Positions 1-64,000 of a stretch of DNA of 64,000 nucleotides are shown here, piece by piece. The stretch lies in assembly GCF_000165425.1 (NCBI RefSeq), contig NW_001799222.1:248001-312000 (forward strand), given 5' to 3'. Position numbers and translations under genes: made by a program. How positions within the stretch are numbered: the first letter of the stretch is position 1; every line of letters starts with the position of its first letter. Source of the stretch: Paramecium tetraurelia. Its lineage: Eukaryota; Ciliophora; Oligohymenophorea; Peniculida; Parameciidae. A model generated the notes under the pieces. That model ran no database searches, had not been told where the DNA came from, and saw only the letters and a list, made by a program, of their open reading frames with translations.

Positions 1-3000
1 TTAAGAAGTGAAATATTTTAAAAAGGAGCATTCAAGTACCTTGCTTTTGGAATAATTTGAATTAAATAAATTATGTTTAAATGGTTTGACAGAAGAATAA
101 AAGGAGGAGGAAGAAGATTCAAATTAATTGCTGTTTTGTTAAGCTTATGTAATAATTGAGAACAAAGGTTAGGAGGATATTCTATTTTAATTGAACATTT
201 GGAACCCTGATGCTAGAATAGAAATGAAAGACGGACAGCAATATTAATTTAATTTAGAGTATTTATCAAAAGAAACCTTTTTATATTATAAAATTATCTC
301 TAATGATACCGATGTTTAATTACATATTAATTCACATTATGGTTATACTAAATATGAGATTGAAATTATTGATACTTAGAATTAATAAGCAGTTTCTTTG
401 TTTGCAAAAGAAGAGTACAAAACATAGCATTCCAAAAGCATTTACATGAGTGCATTTGCATTTTGTGGCAAAAATTGCTTATTAAAAATTTCATTAGTAG
501 CATAACAATAAGAATACAACATTTCATAAATTAACAGAACCTTAGATTTTGATGATTTGGTGTATGTCACTGTGACACAAGAATTTATGGATATACAGAC
601 TGGCATCCCAACTTAAATTCAAGTTAATTAGAATTCTCCAAGAAAATTCATTTACAATTAGATAAATGATCTGTCATAAGAATCAAAAATGAAATTAGTG
701 TTACATGAAATTTATGGAAGAGGGACGATTTGTTTATCATTTAATGATGAAGACTAATAAAATTTAGAGAATTGTGAATTTTAAGTATTAGGAAATGTAT
801 TAGAACTAACAAAGCAGTAAATATAATCGAAATTGGATGAATTAAAACTAAAACAAAACCCTTACATTGTAATAACAGTATTTTCATTAGTGAGTACTAG
901 CAAATTGCAATTATCAATAGAAATATTCGATGACAAAAATAATCATAAATTGGTTTTAGGAATTCCTACCAGGATAAAAATGAATGCCTAAGAGGAATCA
1001 TTTTATTAATACTTTAATATTCAAAGTAATGATGATTTATACTTCAAATTCATAAAAATGCAAGGGCAAACCTATATTGAAGTAAGTAGATGCCTAGATG
1101 ACTCAAAAATAGCATGTGAATCAGAAGTAATAATAAATGAATAATTTTTGACTGGCCAATCTTATAGTCAACACATTATCCATAAATCGGATATCAAAAG
1201 ATATTGTGAACTATGTACATACGTAATTAAAGTTAAAACCATTGGCAATTCTTTGGATTTATTAATAGTAATCACTTCATAATTAAACTTTGTGTAACTC
1301 CCTTAGAATATAGCATTCACAGATTTTTTAGATGGACCAGATGACTACAATATTTATCATTATTCTTATGATACAGATCATCAAATAGAAGTTCAAATAA
1401 ATCAATATAATGGAGACACTTAGATGTGGATTGGATATCATGCAGATCTTAATATATCCAACTATCTTTATGGACCATACAACACCATTAAATAAATGAA
1501 ATTGATGAATATCACAAATTCAATTACTTACTATTAAGCCATTATACCACCCAGATAACACTTAGAAGAGAATGACAAAGATTACAATATAACTTAATAG
1601 ATCAATGGAAATTAGACTCTTGTTGGACATTACAATGATGATGACATCTATATTATTGTTAAGAACAATCAGTAAAGACAAACAAATTATTCTATTATTG
1701 TTACTCAATCTACAACAGGCAATGGTTAACTATTATAGGACGGAATAATCACATCTGCATATTTGAGCAAGCTGACCCCTACAATAACATTCTATCATTA
1801 ATAAAAAAATTAATAATAACTCTAGCTCTTTGTAAAAGTAAATCCATATGGAAATTTGAATAATTTACCTTTTGAAGATTATTTCAAAATAGAAATATCA
1901 GATGAAGCAAATTCAAGTAATTTTACAATAATCCATGCTTTTTCAATTCGTAATAATTAATTAACTTATATACTTCCAGTGCTTGAAGGCATGATAACAA
2001 TAAAAATGCACAGTTTGTTGGAGATATCTTCTAATGATTTCAATCATGTCGATTATTCTTTTAATCCAAGAGGAGATATTATTCCTATTCCTAAATAACC
2101 TTAACCTAGACTCTATTATTTTTCAAATAACTATTTAAATAGAATAGACTTATAGATCAGCATAGTTGGATAGGATGTTTACATGATCAATCAGAATTCT
2201 AATTAAATAGATATGATTGTTGATTAGAGACCAAAATACTATGAATCATATATATAAGGGGATGGGAAATTGGCAATTCAAGTTTACAATTGTCTTGGAG
2301 ATTTGAGTGTGTCTATCACTCAAGATTATGATTAATTTTTAAATAATACTTATAATGGAACCAAGACAACTTTGGAAGGACAATTAACTGACATTTTAAT
2401 GACTGTAAAGCCTGGTCCTATTTATTATTAATTCTCGTCTAAAAGTAGTGTGTATAAGTTTACAACTAAATTGTATTCTTAATAAGACAAGATTCCTTAT
2501 GGTTAATTGATTTTAGGAGGAGATGGATAAATCAATTATTTCTTTGGTACTACTGATCCAGACATAATTACTATTAAATTCAAGCCAATAAAATGTGTAG
2601 GATGCGATTTGCAGTAGGAACATAATAGTGTTATTAAATACTATGTGAATTGGGGCAGCAGTGTTGAATATTCGCATATCATAGGACTTTGTCAATATCA
2701 TTCTTATAATAATTTGAATAAATTACAGGTGGAGCATTTTGATTAGAAGGATGTTGGCAATTATTATTTGAATTAAACTGAAGAGATTTCTTTTAATATC
2801 ACAGTCGATAAATAGTCACTACATAATTAATTGTTTATTTCTATTAGAGCATAAGTTTTATAATTCAATAATGTCCCTGTTGGTGACTATGAATTGTATT
2901 ATCATATTGCAGAAGTTGGATTGCCAAAGAATGCTTTCTATATGTATAAACATAGATTCTTTGAATTTGTGATTGCTTTGTCTATTTTGGCAGCGACTAC

Positions 3001-3203
3001 TTTCAGCATGTAAATTAAGATATATATTTGTTAGGCTCTGCTGTTTATGTATTTTCTATAGAAAAGCTCGTAAGTTAAAGAAGTAGAATTTGAATATGCA
3101 ATTGGAATAGAGGATGGAAAGTGCAAAATAGAAAGAGTAGACAGAAGTGCAAGTGGGATATGATTCTTTTTAGGATGAGAATAATGAATAGTCAAATTAA
3201 TGA
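1..3203 (+). CDS. Large type I transmembrane protein, 5' end outside window
   Basis: The frame is open from base 2 to a 25-nt intron at 3010-3034 (GTAAAT..TTAG), then runs to TGA at 3201-3203, giving about 1,058 residues in the window. Nearly all of it is a soluble-looking region rich in Gln, Asn and Tyr. One hydrophobic helix near the C-terminus (FVIALSILAATTFSMLCCLC, joined across the intron) is followed by a short Lys/Gln-rich tail. This suggests a surface or vesicle protein with a big extracytosolic part and a short cytosolic tail. I do not recognise the family; similar long single-span proteins are common in ciliates. The stop lies 23 bp from the stop of the convergent protease gene. The start codon and any signal peptide are off the left edge. 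Confidence 0.8.
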
Positions 3204-3226
3204 TCATAAATATATATATATATTTA

Positions 3227-4618
3227 TCACACACCAACACTAGGCGAAACATCATAATAGTAATTATAATCTTCGCTTAAATGAAATTGTAGGCGTGGTA
3301 CTTACAATTATTCGAGTAGTTATTCATCTATATAATCGTATTGATTTGAGTCAGCTAATATATAATAATCAATAAATAAATACTGAATTGTTGATCGATC
3401 ATTCTGCAATTTTCCTGGTATCTAAGTGCATAATCTTTTTATCCAGAACTTAAGGCATTTAATATTTTTTTAATTAATATGCGTTTAATAAAAATCATCA
3501 CTTTGGGAAACCATTTCAAGTGATCCTACTCCAAATTATTAAGAATTTAATAGGGATTCATTAAAAACCTCTCCACATACTCCAACATATACAATCCACA
3601 ATCTACTAGATTCGTTTATCTTGGTACTATAGGCTAGTGCACAGGAAAAGTTGATCTCATCACAATCTCATAGATCTAATCATCAGTATATCTCTTGTGC
3701 TCTTGATTATAGACATGCATCAAATAAAACTTAATTTGTATTCCAATCCTTTAATCCTATACAAGAAGAGAATCGAAATAGATTAAATACCCATTCTTAT
3801 TCACATCATTACTCAATTAATAGTTATTATTACACAATTGTTCGCAAACTTGCAATGGATTCACTACAAATATCACTGCCCAATGTTCACGTAAATGCAG
3901 AGGGAACAATACATATTATTTCATAAAGATGTTTTCTTTTGTCCATCTCTATAGCATTTAATTGTTTTATAAGTATTGAGCATAAATTTGTTTGTATTCT
4001 GCATGAAACGATAACAGTCGAGTGCAGAAATAAGTGTTGTAAATAAGTAGAGATTTGTTTTTGAAGATATCATTCTCAATGAATCTTAAGAAAAAGTTTA
4101 TTATAGTGTCATTAACATAATTCTGAGGATTTAACTTTAAGAAATCGTAATACTTGATGTCAATACTTACTAATCTCCCCTGACTCAAATATTGATAAGT
4201 GCATTTGAAATCTTCTTTTACTTTCTCGTCATATGCATGATGTTTTGATTGCAAGTCTAATTCATTTATCAATTCCAAATAAGCTTGTTATTGCATTTCC
4301 TATTTCATTAATTGTATGTTTTACTTTCTGCTTTTAGATCTTCTCCTTCAATTGATGCTTAACAATCTAATCCAATTCACTCTCTTCCTAAACTACAACA
4401 TCGCATTCATATGTCATTGTTGGCTTTAAATTCATTAACCATTTCGGTGAAACTAATTGAGGTGCTGCTATGATCTCAATATCTTATTCCTTTTTTTGTT
4501 ATTGTGTAATTGTCTAAATTAATTGTATGTCTTTTGAAGGTTATTAAATTTCCAGTTTCTCCAATTAATTCAATAACTCTAGATGTTCTTGTCTCTTATT
4601 TTGAATCAACTACTCCAT
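3227..4618 (-). CDS. Ulp1/SENP-type SUMO protease (C48 family)
   Basis: 445 residues, with introns at 4300-4324 (25 nt) and 3355-3383 (29 nt). The C-terminal half carries the C48 cysteine-protease signature in order: NDTIINFFLRF (the substrate-channel motif seen in Ulp1), EHWAVIF (catalytic His), YFDSL (catalytic Asp), then the oxyanion Gln and catalytic Cys in RQTNLVDCGLYMLEYV. All catalytic residues are present, so it should cleave SUMO or a related ubiquitin-like protein from conjugates. The N-terminal ~140 residues are Gln/Lys-rich and probably unstructured or coiled. The start chosen is ATG at 4616-4618; an in-frame ATG at 4654 would add 12 Lys/Gln-rich residues and cannot be excluded. 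The family is clear; the exact substrate is inference. Confidence 0.88.
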
Positions 4619-4654
4619 CTTGTTTTATTATTATTTCTTTTTTGCTTTTATCAT

Positions 4655-5167
4655 TTAATTTATATTATAAAAATGGTGGATTTAATTAACCAAACAAATT
4701 TCATGATACAAATAATAACTCAACTATATTCCTCACCATTACATCACTCTTCTATAGCAACATACCTTAAATTCATTAATAAGCTATTATCATTATTATT
4801 ATTATTAATTTAGACATAAAATAATAAGGGATCATATTTATCAATTATTTCTTTCGCTAATTAAAATGTTATGATTCTCTACTTTAATATTAATTTTATA
4901 AAATATAATAACATATTTTTTGTAATACTTTTTCAAATCATTCAAATTATTAGATTGCCATATTTAATTTCATACTGTTCTAAAAGTAATCCATTTTCCA
5001 ATACTGACCTTTTCTATCGTCTTAAAATTTTCCTTTAAAGAATCAAATATTAAATTTGATCATTTTTATCTCAACTTATTGTTTATTACAGTAAGTATTT
5101 ATAAATAAAACTAATTTATATTTTAATTTGATGTTTATAAAAAATATGATAAACTTGAAAATCCAAA
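4655..5167. other. Spacer with possible small minus-strand coding remnant
   Basis: This 513-bp stretch lies between two minus-strand genes. Minus-strand translation shows short runs that look protein-like, for example KRSVLENGLLLEQYEIKYG near 4975-5020 and DKYDPLLFYVQI near 4810-4845. They sit in different frames, and no set of GT..AG introns joins them convincingly. No clear start codon was found. It may be a small gene whose splicing I cannot resolve, a decayed gene, or chance; open frames are common when only TGA stops. No RNA gene is visible. Confidence 0.25.
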
Positions 5168-6291
5168 TCATTTTAGTTATTGATTAGATTGATTTTGTAC
5201 AAGATATTTCTCAATTTCTTCTACATCTAACCATCTCTTTTTTATTCCATCCTTCCACTCACCATATTTTTTTTCTCCATCAGGCAAAAAGTATACACCA
5301 ATCCCTTACTATTTACCTAACTTATAATATAATAATTTACCGTTAATCCAAATACCCTCATATTTCCTTCCATCTCCCCATTCAAATGATCCTCTACCAT
5401 GTTTTTTATCATCAACATATTCCTAAAATTAAAATAAATTTACTCCTATGTATTTTCTTCCATCCATCCAACTCACTTATCCATGTCCATGCATTTTGTT
5501 TCTCTTCCATTATCCTGAATATATTCTGCTATCTGGCCATTAATATGTTCCATATCCATCTATTTGATTATCAACAAATGTTCCTTCATATTTAGAACCA
5601 TCTACAAAAATTAGTATTCCCTAACCATTTTTCTTTCCTACTTTATATTCCCCTTCATATTTAGCACCATCTGGCCATATTTCCACTCCAAGACCTTCTT
5701 ATTTATCATCGACCCACTAAAACATTTTATTCAATAGATTACATTTCCTTAATATTTCGCCCCATTGATATGGATATAGTCGCCCTTCCCATTTGCTTTA
5801 TCATTTGACCATTCTCCTTCATAAATATCACCATCAGCATGCAATAATTTCCCCCAACCACAGCTTTTATCATCTTTCCATTAACCTTCATAACTTGAAC
5901 CATCAGGCCATTGTTATTTTCCAAATCCATCTCTTTTACCTAACAGCCATTCTCCTTCATATATTGCACCCTTATCTAATTAAATTGGTCCAAATTTTTA
6001 TCTTTCCATGCAATTTATATATGTGATACTCACCTCTTTTAATGATTGTGGGTCTAAATTCTTTTTTAAGGACTAACTATCATTATCAGCATCAAATTTT
6101 TCTCTTTCTTTATTTATCGACTTCGGAGATTAATTAATTTGCTCTTGTCGCGATCCAGAGTTTATGCTACTTCCATTATCTTCATAATTTTGAAGATCAA
6201 TATTATCTAAATCTATTTCGTTCTTTCGACAATCTTTTGAAACTAATTCCCCATTTTTCATGGCACAACAATTAACTTGACAAGTACCCAT
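5168..6291 (-). CDS. MORN-repeat protein with possible N-terminal acylation
   Basis: 358 residues, introns at 5717-5742 (26 nt) and 5423-5443 (21 nt). After an acidic, Ser/Asn-rich N-terminal ~100 residues, the rest is MORN repeats (membrane occupation and recognition nexus), typified by [30 protein letters not shown] and [14 protein letters not shown]. About eight to nine repeats are visible. The protein starts MGTCQVNCC: Gly2 plus Cys nearby is a plausible N-myristoylation/palmitoylation signal, fitting membrane attachment. MORN proteins in ciliates and apicomplexans act as cortical scaffolds or regulatory subunits. A second gene of the same build is at 59325-60531. The 21-nt intron has no in-frame TGA, so its retention would only add seven residues. 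Confidence 0.88.
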
Positions 6292-6589
6292 ATTAAGTAT
6301 AATATTATATATATAGATGTAATATTAATGTTCAAATTTCCTATCTTTGATTAATTTTAAAGCTATATTATTTATATATTTCAGGTCTTTTTAATTTATT
6401 ACAATTGTTTGCTAATATTTTAAAATGAATGGTATTATTAAATAATTAAATAATATACTAAAGCTAAATAATTTAATGTAACAATTTATTACATTTTCTG
6501 TATTGAGTATTAGTTTTCACTTACTTTAAAGTTTTATAACTAGTTTAATTAAATTTGATAAAAATTGGGTTAAGCACTTTGAATTGAAA
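6292..6589. promoter_or_regulatory. Divergent intergenic region between MORN and membrane-protein genes
   Basis: 298 bp separate the start codons of two divergently transcribed genes, so both promoters must lie here or within the first exons. The region is almost pure A/T with runs of T and TA. I see no distinct motif, no tRNA and no reading frame with coding character. Confidence 0.5.
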
Positions 6590-8123
6590 ATGACTACATA
6601 TAAAAGAATGTTTTCTGTTGTATTTTTTATTAATTCAATAAGACTAAGACAATTTTATATATATATTATTAATAAAATGATTAAGAATTGCATATATCCT
6701 TTAATTGGATTTTTTACTGTTGTTGGAAGAATTTTCATATTTTTTTGCTTTTGGTGGGCATATGATGGTGTTGAAGAAGCTTTCAGTGATAAAAGATTAG
6801 GGTACTAAAATGAATTTTATGCTTGGGAATCACCTCCTATTTTTAAAATACAGTAATTATTCTCAAACCCAAATTGTCCAGATGGAGTATGATAAGTGAT
6901 TAAATATTAGACTGAAATACTGTATAATTATATTTGGTAAGGGAGATAATCGTTCACAGAAGATGGAGTTGAATAAAAAAGCATCTCTTCACATCAATTC
7001 AAATTTTGGGTGTATGAACCTTTGCCTTCTAAGAAATTTATACTCTGCGCAACATTAGGATTGAAAAATGAGACTTATGCATAGTTTGGAAGAGTTAAGA
7101 AAACTTGTGAGGATAGATAAATGAGATCATGTAGTAATGGTAGGTTTTGTGTTCCATCTACTTATCAATATTGTCCAATTACTAAAGTAGAATTTGATGA
7201 AGCAGGTGTTCTGAAGACTGAAGTTGACCCATCCGAGATGCCTATAGCATATTTTAAGGTTGATACTTACTTTGTTAGTGTTTACAACAACAGAGATTAA
7301 AATTTGTATCCAAATCAACCTTAGGATGATAAACTTGTAGAGAAATACTCCTCTAAAGACATTGAATACAAAGATAACTCTTTCATTCCTTTAAATACTG
7401 TAAATGACTAATTATTTTACTCAATTAATTCAGCATCTGATTATGATCGAACTATAAGTGCAAATTACAATAAGACATTATTTTATAGAAGATATAAAGA
7501 ATGGTAGTATGAAGCATTGGGAGATTTATTTGACTATGCATTCAATATTTTTGATTCATTAGACGAGATTATTATGTTGTCTGATTCTGGTACAATAACA
7601 TCATTGATTTATCTATTATTGGTTTGCTACCTTATTCCAGCACTCCCTGTTATCTTGAGATTTATTAGTGTATTCAAAGTGGAAAACATATTTATTTGGG
7701 ATATTGTCATCAGAATGGTTTTGTTGTTTACATTGTTGGCTTAATCATTATATATTATTAAACAATGTCAAGATGTAGTAAACTATTCTAATCTATTATT
7801 AAAAAATGATAATATTGTTGGATTTGAAGTATATTTCATATCATTATATAAAGGATCAATATGATGGTGTAATCGAACTTATAGATGGGTAGGAACCATA
7901 TCATATAATTTCAATTGCAGTTTCATTAGGATTCTTAGGAGTTGAAGTATTTTTGTGGTTCACAATTGGTTTGAAGGCTTGTTTTGCTTGGATAATGAAA
8001 ATTTTTAAATAAATTAAATTCAAAAAATAGATTAAAGAAGAAATTCGAAGGGAAGAAGATATTGAGAATTTAAATCAATTACATTCAAAGCAAGGTAATG
8101 CGGAACAAGAAAAATTAAATTGA
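6590..8123 (+). CDS. Multi-span membrane protein with Cys-rich loop
   Basis: 494 residues, introns 6887-6910 (24 nt) and 7829-7853 (25 nt, ending AAAG rather than TAG). A hydrophobic segment near residues 35-55 (FFTVVGRIFIFFCFWWAY) is followed by a ~260-residue hydrophilic loop with several Cys (including CEDRQMRSCSNGRFC). Three hydrophobic segments follow: YLLLVCYLIPALPVILRF, DIVIRMVLLFTLLAQSLYI and IAVSLGFLGVEVFLWFTIGL. The tail is charged and Lys/Glu-rich. The layout suggests a receptor- or channel-like protein with a large extracytosolic loop, but I do not recognise the family. The start ATG at 6590 was preferred because the upstream sequence loses coding character. Confidence 0.75.
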
Positions 8124-8171
8124 TATTCACAATAATATTTAAATTTTGCATTTAATATCATTTCAATTTAT

Positions 8172-9264
8172 TCAGTATTATATTTTGTTACTAAGATCAG
8201 TAGTTTTAGCAAAATCTGATTCTATGAATTAAAACATTCTTGCTGCAATAATATGAATACGTTATCTTTTAAGAATGTCAATTAATTTTAACTATTTCTT
8301 TAAAGCCTGAAGTGATTCTGTTATTTATTGTTCAATTCTTTAATTATCCTTTTTGAATTAGTCTATATTTAAAGATAAATCGCTCTATTTATCATTATTA
8401 GATAATTTATTTTTTTATTGTTCTAATTTCAACTTTTAAATTTATTCAACTGTTCTATTTATTCCAATATCTTTTTTATTAGCTTCTGCATCAATTTTTC
8501 TATATTCCTTCTTAACTGATTCTATTTCTTTTGTGATTGCCAGATTTTCTTTTTCTGACGCTTTAGTCTTTTATTAAGCTTCCAATAATTTTTATCTGAA
8601 TTATTCGTATTTTTCATTCAAACTAACAATTTGGGCATTATACTTTTTGGTTTAATCAACAATGTTCTTCCCTTTCAATTCTATTTCTTAAATTAAATTT
8701 TCTTTCATCTTGTTTTATTATAGTATATTATCTAATTCCTATTTCAAGGCATCTGCTTTCAAACTTTACATTCTTAATATTTTTTCTACATAGTTTAGAT
8801 AGTAATACTTTATTCATCTACTATTAGTTCTTATTCTAAGATTTCTTATTTTTTGTCATCATATTTTATAGGCTATTGACTATCTCTATTTTGGTCAGCA
8901 CTCTTGATGTTTCTAACCTGATTTACCATCTATTGAACAGCAACATCATTATTGAAATCTTCATCTTCAGAAGAGTCATAATTTTACTATTACTATAAAT
9001 CTTACTCTTAATCGCTATCATCTTTATATACCTAATTTAAATTGAATTTAATAAATACATCATTGAATTCATTCTCATCGTAATCCAGATTCTCATCATA
9101 GTTATCATCCTCATAATTTGAATCTTTATTTTTGAATTTTATCTAAAATTTTACCAATTACTTCATACATAATCTTCCTTCAATGCTCTTCTTTATTATT
9201 CTAATTCTTAATTCATTCTCATTAATTGTTCTTCTTTTGATCTCAGATCATCATAATTACTCAT
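8172..9264 (-). CDS. TEX9: TEX9-like ciliary coiled-coil protein
   Basis: 347 residues, introns 9143-9168 (26 nt) and 8786-8808 (23 nt). The N-terminus MSNYDDLRSKEEQLMRMNQE and the C-terminal block LKKQLKLIDILKRQRIHIIA followed by ARMFQFIESDF resemble my recollection of TEX9, whose ends have DLLAKEEE..LN.EL and KKQ.KLIDVLK.QK.HIEAA. Between them is an acidic Asp/Glu-rich stretch and then about 170 residues of continuous coiled coil. TEX9 is a conserved, poorly understood protein of ciliated organisms. The gene lies 21 nt downstream of the enkurin stop on the same strand. The coiled coil is plain in the sequence; the TEX9 assignment is from memory of short terminal motifs and needs a profile search. 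Confidence 0.65.
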
Positions 9265-9285
9265 ATTATTATATAATAATTATAT

Positions 9286-10189
9286 TCATTTCTCTATAAA
9301 AACATACTATTTTTTCATCTTATCCATGTCTTTTTCTAATTATATCAATTCTTTTTCAAATTATTCTTTTCTTCTCTTCTATCCAACTGTGTCAACCTTT
9401 TTTAAATGAGTATATTATTGATATTGTTTATTGACTTCATCATACCTTTGTTTCAAACCATCTCTAATTTATTATAATTCTTCTTCAGACAATAATTATC
9501 TAATTTATATTAGTATTTGGATATTTACAATTTATTATTTTGTTCTTCCAATTGTCGTTTAGCATTGTTTTATTCTTCTAAATAAGATTATTAGAGCTGA
9601 TCTTTGATTTAACTCAAATACAATGGAATTTATCCATAATTTTTTTTGGTTATCCAATTAGGATCTTCTTGTGGTTGTTTTGGAGCTATAAATAAAGATG
9701 GATTTAACATTTGAGAATGACATCAATCTTATTCGTGGCGATGAAATTTCTATTAGATTATAATCCCATTGTCGGTTTTTCAATGGATCTAGGAACCAAA
9801 GGTTTCAACTTATTTCTATGAGAATGAACAAATTCTCGACTTCTTACAAGAGATCCCTTCTCAATCCATTCATCCAAATTGTTAGTGCCCATAATTCTCG
9901 GTTTAATAGGTGAAAGTTGTTCTACAATATTAATTAAGATTATGAACATGTTTTTGCTTTTCCTATAGTTCCACTCTCAGATGCATATCTATTAGATGAC
10001 AATTGATAATCTCCGCTTATGTTTTTAACCTCAAATCTAAGCTGATTTTCATACCTAAATAACATTTGAGTGATTTGCAAATGTACTATAGGATGGCTAT
10101 ATTGTACCTGGGAATTAAGATCTATATTTTTTTTATCGCTTAGGTGGGAGGGGATCTTCTGTTATTATATTATAGATGCTTTCTTCCAT
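9286..10189 (-). CDS. ENKUR: Enkurin (ciliary/flagellar adaptor)
   Basis: 266 residues, four introns: 10030-10054, 9922-9947, 9686-9708 and 9500-9528. The start MEESIYNIITEDPLPPKRQK matches the ESIYNLI..PP motif of enkurins. A GTIGKAK block follows, and the C-terminal enkurin domain has NYGQIPLYLSQIKDQL, a long helix, LKQRYDEVNKQYQ and KRRKEQFEKELIQLEKDMDK. Enkurin is known as a calmodulin- and channel-binding adaptor and a microtubule inner protein of axonemal doublets. The length is close to animal enkurin (about 256). The ATG follows the stop of the upstream Notum-like gene by only 18 nt, and the stop is 21 nt before the TEX9-like ATG, so the 5' and 3' untranslated regions must be very short. 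Confidence 0.9.
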
Positions 10190-10207
10190 TAAATAATTAA
10201 TTATATC

Positions 10208-11464
10208 TCATAAATCATATTTTTCTTCTCTCTTTCTCCTTGACTCCTTTATCTCATAATTCCTGATCATCTCATCCAATTATGGATCAGTCTTGCCGTT
10301 ATGAAAGATATTGCTACATGGTTTATTATCTGGCCATGGTACAATATCATAATGTACATGATTATCACCGCTATTCTCAAGCCAACTAAATACTAAGCAA
10401 ATATTTTACTCTTAAAATTTATCAGACAGTTTTCCTCCAGTAGCCATAGGAATTTAGAACTTTGGGTGATTCCAGGCTTCAGTCCAGATGACCATCTCAT
10501 TAAACACACAACTTATTGCCCATAATCCCCAGTCTGGTTTAGCTTTCATCAAATCTTTCAATTCCTATAAAATGCCTGATCTTATCTTCTCAATTTATTT
10601 CTTCTCTTTAGGAGTGCATTTATCTAAATGGATTTTCCCTATACATTCAAAACGGTCATTAACTTCTAATTACCACCAGTCATATTAAGAATGTACTATA
10701 AAAGTTGGGACATCCACCTTTCGAAGAGCATCAAAAGAGAAGATATCATTGATTGTAATACCTACTCTTTATGTGACCTCAGTATATGCATCTAGAATCT
10801 CTTGATTTCTAGAGATATCAAAAATGACACTATCAAGAAGGATTCTTAATTCAACATCTTCTGAATAAAACTCTTTAATGGCTGTTCTTAATTCATTATA
10901 TTTATTAACTAAATACCATCCTCCAACTCCAGAACCTGCTAAAATGATCCTTTTAGGAATTAACTTCATTTATGATAGTGCTCCTTTAAAGGCTTCTGGA
11001 TTCATTTGTTTATGCCACATACTACCATCACAATACATTAAGAACATTTTGTGTGCTTTTCTAAGATGTACATTCTAATATTGAGTATTTCCCATTAAAC
11101 CTTAATTTGCATTGAATTCTTCTGGATACCCGTTGCTAGTTCCATAAAATGTAGAATTTCGATGTGTGCAATTGTCAATGTAAGCATAATCTCCATATTT
11201 TAGAAATTTTGTGCTATCTTAAACACAGATTCCCCCAGAATAGAAATACATAACTAAATCATCAGTGCTGCCTTCAAAAACATAAGCAGCAGCTTTTGTA
11301 CCATCCATACAATAGGAATCCTTTAAATAAGTTCTATGCAATGGATGAGCAAATGAACTTTCTTCATCAGGTGGTTGATTTAAGAATTCATCATCCTCAA
11401 TAGATTCTTCTTCTCCTTGAGCTGCTAATAGACATATTAAAGATGCAAAATAAACAAAGTACAT
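10208..11464 (-). CDS. Notum/pectinacetylesterase-family protein lacking the nucleophile Ser
   Basis: 418 residues, intronless. It starts with a signal peptide (MYFVYFASLICLLAAQG). Family landmarks follow: YFYSGGICVQD, a Cys-rich CTHRNSTFYGTSNGYP block, and HKMFLMYCDGSMWH. The nucleophile elbow of Notum/PAE enzymes is G-S-[S]-A-G-G; here it reads AGSGVGGWYLV, so the catalytic Ser position is Gly. VPTFIVHSQYDWWQ aligns with the region of the acid residue. It is therefore probably a secreted or lysosomal non-catalytic paralogue, perhaps a ligand-binding or decoy protein. The fold assignment follows from the motifs; inactivity is inferred from one position and should be checked by alignment. Confidence 0.82.
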
Positions 11465-11514
11465 GCCCTATTTATATTTTTAATTATATTAAATTAATTA
11501 ATATCCAAAAAACG
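11465..11514. promoter_or_regulatory. 50-bp divergent promoter (Notum-like / ALDH)
   Basis: Only 50 bp lie between the two divergent start codons (11464 on minus, 11515 on plus). The region is A/T-rich with no clear motif. Both genes must share this segment or use signals inside the coding sequence. Confidence 0.5.
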
Positions 11515-13083
11515 ATGATTAAGGATGACGTATCTATTATTGCTCCAACCCTTAAAGAACTCAAAGCCAATTTCTTGACTAAAAAGTCTCGACCAATCCC
11601 CTTTAGACTTCAACAGTTGCATAACCTACTGAGAGGCCTTAAGGAATTAAGAAATGAGTTTTACGAGGCTTTTCAGAAAGTAATTTCTTCCTAAAATTCC
11701 AATAGGATTTAGGATACAAAGACTAATACTTTTGTGAATTGGTATAGTATTAAGCAGTGTTAACCCATATTGAATGTGATATCAAAAACATCTACAAATA
11801 CACAGCCAAGAGATCCGTCAGCACATCCATCATGGCAGCTCCAGGAACAAGTTATTTAATACCAGAACCCTACGGAGTTGTCTTAGTAATAGGAGCTTGG
11901 AACTATCCAATCTTCACTTGTATCCCTTAACTATCCCAAGCTATAGGAGCAGGAAATGCAGTTGTTGTAAAACCCTCTGAGTTGGTTCCTCATGTTTCGA
12001 ATATCTTAGCAAAATTGATAACGAATTATTTGGATCAATCTCTCTATCGTGCAATAGAGGGAGGAGTTAATGTAGCAATTAATATTACCAAATAACATTT
12101 TGATCTTATCATTTTTACAGGAGGAACAGAAAAAGGAAAACTAGTAGCCAAAGCTGCAGCCGAAAACTTGGTTCCTTGTATCTTAGAACTTGGTGGCAAA
12201 GGACCCTGCATTATTGATTCATCAAGTGACTTAGCCTTAGCTGGAAGAAGAGTAGTTTCTACAAAATTATTGAATTGTGGTCAAACATGTGTTGCTCCAG
12301 ATTATTTGTTAGTGGAAGAATCAATCCTAGATAACGTTGTCAACACTTTCAAATAATAAATAAAAGACTTCTATGGACCTGAAACCAAAAATTCTGAATG
12401 TCTGAACAGAATAGTTAATGAATTCCATACCAATAGAATTGCTGAATTATTAAATAATCATGGAGGTAAGGTTGTTCATGGTGGTTAATTTGGCTTAAAA
12501 GAAAAGTGGATTGAACCAACATTTGTAGTTAATCCTGATCCTAATAGTGAATTGATGAAGAATGAAATCTTTGGACCAATACTTCCTATTATAACCTATA
12601 AGAACATCGAAGATGCTATTAATTTTATCAATTCTAGACCTAAACCATTGGCTCTCTATTATTTTGGTACAAATAAAGCCCATAAGAATGCTATTCTTGA
12701 ATCTACATCATCAGGAGGTGTTTGTATTAATGATTGCATCTTTCATTTAATTAATCAAGAATTGCCATTTGGAGGAGTAGGTGATAGTGGCTATGGAGTT
12801 TGTGGTAGTAAATTTGGATTTGATCAATGCCAACATCTGAAACCAGTTCTTGAGAAATCAACAATTGATCCATAAGCAAGGTATAATATCTTCGTTATTT
12901 CTTAGATATCCACCATACACCGATAGCAAAAAAAGCTAAATGAAATTCTTAAGTATGCTAGGAACATAGACCCAATCAGAAGTTTTGTATAAACTATTAT
13001 TGGTACTCCTTCTTTTGGGAGTAATTATATACGTAACATGTTTTTGTGGCTGTTCTAAAAATAAGCAATAAGCCGATTTATGA
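11515..13083 (+). CDS. ALDH3-type fatty aldehyde dehydrogenase with C-terminal membrane anchor
   Basis: 505 residues, introns 11680-11705 (26 nt) and 12881-12905 (25 nt). ALDH motifs in order: GVVLVIGAWNYP, KPSELVPHVS, FTGGTEKGKLV (NAD binding), ELGGKGP (catalytic Glu), NCGQTCVAPDY (catalytic Cys), EIFGPILPI, ELPFGGVGDSGYG and PPYTDSKKSQMKFL, the last typical of class 3 ALDHs. After the second intron a hydrophobic helix (LLLVLLLLGVIIYVTCFCGC) precedes a short basic tail. That tail-anchor layout is known for ALDH3A2/FALDH, the ER enzyme that oxidises long-chain fatty aldehydes to acids. All catalytic residues are present. The substrate class is inferred from the anchor and family. Confidence 0.93.
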
Positions 13084-13136
13084 TATCATTAAAATATAAA
13101 GAGCAATTAATTATATATATGTATATTATTTTATAT

Positions 13137-14719
13137 TCATCTCCATGAATTTCTGATGAATTTCTCAAAAGCTGGTTCACTTTCTATAAGAGCACTAATA
13201 TCAGTTAAATAATCATTAAATTATTGTTATGTTACAGCCTATACGTCTTTCCATATCTCATTGAAGTCCTTAGTAGCATCAGCAACAGTTTTAATACCTA
13301 AAGATACATCTTGACTCTTTGAGGCATCATAAAATTCTAGTAATTATTAGATTCAATTTACATTTAAGCTACTAAATTGCAACTGATGGTTGTCCATTTG
13401 ATATTCTATTCCATAATTAATTTACTAGATCAGCCCTAAATTATGTTAATGGTTCTATCATTATTAAAATTCATAACATACTTCTTAAGAAACTTATGAA
13501 TTCAAAAAATGAGACTTCATCATCACAATTCTTATCGAAATATCTAAAGAGATTGTCATATTCTGTCTTAGTAAGTAAAAATCCAGATTCCTTCATAGCC
13601 CATTAAAATTCTTATCTATTTAATGTTCCATTCTTATTTTTGTCTGAATTAGCAAAGATTGTAGCCATTCTAATGACAGAATGCTAACCTTTCTTTATTA
13701 AATCAGCTCTAATTCTATTGAGAGTTTCTGAAGGTGGAGATCTTGCAATTTGAAACACTGGATTAACATTAGCATTATTTCCAGATCCCATTAAAGCAAT
13801 CAATCCACAGATTTCATCATAGCATAATCTTCCACTTTTGTCGGCATCATATTTATTAAACAATGCTTGAATCTCTTTATCACTGAAAACACAACCAAAC
13901 TTTTGAAGAGCCTATGCAAATTGATAGATATCAATAGTCCCTTTATTTTCCAAATCAAAGTACATAAAGGCCTTTTTAGCTGTCTTGCCTTCATCATCCT
14001 TTGTAACCGTTTTCTATCTTATTTTTTCAAACAATATAATCTCCAATTATGCCAGTCTTTCTGGAGAAACATAATCTGCTCCTGAAGTGACACCCCAAGT
14101 GGATGTCAATAACTAAATATAATATGATGGGGAATACATCTGTAAAATATTCCTCTTTTTCACTAGGGAGAGTTGCATTGCAATCAGCATAATAATTGAG
14201 GAATTCATCTTCGCTGATACTTTGACCGTCTTTGCTTCTTTTTGAGATGGCATTGACGAACTCTTTAGTAACTTGATCTGCGGTCTTTTATCTAGTTCTT
14301 ACCCTTGGATGATTTTTTGATTGATAGAGTCTATACAAGTTTTCTATTAGGAGTCTTCCTTGTCTTTGTTGATCTAGAAATGCAAAAGTGCTTCTGACAA
14401 CATTGATTCTTTTATCACTCATATTTTCCCTAATAAGATTCACAAACTCAGCATAGGCTATATTGCCATCTTTATTTTAATCATATTTATCATAGACTGC
14501 TCTCAATTCTTGAGTTGTAAGGAAGACACCTATTTTGGATAGAAACTTTTAGAATTCATCTTTATCCAAATAACCTATATTAGAAATATCCATACCAGAA
14601 TTGTCTTTATCGAATTCTGCCATTAATTGGTACACTCCTTCCAAGTCATCTATTTTACGAGCATGTAATTAGCCTCTTATTTTGTTTTGAATCAACTCTA
14701 ATTTGTTTCTCCAATCCAT
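13137..14719 (-). CDS. Multi-EF-hand calcium-binding protein (calcyphosin-like)
   Basis: 501 residues, introns 14113-14137, 13455-13481 and 13337-13361. Clear calcium loops include DQNKDGNIAYAEF, DADKSGRLCYDEI and NSDKNKNGTLNRQEF. Degenerate loops include DKDNSGMDISNIGYLDKDEF (with an insertion), DLENKGTIDIYQF and DKNCDDEVSFFEF. In all there are about six to eight EF-hand-like units arranged in pairs. Spacing and motifs recall calcyphosin or EFCAB proteins, which serve calcium sensing in ciliated cells. No enzymatic domain is seen. The exact subfamily is uncertain. The gene is convergent with the ALDH gene, whose stop is 53 bp away. Confidence 0.85.
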
Positions 14720-14893
14720 CAGTTATTTTTTATATTATTAATATCAGATTTTGATAATGCTCCTTATTTTTTATATATTCAATATTAATCTAGAATAATT
14801 TGTTTTTTGAAGGAAGATGAGTTTAAATTACCATAAAAAAAATTTAATTACATGAATATATTGAATCACAAAAGAATACAGTATTTTCTTATT

Positions 14894-15235
14894 TCATAAT
14901 TAGAAGTAGTCATCTAATGATATATCAGCAGTTTGATTATCTGATGAGTAAGATTCGAGTTAAATATTTGAAATCACTTTTTGAGACTTTTTTTAAGTTT
15001 CGAAATAGTGTTATCTCACTTAAGTCATCCAAGATCTCACTTATGGGTCCAATTGGGCTATACAAAATCACAACATATTAATACCCTTCCAATCTTAATT
15101 AAAAGAGCTATAAATCTTAGCTTCTTATGCAGTTGCTAAATTTTTCAATTATTAAAGTAGTATTTCATGATTAGTGTTCTCATTGTAGATTTCATTCTGA
15201 TTTGAATCATCATAGGGTATTTCATCAAAAATCAT
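14894..15235 (-). CDS. Small hypothetical protein
   Basis: 104 residues, one 27-nt intron (15058-15084) containing an in-frame TGA. The N-terminus is acidic (MIFDEIPYDDSNQNEIYNEN); a helical, Gln-rich middle (QEAKIYSSFNQDWKAQ and RSWMTQVRQHYFETQKK) and a Ser/Asp-rich tail follow. No signal peptide or membrane segment. I do not recognise it. The model is supported by the clean intron and the whole-codon total, but the start could be in an upstream exon near 15250. Confidence 0.5.
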
Positions 15236-15665
15236 AACTTTTAATTCTTCTAATTTGTTTTTCTAAACATACCATAAAATCTAATTACTTCTGTTAGTTC
15301 ACAAATTATACATTTATATTAATTAAGTAGTTTTTTAAATATTTTAATTAATAATATTTCTTAAGCACAATTCTTGGATTATGATATTTTTAGATCAAAT
15401 TTAACTCTTTTTCAATTATTTGGTTATTTTTTTGATATCTCTCTTAATTTGATAAATTTTGTTTTTAAGAATTATGTCTTTCTAAAATTTTAATTTTAGA
15501 TATCTTAATTATAATTCAAAGATAACATTATTGAAAAGTATTGTCGAAAATATTACATTCAGAAAGAATAGACATTTCTCATGTAATTCCAATCGCATAA
15601 ATTAAATAAATTGTAAAATCCAAATTTTACAAATCCTTAATTTGTATATTAATTATTATTGTCAA
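15236..15665. other. Divergent spacer upstream of histidine kinase
   Basis: 430 bp between the start of the small minus-strand gene and the chosen kinase start. The last ~190 bp are open in the kinase frame from an ATG near 15476, so the kinase N-terminus could begin earlier. A hydrophobic stretch near 15379-15455 is interrupted by TGA. No other feature is seen. Confidence 0.35.
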
Positions 15666-18207
15666 ATGAAAGCTGTTCAAACCTTCATTAAAGAATTCTT
15701 CCAGTAGAATTAAATCTAAGAACTATATAAAAATGAGTGTTTCATAAATAGTCTGACACTTAAATTTATTTCATCGGAATTGGAATAATGTTATTAAAAT
15801 CGATAAATGACCAAGGTTGTTATATAATTTAGGTTATCTATTATGCTGCAAATCATTATAAATGTCATTTACATTATTGATACATACTAGATTTACCAAT
15901 CACTTGATTTAGTGATATATAGATCCCTATATACTGTTTGGATGTTAATCTCACTAGTGATGCAAAAGATTTCTTAGAGGTATTGGAGTGCATTAATTAA
16001 TGGATTAATCCTCATTAACAGTGTGTTCAACATATTGCTTTATTTTTATTTGATGAAATTTGTTATCAAGACTGAAGACAAGATTGAAGATGTAATAAGT
16101 AATTCATGTGTTTCAGGTTTGTAATAAGTATTATTTGCGATCAGTCTTATTTTAATATAGTCTAATTATTTGATGTAAAGCCTAACCATCACTAGCTACT
16201 TTCTTACTCTGATGGGAATATTCGAATAATTTTAAAATAATCGATTATGGTCTCAATACATACTTTTATTGTTTACCTGTCTTTTATTAAGACAAAATGA
16301 GAAATCAAGCAGATTGAATTATCTGTTGATTCACAAAAAGTAAACAAATTTAGAGGAGTGTAAAAAATTATTTGATGACACTATTCCCACATCAATTATA
16401 ATTTTAGAATTAATTTAAAAATAATCAACCTAAAGAAATGATTTATTGAATTCTCCATTTAGTTTAAAGGATGAATTATATACCCCAGGAAATAGATCAA
16501 TGAATGTAATTTACTATAACAAAAGTGCTTCTATTCAATTTGAAACTGAAAGTGAGGACAAATTTATAGAGAGACTTTAAGAGCTAGAGATGGTTATTAT
16601 GGACAATTTGAATTTGGATAAAGAAAAAAAGAAGCTTTTGGAAAAGATAATAGAACTATAATCTACAATTCAAACAGAAATTAAACTAAATTCATATTAC
16701 CCATTTGCTTATTAAATTATATCCTTACATCATGATATGTTATGTTCAAGAGTAAAATATTTAACATAAATTATTAGTTAACTAGAATGCAAGACAAATT
16801 ATAATTCTATGATACTATATTATAAGGTTGTTTATGGGATGGGAAATTATGTATGATGGTGATATTGAATAACGCAACAGAGAGGGAGTTAAGATTGTAA
16901 AATTTAAAAGAATTAGATAATTATAAAGATAATCTACTAGCTTCAGTTTCTCATGATCTTAAGACTCCCTTGAATGTACAAACATTATTAACTAATGTGA
17001 TCAAAAATGGTTTAGAAAATAAACAAAACATTTAGTCATAAGAAATTTTAGGTACTCATTTATTTGGCTAAGTTAAGAAATTATCAAGCATCTAGATGAC
17101 ATGCTAGCCAACCAATATATTTAATCAAATATGATCAATGATCTTATTGATTATTCATAAATGAAATCACAAGGATTAAGATTAAATTTAACTCATTTTG
17201 ATCTATCTTTGTGCATTTAATAGATTAAATAAATGTTTAAGACTCAAATTGAATTAAAAAACCTATAATTAATCATTACAGAGCTTAATGAAAACAGTAT
17301 TTTATTTTCCGATCAGGCCAGATTATAATAAATACTGTTTAATTTAATTTCGAATGCTATTAAATTTACTTTTTCTGGAAAGATATCCATCATAATTTAA
17401 ATCATAAAAGTATAAGATACACAATTAATTTAATTTTCTGTATAAGATACAGGCATAGGCATACCAACCTAAATCTAAAGTAAATTATTCAAAGCTTATT
17501 CTACTTTTAATTTAGGAAATTTTAATCGTCAAGGAATTGGATTAGGCTTGGTAATCTCAAAGAATCTTGTTGGATTATTAGGACCAAAACCATAAATCGA
17601 ATTGATTTCTAAGGAAAATGAAGGGTCTTCATTTACATTTACTATCTATATGAACATGTTTGAGAAGCAAATTTAGCCCATGAATTGCAACTATGAATTT
17701 ATATCTTCAGAAAATGATCCTTCACCTATTAAACAAATGCCTAGCTTTTCCATAGTTTAATAACAAAGATCTACAAAAAAAGCGAAGACTTTAATAGATT
17801 TATCAAAAGATGCAAAAGGATCATTACACATATTGATTGTGGATGATTCTGCATTTAATTTGCATGCGCTTAAATTATTACTTAAGAAAAGATTGCCAAA
17901 ATCCATTATAGATTAAGCATTAAATGGAAAGGAGGCTGTTGAGAAAGCATAGTAACAATAGTTTGATTTAATTTTCATGGATATCTAAATGCCAATAATG
18001 AATGGCATAGAAGCAATTGAGCAAATTAGAAAGATTGATTAAAAACAATCACATAAATTAAAAAGACCAATAATATGCATATTATCAGGTGGGAAAGATG
18101 ATTTTGACCAAAACCTAACAAAAACTATTGGTGCAGATATGCATTTAGAAAAGCCATTGTCTATAGATGATCTAAGATTTCTCTTGGAATAATTTTAATT
18201 ATTATGA
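15666..18207 (+). CDS. Hybrid sensor histidine kinase with membrane N-terminus
   Basis: 829 residues, introns 16752-16777 (26 nt) and 17052-17077 (26 nt, ending TTAAG). About five hydrophobic segments lie in the first 230 residues. A linker with a coiled stretch follows. The H-box ASVSHDLKTPLNV carries the phosphoacceptor His, and the ATPase domain shows NLISNAIKFT (N box), DTGIGIP (G1) and IGLGLVIS (G2). The C-terminal receiver domain has HILIVDDSAFNLHALK, FMDIQMPIMNG (phosphoacceptor Asp) and EKPLSIDD (conserved Lys). All phosphorelay residues are present, so autophosphorylation and transfer to the internal receiver are expected. A separate phosphotransfer protein would be the next step. 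Large families of such kinases are known in ciliates. The start could lie upstream at about 15476. Confidence 0.92.
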
Positions 18208-18296
18208 TTAAATTTACAAATTATTTATGGTATCATCTAAGATCTCATTTCTTTAGCATATATTAATGATGAAGTGAGCGTATTAAAATATATATA

Positions 18297-18812
18297 TCAC
18301 ATTTTAATTTTTCTAACTTAAAGCAGATTATTCATCCAATCATATGATTTGTTATCTCTTTCATAAAATCCTTGAAAATATTTAATTTATTCTTTTTATG
18401 AGAATTATTTAGTTTTGAAGGCAGGTAATGGATAATTAAAACACTACTTTGGACAGATGTCTAACAAAATTTTAGTTTCTTTCATGTGGGATTGAGTTCG
18501 TTTTGATCTGCGTTGATTAGGAGTAGCAGTTCTTATTTGACTTCTCACTCTAAAGGATGAATCCAAAGTAGATTTTTACGACTAAACTGGTCTATGATAG
18601 TTTTTATAAGGCTTCTCTTCTTTTTCATTCCAACCAGCATATACATCAAAGGTGTTAGATAGGAGGAATTAAGAACTGATTTATTCTAAGCATTATTATG
18701 CTCTTCTTTCTTAACAAAGTCGTTATGGAGATTCATTAAATTTGCATTCATAATTTTCAGACGGGTTCTCATTCTCATTATTTATAAGCTTGTGCTTTTA
18801 TCTTTTCAACAT
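18297..18812 (-). CDS. Small basic hypothetical protein
   Basis: 171 residues, intronless, starting MLKRQKHKLINNENENPSEN. It contains Arg/Ser/Thr-rich runs (RVRSQIRTATPNQRRSKRTQ), an aromatic segment (YFQGFYERDNKSYDWMNNL) and a very basic C-terminus. No membrane segment. I do not recognise it; nuclear or axonemal are both possible. An alternative ATG in another frame at about 18777 gives a shorter, poorer frame. Stops of this gene and the kinase are 89 bp apart, converging. Confidence 0.6.
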
Positions 18813-19007
18813 ACAAAGTGACCGTTAAACAAATAATATATAATAATAATAGATATTTTTTAGATTATTGATTTTCGCTAAGTCTTTTGTTATTTAATGC
18901 ATTTAGTAAAGACATCTATAAAATTCCACTCATTTGATAAGAAGATAAATTTTCAATATATTAATTAATAAGACTGTTTTTAAATTGATCTTACTTCTTT
19001 TAAAAAT

Positions 19008-22000
19008 ATGGGTTGTTGTTTAAGTAATCATAATTAACATGATGCCATTATATAAAATATAATAGAATAAACGGTTTTTGAATAGCAGTAAATCCAAATA
19101 GAAGAAGGACAATAAGAACGGATTAGGACGACTTTAAATTCTGATTAAGAACTTATACACAGTGATGATTCCAAGAAATAGTATAATGTAAATACAGAAC
19201 ATCATGTAAAGAGTTCAAGCCATCATAAACGAGAATTTGAGAAGGTAGATGAGAGAAATTATTTGTTAAAAGTAGAGTATAATGTGAAAATAAAATAATT
19301 TATAGTAGAATTGATAAAATTGGATACATCCTCATTTTACAAAATATAGATATCAGCATCATTTTTGGATTTCGAAATTATGGTGGATTTGAAGGGAATT
19401 TAAGTGAATGACAATCATTAACATTTACAAATATACCCATTTACTTATTCAGAGGCATCCAGACATGCAAGATATGATTGCTTTTTTTCAAATGACAAAT
19501 ATTTCAACATAGATGAAAGCGATTTTAAAAAGCAGCACTTTTTCCAATAATTATTATTAGTATAAAGACAAGTGCTCAAGAGTCATCAAAAGTCCACTTC
19601 ATCATAAGAGAAGAGAGTGGTTAATAGGAGATGGGCTATGATTGCAGACTTAACATCAGTCCTAATAAAATCATCAAATATACCACAGAGAGCTAAAACA
19701 GAGGTAAACTATGATTTAGTAAATGAATTCATGGAGGTCATTTAAGTATTTGACATTGAAACTAATCCTAGGTTTCTGAACATCATATTTCATCTTATGC
19801 TCTAAACCTACTTCCCACATTTAAGAGAATATCTCCTCTTTATTGAAGAAGTCTATTTTCTATTCCATGATCTTCCTCATTTAGATTGTCCTCAATATTA
19901 TAAGGTCCTGTTATTCTACTAAGGGATGAACTACTCTCTGAAGGATCTACACATTCATTTGGATTTTGAGTAACTGCAACTATCAGATATATGTCTTTTA
20001 AAACTGGCACTGTGTCTTATCAAAATTTTATACTCTTGTTATGTAAAATATCTTTATAGATTGAACTTTACTCTTAGTAATATATACTATTTCAGAAGAT
20101 TGAAAGTATTTAAATTGCAGTCATTTCAAAGAATAAGTTCACTTATTCCATTTTAAGCTGATGTTGAATCATCAGTGAATTGCATTAGTGAATCTAAAAT
20201 GATATCCTTTAGAAAATGTTATCTTAAGGATTATTTTGCCATTTGTGACATCATATTATTATTTAAGAATCCTAGAGGTTAAAATTAAAGAACTATAAGT
20301 AAATTAAGAAAGAAGAAGCCTTAAACAGAAACAGATGTTAAATATAAAGATTATCTATTATATGCTGATTCCATATTTGATGAGGTTGAGGATAGAGTCA
20401 TTCTAGATTTCATTAAAATAGGTCTCAATAGATCGCTTTTAGGAAATGATTTCAATATTGAATAGTAATTTTTGATTTCAATATTAGAGCTTTAGAGGAT
20501 TTGAAAAGCAATATCACTTAAATGGAATGTCTTATTTTGAGTTTGGAGTAATTGTAGAAATAAAAAAGGAAGGATGAACATATTTTGAATTACAAAAATA
20601 ATAATGAATACTAGGATGTCATTGATTTATCTTCTAATAGTGAAGAAGAAGAAGATTAGGATAATGTATTGAAGCATTTTGATTTGGAATTAGATATTGA
20701 AAATTTGACAATGAAACAAATGGATAACAAAGAAAATGAAGATGCAAAAATAAGAGAATAGCTAAAAAATGAGATGAATTATTCATCACTATTAATGAAT
20801 CATTATTTCTTAAAGAATTGTGACAATTTTTTGAAAAAAGAAGAATAATATTCCATAGATAAAGTCTAAGCTTTAATATATTTGGCTTAGGCTAAATCTT
20901 AAGAAATTCTAGATGAAAATGTCAGGAAAAATCAATTTTAAAAATATCTTGAAGCAGCTATTTATTAGGTGTAAAAGTAAGATGATAAAACAATGTCTAC
21001 ATCACACTTTTTAGTTCTAATTTAGTTGCTTTAATATTCTTCCAGAAAGCCTTAAGTTGTATTACTTCGTCTCTTGTAATTAAGCTAACAATAGTCATAA
21101 AAGAAATTTCTAATGCGACGTAAAATAAAGAAGGCCATACATTCATAAACTGGATTGATTGAGATGAGAAAGCATGTTATAATTCAACTAGCTAATGTAG
21201 AACATTGTTTGGCTAATTCAAGATTGAATGAGGCTAATTCTATGATATTCTCTATTATTGATATCCAAATGAAAAGGAACTTACTTTCTACTTTACTTTT
21301 CGGTTATTCATTGTATATTTATGGTATCATTTGTCAAGAGACCATCTAAATTTAATCAGCCATGATAACATTTTAGATGAGTAAAACTATTTACGATAGT
21401 TTTTTCCCAATGGAGAAATGGATAGAAATTAAAGAAAAATAATAAGAAGACAATTTATACAAAAAACCAATCAAAGAGGCAAAACAAAAGGATGAACCTG
21501 AAAATCCTTAAAAAGTCCTAATAAATTTTCATAATATGGCCACATACAACCTTTCTAAATTGGCTTATAACTTAGGTGTTGTATTTTGTTAATTAAACGA
21601 TCCAGAAAATGCATTAAAAGCTCTCTAAAAAGCCATTGAGTACAGAAAACTAATACATGATGAATTTTCAGATGAAGTCATAGAAATTGTTTTAATAATT
21701 TTTAAGATCTACATTGAAAATGAAGAATCCTCATAAGTATTGAAATTAGGTTGGCTTTATGCTAGAAAAATAAATTAATTATACAGAGATAATAAATTAT
21801 AATGTTTGCATAATAAAAATTTTGCATAATTAGAATTCCTACTTGCAGGAGTGTTTTAAAATTGCAATTCCTATTTTAGTGCTCTAAGATTTTACTCAAG
21901 AGCTAGTAAAGCTTACACAGTTTCAAGGACATAAACTTTTAATAGGATGTACTTTGTTCAATAGTAAAGAAAATTGATTATGACCTATATTAAGGATTAT

Positions 22001-23305
22001 CAATTGCATAATGATCGAATGTAATCATAAGAATTTTATTATTAAACTAAAGTAAGAAGCATTTATGATAAAATGAAACCATTTTTTGAATAAGTTTACT
22101 TTGTGTCTTCAATTTTATATATGGATAATTCATTAAACTAATTGACTGGTACAAAGTTGTTGCATTCGAATGGTTTTTTGAAGAATAATGATTATCAATT
22201 GGCATCATAAAGATATTAAGAAATTCATAAATAATATTCTTAAATATAAAAGGATGAATGTTATGGTCATAATATCGAGAAAATTGGTGAAATATTTTTA
22301 GAAAATGGATAATTGGATAAAGCAAAAATACAATTTGAATTTGCTATTGGTATCTATGAGAAATATTTGTTTTTTCCATATAAAGAATATTGTTAAATGC
22401 GTTGTCATTTATACATAATCTGTATTCTAGCAATTTAAAAGTAATCCGAAAATTTGATTAAATATTTTAATTTGGTTGAAACATTTATACTGGACTGTTA
22501 GTAATTTATGAAATGGAGTATCATAGCTGAGGAGAGAAAATATAATAAATTTTAATTGTTATCTAAAAAGGCAGGTGTTAAAATCTTGTATTAATTAGTA
22601 GAACTTATGGATCTAATAGATAAATTTAGAAATGTAAGGAAACGATGGTTTAAGAAGATTCAAGATTTAGATTACATAAATTAAAGAGGATAAAAGATGA
22701 GGAAAAGAATGAAGGTGCATCGATCAGAAAATAAATTATTAGCTGAATTTCGTAAGTCTTGTTTACTTGGGAATCATGTATCAATACGAATAAGAAAATA
22801 CGAAGAGTAGATTAAAGTATCTTTAGATGATTTACAAAAATTGTAAGAAAAGAGATTACAAGAAATGTTGAAAGTGCAACCAACTAATTAAAATGATGAT
22901 TAGAGAGTTGTTGAGTAATCAATTCTTATATAAAAACCATCATAAGAATAAGATCAGATTCCTTAGTAAACTACTAGAAGCAAGAAGTCTAAATTCTTTA
23001 TTTTAGACATTGATGAAAATACAAAAAAGAAAAAGAAATAGAAGTAAATCAATGAAGAAGTTCAAAAAATAGAAAGTTCTTAATAAACGTCATCTAGAAA
23101 TATAGATTTGGCTTCAAGTACATTAGAATCATAAAGAACTCAACCTACAAGTGAAAGAGCTCTTAAATGTTATAAATCAAAGAGCTCAACAAAAGCCAAT
23201 ATTATTCAAAATGTCTAAGACAAAAACAACATAAGTTAAAGAGGTACTTCATAAAAAAGTTGCAGATTAAATCCATTTTAGAAAGTGAGTAAAAAATAAA
23301 TTTGA
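19008..23305 (+). CDS. 1,424-residue protein with MGCC N-terminus and helical repeats
   Basis: A single 23-nt intron (20465-20487) in 4.3 kb. The N-terminus MGCCLSNHNQ has Gly2 with Cys3/Cys4, a strong fit to co-translational myristoylation plus palmitoylation. The rest is mostly alpha-helical: an N-terminal module of about 480 residues, an acidic linker (VIDLSSNSEEEEDQDN), then a helix-rich half in which runs such as NAELKALQKAIEYRK-like pairs recall TPR repeats without a clean consensus. The last ~180 residues are low-complexity, Lys/Ser/Gln-rich. No catalytic motif was recognised. A membrane-attached scaffold is a reasonable guess. The gene converges on the kinase gene with only 15 bp between stops. 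Confidence 0.8.
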
Positions 23306-23320
23306 TTAATGTATTATTAT

Positions 23321-24795
<1,475 letters not shown>

Positions 24796-25007
24796 TTTTC
24801 ATAATCTACCGCTTATAATTTTTTCAATCCTCCTTCATGAACAGTTTGAGATTTTTATCTCATTTTTATTAATAAATTATTTTTATTCTCATTAAAATCA
24901 AATCCTTCACTTAATTTTAATCCAGAATATATTCCTTATTTTCTCTCATTCCTTCAATATTTTCATAAAATACTATCATTTTACTTTTATTCAATATATT
25001 TTTTAAA

Positions 25008-26390
25008 ATGAAAAACAAAAATAAAAAATCTTAAGTGAATTCCTTATTTAGATATATTCCAACTGCCACTCAAGAATAGTATATCAGAAGAAATAGTTAT
25101 TCTTATCCTTCTAATAACTCTGCAATCCAATAAATTTTCAACTTCTACTCTAAATAATCATACGCTATAGGCGTAAATGCAACATTCGATAGGTAGTACC
25201 AAGAAAGTAACTCATTAAATTTAGCTAAATTCTTTCATTTTTGCAGAGATTTCAATATAAAATTCCTAAATAGATAAGAACTCCAAGATCTTTTTAAGAA
25301 ATGTGCAACTCAAGGATCGAACGTCACTTTAGAGGAGTTCGAATAAATTTTTAGTTTGCTACCATAAATATATTGTAATTGATCTATGCTTATTTAATTA
25401 TTAACTGAGATCTGAGCTTTATATAGAGGAATTGATTTATGCTAATTTTATTAAGAACTCGGCTTTGATGTTTGGTTAGAAAATTAAAAGAAAATGAGAT
25501 TATTAGGGAAACCTTTTTAGATGAAGGATGATAAACAAAGGTTTACTAAAGATCAACTTAATTATTAATTCAAACTATTCCATCCTGATATCAAAGATAA
25601 CACTCTCATTAAAGAAATATTAAAGTAACGATAATTAAAATAAGAAAATCAAAAAAATAAAGATAAGGAGAAAAAAATAAAATAAAAGTTGCAATTTGAA
25701 CTAAAATTTCAAAGTGGAACTGAATTATATCAAAAATATCCTCGCAACATTAAATTAATAAAGCACCTTGAAAAAAGAAAGGAAATAAAGCACATTGATT
25801 ACTTCAAATCTTCATTTAAATAAGCATATAGCCTAAATATCCAAACAGAATAAAATCAACCAAGGAAATCCTCCTTTATTACATGGGAAACCTTAGATGA
25901 TATTGCTCCTGATAACGATCTAATACAAAATCTGATAGGACCAGATTAGGATGATTACTGCTATCGAAATTAGCATGAAATAAAAAATAACAAATCTAAA
26001 AATTAAAGAAATCGATTACCTTATAGTATTATCAGTCTTTCTCAGGACGTAAGATCCATTTCTGACTCTAACCCTAATTATCAAAAAAATTGTACTACAA
26101 TTTAAACTGAAAGATAATAATCTCAAAGATGCTAATATTAGGAATCATCTAGAATACCATCGAGTTAACAGTATTACATATAAGAATCTCCTAAATCCAT
26201 ATAGTTATAAAATATATAAAACTAAATTGAAAAGCCTCCATATAAAAATAATGTAAATATCTCAATACTCAAAAGAGTAAATGAAATAAAGTAATTATAA
26301 GATCTAAAAGAAAAGTATCTTTTAAACAAAATTGTAAACATTTAATTAAGGAAAGAATAATGTAACTAACAAAATGGAACTAATATCTGA
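25008..26390 (+). CDS. Hypothetical protein; one frame interrupted by a 42-nt segment
   Basis: The frame opened by ATG 25008-25010 runs to TGA 26388-26390, but two in-frame TGA codons lie at about 25379 and 25412. A GT..AG segment 25375-25416 (42 nt, a multiple of three) contains both; removing it gives 446 residues. That is longer than any other intron here, so it could instead be a retained internal eliminated sequence or decay. The N-terminal part (LAKFFHFCRDFNIKFLNRQE and VTLEEFEQIFSLLP) looks like a degenerate EF-hand pair. FYQELGFDVWLENQKKMR then KPF follows, and the C-terminal half is Lys/Gln/Asn-rich low complexity. Family unknown. Confidence 0.6.
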
Positions 26391-26627
26391 TATTAATTTT
26401 ATATAATTAATTTTATTATCAATTAGACTTTAGAAAATAAAAAATTTGTTCAAAAGACTATGTACTTTTATTGATATTTCTAATGAAATTTTATTTTAAT
26501 ATAATTTATACTAGAGTAGGATGTTAGGAAATGGTTGCAAAAGTGGATTAAAATGTAAATTTTCATTCTTAGAACATTCTAAAAAAGATAGATATATTAA
26601 TAATGAATAATATGCTTTGATATAGAT

Positions 26628-27790
26628 TCATTTTATAGAAATAATCAATTTTTAATTTTTGTATTCATAGTCAGAAAATACAGCTATGATTTTTAAGGTT
26701 TCAGAAATGTTAACCATAGATATTTCTAAACTATTAGCAGCTACAATTTTAATTTCTAATAATACTAGGTATTTGTTACCAGTGACTTTAGCTACAAGTC
26801 TCATCATCTCTGATATTTCCATCGCTTCCGTAACACCACTAAGAATGATAGTTTTAGATAAAGGAACAATCACTTTGGGTCCATTAGGATTATAATATGT
26901 CATATATTCATCTGAAATCGTAGTTGGTTGTAACTGTTATAAAGGGTGATAAGAAATTCTCCACTAAAAGGTGAATATAATTTGATTACTTATTGATCAA
27001 AAAATTAAATATTATTTAAATATTCTTTGGCAATTTAAGCAAATTCTATAGTTGAGTATCTTACAAAGAGTCTTTGCATTTACTTTTCTAAAAGAAGTTC
27101 TTCAACATTTCCAAATTTGTTAAAAATATTATACAGCATTTTAGCAGTAACTCTATCATCGATAGTTGTTACTTAAATAATTTTGGATGGTTTTTGAGTG
27201 ATCATATTTTTAACATCTTAAGAAATTTGCGGTCCTTGTTATTTTTGCTATTTCCAGATATCTATGTCATCATCAGAATCTGAATTCAATAAATTATTGA
27301 TTTCATCATTCCTTGCAGAATTGAGATTTCGTTAAGAAGTTTATGTGAAAGTACGAGTAAACTAATCAATCTATTGTCTAAGTATGTTTGGATCATCAGT
27401 GTTCGAATGCTTCATTAGATCAGAATTTGTGCTGCTAGCTTAGGTATAATCTGTTCCTCGAGATTTATCCACAACCTCAAGATCAAGATTCTTAAGACGA
27501 GAGAAGTGGATGGTTAGTCTATGCATATTTAAATATTTCTACTTTCCTTCTCCTTCAGCTAAATATTTACCAAGTTTGTCCTTTCTTGCTTCTATTGCAT
27601 GTTTCACATCATAATATTCAACAAAAGCTTTGTTTGCCTTGCCTCTTTCGAAAATAAGAATTTTTTTGATATCACCATATTTAGAGAATTATTCAAATAG
27701 TAGCTCATTAGAAAGTGGAAAGGTTGGAGATAATTGTGTCATAACAAGAAGCAAAATTTTGCTAGGTGGATCTCTGGAATTATTATTCAT
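26628..27790 (-). CDS. PTB/hnRNP-L-like RNA-binding protein (RRM domains)
   Basis: 378 residues, one 26-nt intron (26964-26989). The first RRM spans residues ~10-105 with ILLLVMTQL (RNP2 region), FSKYGDIKKILIFERGKAN and AFVEYYD (RNP1-like). It ends LTIHFSRLKNLDLE and then DKSRGTDYT, which recalls the DKSRDYT tail after RRM2 of PTB proteins. A Gln/Asn-rich linker with DSDSDDDIDIW leads to a second RRM (KIIQVTTIDDRVTAKMLYNI, FGNVEELLLEKQ, RLFVRYS) and a partial third (IILSGVTEAMEISEMMRLV). Likely a splicing or RNA-stability regulator in the nucleus or cytoplasm. RNP1 motifs are weakly conserved, as is usual in this family. Confidence 0.8.
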
Positions 27791-28065
27791 AAATAAATAT
27801 TTTATGTTCCTACTAATTATTTAAGTAGCCAAGACTCAAAAATTAATATTAAAAATCAATAACTTAATAAATTATATGATATTTAATAAAAAAAGAAAAA
27901 CTATGTAATATAATTTACAAATAAGTTCGCTCAATACTAAAGGATTAATTAAATAATGTTCTTTCATTAATTCTTTAGGGATTCAAACCCAATATCAATC
28001 AACTTTAAAGAAATTTAATTATGATAATGGCAATTATAATATTACAATATCTATATCATAAATAT
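27791..28065. promoter_or_regulatory. Divergent spacer between PTB-like and hydratase genes
   Basis: 275 bp between divergent start codons. A/T-rich with TA-rich runs; no distinct motif or RNA gene was recognised. Confidence 0.4.
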
Positions 28066-28927
28066 ATGTAGAAATTAATCTATAAATTTTCATCAGGACT
28101 CTTTTCAGTCAAAAATCATGATAAAATTAAGGGACTTGCCATTGCAGAATTAAATAATCCATAAAAAAAGAATGCTTTGTCAAAATAATTGTTAGTCGAG
28201 ATGAGACAGGCTCTAAGCGAACTTGCCGCATCAAAAAATATAAATTGTGTCATATTAAGGTCATCAACATCAGGCACTTTTTGTGCTGGTGCAGATTTAA
28301 AGGAGAGAATAGGATTAAGTAATTTTGAGACAGAATTGGTGGTAAAGAATTTGAGAGAGACTTTTAATTAAGTTGCTAATCTGCCTCAACCAGTAATTGG
28401 AGTCATAGATGGATTTGCGCTTGGAGGGGGTCTAGAATTAGCATTGGCTTGTGATTTAAGAATTGTAACGAAATCATCAATATTGGGATTACCTGAAACA
28501 GGTTTGGCAATTATACCAGGAGCAGTAATTTATAATATTATATAAAAGGGCGGAACCTAAAGAACCCCAAGAGTTATTGGAGTCGCTTTGGCGAAAGAAT
28601 TAATTTTCACAGGAAGGAGATTAAGTGCTGAAGAATCATTAAAAATAGGATTAGTTAATTATGTAGAAGAAGACGGATAATAAGCAAACAACAAGGCTGA
28701 AGCTATTGCATCTTAGATATTGCAGAATGTATTTTTTAGTAATATTGAAGGGTCCAATAGGAGTGAGAGCAGCTAAGTCAGCCATAAATAGAGGAATGGA
28801 AGTAGATATTGAGAGTGGATTAAAAATTGAGGAATAATTATATTATTAAGTTTGCCATAGTTAGGATAGATTAGAAGGTTTGAAAGCATTTGCAGAGAAG
28901 AGAAAGCCATAATATAAAGGAGAATGA
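28066..28927 (+). CDS. Enoyl-CoA hydratase/isomerase (AUH-like, probably mitochondrial)
   Basis: 271 residues, introns 28525-28548 (24 nt) and 28729-28750 (22 nt), both ending AAG rather than TAG. The N-terminus [17 protein letters not shown] is basic, lacks acidic residues and fits a mitochondrial presequence. Crotonase motifs: [25 protein letters not shown] (oxyanion hole), [18 protein letters not shown] (catalytic Glu), [19 protein letters not shown] (second Glu and the PGAGGTQ signature). Both catalytic Glu residues are present. Closest in feel to AUH, which hydrates methylglutaconyl-CoA in leucine breakdown, but other short-chain hydratases share these motifs. The 24-nt intron has no in-frame TGA. 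Confidence 0.93.
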
Positions 28928-29023
28928 GTATATTAATATTATATTTATTATGACGATGCTAATTTGCATATTTAAAATTTGAAAAGTATATATAAAGAAA
29001 TTTATTAAATAAATTAATAAAAC

Positions 29024-32011
29024 ATGAGTACTAATATGAGAGGGTTGAATACATTCATCACTGACATCCGTCACTGCTCAAATAAGGAATAGGAGGAGAA
29101 ACGAGTGGAAAAGGAATTGTAAAAAATTAGAGGCAAATTTACATCTCAAAAAGGATTGGCTGGCTATTAGAAAAAGAAGTACGTTTGGAAATTGCTGTAT
29201 ATCTATATTCTAGGTATCAAAATAAATATCATCTAATTAGGTTATGAAGTTGACTTTGGATAATAGGAATGCGCCTTCTTAATTAATTCTTCAAAATTTA
29301 GCGAGAAATATACAGGTTACGTAGCTACTTCAATTCTGGTGAGTGAAAAAACACATGACTTATTTACATAAGTAGCATCCTCAATTAGAAACGATCTATA
29401 ATCTGTAAATGAAATTAATCAATCATTGGCCTTAACTATGGTTGGAACATAAGCACCATAGGAATTGGTCAATGCATTGCATTAGGATGTCTAGAAATTG
29501 GCATTGACAGAATCTAGATCAACTTTCCACGTTAGAAAGAAGGCATGTGCTTGCTTACTTAGAATGTATAGGAAATATCAAGATAAATTCCAGCCATCAT
29601 AATGGGCTTAAGGAATTTCATAAATGTTCGAATCTAGGTATCTTTATCCAACTTATTGTTAGACACCCTTCCTTAGGATTTATGACTGCAGCTACTTCAT
29701 TATTAGTCGGAACATGTTAGTTAAATAATCCATCAATCTTTGAAGATTGCACACCTAAATTAATCAAATTACTTCACAAAATTGCAATTCAAAAAGATAG
29801 CCCTGGAGATTATAATTATTATGCCACTCCTGCACCATGGCTTCAAGTCAAGATTTTGAAGGCGCTTTCATTCTTTTCACCCCCTCCTCCATCCACCGAT
29901 TCTCATCGATAATTGACTGAATGCCTTACTAAAATCATCAAAAAAACTGAAGTTACTAAAAGCATTAACAAAAATAACGTTGATCATGGCATTCTATTCG
30001 AAGCTGCAAATCTTGTTATAACATATAATGGCGCAGTTGGAATGGAGTTGAAAAACGATATCTTAAAATTACTTGGAATTTTCATATCAGTTAAAGAACC
30101 CAATCTAAGATATTTAGGATTAGAAACAATGTGTAAATTTGTTAAACTTGCAGGAGATTCCCTAGAAGATCATTTAAATACTATTTTTAAATCTTTAAGA
30201 GACAATGATATATCAATCCGAAAAAGAGCTTTAGATTTATTATATTTAATCAGCAGTCCAAATACTAGTTAAAGAATAGTTGAAGAATTGTTGAGTTATG
30301 CTGAAAATGGGGCAGATTTACAGATTAAAGATGATTTAGTTTTAAAAATAGCAATATTATCTGAAAAATTTGCAGACAATTTATATTGGTATATTGATGT
30401 TGTTGTAAGAATGATAAACTCATCAGGAGATTTTGTCACAGAAGACATTTGGTTTAGAATCATTCAAATTATTGTAGGATTCTAAAAAGAGGGCAATCAA
30501 GAACTATAAAAATATGCAGCCACCAAATTATTTTCATAACTATCCATGCCTCATGTTCATGAAACATTGATTTGTATTGGAGCATTTATTATCAGTGAAT
30601 ACTCTTAAATGCTAGTGGAATAGAATAAAGAACCATAGAAATTATTTGACATTCTCAACAAACATTATACATTTAGCACTGAAAGAAGCAGGCAAATGTT
30701 ATTAAACGCTTTTGTTAAATTGGCATGCAAATATCCAGAATTAAGAGATCAAGCAATAATGATATGTCAAATAGCTGGGGAACATTTTGATCCGGATATT
30801 TAATAAAGAGGAATTGAGTACTTCTCTTTATTAATGGAAGATGATAAACTCTTAAATCAAATTGTTGTTAAAATGCCCCCATATTCAGAATTAGTATAAC
30901 AAAATAACCCACTAACTAAGAGAATTTATGTTATGGTGTTAAACCCAAAGGAATAGAAGGATCCAACTTTATTAAATTAGGCCAGAATCTAAGCTAGTCA
31001 AGAGATTGCTATGGCAGAATAGAGACTGTAAAGCAAACCAGAATAACTTTAAAAGCATCTGAGTTGGTTGAAAGCGTGTCCATATCTAAATCAATTTTAA
31101 GGTCAAATTGCACTTGAAGGAGTGAATATTATGGTTCCTCCATCTCCAGAAGATAATAATTTGAAATCTCCTTCAATAAGCAATGTAAATGAAATTAAGG
31201 TGTTATTAACTTCATAAATTGGAAAGGTAGTCGATAAACCAGGAGATCTTGTTGTTTAATATAAATCTGAGATAAGCGGACATTTGGGAAAGGTATTATA
31301 TAAAAAATTTAAATTTAGGTTTCTTTCTAATTTGAAGGAGCCTCTCCAATTTAAAACTTATCAATTCTTGTATCTTAGACCAATGGTATGTTATTCAACA
31401 TTTTACCTGTAAAATAAGGTGATTTTCCATAAGTCATGATGTAAGTTTTAAGTTGTGATGGAAATATGACTTTGCCTATAGCATCCGTTTTCTATGAATA
31501 AAATGGATAATAAAAGAAGCATGAATTCAATCTACCAATCTATACAAATAAGTTTGTTCAACCAGTTGACATGCCATACGATAAATTCACTAAATTCTTT
31601 GACGATTTTACGTATTTATTTTCTTTTAATCATTAGCAATAATTTAAGCAATTAAAACTATTTTAAATTAGATTCATTTATCAGAAATACAGCTCCGTCT
31701 AATATCCCCATGTCTGAAGTGCTCAAAAAAGCTGGAGGACTCCTTTCTGTTGGATTAAATTTGAAAGCGTAATCAATGTTTTATAGCATAGGTAACCATT
31801 CCCATCTCTTGAAAATTTACAAATGATTTGGGCTTGTGGATAATTGATGATAAAACCGCCAGAACAAAGTAACATTTTAAATCTACCAATTATGGTTATC
31901 ATTTCATCATTGGATTAAACCAATGAATTTTTAAGAGTTGGTATTAGATGTGGTGGAAGTGGAGAAATAGCTAAGAATTATATGAAATTAATAATGCTAT
32001 ACCTGGGTTGA
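29024..32011 (+). CDS. AP2A: AP-2 adaptor complex alpha subunit (alpha-adaptin)
   Basis: 962 residues, introns 29638-29662, 31293-31318, 31612-31636 and 31769-31791. The start MSTNMRGLNTFITDIRHCSN plus EKRVEKELQKIRGKF is diagnostic for alpha-adaptin. The trunk of HEAT repeats follows (VRKKACACLLRMYRK, PNLRYLGLETMC, LRDNDISIRKRALDLLYLIS). The hinge is short (residues ~690-720). The appendage has the beta-sandwich GDLVVQYKSEIS..GHLGKVSFQFEG and ends with the platform region LENLQMIWACGQ. Length fits the family (about 940-980). It should act in clathrin-mediated endocytosis at the plasma membrane, binding PIP2 and dileucine cargo with the other AP-2 subunits. No key part is missing. Confidence 0.95.
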
Positions 32012-32067
32012 TCAATATTACATAATATAAAAATATTTATATCTTTATCACTTTTATTTTAATAGAA

Positions 32068-32628
32068 TCATTCCAAATTTAAAACATGATTCTTGAAATA
32101 GGTGATTTTGCTATGAGTATAGATAGCTGCATTTGTAACACCGCTTGCTGGATAGCTAGTCTTGGAATATCCTGGATCATTAACGTTGAAAGTGTCACCA
32201 GAATATGATGTCATCAAAACATAATGTCCACCATTGTTGACACATAAGATAACGTGTTATCCAGCATCAAATTTGCCTTTTTATTAATATTAGTAAATAC
32301 CTTTAGCTTATGCAGCTGTGACTTTTCCTTCATAAATGAATCCAAGATTCTTAATTGAACCCCAAACAAATAAGTCTCCAGAAGCATATCCACCATTCTT
32401 CTTCAACCAAGTATTCATTGTTCTAGGAGTAGTTGTTCCATCGGTTGTGACACCATAAGTATGTAACATCATAGCAACTGATGAAACTAAACAACCAGCT
32501 GAACAAATGGTATTTGAACTTGTGCCTAATTAATCCTTGCCCCAAGTTGCATCACACTGTTTGTATAATGTATATGATCTCGCATGAGCGACGGCAATAA
32601 TCAACAATACACTAATCACCTATTTCAT
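32068..32628 (-). CDS. Secreted C39-like cysteine protease domain protein
   Basis: 186 residues, intronless. Signal peptide MKQVISVLLIIAVAHA, then a single domain of the peptidase C39-like type: YKQCDATWGKDQLG (Gln of the oxyanion hole and the usual Q.D..W motif), CSAGCLVSSVAMML (catalytic Cys), GGHYVLMTSYSG (catalytic His), FNVNDPGYSKTSY (Asp/Asn). The triad looks complete. Such small secreted proteins are known in ciliates. Their function is not established; phagosomal digestion or defence are guesses. It converges on the AP-2 alpha gene with 56 bp between stops. Confidence 0.85.
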
Positions 32629-34249
32629 TATTTTTAATTATGTCACAATGAGATGACGTCAAAGTTTATAAATTATTATTTTTTCTGTATAATCCACTAT
32701 TTTTCAACTAATAAATAAGCAGTTTCTAATTGAAAGAATTACTTTAAAATATGTTTGATGACAACCTCAAATTCAAATATATATTCGAAGCCAGAATTTC
32801 ATGAGTAAAAGATTCCCAAAATACAATATAAAAATATATATATATATTTTTGTGAATTTTACTGTTGAAAATTGTAAACAACACAAATATTCAAAAGTCA
32901 TATTAATCATTCTTTTCTCTAATTGAACAAAATTTTGTTTAAAAATAAGAAGTATGGAAATATTTATGCTTTCATCTAAATTACCAATAAACTATCTTTA
33001 TATATATAAATATTAGGAATTCAAAGAGAATTTGCCAACGTATTATAAATTCAAATTGATTTATAATTTTCGATTATTCCTCATATAAGAAGACCTTTCA
33101 TCACCTAATGAAATATAATAGAAACTAAATATTTTTTTTATTAATATCCAACAGAATATTCATTTTATATTATATTTAAAATTAGTTTATCCTCGAAATA
33201 TATTATTAAAGATGTTTAGAGCAAAAAACAATTAAAAGTAAACAAAAGTTAATTCCATTTCTTCCAATTACTAAAAATCTATTTGTATTATTATTCATAA
33301 ATTAACATCCATAAAATCATAAAGTAAGTTTGTTTATAAATAATTAAAATTAAAATACAATAATAAATCCAGAAAATTTAGACAAAATTGTAGGAAACAA
33401 AGAAATTGATTAACCCAAGATTCAAATTTAGCAGCAATAATAAAAATAATATTATGATGAATATTTAATCACTTTTAAAATCTATAATAGAACTAACTTA
33501 ATAAAATTTATATTGTATATAACAATAGGAACATGATAGGATAATTTTTCAGTAAATATTACAAAAGAAGTAGATATGTATAAACGAAAATTATAAATAA
33601 ATTATGTATTTAGTATGATATATTTTGATATTTATTCTCAATATTTTCAAATTTAAATTAAACTATATTAGAAGAATGATAAATTTTAAGTTTAAGAAAG
33701 GTGAATTATCAATTAACACTACTCATGATAATATGAAAGAAATTCCATCAAAATCCAAATCAAATTGAAATACATCTAATAATAAGAATTTTTAGTATGG
33801 TTAGTTATATTTGATATAGCCAAAATCAAAAGCAATTTAAATTGGCTTCATAATTTGATAAAAATTATATATATTGGGTTAAATACAATATTCCGATTTT
33901 ATTGTCTTGATATAATTCATTTATATTACAATAACTTTATATTTTGAATTTTCATGTCAAATTTAGATTATATCTCACAATATTAATATATAATCCTAAT
34001 ATAGATGAATTATATCAACTCAATAAAATTGGCATATTTTATTGACTCTACATATATTTAATTTATATTATATAATTAAGCCAATTCAAAATTCCTTTTT
34101 GATTTCGAATGCAAATAATATGATTTAACTGCTTTATTGGCATCATTATGAATTACAATTTATTACTATTAGACATGTCTAAGCATAAATTAGTCATCCA
34201 GATCAAAACAAATATAATGAAGAACATATATTAATTATATATAAGGGAA
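32629..34249. other. Long A/T-rich, gene-poor region before assembly gap
   Basis: 1.6 kb with no convincing gene, unusual in this otherwise packed window. A possible fragment on plus starts at ATG ~33211 (MFRAKNNQKQTKVNS), with a Gln-rich run (IQQQQQKQYYDEYL) near 33425-33465 in another frame; no splice pattern joins them well. Open frames of this size arise by chance when only TGA terminates. The rest is TA-rich with many homopolymer runs. It may be low-quality contig end sequence, decayed genes or a true intergenic block. Confidence 0.4.
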
Positions 34250-34289
34250 TGTTGAGGGCGCCCGGAACAGACGTCGCGGACTGCACATC
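34250..34289. other. GC-rich foreign-looking tract at contig end
   Basis: About 40 bases ending exactly at the N run are strongly GC-rich (for example GGGCGCCCGGAACAGACGTC). Nothing else in the window has this composition. It is most simply adaptor, vector or contaminant read-through at a contig end. Confidence 0.7.
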
Positions 34290-34602
34290 NNNNNNNNNNN
34301 NNNNNNNNNNNNNNNNNNNNNNNNNNNNNNNNNNNNNNNNNNNNNNNNNNNNNNNNNNNNNNNNNNNNNNNNNNNNNNNNNNNNNNNNNNNNNNNNNNNN
34401 NNNNNNNNNNNNNNNNNNNNNNNNNNNNNNNNNNNNNNNNNNNNNNNNNNNNNNNNNNNNNNNNNNNNNNNNNNNNNNNNNNNNNNNNNNNNNNNNNNNN
34501 NNNNNNNNNNNNNNNNNNNNNNNNNNNNNNNNNNNNNNNNNNNNNNNNNNNNNNNNNNNNNNNNNNNNNNNNNNNNNNNNNNNNNNNNNNNNNNNNNNNN
34601 NN
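34290..34602. other. Assembly gap (313 N)
   Basis: An unbroken run of N. True distance and content are unknown, and the flanking contigs may not be adjacent in the genome. Confidence 0.99.
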
Positions 34603-34642
34603 AGATCAGCTCTTTAACAATTAATAAATAATTGATAGGATA

Positions 34643-35469
34643 ATGGAAGTCGAATCTTAGGTTTTTAAGCATCAAAAATAATGCAAAGTAATTTTCAATT
34701 TAAAAAGTAAAGTAATCATATAATTTTGAACAGTTTGACTCGATTTTGTTCGATATTAAATTTGAAATTTTTTAGATTTGTAAAAATAAGGCAAAGGAAA
34801 ACCTCGTTTCTCATTAGAACTTTTTTTAAAATGTTATAAGGATGAAGCAATTTTGCAATAAATTGCATAAAAGGAAAAGCTAAATAGAGGGCGCAAATGT
34901 CATTTAAGGCGTTTTCATAATTCGAAGAATAATAAATTAGTAAATATATTAAATATAAATTATAGGTCAGACCCTCAACTTTTTATCCGACTACATTTGT
35001 TGCCTAACATCTGCAATAAAAAGCCTTAAGAAAAATGAAATGAGAAAGAAATCAATCTTCAAAAGAATGTCCAGTATTTTGATAAAATATTCCAAAAATA
35101 TCAAAACTCAAAGTAATTTAGGTGCATCATAATTAAAATATTCGGCAAATCTCCTTTAAAGCATGAAGAGAATCTCCAACCACTATTAGAAGGTAATTCG
35201 AGTTATAACTCGGATAAATGAGAGAGTCTCAAGAACTTGTATTCAACATGTAGAATTTAGAGAAATATATTTAATTTGAGGAGGAATTGAAAAGATATTC
35301 TTAAACTCTAAACAATTCTCCAGTTGCAATGAGGGCTTAAAAGAAGCAATAAACTGATACAGTTTAAGATTAACCAAAAGTTGTCATAAATTTGAGAAAA
35401 AATCAAAGAAAGAATTTATAGAATAATGCAGTTATTAATCACCACTTCTATCTAAAATTATGTTAATGA
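34643..35469 (+). CDS. Hypothetical multi-exon protein, splicing only partly resolved
   Basis: The ATG at 34643 gives MEVESQVFKHQKQ. Coding-like exons follow in several frames. One around 34790-34935 contains RFSLELFLKCYKDEAILQQI and RGRKCHLRRFHNS. A 26-nt intron fits at 34937-34962 (GTAAAT..TATAG). Another exon has SNLGASQLKYSANLLQSMKR, and the last (about 35225-35469) has YIQFEEELKRYSQTLNNSPV and QPKVVINLRKNQRKN before TGA. The exons are convincing one by one; exact joins between 34680 and 35225 are not. Mostly helical, basic, no membrane segment. I do not recognise the family. It starts 40 bp from the N gap, so a 5' part may be missing. Confidence 0.45.
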
Positions 35470-35726
35470 ACGTTAACAAAGTATTCAGGCTAACTAAATA
35501 CCAAAATTGATGGACTAAGTTTAATTGTAATATTTTTAGAAGAGAGGTAAAGATTAGTTGCTTCTTTCATTCATATATGTAAATTATCTGTTTTTTGAAC
35601 AATTTATGATGATGAATTTTACATATATTTGATTAATTAAGTACAAAATTGTTTTATTATGTTTCCTTTATTTAGCATTGTTTAACACAATAAGAATAAT
35701 CTTTCATTATTAAGTGTTAATAAATA

Positions 35727-36030
35727 TCACCTTGGTTGTTTTTCTTCAATACTTAATTTTGTTTAGTTGCATGAATGGATTTACCTACATCTATCTAAAT
35801 TATTTTCTCTTTCTGATTATAATTCGACTTGTATTTTTTCTATTTCTCTATATATGATTTCTTCATCGCTTAAAGATTATTAATCAAATTGTTCAATGGT
35901 AACTATTCAGCTTATTTACAATTTCTACAAGCTGATGTGTTGTATCATTTAGAATATTTTCTATGAGTTAATCATTGATTTAGCTGAATGGTGTATATTT
36001 GTCAAGCTATTATTTAATTTGCAATATTAC
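35727..36030 (-). CDS. Possible gene with unresolved frame junction
   Basis: Minus-strand translation shows two coding-like blocks in adjacent frames: DQLIENILNDTTHQLVEIVN (about 35905-35990) and QQSLSDEEIIYREIEKIQVE then LQSERENNLDRC (about 35770-35885), the latter ending at TGA 35727-35729. The first block runs into TGA at about 35896 exactly where the second becomes readable one base later. No GT..AG intron of normal size bridges them. It could be a base error in the assembly, a decayed gene or an intron I cannot see. Helical and acidic; family unknown. No start codon was fixed. Confidence 0.35.
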
Positions 36031-36120
36031 CCATAAAAATAATAATAATTCAATAATTGAATCAATAAAATAGTTGATTTAATAATTTTAATTAGATATT
36101 CAAATAATAATAATTACATT

Positions 36121-36365
36121 TTGCTTTTAGGAGCAGCCATAATATCGGTAACTTGAAAGTCTCACAGATACTGATAGTTCATCTCCAATAAAATTGAAAA
36201 CCGCGTTTACAACTAGAAATTTAAATCAGATTAACTACTTATCTAATTTTCCAGATATAAGAGAGACAGCCACATAAAGATCTATAACAAATAGAAATCA
36301 AAAATTAGTGGAGAAAGTCAAAAATGTTACATTTTTAGTCCATAAAAAAAAAAGGTTTAGTTTGA
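36121..36365 (+). CDS. 3' part of a small Ser/Thr-rich hypothetical protein
   Basis: A coding-like exon begins around 36129 (RQLESLTDTDSSSPIKLKTA, then FTTRNLNQINYLSNFPDIRE and SITNRNQKLVEK). A 22-nt intron fits at 36317-36338, and a short last exon (SIKKKGLV) ends at TGA 36363-36365. The upstream side is open back to an ATG near 35988, but that part looks non-coding, so a 3' splice site at TTTTAG around 36130 is also possible. The 5' end is therefore unresolved. No recognised domain. The next gene starts 72 bp downstream. Confidence 0.4.
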
Positions 36366-36437
36366 AAAATAAAATTGCGAAAATATTTCCACTAATGAAT
36401 TATTATTTATAAGTTTTCACTTATTATATATATTAGT

Positions 36438-37278
36438 ATGCAAAAAGTTTAAATAGCATATAATTATTGCTAAAAGGAGTCTCATACAGAAGAATGGCTA
36501 AATACAATTTGTATTGACTAAAATTGTTAATAAGAAAGACTTCTCTGTTGTTTATGCTTAGAACTTCATGAAGGACACAGAGTCACTGCTTTAAAAAAGT
36601 TTCTAATAGAGTATAAATAACAATACCAAAAAAAAAAGAGAGATGAAGAGGAAATGAATGACAAATATTGGTTAGTTGTCTATTTATTCATATTTAGTTT
36701 ATCCAAAATCTTAGAGAGCTTCGAAAAAGAGGTAATATAGGTCAAGTAAATTATTGATGGGAATTTCGATAATCTTTTGAGTTAAATAAAAGAGTATTGT
36801 TTTAGAGTTATTTAGGTCTATCTCTAATTTTAACTGTTTAGAGACATGTTAAACTTATGATAAAATTGGAAAGATTCTCGATAAGATATCTACATCAGAA
36901 TAAGCAATAGACGATGTGAAATAGTTGTTTTCCTCAATCGAAACCATTACCTCAAAAGATGGGTTTTAATTTTAAATAGTATAACCTCGCCCAAAACTTA
37001 GTAATCTATAAGAGAGGCATTTTTCATCATAACAAATTTTCAACGATTATGTCGAATTTAATAAATAAATTTGTTTAAACTTTGAAAAAACAATTAATAA
37101 ATTGAGCAAATAAATAAAAGGTTTCTTTAGTGAAATTCAAAATAATGACGATTCAGACAGCCTAGGATAGATTTCAACATCAATAAGCAATTGGAAGGAG
37201 GATCATACTCAAATTTTGACATAAAATTGTTAGAACGGAATCTAATATTAACCTAAATAGAATGATTAGACAGAGTGA
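36438..37278 (+). CDS. B-box-like zinc-binding coiled-coil protein
   Basis: 263 residues, introns 36671-36697 (27 nt, no in-frame TGA) and 36794-36815 (22 nt). The N-terminus carries a Cys/His cluster, NYCQKESHTEEWLNTICID, then CLCLELHEGHRVTALKKFL, with the spacing of a B-box-type zinc finger (C, H, paired C..C and H..H). A coiled coil follows (YKQQYQKKKRDEEEMNDKY), and the rest is helical with polar linkers. B-box coiled-coil proteins without a RING act as scaffolds; similar proteins are numerous in ciliates. Metal ligands are visible, but the exact zinc-finger class needs a profile search. Confidence 0.65.
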
Positions 37279-37293
37279 ATTTTATCATTTACA

Positions 37294-37551
37294 TCATTTA
37301 AATATGTGAAACAATTATGTTGCTAAATCTAGAATTTATATTAAAATATAGCAATATTAAATATTATTATTAGGAATTTTTTTAAAGGATTATGGATATT
37401 GTGATATTCTATAAAATTTAATATCTTTAGGTCTACGATCTGGCAATTCTTTATAATATATAAATTCTGAATGGACTGATAGAGAGACAGTGATTTTGAA
37501 TCTATAATTTTTTTCTAATAAGTGCACCTTCTCTACTTAAGGGTTGAGCAT
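37294..37551 (-). CDS. Small intronless hypothetical protein (85 residues)
   Basis: ATG 37549-37551 to TGA 37294-37296 gives a whole-codon frame starting MLNPQVEKVHLLEKNYRFKI. It has basic and aromatic residues (IYYKELPDRRPKDIKFYRIS) and a mildly hydrophobic C-terminal third. It fits between neighbours with 15 bp to the convergent B-box gene stop and 44 bp to the next divergent start, which supports it being real. I do not recognise it. A missed intron near 37380 could extend or change the C-terminus. Confidence 0.45.
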
Positions 37552-37595
37552 AATTTTGATGTTAGTAATATTTTTAATAAAAATAAAAGATCAGA

Positions 37596-38074
37596 ATGGG
37601 ATTGTATGATATTTATAATTAACATCTAGGGATATCAAGATGAGATTAGTGTTGAGCAACACATTCATGTCACTAGTAATAGTTTGCAATCTTGCATACT
37701 ATTCATATTTGAAGGAGAATGATGATAGTCATATTCAAATCGCTTCATTAATTACAAACATACCTACATCAGACCCTGATAAATATTCAAGCTATTTGAG
37801 TCTCTCAATTGCTGCCTTTTGCTTGATGTTGGTAGGATTTTTGATTGGAATGGTTTAACCATTTTTGAAATAGGCAGCACTTACTTATGCTTAGGCTTTA
37901 TTGATATTAGTAGGCTATGTGTGCTTATTTGCAGGAATTTTTATACTAGACTCATTCTCATATGGATTTAAAGAAGGAGAAAGCTTCAATTATCAAGTGG
38001 CTTCATTTTTTGCAATCGGAGGAGTCTTCATATAAGGAATGGTTAATTCATGGAGACAAAGATCAATCAGTTGA
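37596..38074 (+). CDS. Small four-span membrane protein
   Basis: 150 residues, one 26-nt intron (37604-37629) immediately after the start (MGL|DIKMRLVLS). Four hydrophobic segments are visible: LSNTFMSLVIVCNLAYYSYL, LSIAAFCLMLVGFLIGMV, AQALLILVGYVCLFAGIFIL and SFFAIGGVFIQGMVNSW. The layout resembles the four-helix folds of tetraspan/MARVEL or TMEM220-like small proteins, but no diagnostic motif is seen. Probably a membrane-organising or trafficking component. Start choice is supported by the clean intron joining the second frame. Confidence 0.7.
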
Positions 38075-38126
38075 ACAATTATCATATAAACAATACAATA
38101 TAATTGCAATTGAATTAATTTAAGTT

Positions 38127-38573
38127 ATGAATTCTCTTGAACGACTAAAATAGCAATTCCAAAAAACAACAAGCTCATTATCCAATTTCCACAAGACAGC
38201 TACCAATCTTGAAAGGTAAGCGTATTTCTAAGGATAATACGATATCCTATTACAAATTGTACCATTTCCATCAATGGATGGACTGATGGAATGGGTAAGA
38301 AAAAAAAGAGATGAAATATTACAAATATTAGAGAAGAACAGCGTCCGATATTAAATATCAAAGCATCCATTATTAACTTCTGAGCCTGCTGCCTTTAAAA
38401 TGAAGACTACATTTTTAGAAGAGCCCTTACCTCAATACTTTTAATAACAACCATAAATGTAAATGAACCAAAGTTCATTTGAAGAAGAGAATTGCAATGC
38501 TTATTATACATAAAATAATAGCCAATATGATTACAGGAAGAGAAGGAAGGATCAATAATATAGAAACTCTTGA
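38127..38573 (+). CDS. Small hypothetical protein, helical, Gln-rich
   Basis: 148 residues, intronless, starting MNSLERLKQQFQKTTSSLSN. The first half is helical and amphipathic (VPFPSMDGLMEWVRKKRDEI); the second half is Gln/Pro/Tyr-rich and ends basic (YDYRKRRKDQQYRNS). No signal peptide or membrane segment. Stops of this gene and SSRP1 converge 64 bp apart. Function unknown. Confidence 0.6.
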
Positions 38574-38637
38574 AATATGTTTTAATAAACTTGAATGTGT
38601 AATTGAATATAAAGAATATGATCTGATGAATGGATAA

Positions 38638-40069
38638 TCATTTTTAATTTCTGGAATTACTTTCTGGTTCATCGCTTCCTTCGCTTTCACTGCCATCATC
38701 TTCATCTTCCCCAGCATGGAAATCATCGTCATCATCGTCAGAATCCAAATTGTTAGGATCGATGTTGGTCTTCTATTATATTTATAAGTTGCATATACAT
38801 TCTTCTTCTTTTATCTACTATCATCGTCATCTTCCTCATCATCGCTATCATCTAATGGAAGATGAGGCACCTCATCTTGAAGTTTTCTTACAGCAATTTT
38901 CTTTTATTAGAAATATGAGGTCAAATTGTCAAGTTCATCTCTTTCTATTCCTGAAAATAGTTGATTTTAGTTTTTGTATACAATTTTCACATCAAAAAAT
39001 TTATTTAAATTAGTCGAACCAATCTAACATAAAAAATTATAGTTACTCTTTAGAAAATGACTTCTTTAATTTCCTCATGTTTTATATGTAATACAGGCTT
39101 TTATAAATAAATTAATGATTTTTCTAACGGAAATAAAAATCCTGAGTGAGGACCAACGGAACATCTCAAACAAAATAGTCCATTCTTGCTCTTGAAATTT
39201 TTGGGAGATACAACTTTGATTCCTGTAATCTCAGCCAATACTTCGCATACAATATCATAGAGCGGCCCAGAATATTCTTCCTTAATTCCCTTCCAACCAA
39301 TTTCATCTAACTTTTGTCTACTGTATTTTAGTTTAATTTCATTCTCAACATCCTTCTTGAATTACATTACCAAGAAATTGTATGTAGTCTAACCTTATTT
39401 GAATGGATGTTCCAAACCAATTACAAAAGAAAGGTTAATTTCATCAGGCATAGGTAACAAGAAGAATCTAGAAATTCCCTTATAATCAGTTGTAAATTGA
39501 TAGGTATTTCCATGAAATCTGATATCTTTTGTAAAGAAATCCATCGTATATTTACCCCTAATATTTATAATAAATAAAGTAATTACCTTGGCACGATTAA
39601 TGGAACATCATGAATAGTTAGAATAGAATCAGCACTACTTTAACCAATTTTGGCTTTGGTTAATATTTCATTTTGTAATTTCTATTAAAAAGTTGGTTCA
39701 GCATCTTCATCTGCTCCATCTTCCTCTTCCTCCATGCTGATTTAATTTTCCTCATTTTCTTATTTTTTCTTTTCCTTTTCTTGTTTCAATTTCTAATTTA
39801 TTACAACTAACTTACCTACTCTTGAGGTGGAATATAAAATCTGACTTCGCATAACATGTCATCACTTAAAGGTTATGATCATATACATACTTTTCTCCAT
39901 AATCATCTGTACTCAATTACAGGACGATATCATTCTTCTAAGTGTTCGAATTCACCACCTTTTTCAATGGTAATTTGATTATGTTGCTCTGATTATATTT
40001 CATACATAAATTTTTATCATCAATGGAAACCACACCCCAATTAGTGCCCTTGGTGCATTGATCTGACAT
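38638..40069 (-). CDS. SSRP1: FACT histone chaperone subunit SSRP1/Pob3 (no HMG box)
   Basis: 434 residues, five introns: 39865-39890, 39793-39815, 39558-39586, 39024-39046, 38773-38798. N-terminal domain: GTNWGVVSIDDKNL, DDMLCEVRFYIPPQE (matching the DLCEMRFYIP motif). Middle double-PH part: DVPLIVPRGKYTMDFFTKDI, FHGNTYQFTTDYKGISRFFL, HPFKQGQTTYNFLVMQF; then IGSTNLNKFFDVKIVYKNQ and the FSGIERDELDNLTSYF block. It ends in a very acidic tail (LDSDDDDDDFHAGEDEDDG). With Spt16 it reorganises nucleosomes ahead of polymerases. There is no HMG box, as in yeast Pob3, so DNA binding would need a separate HMG protein. Confidence 0.93.
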
Positions 40070-40107
40070 AATTTAAATTATAATATTTATTAATTGGCGC
40101 ATAAAAA

Positions 40108-41251
40108 TCAATATATTAAATAGTTCCTGTTTCCATATCTATCTTTATTCTGTTCAATGTACTGCTTTAATTCAATTGCATTCCTCTCTATCCAATTTAT
40201 GTTCATTTCTAAATGATTTACACTCTCCAAAACCGCTTAGCACATTAAATAATAATTGAATAATTACAACTCTTTTATCTATCTTATTTTCCATCATTGT
40301 TAATAGAATGCAGCTAACTGCCCTATTGCCTTTAGAAATCTGTCGAAATTTATTCCCAAACTCCATCAACAATAAATTATCTAAGATTTATTTCCTTAAA
40401 TTATCAATCTTTCCAGAATCATAAAGCTACTCCATATCCGAATTAATCTCCTGCATAATCCGATAAACTATTTATAATGAACAAGTGCAAAACAAATTGA
40501 AATTCAGGGTTTAGCAAATTAATTTCTCTTATCTCAAAACTTCATAATAGTCAAATCTACATTCCAACACCTAAAAATTAACTTCGATTTTACTTCATTA
40601 ATCAAATCATCAATATAAATTGGATTTAAATCAACTGTTTTTGATGATAAATAAATGCAGCACCCGCTTATTAGTTCTAAATCCTCAAACTTAACCTGCT
40701 ATGACTTACTTAAATATAAATAAATCAGTTCTATTGTTTTAAATAAGGATTCATAGCTAAAATTTTTAAATCTAATAATTTAATAAATCATCCAATCTAG
40801 AGCTTTTTCTAACTATTTCTCTGTAAAACAATGTTATTTTATATCAAAATAGCCCTCTTGTTTCTAAATTGAATAAAATCACATTTACTTTTTATTCAAT
40901 ATCCCTTTCAAATTATTGAATTTCAGAATAATAAACTTCATGATAGGAGAGCATCGATTTCTCTAATATAGAACATTAACGTATCTTATAAGTTTTTGTC
41001 TTGGTTTCTGTATAATTAAAAAAAGCAGGAAATTTTTATATACAGGGAATTATTGCATTTCTTCTTTTAGTCATTTAGTATTGTTATTATTCTTCTATTT
41101 TATTACAAATTCTTTTTTCTTAAATAATCTTAGTAGAAAACTCAAGATTAGATACATCAGAGAACACAGATCGAATTTTATTTTGATTTGTTGGTAAAGG
41201 TATTTTTTCATTCTTTAGTTTGCTATGATTTGCAATATGATTTTAGTTCAT
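40108..41251 (-). CDS. Cyclin
   Basis: 356 residues, introns 40864-40888, 40571-40593 and 40209-40233. Residues ~100-250 form a cyclin box of mitotic type: QHCFTEKQLEKALDWMIYQI, ELIYLYLSKSQQVKFEDLEL, SGCCIYLSSKTVDLNPIYID, EVLECRFDYYEVLRQEKLIC and LNFNLFCTCSLQIVYRI. The second half has the looser C-terminal helices (NLLLMEFGNKFR and similar) and ends NWIERNAIELKQYIEQ. The N-terminal ~95 residues are basic and polar without an obvious destruction box. It should activate a cyclin-dependent kinase; the subclass cannot be set by eye. Confidence 0.85.
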
Positions 41252-41372
41252 AAAAATTTAAATAAATGTTAAAATGGAATAGTTCATTGTTAAAAAGCTT
41301 TTTAATGAAGTAAAAATGTATTTGATTAATTTTTAGTATTCAAGATTAAAATATGGCTTAATTATATAATGG

Positions 41373-41745
41373 TCATAATAACTCAGGTTTTGGAGCAAAT
41401 GATGCTTTACAACTGCATGACTTTTCTGCATTTGGATTCTCTTAGACCTAAATGTTTAAATATTAAAATTACATAAAATGCTGCTCTTATCATCTTATCT
41501 TCATAGTCAATAACACATCCATTAACAAATTTGAGTGTTATTTCGTCAACAACAAATATTATTTCGTTTTATAGTTTCAGAACATAATCATCATCTAAGA
41601 TTTAATCATCAAAATTAAAAGAGTATTTAAATCCTGAACATCCCTCTACATTATATATGATAAGATGTTACATGCTCCATCAACTCCTAATCTTAAGAAT
41701 TTGTTTCGAAACTTGGTTGTTTACTTTCTTTAAATTTCCTTCCAT
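41373..41745 (-). CDS. ISCA2: ISCA-type iron-sulfur cluster assembly protein, 5' end unresolved
   Basis: The A-type scaffold fold is clear: LRLGVDGAQGCSGFKYSF (first conserved Cys), VVDEITLKFVNGCVIDYED, then the CxC motif in NAEKSCSCKASFAPKP, ending at TGA 41373-41375. Introns fit at 41646-41671 (26 nt) and 41448-41472 (25 nt). All three cluster-binding Cys are present. It should help build 4Fe-4S clusters in mitochondria. ATG 41743-41745 is the nearest start but is one frame off from the LRLGVDG exon; the coding frame stays open upstream without an ATG (WKEIQRKQTTKFRNKF). The real start or a first intron is therefore not placed. The basic leader fits a mitochondrial presequence. Confidence 0.8.
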
Positions 41746-41940
41746 ATATATTTAATATACCTTAATACAAAAATCTGTAAGTTATATTTGATCACTTATG
41801 GTATGATAAGCAAATCGATTGATATTGGTCAGATTTGAAAACAATGTCTTTGATATTCTTAGCATGCAAAAGTTGTAAGATGAAATATTATAAATTAATA
41901 ATTAAGAATTTTAGGAAATATAGAATTATCATCAGCAGGG

Positions 41941-43184
41941 ATGTTTTTCGATATTTTCATCATTTTATTGATATTGTTTCTGCTATATCAAGTGTACTAA
42001 TACAAAAGGCCATCCATAAAATTAATTTACAAAGAAAACGAAGAAATAAGATAAATCATATCGAAATGCCCTTCATTATTCACATATTTTCCAACTCCTT
42101 ATTTGAATGGGTTTTTGCATACAGTATTGTCTTCATTTAAGCATCCAACTGAAAAACATTCAACAAATAAGGAGCATATTGAAAATACAGGAATGTCAAT
42201 TGATTGGATAGATAGGGGACATGGAATCGACAAAAATAAACCACTTTTATTTATAATGCCTGGATTAACAGGATCTGTTGAAGATGGCTACATCAATACT
42301 ATAGTAAGCGAAGCTCACAAATAACATTTTCATAATATATGTGTTTACAATTATAGAGTTCTGCAGAAGGAAGGAGATTTTACTTTCAGGCCAAAATTCT
42401 ATAATTATGGACTAAATATGAACCCATAAAATTATGATGATCCTTATCGAGATTATGAACATTTTGAGGAGGATGTTATTTAGAATAAGAGAACAAGAGT
42501 TGATTTGCCTGCAGATCTACACCATTGTTTAAGTTATTTAAAATAGAAATATCATTTTAATAAAATACTAGCCATAGGTTGTTCATATGGAGGAGCATAA
42601 TTGGGTAACTATTTAGGGAGATTTTCTAATATCAGATTAGTTGATGCGGCTGTCTTAGTATGTGCTCCTCATCATATGTTGATTAATTAGAAATATTTGT
42701 CCTACTCAATGGATATTGCCTTAACAAAAATTTTAAAAGGGAAATTGAAAGAATGTAACCCTAAACCCGAATGCTACTAAAGATACCCTATAGAATGTTA
42801 GAGAGTTGTTAATAGAGCTTTATCAGCCAATTGGATAAGCGATTTTGATGCAAATTTTGTTATTTAGCTCTATGGATACAAGAGTGTAAAAGATTATTAT
42901 TAGCATTTTTCATTAGCTAATAGATTCCCATTAATAAATGTAATAATAGAATAAATTTTTAGATTCCAACTCTATGTATATGCACCGAAGATGACGATGT
43001 TTGTCATATCATGGCTTTACAGGAAAATCAACTTTAAGAGAGTGCTAAAAATATTATATGCGTAGCAAAGGCAGGAGGACATATAGGGTTCTTGGAAGGA
43101 TGGAAAACGGAATCAATTTGGTTTCCAAAGCCTGCTATTGAGTACTTAAAACAATTTGCTGAAATTCATTATAAAAATCATTGA
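41941..43184 (+). CDS. ABHD1/2/3-family alpha/beta hydrolase, membrane-anchored
   Basis: 406 residues, one 23-nt intron (42940-42962). It starts with a signal-anchor helix (MFFDIFIILLILFLLYQVYQ). FPTPYLNGFLHTVLSSF, GMSIDWIDRG and LLFIMPGLTGS follow. The nucleophile elbow is GCSYGGAQLGNYLG (Ser), then ICTEDDDVCH (Asp) and AGGHIGFLEG (His): the full triad. The ISDFDANFV..Y block is characteristic of this subfamily. Related enzymes are ER-anchored lipases/phospholipases. A longer frame starting at 41844 (MSLIFLACKSCKMK) is a shadow in another frame over the first 300 bp. Confidence 0.9.
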
Positions 43185-43606
43185 TTATATAAATGGCTTT
43201 TTTGATATTAAAATAAATGATTGGAATCTATATAAGATCAATCAAGTGGTTTATTATTGAACAAAATCATAAAAAAATATCAGTCAATTAAAATTTTATT
43301 CATCTCATGAATACTAATTTTGATTTGTTATAAGATTTTCTCTTAATATATAGATAGATTCTTATTTCATATACCAAGAAGCTTAGAGACTAACAGTATA
43401 TTTTTGACAATATACTACGATCTATAAATATTAGAATATAGGCATAATAATAAAATTACTTAATTGTTGTTATTCACAATATATTGTTATTGATAATTCC
43501 TTGTTATATGAAACGAGTTAAGTAATTATTTTACATTATTCACTTTTAACAAGAGTGAAAAATGGAATTTTATAAAGAATAATGATATTTAATATATTCA
43601 AATAAT
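43185..43606. other. Intergenic region, no gene seen
   Basis: 422 bp between two convergent stops, long for this window. A/T-rich; contains a perfect 12-bp palindrome ACAATATATTGT near 43487 and an interrupted inverted repeat around TTACTTAA (43457-43534) that could form a hairpin. No coding-like frame on either strand. Confidence 0.5.
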
Positions 43607-45214
43607 TCAACAGTCTTCAGTTATTTCATCAACTTCTTTTATTCCCAAATCACCAAAAAATTAAGTAAGCACAGAGCTCCTTTTTGGAACACCCAAACTA
43701 TCTAATTAATTGATGACCTTGGTTTGATCTTCAGGAGTGAGATTGATACTAGATTCAATTTGGGATCCTAATTATTGAAACAGCTTTTAAGAATTATTCT
43801 ATTGAAAATTAGATTCCTATTGCTCTTACAATTCTTAACTTTATTGGATAGCAAAATCCCCAAAAGGATCTCCAGAACCTTTAATGTCACAAATTTTCCC
43901 TTTAAATAGGATAATATTTATACTTAATGCATCAGATTGAGCTTAATAAGATATTTCTTGCCTACTTCCAAATCTACTCATTAGAACATTGCTACTTCCG
44001 ATGGAATTCATTAATTATATTGGCCCTCTTTTTTCATTCTATTTCTATGTAATATGAATGTTTCCAAAGTTTCTTGTTAACTCTTCTACATCTACTCTCT
44101 CCTGGTTATTTTCCCCTTGCAGTTTCTAGATCATATTACCCAAATTTGAGTTGTGGTAACCAAAATAATTGTTGTTGATGGCTAAACTTGTTTGTAATTA
44201 TTTCATATGTTTATTACTATTATATATAAGATTCTCCAAATTTGTACTGATGATCAGAGGCGTACTTTCTTTCTATTGCTATTCAAAAAATGAATTCCTC
44301 AATGCATCATCTATAGTAATTCTTTTCTAACTATCTTACTCCAGCATTCCAATAATCAAATTTTACAGAGGTATTTCTAGTTCTTTTAAATGTTCCTTAA
44401 ATTTCCATTTATCTGGACATTTCAATAACTCAACAAAATCTTGATATTCATCAGAATGTAATGGCAGTTTTTGAAATAAACATTAAAAGGCTATCACACC
44501 GATTGCCCAAATATCCACTTCTTTAGAATAACAAGATTTATGATAAATTTCAGGAGCACAATAAAATATATTCCCTGTTTTTGTCAACATTTCAATTTCT
44601 TATCCTTTTGATTAAAATCTTCTTGATACTCCAAAATCAACAACCTTTACTCTTACTTCAGATTATTCAATATTCTCACTCAAATCCACGAGAACATTAT
44701 CAGGTTTCAAGTCTCTATGACAAATGCCCTTCTGATGAGCATGTTGAATTGCTAAAAGTAACTATTTAATCACTATTCTAAGTTCCATTATTGTCAATTT
44801 TCGTTTCTTAATAATGGATTCTAATGAGTCGAATGCACAATACTCCATTATCAAATATGAAGTTTCCATCTTTTCATTTATAAACAATTCAATATCCTAA
44901 GCAATATTTGGATGTCTCAAACATCTAGTGTTATTAAAAGTTCTTTTAACGTTGTTTTATATTTCCTAATCTCCAGATCTCACTATTTTCACTGCAAAAA
45001 TCTCGTCTGTATCTTTCTTTTTTGCTACCTTCACTACAGCATGAGCACCCTAACCTAATCAGAATTATTATTAGTTTATACCCAAAGTCTATAATGCCTC
45101 ATATCTATCCTCAAATTTTAGAGCATCATCAAATTGATTAAGAGTGATAATCTCTGGTTTAACTTCATCCTCACTAAATGATATCTAAAACTTAAGACGA
45201 TGACTTCCATTCAT
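43607..45214 (-). CDS. Ser/Thr protein kinase (CAMK/AMPK-like) with Gln-rich tail
   Basis: 526 residues, one 27-nt intron (45055-45081) splitting the glycine loop (ALQTLG|QGAHAVVKVA). Core motifs: FAVKIV (Lys), CLRHPNIAQDIELF, HRDLKPDNVLVD, VVDFGVSRR, TGNIFYCAPEIY, DIWAIGVIAF, QDSQKRITIDDAL. All catalytic residues are present. The ~210-residue C-terminal region is Gln/Asn-rich with no recognised domain, ending with a more conserved-looking helix block (LDSLGVPKRSSVLTQFFGDL). Upstream effectors and substrates are unknown. Its ATG lies 48 bp from the CPSF2 stop. Confidence 0.9.
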
Positions 45215-45262
45215 TTTATATATAATATTAAATACATGCGTTTATTTCATAACAATATCAAA

Positions 45263-47577
45263 TCAGATATTTAATGTCTTTATCAGGTTTCTAACCTCCT
45301 TGTACAAATTACTGAAATATCCTTCCACTTTGAATCCTTACTTTGTTTTACTTACTATAACCTAGCCATTATTCAAACTTATCTGACAAAATCCTAATTC
45401 CAATTTTAAATCCCCTCTCTTCTTTAATTCTTCATACAAGGCCAACAACTAAATATTCTAATGGCAAATCGGTTTTTTATTTTAGGTTGCCACCAACTTT
45501 AAAATCTAACTCATAGTTTGGGTATTTCTGAAGATTTTTAATTCCAATTTCCCTTTTACTTATATAGCTGATCTAATCTCAATCTATTTTTCAGACATTT
45601 CTACAAAAGGTAAATTTTATCCATCATTTAAAGAAATAAGTGATTATGCTTGGCTTTATTTTGCTACTGCTAATTACACACCACCTTGTCGAGGTTTTGT
45701 ACTTGGATTTAATATTAATAAATTCTAAGGGTTTAAATATTCTAGAAGCATTTAAGCATTTCTTAAATTTTAAGGTAGTTATTTAACAGATACTGTTGCT
45801 TAAACTGTCAAAACTTTTTAATTCTAAACTTTGTTCATATTAGGCATAGCAAATGTTGATTCTTGCAACTTCTATTTTTCATTCTCAGCATCTTATTCTT
45901 CTTCCATTTATTAGGTTTGTGTTTCTATTTATTATCTTCTCTTGCTCTTCATTAACTTAATATGTTTAGGTATATCTGAACCATAATCATCTCTTAAGTG
46001 AAGTTATTATATCGGTCTAAGTGGCTTGTCCAATTAAACTGTTGAAAATTATATTTATTCTTTAATATAGTCAATTCAAATATACCTTTAATTTCAGTAT
46101 CGATAAAATACTATTAATTATGTGACTTATAATTATTTTTATCAAATAAGGGTTCAAGGTTTGGTTTCTAATCACTAACAACTGAAAATTGATCATCTGT
46201 CTTTTAGTTACCAATATCCACACTCTGAGTTTCCACTAAATCAGTTGTACTTCCAGGCAAGTAAGTTGTACTCGGCGCATTAGATATAATTTTATTTTCC
46301 TTCTCGTTTGTTTTTAATAATAATCTAAATTAATAAATATCATTTACTTTCTTATATAGTTTAAATTTATTGAATAGGATTCCTTGATTTATAAATTCAA
46401 TTCAAAACTCTTCCTAATTTTCCCCATATTTTCATTAATTAAACAAGGTGGCTTGTCAAAAATAATAATTGTATTGTTTGGATCAGTTAATAAATTCTCT
46501 TGAAAGAAGGGACCAGAAAATAAATTATTATAGGATGTTAGTATAATTTATGATTTAATTTTAGATTAATTATCATAATTAAGCGATTAAATGTTATCCC
46601 AACATAAAAATTCTCCAAATGTCCTTGCTTTATCAACTAAATCAAGATATAAAACATTTATATCCCATTTCATTCCTACATACTTCTCATTTTCCTTAAA
46701 TATTTAATGTAGAGATTTAATTCCCTCCAAAATTCTCTCATTAGGGTAAAATGCAAATATTAATTATCCTTATTACTTTTTATGATATAAACTTAATTCT
46801 TCTTCCATTTTAGTCTTAATAAAGAATTAAGGAGGAATACTCAATTAATTGATTTATGGTTATACTATTTCCTTGGGATAATTCTCCAAAATAAGTAAAT
46901 CAACAATTTCTCTATGAAGAAGTGATTATTTTTAATTTTTAATTAACAATCGTTCAATATTCAAAGAATCGATGTGCAATTCTTTTATCATATTATAATC
47001 TGTGATGTAGATAATATTTAATGTGTTCACTTAAATTTTCCATGCACATGCACCTATAACCTTACCTGCTCTAATAGGACAAACAGTAACTTAAAACAAT
47101 CCATTCTCAAACATCATAGTTTCATTCTGTCCAAATTTTAATGGTTTAATTTGACGATATGCATCATCTGCAGCATCTAAAATTCTCTTCCAATCTTATT
47201 TAAAATCTTCTTCCATAATTTCTTTTTTAAGAAATGCTTATTATAAGTGTATCAATTGATCTACAAAGTTTCTGACTCCAAATTCAATTATTGGGCTTGT
47301 AGATAAAGTTTTTATTTAGAATTCAGAAATTAAAGGGAGACCTCCAGCATACTCAATTGATGGTTATGATAGTAGCACTAATTTAGACTATAATAGATTC
47401 ATTCATTACTTTCTAAATTTTATTCATATAATGCTTAATGTGATTGCATTCCAATCTTTAATTCAAACCACAATCTAACATGATTTATAATTTGTGATTT
47501 TTCTATTCAATTATCAATAACAAACACAATGCTCCATTTTCAGAAATGGTTTATACACTAAAAACTTCCACTTTCAT
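45263..47577 (-). CDS. CPSF2: CPSF2 (CPSF100), cleavage and polyadenylation factor
   Basis: 746 residues, introns 47388-47409, 46383-46408 and 46060-46085. Start: MKVEVFSVQTISENGALCLL then MLDCGLN, as in the metallo-beta-lactamase fold of CPSF100. Where the nuclease CPSF73 has its metal-binding SHxHxDH, this protein has LSQPSIEYAGGLPL, so it is the expected non-catalytic partner. Further blocks: IKPLKFGQ, CPIRAGKVIGACAWKI (PAGHMIGG in animals), YNNLFSGPFF, then the beta-CASP insert, VQLDKPLRPIQQL, a charged linker with KLMKSKRR, and the C-terminal domain ending FKVEGYFSNLYKEVRNLI. Works with CPSF73 and symplekin at mRNA 3' ends. Confidence 0.9.
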
Positions 47578-48438
47578 TTTAATCTAAAAATATAAAAATA
47601 CAAATAAATTCACTATTATTGTTAATAACATCTATAATATGAATTATTAATTAAAAATTGCTTCAATCCTATTTTCTTTCTTTTCAGATGGTGTTTTAGG
47701 CCACGCTGAAATTTCACTGAAAAATAATAGTGGATAAAATTTTTGAGCTATTTTCTTAGACTTTAATTCTGATTGTATAACTAGAAATTTGTTAAAGAAT
47801 TTATTAACAAGTTGATTAAAAAAAGTGTGTATGATAAGGAAATAATCTTCAATGTTATTTAAAGAAGATAATAGGAGAGCAGTAGTAAAATTAGAAAATG
47901 ATGTACAGTTTATAATAAATTTAACAGCATATGATAGTATTAATTGATTTAATTAAATCAATTAAGTAATTGAATACCAGGAAATTTATATCCAAGAATT
48001 ATTTTGAAATAGATTAGTAAATAATTTTATTCATAAGATATTGTGAAAAATTTTAAAGTAGTAGCGAAATTCCTAATAAACAATTCTAGATTAAGCATAA
48101 TAAATTGTACGAAGAATTCTAAGTAATTATTATCCTTAGATTCTTATTCACTTAAAACAATGGGATATGAAAAATGAATGCCTTTTGAAATATCATTTGA
48201 TACCGATTAAGAAACACTTAAATTTATAAATTAAATAAGGCTAAAGATAAAATAAAAATGCATCGTTCAGTATTTTTTCCAAAGAAAAGATATTCTTTTT
48301 AAGTTAAAAGCAATGATATGATCTAAATTATTTTATAATTTTGAATTTAATATTGTAGGTATATTTTTTAAACTTGGAGATCTATGGGGATGAGATAATA
48401 AGAAAATTATAAATAACTTTGGTAATATTGATAATTGG
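47578..48438 (-). CDS. Possible hydrophobic protein gene, structure unresolved
   Basis: Minus-strand translation from ATG 48261-48263 begins MHFYFIFSLIQFINLSVSQS, signal-peptide-like, followed by HFSYPIVLSEQESKDNNYLE. A 25-nt intron (GTACAATT..ATCTAG, 48078-48102) would lead to LLQNFSQYLMNKIIYQSISK. Further down another frame reads LLLSSLNNIEDYFLIIHTFF and PLLFFSEISAWPKTPSEKKE and stays open into the CPSF2 start without a TGA. No normal intron joins the last two blocks. I treat this as a likely gene whose exons or stop I cannot place. Function unknown. Confidence 0.35.
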
Positions 48439-51400
48439 TCAACCACTTTTTATTTAATGGGTTACTTAACTGACTTCTTCAATCCATACTTAAGCTATCA
48501 TTTAAGGCTCCATTGAAGCTTATATTTTAGCAAAACCAAAGTATTATTTACCGAATTCAACAACCCGGACCAATGTCGTTGGAGAATCTTCAAAAGAACA
48601 AGCAACTAGCTCTATTTTTTCTCTTTTATCTGAAGGGAATTATTTAACTTTCTCCATTGCTTTTGTGGGGTATTATGCTTATCCATCAGTGTAGAAAAAG
48701 ATAGAATGGCTATTTATATATGAATATTTACGAACTAAAATTGTCAAAATCTGGATTGTTAGCAATTTTATCAAAAGCAAGTTTTAATGGTTCATCAAAA
48801 TCAGTTCCTCCACCTCTAAATTGTATTTCCTTTTATTAAACTTAAGCATCAGGGATTTCATAATCAACTACACATCTGGCTTAGTGATTAAAAAGTATAA
48901 TAGTAACCCTAGATTCAGGATTTTTTTGAATTTCTTAAAGAAAAGCCACCAAGCCTTTTTTAGCTGCTTCAAAAAATGCTCCTTCCATTGAACCAGAGTC
49001 ATCTAATATAAGAATATAATGGGCAGTTTTTTAATTTCCACCTAATTAAACTTCTTACTTTGGAACATAAAAGACATCTTTTCCAATTTCTTAAGTCAAT
49101 TTTATGCAAATCATTCTCCCAATATTATCATTCCAAATCTTCATGAACTTCTCCTTCTGAATATTTAATTCATCCTTACTAAGACATGAAAATATCCACC
49201 CATTATAAAGTTATTTGATATCCTTCCATTTTTTAATTATTGATGTTTCTAATAGTGAAATTTAATAGTCATCCTATATTTCTTCACATGTATATAATGA
49301 AGGATGACTACCTATTAAGACTCCAGTCATACCTATTTTAAAATTAAATATTACCTCTTAATTAATGCCCATTTTAACATTAGTGTTTATGACTACTATC
49401 ATCAATTTCTTAATCGCACTTCCTCTTACAAAGCGGGCAAAATTACAAACAACCGATTTATCTCAGTTATTAAGCATCTAAGTCATCTTATAATTTTAGT
49501 GTTTCTAATTGAACCTGAATCAAATCTGAATTTTTAATGCCCAATAAAATCCTTTATTTAAAAGCTTAAACAAAATTAAATAATATTTATATTTCTTCGT
49601 CTGACTTTTAAATAGTTGAACATAATGGTAACTCAAATCTGTGAAAATCTTAAGTTTAAAACACATGAATTTTATCTTATTTTATTTTTTCTAATAAATT
49701 CTATTCTACGTATCCTTAAAGACATCCTAAAGTTATTTTAAATAATAATTTAGGAGCTTCATCAGGGTTCTCCTACTATACGAAGTAGTCCTTTGCTTAT
49801 AGAGGAGAAATAACATAATCATATAAATATTTTGTGTTTGCATCCACTTTTTGAAGATATGTCTTCAAATCTTATTATAGTTTACTTGTAAATTTGGTTT
49901 GAATATCTGATTTTAATTTATTAATATTGTCTTTCACGAATCTTTCAACATAATCTGTGTGATTTTTTATATAATGTAGTCTCTAATCATCAGTTATACG
50001 ATTATCATTTCTTTCCAGAATATCTTTGTCTAGTTATTTTATAATATCATAATTTGACTCTTTATTAAATCCAGCCCAAATTTATTTAGCTTCTTCACAA
50101 TATGACCTCTGAAATCTTGCAATTGTTTAATTTATAATTTCTTCTGCTAATGATTATCCTCGAATTTTGCTTTGTTCTTTATTATTCTATTAAATATCAG
50201 CCTTAAACTTCTGATATTGCACTTACTCTTAACTACTCAACTATTCTGAAGCTCTCTCACATGATCTATACTATTTAAAGCACAAAACTCTCCAAATACT
50301 AAAAATGGCATAATAATATATGCATCTTTCTCCTATATCATTTAAAATCACACCAAAATCTGAAAATTACATATTTAAATCTTTTATTTTACCTTCTATC
50401 TTTTATAAAATCCTTTTGATTAAACCATAACTAAATTATTTAGCCTTCATTTCTTTAATTTCATCAAGTATCATTTAATGTATTTCACTATAGACTTTTT
50501 TCCATCTCTCATAATTTATATCGCTCATTAAATCTTCAATATACCTAGCAATACTTTGCTTAAAAGTATTTTCATATTAAGAGTTTTAATTTCTATTTAA
50601 GATATAACTAAAAATTTATTCACCTCTATTAATTTAAGATCCAGTATTTTATTTTAAAATCACCTATTACTTAACTGATACTAAAAAAAATTCTTTTTCA
50701 TTAAACCTTCCTTTAAGACTTTCTATTTCATTATTCTAGGACAGATCAGTAATCAAAACATGTCTCTTATAATAATTCATCAAGTTTTTACAAATTTTTT
50801 TTATCATATCGATTGAAGAATCGTATTAAGCATCTCCGAAATATTACCTTTCTCCAGGTTAAAAGCAGGAAGATAGCATATTTATATCAAATCTAGATTA
50901 TTTATTAACAGAATTAAATAATTATTCTGCTTTTAATTTAGAAATTTCATAGCCAAACAAAGAGAAATTTTGTAAAAAAGATGTAAATGAATACTTATCT
51001 ATTCCCTTTTCCTTTTTATATAATTCAAGATCAATAGACAAATCTTTTTATTTATATTTATTGAAATCTTCTTTTGTTAGATATATGATTTCTACTTAAT
51101 TAGAATAAAATTAATTGATTGATAAGACTTAATTAGGTGAACATCTTGCAATTTTCTTTTCAATGCTTTAATTAAAATTGTCATAAAATAATTAATTTTT
51201 ACTAGAATTTGCTATAAACATGAGTTAAGCTGTCGATAATTCCGGTTTTAATATTTCTAATGATGTGAGATAGTCAATTTATTTAGGTTTTTCTTTATTT
51301 AATTTTGCAATGTATTATTGTTTATAACTATTTTCATTTTTTGTTGTCAAAATATAGTTTTTGAAATTTTCCTTAATTACCTTTAACAACTGATCGCTAT

Positions 51401-54400
51401 AACCCATAAAACTTTTATCTTATTTTTATTTGTCTTATGTTAATATTTCATTCCATAGTTGCTTAAACTTACTTTCAATCTTACTTTCATCCTCTTTATA
51501 TTATTTTAACTGGTTTTCATTTCCAATTAACTATTGAATAAAATGGTCAATTTTTATAAAACCCATTTTCTGTTAAAAATTAGTTTCTTAAATTCTAATT
51601 TCTGATAGCATTGCCAATGAGATGGCTGATCTTTCACTATCAATTCTAACTTAAACCATATTTTCATATTTTTTGATTACCTTTTTTGATATTTTATGTT
51701 CATTTTTTATTTAAGTTAATTTTTCTAAAAATTCATTGTTAATTTAATCAAATTAGGCATTCATTGATGTAGTAAATTCACTTAATATATCATTTAAAAT
51801 TTCTATAGACAAGCTTTCATTTCTCTCTGATATATTTTAATGAATTTGATTAATAAATTAAATTTTTGTAGGATACTAATAATTGTTTATGATTTCATTA
51901 AATTATTTTCTCATAAATTGATTTTATTAATGCTAAATTAACTCAGAAAATTCAAGTAAATCAGGTAAGGTTATAATGCTTTTCCAAGTGGTTTCAATTT
52001 TTTCTATAAAATATTTTAAATTTTCCATCTATCTTCTTCCATCTAAATCGTCTTCCCTTCCAAACTTATTTACATATGCTTGAATTATTCGAATTCCTTC
52101 TTCATAAGCTTCTGAAGAGAAAGTGCCATTTAGAATTAACTGGCGCCAATCTGCATACACCCCTTCACTATCATTTTTTTTCCATAACTTTTCAGTTGAT
52201 GCAAACCCTAATATCTTAACATTGTCTTCAGTAATTCCAAGAATTTCATTATAATCTATTTATTCAGTCTCCTAATTTTAATTGCTTAATTCGTTATTTA
52301 AATTTGTAGCTATTGACACTAACTAGACTAAAAAAGGATCGCGATTATTGACATCATTATTTTAATTAAAACACCAAGTAATTGATTTTGTACTTGTAAA
52401 ACTTTTCATTTATCCTAGAGTATATATGCACATTTCAACTAATTCTCTAAATTATTTTGTTATATCTCCTTTCACGTTTACAAGAATAATATCGCTTATT
52501 GATAATACAAAAAGTGCTATTTTTTTATCAAATTCCAAATCCTCTTAATTTGGGCTCTAAAGACCTTCAGTATCCAATATAATAATGTAGTCAAATAAAT
52601 TATTAAAATATGCTTTATTATGCACTTTCAATAATTGCAAATATATTCCTTTAGTACATCTACCAACACTTGTCCAAAAATGGCATCCAAATATTTTGTT
52701 TAAAATTGTTGATTTGCCAGAACTTTGTGGACCTAATACACTTAAAACTAAAATTCTTTCTTAACCTTGCTCCTTAAAGTTAGATATTAGCTTTTATAAG
52801 AATGGTTAATCGATTTTTAATGAATCACCATCTAAGAATTCAAATGGTTCTCCTTTAACGATCATTTCTTTAACAATCTTTAGAAGGATCAAAATCAATA
52901 TGTGATTGTTAACATTATTCTCTTTAGGATATAACTTCTCTCCAAAATAATTCTATTCCAATATGTCTTTTTGATATTATATCAGAATTCTATTTCAATT
53001 AAGCAAATTATTTATCTATTTTTGTTTGCATTTAAATTATTTATTCTTATAAATAATAATTATTGCCATTCTCTCTTTGATTTTATAACTTCTTCTTTTC
53101 TCTATTTAATTGTTAAATTTCTTCATTAAGTTTCTAATTTTCTCTTTATAGTTTGTAGGTATTTTTTTCGTTAAATTTTCTAATTTTATCAACAAAATGT
53201 AGATATAATATATAGTAGTTTGGTCTTTTAAAAATATTACAAAATTAAATTAAAATTTATGTAGGTTTCTATAAACTAATAGAACTTTACAATTGTTTTA
53301 TTTTTAAACTGATTTAATTGAGTTTTTGTTCAATTTATTTGTCTTAATGACTCTTTTAAATTTTCTAGTATTCATCTTTCTCTTTTTTGATTTACCATTC
53401 AATACTTCTCAATGGAAAAGCATTCTAATTATAGAAGCCATCCACATGCTCCATTTAGATTTGCAATTCTTTTTCAATATCTTAAAATAGATCTTGAGCT
53501 TATTGAATTTGAATTTTTTGATCTTAAACACAACTTACCATGTTAAATATTTAGTTCTTGTATTGTTCTTATTTCAATGTGAAAGATTTATTTTTATTGA
53601 TTAAATCAAATAAAAATTATGATGCTTATGCAATTTCAGCTTACTTCATTTAATTATTTAGATCATTATCTGATAAATCAATTATTTGCTAATATTAAAT
53701 ATTAAGATATTATAATTCTGCAGTTTCTTTCTCATCTAAATCCCTTATTGAATTTCGAATTAAAAAACAAATAACATTTTATTTATTTTTAAAAGATTTC
53801 AACTTTTATAAATTTTATATTGTTTCTTTAATTTCTCTCTCAGTATCTAATTAAATAATCCACATCCTAAATAGAGGTAGGATATCATCTAAAATTTCAT
53901 AAGGGATAAAACCATGTGAGTCTGCAACTGATAAATTTCTTGATCCATTAAATTCAAAATCATACATAATATCTATTGTTTGCTTATTCAGATAATTGTT
54001 GTCTGATATTTCAAATTTATATTGTTTATAAAATATTTTATTAATTAAATCTGTTTTTCCTATTCCTTTTTTGTTAGTTGGCCAAACTTAAATTAATAAT
54101 AGAATAGTTTTCCTCAAATACATAGAATGTATTAAAGTTAAATGTTAGTTTGTCATATTCTCTATCTTTTGTATCGTAAGAAGTTCTGTATAGTAATGGA
54201 ATCGGATATTGTTTACTAATAAGTTTTAGTAGCATCACTTTCAATTCCTCATCAGCATTATTATAAAATATTTAAAATATGGACTTTTAATTAAAACAAC
54301 CATATTTGGTCCTTAATTCTTCTTATTTAATTATTTATTTATTAATAATGGTTAAGAATTCAGATGATGGTTCTCCTCTTTTTATAATATTAAAGAAGAA

Positions 54401-56654
54401 TGGTATTAATTATTTAAAAGCTTCAGGGTCTTTAACCTTTTGAATCCAATTCTTCACCAATTCTTCCTATTATTGCTTATTTAACAAAGTCAATGAAATA
54501 TTAAAATCTTCTAAAGATATGTTTAGAGATCTTGGATAAATATCACGCATAATTTTTTATTGTAGCTTTGTAACTTCTAATTAATCTATGCCAAAATAGT
54601 TAATTTTTGAGAATTTTTCACTATACATATTGGGATTTTATTTGCAAAACAATTCAGCATCAATCTGTAATTTTTATATTAATTTATTTTACCAAAGGTA
54701 AACTAATTTAAAAATATTTATTATCTATTCCAAACTACTTTCACTTAAAAATAATTCAAGAAAATGATTGAAACAATAGATTGATGGAAATATTGAAAGA
54801 CTTTCTATGGCTTTCTTAAAATGTTTCTGTTGATTTTATCCTTACGATTACCTGAAAACCTTATATAATACTGTTATAGTTGTAATATAATCATCTAAAG
54901 AAATCTGATCTAAATTTCTTTGATATATTAATAGATGTATTTAATCAATTTACAAGTATTAAAAAAGAGGAAAGAAAAAATTGGTGTATTAATTCTCCTA
55001 TTCTAACTGTTAGTTTATTTAAAACAATCTTCTTAAAACTTCAAGGAGTTAATAATGATTTTAAATTAAATTTTATAAATATGATTCTATTAAAGTATTG
55101 ATGAGCGCATTTTAATTTAGAACCAATTTCAACTGATCATAAGAAAAATAGTAAAGCATTTAAATTTTTTTTTCAAGTGGTAAATTTTCATCGTATTCAG
55201 CAACTTTTAGAATATTTTCTTTCTCAGTTTGACTCCTATCTTATGATAAAACAGAATAAAGTAGTTAAAAATTAATTATGCTTTGATATGAATTTTCTAA
55301 AACAATTCTAAGAATAATTTCTAATTCTTGAGGATAAAAATTTTATTTTTATTATTCTAATATCAAAACAACTTTAATTAAACTATCCTACTTCATAATC
55401 GTTTCTAATAGTTTTGCTACTTTGCGTATCTTTTCAGCACTTATATTTGTCAGCAAATTAAAAAATTTTGGATTTTATTATGAATATGACTATGAATTCA
55501 AGTTTACGACATGCTATTTTTTAATCAGATTATAAAAATTTTTCTTCAATAATAATTTCTATCAATTCGCTGAAAGACCAAATTTTCCATTTATCCAATT
55601 CATCTTTTCTGACACATTAATTTTTGTAATACGACTAAACCCTATTTATTAGCTCCATATTAAGTTGGTTATTTTCACTCACTCTGCATTAGATGTATTA
55701 ATCAAGTTACATATACTTTTATACTTTATTATTTTAGGCCAAAATTTTTCTATAATGATTGTCAAAGCTAATTAAACAGTAGAAACACATCAAATAGAAG
55801 ATATTTTAAAGATCAAAATTTATTGGTAATAATTTTTCTATCAAATTTTCAACAATAAGAAAATTTAAATTCCCTGTAGTATTATTATTTAATAATTTAT
55901 TCAATAATTGAATTATTGAGTCATGTAATATTTTTAAGTCTTTCTTCAACAAATTTAATATTTCTTATAGAGCTTTTAACTGAAGTTAGTCTTAATTTTT
56001 CTATTATAACTACTGATAATGATATTCAAATTAAATCCAACTATTACATAATATTTCTCCTAATATTTGAAACAATCCTGTTTTTTCTTAATCATTTATC
56101 TCTAATTCTTTAGGTAGAAAAAAAAAAAATATCAAATTTTTCAAAATAATAGAATTTAATTAAAATGAAGTATTTCTACACTACAACATTAATTCAATAA
56201 TTCTAAAGCCATGATGTTGAAGTTTTTCAAAAATATGTTTTTACCTTTACAAAGAAGTTGGGAATCTACAAATTACAAAAAAGTCTCTTTCTTCTAAAAG
56301 TTAATGAAGACTTATCCAATCTTTATTTTACATTACATTATACAGTCTATCATATTATAAATTAATCTTCTTATTTTCCATTAATCCGAAATCGTTGACG
56401 CTGAATGTCTGTAAAATCCTCCTTATCACTCCTTCATTTAAACTGGCCCTCAAATTAATAAGGTCACTATTGTTAGGAAATTGTGAAATGAGATATTCGA
56501 TAGCCAATTTTTTATCTTCTTTTTTTTTCAATTATCTGAGGAAAAGGTCTAATATTTTCTTAAAAACTTCTTCTGAAGAAAAAATGTTATTTGATTTGTC
56601 TTCAGCTATGCTTTACAACTCCAAAGTCTTATTGTATTTTGATAATGCAGACAT
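48439..56654 (-). CDS. Giant VLIG/GVIN-type GTPase with upstream GTPase-like module and C-terminal vWA domain
   Basis: An 8.2-kb gene, about 2,600 residues, with many tiny introns that I did not all place. It starts MSALSKYNKTLELQSIAEDK (56654). The first ~800 residues are helical. A degenerate GTPase-like module follows: TNKKGIGKTDLINKIF (P-loop-like, ~54040-54090) and NLSVADSHGFIPYE (D-x-x-G, ~53905). After ~300 residues of coiled coil comes a canonical VLIG-type G domain: LGPQSSGKSTILNKIFG (P-loop, ~52685-52740), SVGRCTKGIYLQLL, IIILDTEGLQSP (~52555-52595), FVLSISDIILVN. A long helical stalk leads to a vWA domain: YILILDDSGSMEGAFFEA (MIDAS, ~48980-49020), FRGGGTDFDEP and IFFYTDGQAQYPT after a 22-nt intron at 48710-48731, ending at TGA 48439-48441. 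Nucleotide-dependent self-assembly is inferred from the family. Confidence 0.85.
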
Positions 56655-56866
56655 TATCTATTACTTTAATATTATAAAATTTATTATAATGAAAGTAAAA
56701 TATTAATTTTCAGTTATATAGCAAGGGAGATACAATTTTTCGTACAAAAATAACAATCTTAACAACTATTTATCTTAATTTAAATTATATCAAATAGGAC
56801 TTTGAAAATTGCATTATGTAAATGATGAAAATTCTACTAATTTCGTATTTCTAAAGATGTGAATAC

Positions 56867-57282
56867 TCAATGTGCATACTCATCAAATTACTCTTAAATA
56901 CTAATAGTATTCCAATTTAATAAAGTAATCAGCTTCAGAATCTGGCATATTTCTTTAGTTAATTTTTAAACTCTTTTTAAGCCGAAGAAACTCATATAGT
57001 ATTAATTATCTTTCATTTATATGATGAGCAATTAGTGTTTATTTTGCCGAGATGTTCTCATAATACTAATATTATAAGATCTCGATTTGAGTTGATATAA
57101 GATTTTATGCTGTATAAAAAAGAACCCAATACAAAGTATAAAAAAAACCCAAGTAATAATGATTATAGCATTTGTATAGGTATGCTTTTGGATATTTGTC
57201 CCTTTTCTGTTAAAATAGATTGATCACTGATGAGTCACCTTATTGATTTATAATATAAGTTAATTAAGTAGATTAGAATCAT
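56867..57282 (-). CDS. Small single-span membrane protein (127 residues)
   Basis: One 32-nt intron (57207-57238, ending CAG) joins a short first exon (MILIYLINLYYKSIR) to the rest. A strong hydrophobic helix NAIIIITWVFFILCIGFFFI lies at residues ~27-46. A polar C-terminus follows (LLIIQMKDNQYYMSFFGLKR and LNWNTISIQEQFDEYAH). Total length is a whole number of codons. I do not recognise it. It sits in the 783-bp space between the STPG stop and the giant GTPase start, which would otherwise be empty. Confidence 0.5.
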
Positions 57283-57437
57283 TTTTATTTAATAATAATT
57301 TTCAGAGTGGATTATATTAAATTATCTTTAGAATTATCTCTTAAATTAATGTTAAAATGAAAAGACTTTGTAGTTTATTGGTTTTATTAACTAAAAGATA
57401 AAGATTAATTGAATATAATATAATAATAAAATGATAT

Positions 57438-59291
57438 TCAAATTTCAGCAAAAATTATATTGAATGTTCTTTTATTCCAATTGGAAAACATCCCATCTGC
57501 ATAATCCATAGGACCAGGTAGATTATTTTTTGGAACACTTTTTGAAAATCGTTCTTACTATTGATATAAATTTTAGACTATTACTTTGCACATAAATGGA
57601 GGAGGATCTTTCTTTTTCTTTTTAAATAATCCTAATTAATTTTATGGTGATTTTTCTAAATAAGGAGGTTCATCATCTTCTTCATCTTCATTTACTTCTT
57701 TTATCTTCCATCTTTCAGCACCAACACCAAATGGTGGTTTAATAACTGCCAATTTAGGATCATCTTCTTCTGGTTTGATAATTTTATTAGCAATTGTATG
57801 TGAATTAACATTATATGCACCTGGAGCTGGATTGATGTTTGGGATTGATAAATCCTAACTTTTTGGAGCGTGACTCATAAAAGCGTATGTTCCCTTTTGT
57901 TCTGGTAATTTCTTGTCTTTTTTTGCATCATCAAGTTTATCAACTTCATATGCCCCAGGACCAGGAACCAATAACTTTTGTTCTTTGAATCTATTCTCAT
58001 TAGCTCCAAACTATCCTAAAGGAGCCTTCATTAATTTTGAGATCAATCTCTATTCTATAGTATTCGCAGCTTTATATGACCCAGGAGCAGGAGTCTCTGA
58101 CTGTTATTCTTCAAACCTAGTTTTGCTTATCAAAAATGGAGGTTAAGCACCTTTATGTCGATGAGCAGTTACTTCCAATTAATAACTGCCAGGACCAGGA
58201 GTATGCTATGATTTTGATTGAAATCTTTTAGTTCTAGTTTTAATCGAGCCTTTAGCTTAAGATTTATTTAAAAATTAAGAAATCGTTTACTGAGTAGAGG
58301 CATTTTCATAGTAACCAGGACCTGGTGTTGCATCCTATATTAAATGATATAAAATACTTCAATGTAACTATATTCTGAATCAACATCAGTTTCTCTGGCT
58401 GTAGTTGCTGGATTAGTAGATTGATGAAAACTATATTATTTATTATCCAATCCTTTTTTGATATATCCAGTGTTGTTTTTGAGATTTTAAAATTTGAAAT
58501 CCGATTAGCGACTTTGTTTAGAACTGAATGCTGTGGTTGGTTTCATTTAGTACATAGGTTAGGATTGACCGCATATGTCATAATAACCAGGGCCGATAGG
58601 TGACTAATTGTCTTTTTTGTCTTAGCTTCTTGGCTTATGCCATGATACTCCTCTTGGTTTTGTATTGTTGAATGTACTTTTAAGATCGTACGATCCGGGT
58701 CCAATATCATAAGATATGTCAACAGGATTTTATTCCAACTGATTGTCTTTTTATAGTATTGAGTATTATAACCTTTATTCTCAATGTAGCCTTGATGAAC
58801 ATTAGAAGGAATTGAGGGTATGCTTAAGTATTTGTTATCCCTAGCCAATTGTTCCAAAACATTTAGTTTTTTAGGCCGATTGGCTTAGCCGGCTGAATGA
58901 AATTTCTTCCTTTCATCTTAAAAGTATTGAGTGGGACTAAGGATAAAATAAGTTGAGTATACCTAGGTCCTTCAAATCTATCCTCCTTAAATCTCACAGT
59001 AGTGGATCTGAAAACTGATATTGGTTTAGGTACTTCCAAAATTTTGATTTCTTATTCGTCTGATTAAAAGATTACTTTTTGGCACTCGAAGGAGCCTTGC
59101 AGGTTGTAAGTTCCTGGGCCGGGAATAGGATTAAGCTTATCAGATTTATTTATTCTTTCGACAGTTGAATTGAAGGGATGATGATTGGCCCTATTTTCTA
59201 TTTCAGGGATGTGATCATATTGTCCAGGTCCCACTAATTCAGTTTTTGGAATATACGTTCCTCTGTTTTCACTTCTATATACAAAAGCCAT
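57438..59291 (-). CDS. Sperm-tail PG-rich repeat (SHIPPO/STPG) protein
   Basis: 592 residues, introns 58937-58962 (26 nt), 58747-58772 (26 nt) and 58335-58357 (23 nt). About nine PGPG-type repeats are spread along the chain: GPGQYD, GPGTYN, GPGSYD, GPGYYD, PGPGYYE, PGPGSYQ, PAPGSYK, PGPGAYE and PAPGAYN, each usually followed by a basic F-rich stretch. It begins MAFVYRSENRGTYIPKTELV. The C-terminal ~110 residues include an acidic run (VNEDEEDDEPPYLEK) then basic residues. Such proteins are microtubule-associated components of flagella and cilia. Which STPG paralogue this matches is not settled. The second MORN gene is immediately upstream, 33 bp away. Confidence 0.9.
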
Positions 59292-59324
59292 TTGAATATA
59301 CTATTTAGTTAATTAAATAAACTA

Positions 59325-60531
59325 TCAATCCTTTTAAGTAATCCACTCCAATAATGTGCCATTGTCCCATCTTCCTCTGTGTTCTTCGCCTTTTTCATCA
59401 ACTACCGAACCTAGCCCATGTTATTTGCCATCATGCCATTCTCCCACGTATTTTGATCCATCAGCTATAAGAATGGTAAATATACTTACGCCAATCGAAT
59501 GTCCCATAACCCTATTTCTTATCATTCTAATAAGATCCTTTGTATCTTCTCCCATCTGCCCATTTGAACTCTCCTAATCCATGCATTTTATTTTATCTCC
59601 ATTATCCTATAAAGGTTCTCCCATCTCCCCAAACATAGGTTCCCATCCCATGAATTGCATTGTCTAAGAATTCACCCTCATAATATGATCCATCTGGCCA
59701 TTTAAATATACCATGTCCTTCTTTTTTACTCTAAATGTAGGCTCCTTTATAACTTGTACCATCCGGCCATATTTCATGTCCCAATCCATCTTACTTATCA
59801 TCTTTCCAACTACCTTCATAACTTGCCCCATCAGCATGCACATACTTCCCTTATCCATGTGCTATTATTATACTTACTATACTTTACCTTTGTCATTATC
59901 CCATTCTCCTTCATAATAATCTCCATCTGCATGTATCAATCTGCCATGACCATGAGCACAACTATTTTTCCAATATCCTTCATAATAGCTACCTTCTTTC
60001 CAAACTTGTCTCCCTGTCATATTTAACCAATTCTATACCTCTACCCTATCTTAATCCATATTTCCATTATCCATCATAAACCATTCCTTGTTCAAATATT
60101 TAAGGCTCTAAAAATACTGCTTCGGGATCATCTCCTCTAGTATATTAATACTCCTTTAATCTGCTAAGGACCATTTTGACTTTTGATCCTATCAAACTTT
60201 AGAGTTCACTGGCTGGTCTACCCCAAGGCTACGCCAGTTTTGCTATTGGACAATGCACAGAAATTAGTTATTCTGAGTTTGTTTTTTATTTCTAAATATC
60301 CGCACCATCTCCAACCATAGACAATGATGCCTCCTTTTGAATATTGATCGAAGGTTTCTGACTTGTTCTCAATTAGTGCTATGAAGCATTTACAATCTCT
60401 GCTAAAGATGCTTTTGAAAAAGGTTAAGATCTTCTAACTATTGAGTGTAAAGATGCTTGTTTAGCATTCTAATGAGCACCATATTCGCTTATATTTTATG
60501 GGTCATTCATACATGCCTGACAATTACCCAT
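59325..60531 (-). CDS. MORN-repeat protein with possible N-terminal acylation (second copy of type)
   Basis: 376 residues, introns 60014-60038 (25 nt, ending CAG), 59862-59887 (26 nt) and 59465-59489 (25 nt). It starts [10 protein letters not shown] (Gly2, Cys4, Cys7: plausible myristoyl/palmitoyl anchor). A ~150-residue polar N-terminus contains a [14 protein letters not shown] block. Then eight or nine MORN repeats follow: [68 protein letters not shown] and so on to the C-terminus. Same architecture as 5168-6291. Expected at the cell cortex or a membrane-linked scaffold. All three introns fall inside or next to repeats. Confidence 0.9.
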
Positions 60532-61181
60532 TTATATTTTCAAATTATATAAATAATTGATTTGATAATTTTACACATTCAAACCTTCTAATTTATATTT
60601 AAGTATCACAACAATTTATCCCATAATGAAACATTCTTATTAAGCATTTTGATACTTTTGTCTAAGATCCTTTTAATAGAATATTTATGTAATTTAGTGA
60701 TATCACAACAAATACTGAGATTTTTATCAAGTTTTTAAAAATATACTCTAATTTTATTCACTGTAGTGCCTTATTTTATTCAATAACGCTTTATGATCAG
60801 CCAGAATAATAATTTTGAATTAAATAGCATACATTTTGTATTTGATTATAGATTTGATTACACAACCATATTTATAACATTTAATTTAATTTTGATAATT
60901 AATATCTGCGTTGAGGTACAACGATAATACTTGATCTAATGAAAGATATGTAATCTAACTTGTTAGATAGTCATTATGCATTTACCGAAATGACTGGTGT
61001 CCTTCTTGGAGGGGAATTTAAGAGTCAATAAATTAGTTAATAAATTATATACATTATAACACCAATAGTACGTAATATCTTGCTTTAATTTATTCGATTA
61101 TGAAATATCTTAATTTTCTTAGGTTCAAAACTACCCAACATATCCAAAAAAATCATTAATAAACAATCTAGAAACTCAAAA
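60532..61181. other. 650-bp divergent intergenic region upstream of hemoglobin
   Basis: One of the longer gene-free stretches, between divergent MORN and hemoglobin starts. A locally less A/T-rich block at about 60935-61030 (around TCATTATGCATTTACC and GTCCTTCTTGGAGGGG) stands out; a 34-codon frame starts inside it at 60990 (MTGVLLGGEFKSQ) but has no other support. The block could be a regulatory element for hemoglobin or a small non-coding RNA. No tRNA fold was seen. Confidence 0.4.
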
Positions 61182-61564
61182 ATGACACTCTTTGAATAAT
61201 TAGGAGGTGAAGCCGCTGTCACAGCTGTTACAGCATAATTTTATGCTAACATCCAAGCTGATGCCACAGTTGCCAATTTCTTCAATGGAATCAACATGGC
61301 TGACTAAACAAACAAGACAGCATCATTTTTATGTGCTGCTCTTGGAGGACCAAAGGCATGGGGAGGCAGAGTACTATAATTTATGTTAATATTTATTAGA
61401 ACTTAAAGGAAGTTCATGCCAACATGGGAGTCACAAATGCTCAATTTACAACAGTCATTGGACATTTGAGAAGTGCATTGACCTCAGCTGGTGTTGCTGC
61501 TGATTTGGTTGAATAAACCGTCGCTGTTGCAGAAACAGTTAGAGGAGACGTCGTCACAGCCTGA
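61182..61564 (+). CDS. Truncated hemoglobin (2/2 fold, group I; Paramecium hemoglobin)
   Basis: 117 residues, one 29-nt intron (61371-61399) after GGPKAWGGR. The sequence [20 protein letters not shown], then [20 protein letters not shown] and [20 protein letters not shown], follows the trHbN pattern: the LGG N-terminus, the B-helix Tyr in AQFYANI, and the proximal His in EVHANMG. It closely resembles the Paramecium caudatum hemoglobin as I remember it, including presence of a single tiny intron. Cytosolic oxygen binding is the accepted role; some group I members also turn over NO. Codon use is noticeably more GC-rich and Ala-rich than neighbours, consistent with high expression. Confidence 0.96.
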
Positions 61565-62855
61565 TTTATATAATATATCATGCACAAATATCAAATACCA
61601 TCTAAAATATCCATCCATTAGTTCTATTGTAATACAACAATTCTTAGACTAATCTAGACAAAATTCTCCTATTCGATTGAAAAAGAACAATACGCGCTGA
61701 CCTCAAGCCTGTCCTTCTAAACAAATTATCTTTATCATTTACTATTCTAGAAAATAATACAAAAATGGAAATAATATGAAAAATCTTATTTTATTAAATT
61801 AAGCCATTTATTCATAAACTTGCTTTACAAGCCACTCTATTTATTTTTATTATAGTTAGAGAATTCAAACGCTATGTTTTTACACTAAAATTTTTGTCAT
61901 GTTTATAAAAACCATAACAATTATTTAATTGGAATTAGAAAATATATTTTTATATTTCTAACTATTATTAGCTTTTGTATATATAAGTACTGATGATCTA
62001 AATGAGTGGATGTGTTGTTATTATAACTTATGTTTTAGAAATTTAATTTTATTCTAATGTATTTTATAATTATTATAAATATATATTAAAATATAATTGT
62101 TATACTTCTAGAAGAAAGAAATATCTAATTTCAAAAATAGTTTTAAACTAAATTTTATGAAGAATATATTTGAATAGAAGGTAATCATATCTTAATAGCA
62201 TTAGTTGCAAGTGCCAAATTATTAAATAATAGGTTCAGTAAAATATCGGATTGCAATCACTTTACACTATAATTTATTGGTCCTTGTTTAGTATATCAAA
62301 TAATTCACTAAATTTCCTAATAAAATGGTCTAAATATTTTATTGTGAAACCTCATCTATAAAATAATCGAAAGTTGTGTAATAAAATCATGATTATTGTT
62401 AAGGTCATTTTGAATTGAAATCAATGAGGCTAGTTTTATATTATTTCAAGAAGTAAATAAAAGAAATTCATTTAATCTTTATATTTATTAATTATTTTTA
62501 CTATAAAAAATCTAAATTATTAATTAAATTTCATCATTTTTCATCCCATCACATTAAATTTAATTCTAATGTGAAAGCTGTGTTAATTTAAGTAGGAGTA
62601 ACGATCTCAATCATATTATGCACTTTGCCTGGTACCTCAGATGAAGAAGGAAGAATAATAAGTTTGGACATTCTTAGTTATGACAACCCAGAAGATAAAT
62701 TATTATGTCCTATAAAATTTAGACTGAATAATTTATTTTTTAATGCCTGAAAAATTATTTGAGCTTCAAAAGATTGATGGAATTTGGATATTTAAGTAAA
62801 ATTCAATGAGTTTAGTAAAATTAATAATAATACATTTTAGATTATTTTATTTAAA
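61565..62855. other. 1.3-kb spacer with two possible coding fragments
   Basis: Mostly A/T-rich. (a) Minus strand 61591-~61920: blocks such as KDRLEVSAYCSFSIEQENFV and QWMDILDGI end at TGA 61591-61593, only 27 bp from the hemoglobin stop, and a 26-nt intron fits at 61717-61742. The upstream exon that would match this phase lacks a start, while another frame there (KFMNKWLNLIKQDFSYYF) would stop early. (b) Plus strand ~62560-62750: LCTLPGTSDEEGRIISLDIL, SYDNPEDKLLCPIKF, ending at TGA about 62749, no ATG. The remaining ~600 bp (61930-62540) hold nothing I can recognise. Confidence 0.3.

Positions 62856-64000
<1,145 letters not shown>

Follow-up and report, generated by a model that had tools for sequence, protein, structure and literature searches.

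A candidate VLIG-type giant GTPase with a C-terminal vWA domain in Paramecium tetraurelia

The window analysed here is a 64,000-nucleotide stretch of the Paramecium tetraurelia genome. A single proposed gene occupies positions 48439-56654 on its minus strand, and all features described below lie on that strand. Read with the ciliate code (code 6), the gene runs from an ATG at 56654-56652 to a TGA at 48441-48439 and comprises about 2,725 codons, with the sole TGA of the conceptual translation at its end. Under the standard code, there is no open reading frame longer than 104 amino acids within 46000-59000; all motifs named in a preliminary description of this DNA are found on the minus strand once TAA and TAG are read as glutamine. 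Within the gene, the frame 52994-49284 remains open for 1,236 codons, compared with a maximum of 448 codons in 200 Markov-1 sequences of equal length. Taken together with the profile matches to the same frame, this length indicates that the GTPase frame is not a product of chance. The conceptual protein opens with a helical N-terminus. A degenerate G module (LG1) and a second G domain (LG2) follow, separated by a coiled linker, and after them come a helical stalk, a Cys/His motif, and finally the vWA domain.

LG2 (52223-52924) is a G domain of the VLIG/URGCP type. On the frame 52994-49284, the Pfam profile URGCP_GTPase (PF25683) scores 141.9 bits against a curated cut-off of 55 (E=3.1e-41), as for members of the VLIG/GVIN family. 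The second Pfam match, RHD3_GTPase (PF05879), scores 53.4 bits (cut-off 42.4, E=3.2e-14) and identifies a G domain related to that of SEY1, RHD3, and atlastin. Relatives in the PDB include SEY1, which is the best match at 4e-10, and GBP1, GBP2 (4.7e-4), and GBP5. The domain carries G1 (GPQSSGKST, 52733-52707), G2 (RCTKG, 52661-52647), G3 (DTEG, 52574-52563, part of LDTEGL from 52577), and a G4-like CFNQN (52373-52359). Profile score and motifs thus bear out the VLIG-type domain that the preliminary description had proposed. NCBIfam gave no matches for the two GTPase pieces, and PADLOC no families for three proteins. The helical stalk, or C-terminal helical region, follows at 49440-52222. A single-sequence AF2 model computed without an alignment for 52922-51303 has a mean pLDDT of 44.1, and predicts helices at 373-409 and 413-467 of the model with 10-residue means of up to 77; the remainder of the stalk is assigned from its sequence.

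Beyond the stalk lies a Cys/His motif (CPLCKRKC..HKHQCQNGHQ, 49362-49439), which is a possible zinc site and has no Pfam match. The GTPase exon is then joined to the vWA exon by intron D, a 22-nt GTA..TAG intron (GTAATATTTAATTTTAAAATAG, 49333-49354) called by the gene parser and by an intron scan. Alternative GTA..TAG introns of 25 and 34 nt connect the same frames, and another computed join used a base skip at 49463 instead. Within the vWA domain (48442-49027) there is a further 22-nt intron (GTAAATATTCATATATAAATAG, 48710-48731), the sole GTA..TAG candidate at that site, adopted both by the gene parser and in the computed join with the base skip. The VWA_2 profile matches the vWA exon alone at 4.3e-10 and the spliced domain at 1.3e-12 (48.7 bits, cut-off 27, profile positions 2-107 of 107). 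The spliced domain also matches the VWA profile (2.2e-8) and PDB entry 8s05 (4.3e-7), while its three NCBIfam matches all fall far under cut-off. A MIDAS is made up of DxSxS, a T, and a D. All of these elements are present, in DDSGS (49003-48989, extending as DDSGSM to 48986), GGGTDF (48814-48797), and FFYTDG (48699-48682), and profile and complete MIDAS together identify a vWA protein.

At the level of sequence, LG2, the helical stalk, the Cys/His motif, and the vWA are joined through canonical introns, and the earlier placement of a MIDAS-bearing vWA in the same gene as the GTPase therefore holds. If intron D is not removed, the GTPase frame meets a TGA just below 49284, which might mean that two distinct adjacent genes have wrongly been read as one. 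This is very improbable, however, since the two frames overlap by 179 nt (49462-49284) with no intergenic gap, and the gene prediction places introns resembling D in another 15 genes of the window.

On the N-terminal side of LG2, a helical or coiled-coil linker (52925-53699, with LQRENQKLNEEIQQLNREKKKLQ at 53151-53083) leads back to LG1 (53700-54171). The end of this linker lengthens the URGCP_GTPase match modestly. LG1 contains a P-loop-like GIGKTDL (54066-54046), ADSHG (53925-53911), and CFLIRN (53769-53752). Searched alone, it yields nothing above cut-off in Pfam and nothing in the PDB, and its alignment with LG2 is non-significant, the score being reached by 75 of 2,000 shuffles and equalled by 2 of the 39 remaining protein windows. 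When LG1 is attached to the LG2 core, the MMR_HSR1 profile scores 35.7 bits, compared with 21.4-23.2 bits for six shuffles and one reversal; in a second comparison, the scores are 37.7 bits with LG1 and 22.0 bits with one shuffle. The gain is about 12-16 bits (scores of 35.7-37.8 overall), or 12.5-14.3 bits over the seven controls, and is retained in none of the eight shuffled or reversed controls. The added stretch, for which the output gives no position, passes E<=1 and fails E<=0.01 by itself. Attaching LG1 brings no clear gain with the RHD3, GBP, or Dynamin_N profiles. A single-sequence AF2 model of LG1, again without an alignment, alternates helix and strand at a mean pLDDT of only 35.3. 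Since confidence is likewise low for the unquestioned LG2, these models are uninformative on the fold.

The GTPase-like signal of a second, degenerate G module, as put forward in the preliminary description, is consequently retained. The suggestion that two modules are unusual is not, because both are present in the AlphaFold3 model published for human GVIN1, in the order LG - helical linker - LG (PMC11974893).

Least certain is the N-terminal region (54172-56654), a helical stretch without a family match whose open frames span 451 and 516 codons. Pfam searches of 56654-55434 and of 55561-54011 returned nothing above cut-off, and the gene parser placed the gene start at 54123, omitting the first ~2.5 kb (56654-54124). 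Three +1 frame changes, unmentioned in the preliminary description, also interrupt this half of the gene. Frame change A (55400-55560, about 55500) has no in-frame intron of 18-34 nt. Frame change B (54060-54115) has no plausible intron: two in-frame candidates of that length, GTT..AAG (22 nt) and GTT..TAG (28 nt), both cut the P-loop, and a further in-frame candidate, GTA..CAG (31 nt, 54216-54186), lies upstream. Frame change C (52832-52935, about 52880) also lacks a plausible intron. Its in-frame candidates of 16, 25, and 28 nt begin with GTT, against the GTA..TAG habit, and those of 25 and 28 nt would delete residues of the URGCP match.

The URGCP score for the sequence joined across frame change C is 150.3 bits, compared with 143.7-147.3 bits for five shuffles of the upstream piece. 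The gain is therefore 3.0-6.6 bits over shuffles and 4.9 bits over the unbroken downstream frame (145.4 bits); in an uncontrolled comparison, the scores were 138.7 and 150.3 bits, a difference that matched controls shrink to the same 3.0-6.6 bits. In longer proteins, the gain is 1.0 bit (141.9 to 142.9). The small gain left by matched controls falls short of strong proof that a single domain spans frame change C. LG1 and LG2 are probably continuous in one protein, with modest support from the sequence.

These features could instead indicate a broken locus, such as a pseudogene or decaying paralogue, or N-terminal and LG1 frames that are separate from an LG2-vWA gene, which could begin at an ATG near 52865. 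In either case, there would be no full-length protein. We regard this as somewhat unlikely. The three frame changes without a plausible intron, the sequence left outside the parser's gene, and the small profile gain across frame change C all speak for it. So does the finding that the apparent frame changes of two neighbouring genes fit 26-nt introns ending in AAG, as a generally error-prone assembly is then not shown. In contrast, the conceptual translation is free of TGA before its end, LG2 G1-G3, the MIDAS, and the Cys/His motif are all intact, and the order LG1 - linker - LG2 is that of GVIN1. Short runs of A or T do occur close to the frame changes, yet such runs are ubiquitous in this DNA, which has a GC content of 22-26%. 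Thus, of the single gene originally proposed at 56654-48439, the join of GTPase and vWA stands through its canonical introns. Given the three frame changes and the parser's omission, it is no more than probable that the 5' half, comprising the N-terminus and LG1, connects to the remainder. Apparent frame changes in three other genes of the window would favour assembly error as a cause, but two of these genes are the neighbours with fitting introns, which weakens this explanation; the third change is at 7862.

The encoded protein is probably cytosolic, because neither a signal peptide nor a convincing membrane span was found by hydropathy. The first 25 residues, which fall in the uncertain N-terminal region, have a mean hydropathy of -0.51. 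The best 19-residue window reaches 1.62 and the eight best range from 1.11 to 1.62, the top two lying before and inside LG2. The description of the vWA as an 'adhesion-type head' consequently finds no support. Although integrins and the Dictyostelium adhesion receptors SibA-SibD contain vWA domains (PMC2651865), an adhesion protein that is secreted or sits at the surface is scarcely credible here. Hydropathy reveals neither the signal peptide nor a convincing span of an integrin- or adhesin-type vWA protein, the G domains are of cytosolic type, and the order GTPase - zinc - vWA is known in the cpRAS-VWA proteins (PMC2430557), which we infer to be cytosolic.

The same source describes cpRAS-VWA proteins along with zinc-vWA paralogues from Tetrahymena and Paramecium, and mentions that both ciliates have larger families of vWA proteins. 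The likeness extends to a GTPase followed by a Cys-rich motif and a vWA. However, the cpRAS domain is of Ras type with its motifs in circular permutation (G3-G4-G5-G1-G2), whereas the present protein has the order G1-G2-G3 and belongs to the URGCP/VLIG family. Motif order and the URGCP and RHD3 profiles do not fit a cpRAS-VWA protein.

The RHD3_GTPase match, and SEY1 as the top PDB match, also raise the possibility of a membrane-tethering or fusion GTPase like SEY1, RHD3, or atlastin, in which GTP-driven dimerisation would pull membranes together. This is unlikely, as URGCP_GTPase scores much higher, hydropathy shows no transmembrane hairpin past the helical bundle, and the two-LG order matches GVIN1. 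Similarity to these proteins and to GBPs lies in the G-domain sequence; the Paramecium protein is much larger, has a vWA and a probable second G module, and no hairpin was found in it.

The reading we favour, with a probability of about 0.5, is a cytosolic large GTPase that belongs to the dynamin superfamily, in its VLIG/GVIN (URGCP-like) branch, has up to ~2,725 residues and a C-terminal vWA, and would form GTP-driven assemblies. It shares with GVIN1 and other VLIGs the URGCP_GTPase domain, very large size, and probably the order LG - helical linker - LG. GVIN1 is intronless and interferon-inducible, whereas the Paramecium gene has introns and a ciliate host, to which interferon does not apply. 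The accessible text on GVIN1 names a 'C-terminal domain' and not a vWA (PMC11974893). The vWA, rather than the two G modules, is the departure from GVIN1-type architecture.

Pattern searches with LG2 gave one match in viral contigs and 15 in genome contigs, and a two-row alignment with a SEY1 stretch gave 171 and 118, respectively; there were no relatives in either collection. A tblastn search of LG2 against phages gave no match. As the collections searched comprise prokaryotes and viruses, the absence of relatives says little about eukaryotes. In the open-access literature, no paper was found that contains both VLIG and Paramecium, and no description of a VLIG-plus-vWA protein or a ciliate VLIG appears among the matches listed (titles and abstract starts). 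Sequence databases (UniProt/InterPro) may already show this architecture.

Self-assembly of the favoured GTPase is a fair expectation from its superfamily. On binding GTP, the LG2 domains of two molecules would pair, in the manner of GBP, atlastin, and SEY1, and LG1, which would have lost a proper G1, might have a structural or regulatory role beside LG2. Through the helical parts, dimers could polymerise and so build a coat or scaffold at a cytosolic surface, for instance the membrane of a phagosome, symbiont, or vesicle. The vWA is most likely a Mg2+-dependent docking domain, whose metal site would bind a specific protein ligand; this ligand would either bring in the assembly or be brought in by it.

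If the gene is intact, very large GTPases of the VLIG type are not restricted to animals, and the core domain would extend far beyond vertebrates, independently of interferon. Paramecium is an easily manipulated cell and a host to bacterial symbionts. A speculative and rather doubtful extension is that cell-autonomous coats of giant GTPases are older than animals, and that the Paramecium protein surrounds intracellular bacteria, symbionts, or their vacuoles, the vWA serving for recognition or as an adaptor, a part that is absent from GVIN1 or replaced in it. Ciliates would then possess an interferon-free form of GVIN coat immunity. The coating of cytosolic Burkholderia thailandensis by human GVIN1 is a recent finding (PMC11974893). 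The vWA MIDAS offers a defined ligand-binding handle with which to probe the recruitment of such a GTPase.

The ciliate Paramecium tetraurelia has a real VLIG-type GTPase that carries a vWA domain, encoded by a gene that may or may not be intact. The gene lies on the minus strand within gene-dense DNA, running from an ATG at 56654 to a TGA at 48441-48439. With TAA and TAG as stops, no open frame in 46000-59000 exceeds 104 amino acids. Read as glutamine, they leave an open frame of 1,236 codons in this gene, against a maximum of 448 in Markov-1 controls of equal length (n = 200). The ciliate code was assigned because the long frame opens only under this reading.

The VLIG-type G domain, LG2 (52763-52223, minus strand), contains GPQSSGKST, RCTKG and DTEG, with a CFNQN segment at the expected place of G4. 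It matches the Pfam profiles URGCP_GTPase (E = 3.1e-41) and RHD3_GTPase (E = 3.2e-14), and its PDB relatives are SEY1 (4e-10), GBP2, GBP5 and GBP1. Towards the C-terminus, a Cys/His motif (CPLCKRKC..HKHQCQNGHQ; 49439-49362, minus) precedes a vWA domain that matches VWA_2 (E = 1.3e-12) over profile positions 2-107 of 107. Judged by the usual residue pattern, its metal site (MIDAS) is complete, comprising DDSGS, GGGTDF and TDG. These matches bear out both the VLIG-type domain and the C-terminal, MIDAS-bearing vWA of the preliminary description, and the predicted protein shows the order LG2, Cys/His motif, vWA with intact motifs.

The gene changes frame five times (f2, f0, f1, f2, f0, f1). The last two changes are assigned to 22-nt GTA..TAG introns at 49354-49333 and 48731-48710 (minus) by a simple parser that permits only this intron type; with other settings, a base skip at 49463 replaces the former. 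The first three, A (~55500), B (54110-54060) and C (~52880), are +1 changes on the minus strand, and no plausible intron was found at any of these sites. If the start is fixed at 56654, codon scoring puts these changes at 55511, 54109 and 52875. A free-start parse begins at 54123 and omits the initial 2.5 kb, which is therefore the least certain portion of the gene. The sequence may contain assembly errors, the gene may be broken, or two genes may have been read as one. At C, joining the upstream frame gives URGCP_GTPase 150.3 bits. The score is 143.7-147.3 with the upstream piece shuffled (n = 5) and 145.4 when the downstream frame is used unbroken, which lends modest support to continuity.

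LG1, the upstream module (54171-53700, minus), contains GIGKT, without the initial glycine of G1, as well as DSHG and CFLIRN. Together with a linker, it probably precedes LG2 in the protein. The second, degenerate GTPase module proposed earlier is upheld as a GTPase-like signal relative to controls, although LG1 by itself has no match above cut-off in profile or PDB searches. Joined to the LG2 core, it gives MMR_HSR1 35.7 bits, against 21.4-23.2 for six shuffles and one reversal. An alternative junction gives 37.7 bits against 22.0 (one shuffle), dropping to 27.9 when the P-loop part is removed. The additional MMR_HSR1 stretch alone passes E<=1 and fails E<=0.01, and the output gives no position for it. 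The RHD3, GBP and Dynamin_N profiles gain nothing clear from attaching LG1, and its alignment to LG2 is insignificant (score reached by 75 of 2,000 shuffles). LG1 thus holds a GTPase-like sequence signal, and its G fold is putative.

Structure prediction of the G modules, suggested in the preliminary description, gives low confidence for both. AF2 was run twice without homologues, and mean pLDDT is 35.3 for LG1 and 44.1 for LG2 plus the beginning of the stalk. In the latter model, 47 of 540 residues reach pLDDT 70, in helices beyond LG2. The poor LG1 model is not evidence against a G fold, because LG2, certain from its profile, failed as well.

A second G module had been considered remarkable. 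However, the AlphaFold3 model of GVIN1, a human VLIG-type giant GTPase that forms a coat on cytosolic Burkholderia thailandensis, has an N-terminal domain, LG, helical linker, LG and C-terminal domain (PMC11974893). The Paramecium protein would share its LG, helical linker, LG order, LG1 being probable. The likely pair of G modules is ordinary, already known from GVIN1; what is unusual is the vWA, a new element relative to GVIN1, and the ciliate host. The cpRAS-VWA proteins are an earlier example of a GTPase followed by a Cys motif and a vWA, and their authors also mention that Tetrahymena and Paramecium have larger families of vWA paralogues (PMC2430557). There the GTPase is of circularly permuted Ras type, unlike LG2. 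Among the matches listed from the open-access literature, neither a VLIG-vWA protein nor a VLIG from a ciliate appears; UniProt or InterPro may contain one.

The protein would be cytosolic, since hydropathy of the predicted sequence shows neither signal peptide nor membrane span. GTP may drive LG2 dimerisation with LG1 as a non-catalytic partner, while the helices would mediate polymerisation and the vWA would bind a protein ligand in a Mg2+-dependent way. Paramecium eats bacteria and carries symbionts, and the most interesting role for such a cell may be a coat around phagosomes or symbionts.

Across the window the parser predicts 19 genes, and 16 of them, including the GTPase gene, have called introns of 22-31 nt. 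A truncated-haemoglobin gene (61104-61564, plus) has a called 29-nt intron; its frame at 61104-61466 matches PDB 1dlw, from P. caudatum (E = 8.9e-30 across 64 residues), which points to a Paramecium as the source of the DNA. Frame changes also occur in a SHIPPO/sperm-tail repeat gene (PF07004; 59291-57438, minus), where a 26-nt GTT..AAG intron or one missing base would explain the change in the 58728 region, and in a metallo-beta-lactamase gene (Lactamase_B_6, presumably CPSF/Integrator-like; 47402-45263, minus). In the latter, the change at 46060-46111 fits 26-nt GTA..AAG introns, so AAG-ending introns may occur in this species. Another, at 7862 in a gene at 6677-8123 (plus), has no GTA..TAG intron in the parse, and the longest frame of that gene has no Pfam match. 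A pectinacetylesterase-family protein (10211-11560, minus) and a C39-like peptidase (32071-32658, minus) each have a hydrophobic N-terminus and are likely to be secreted or lysosomal.
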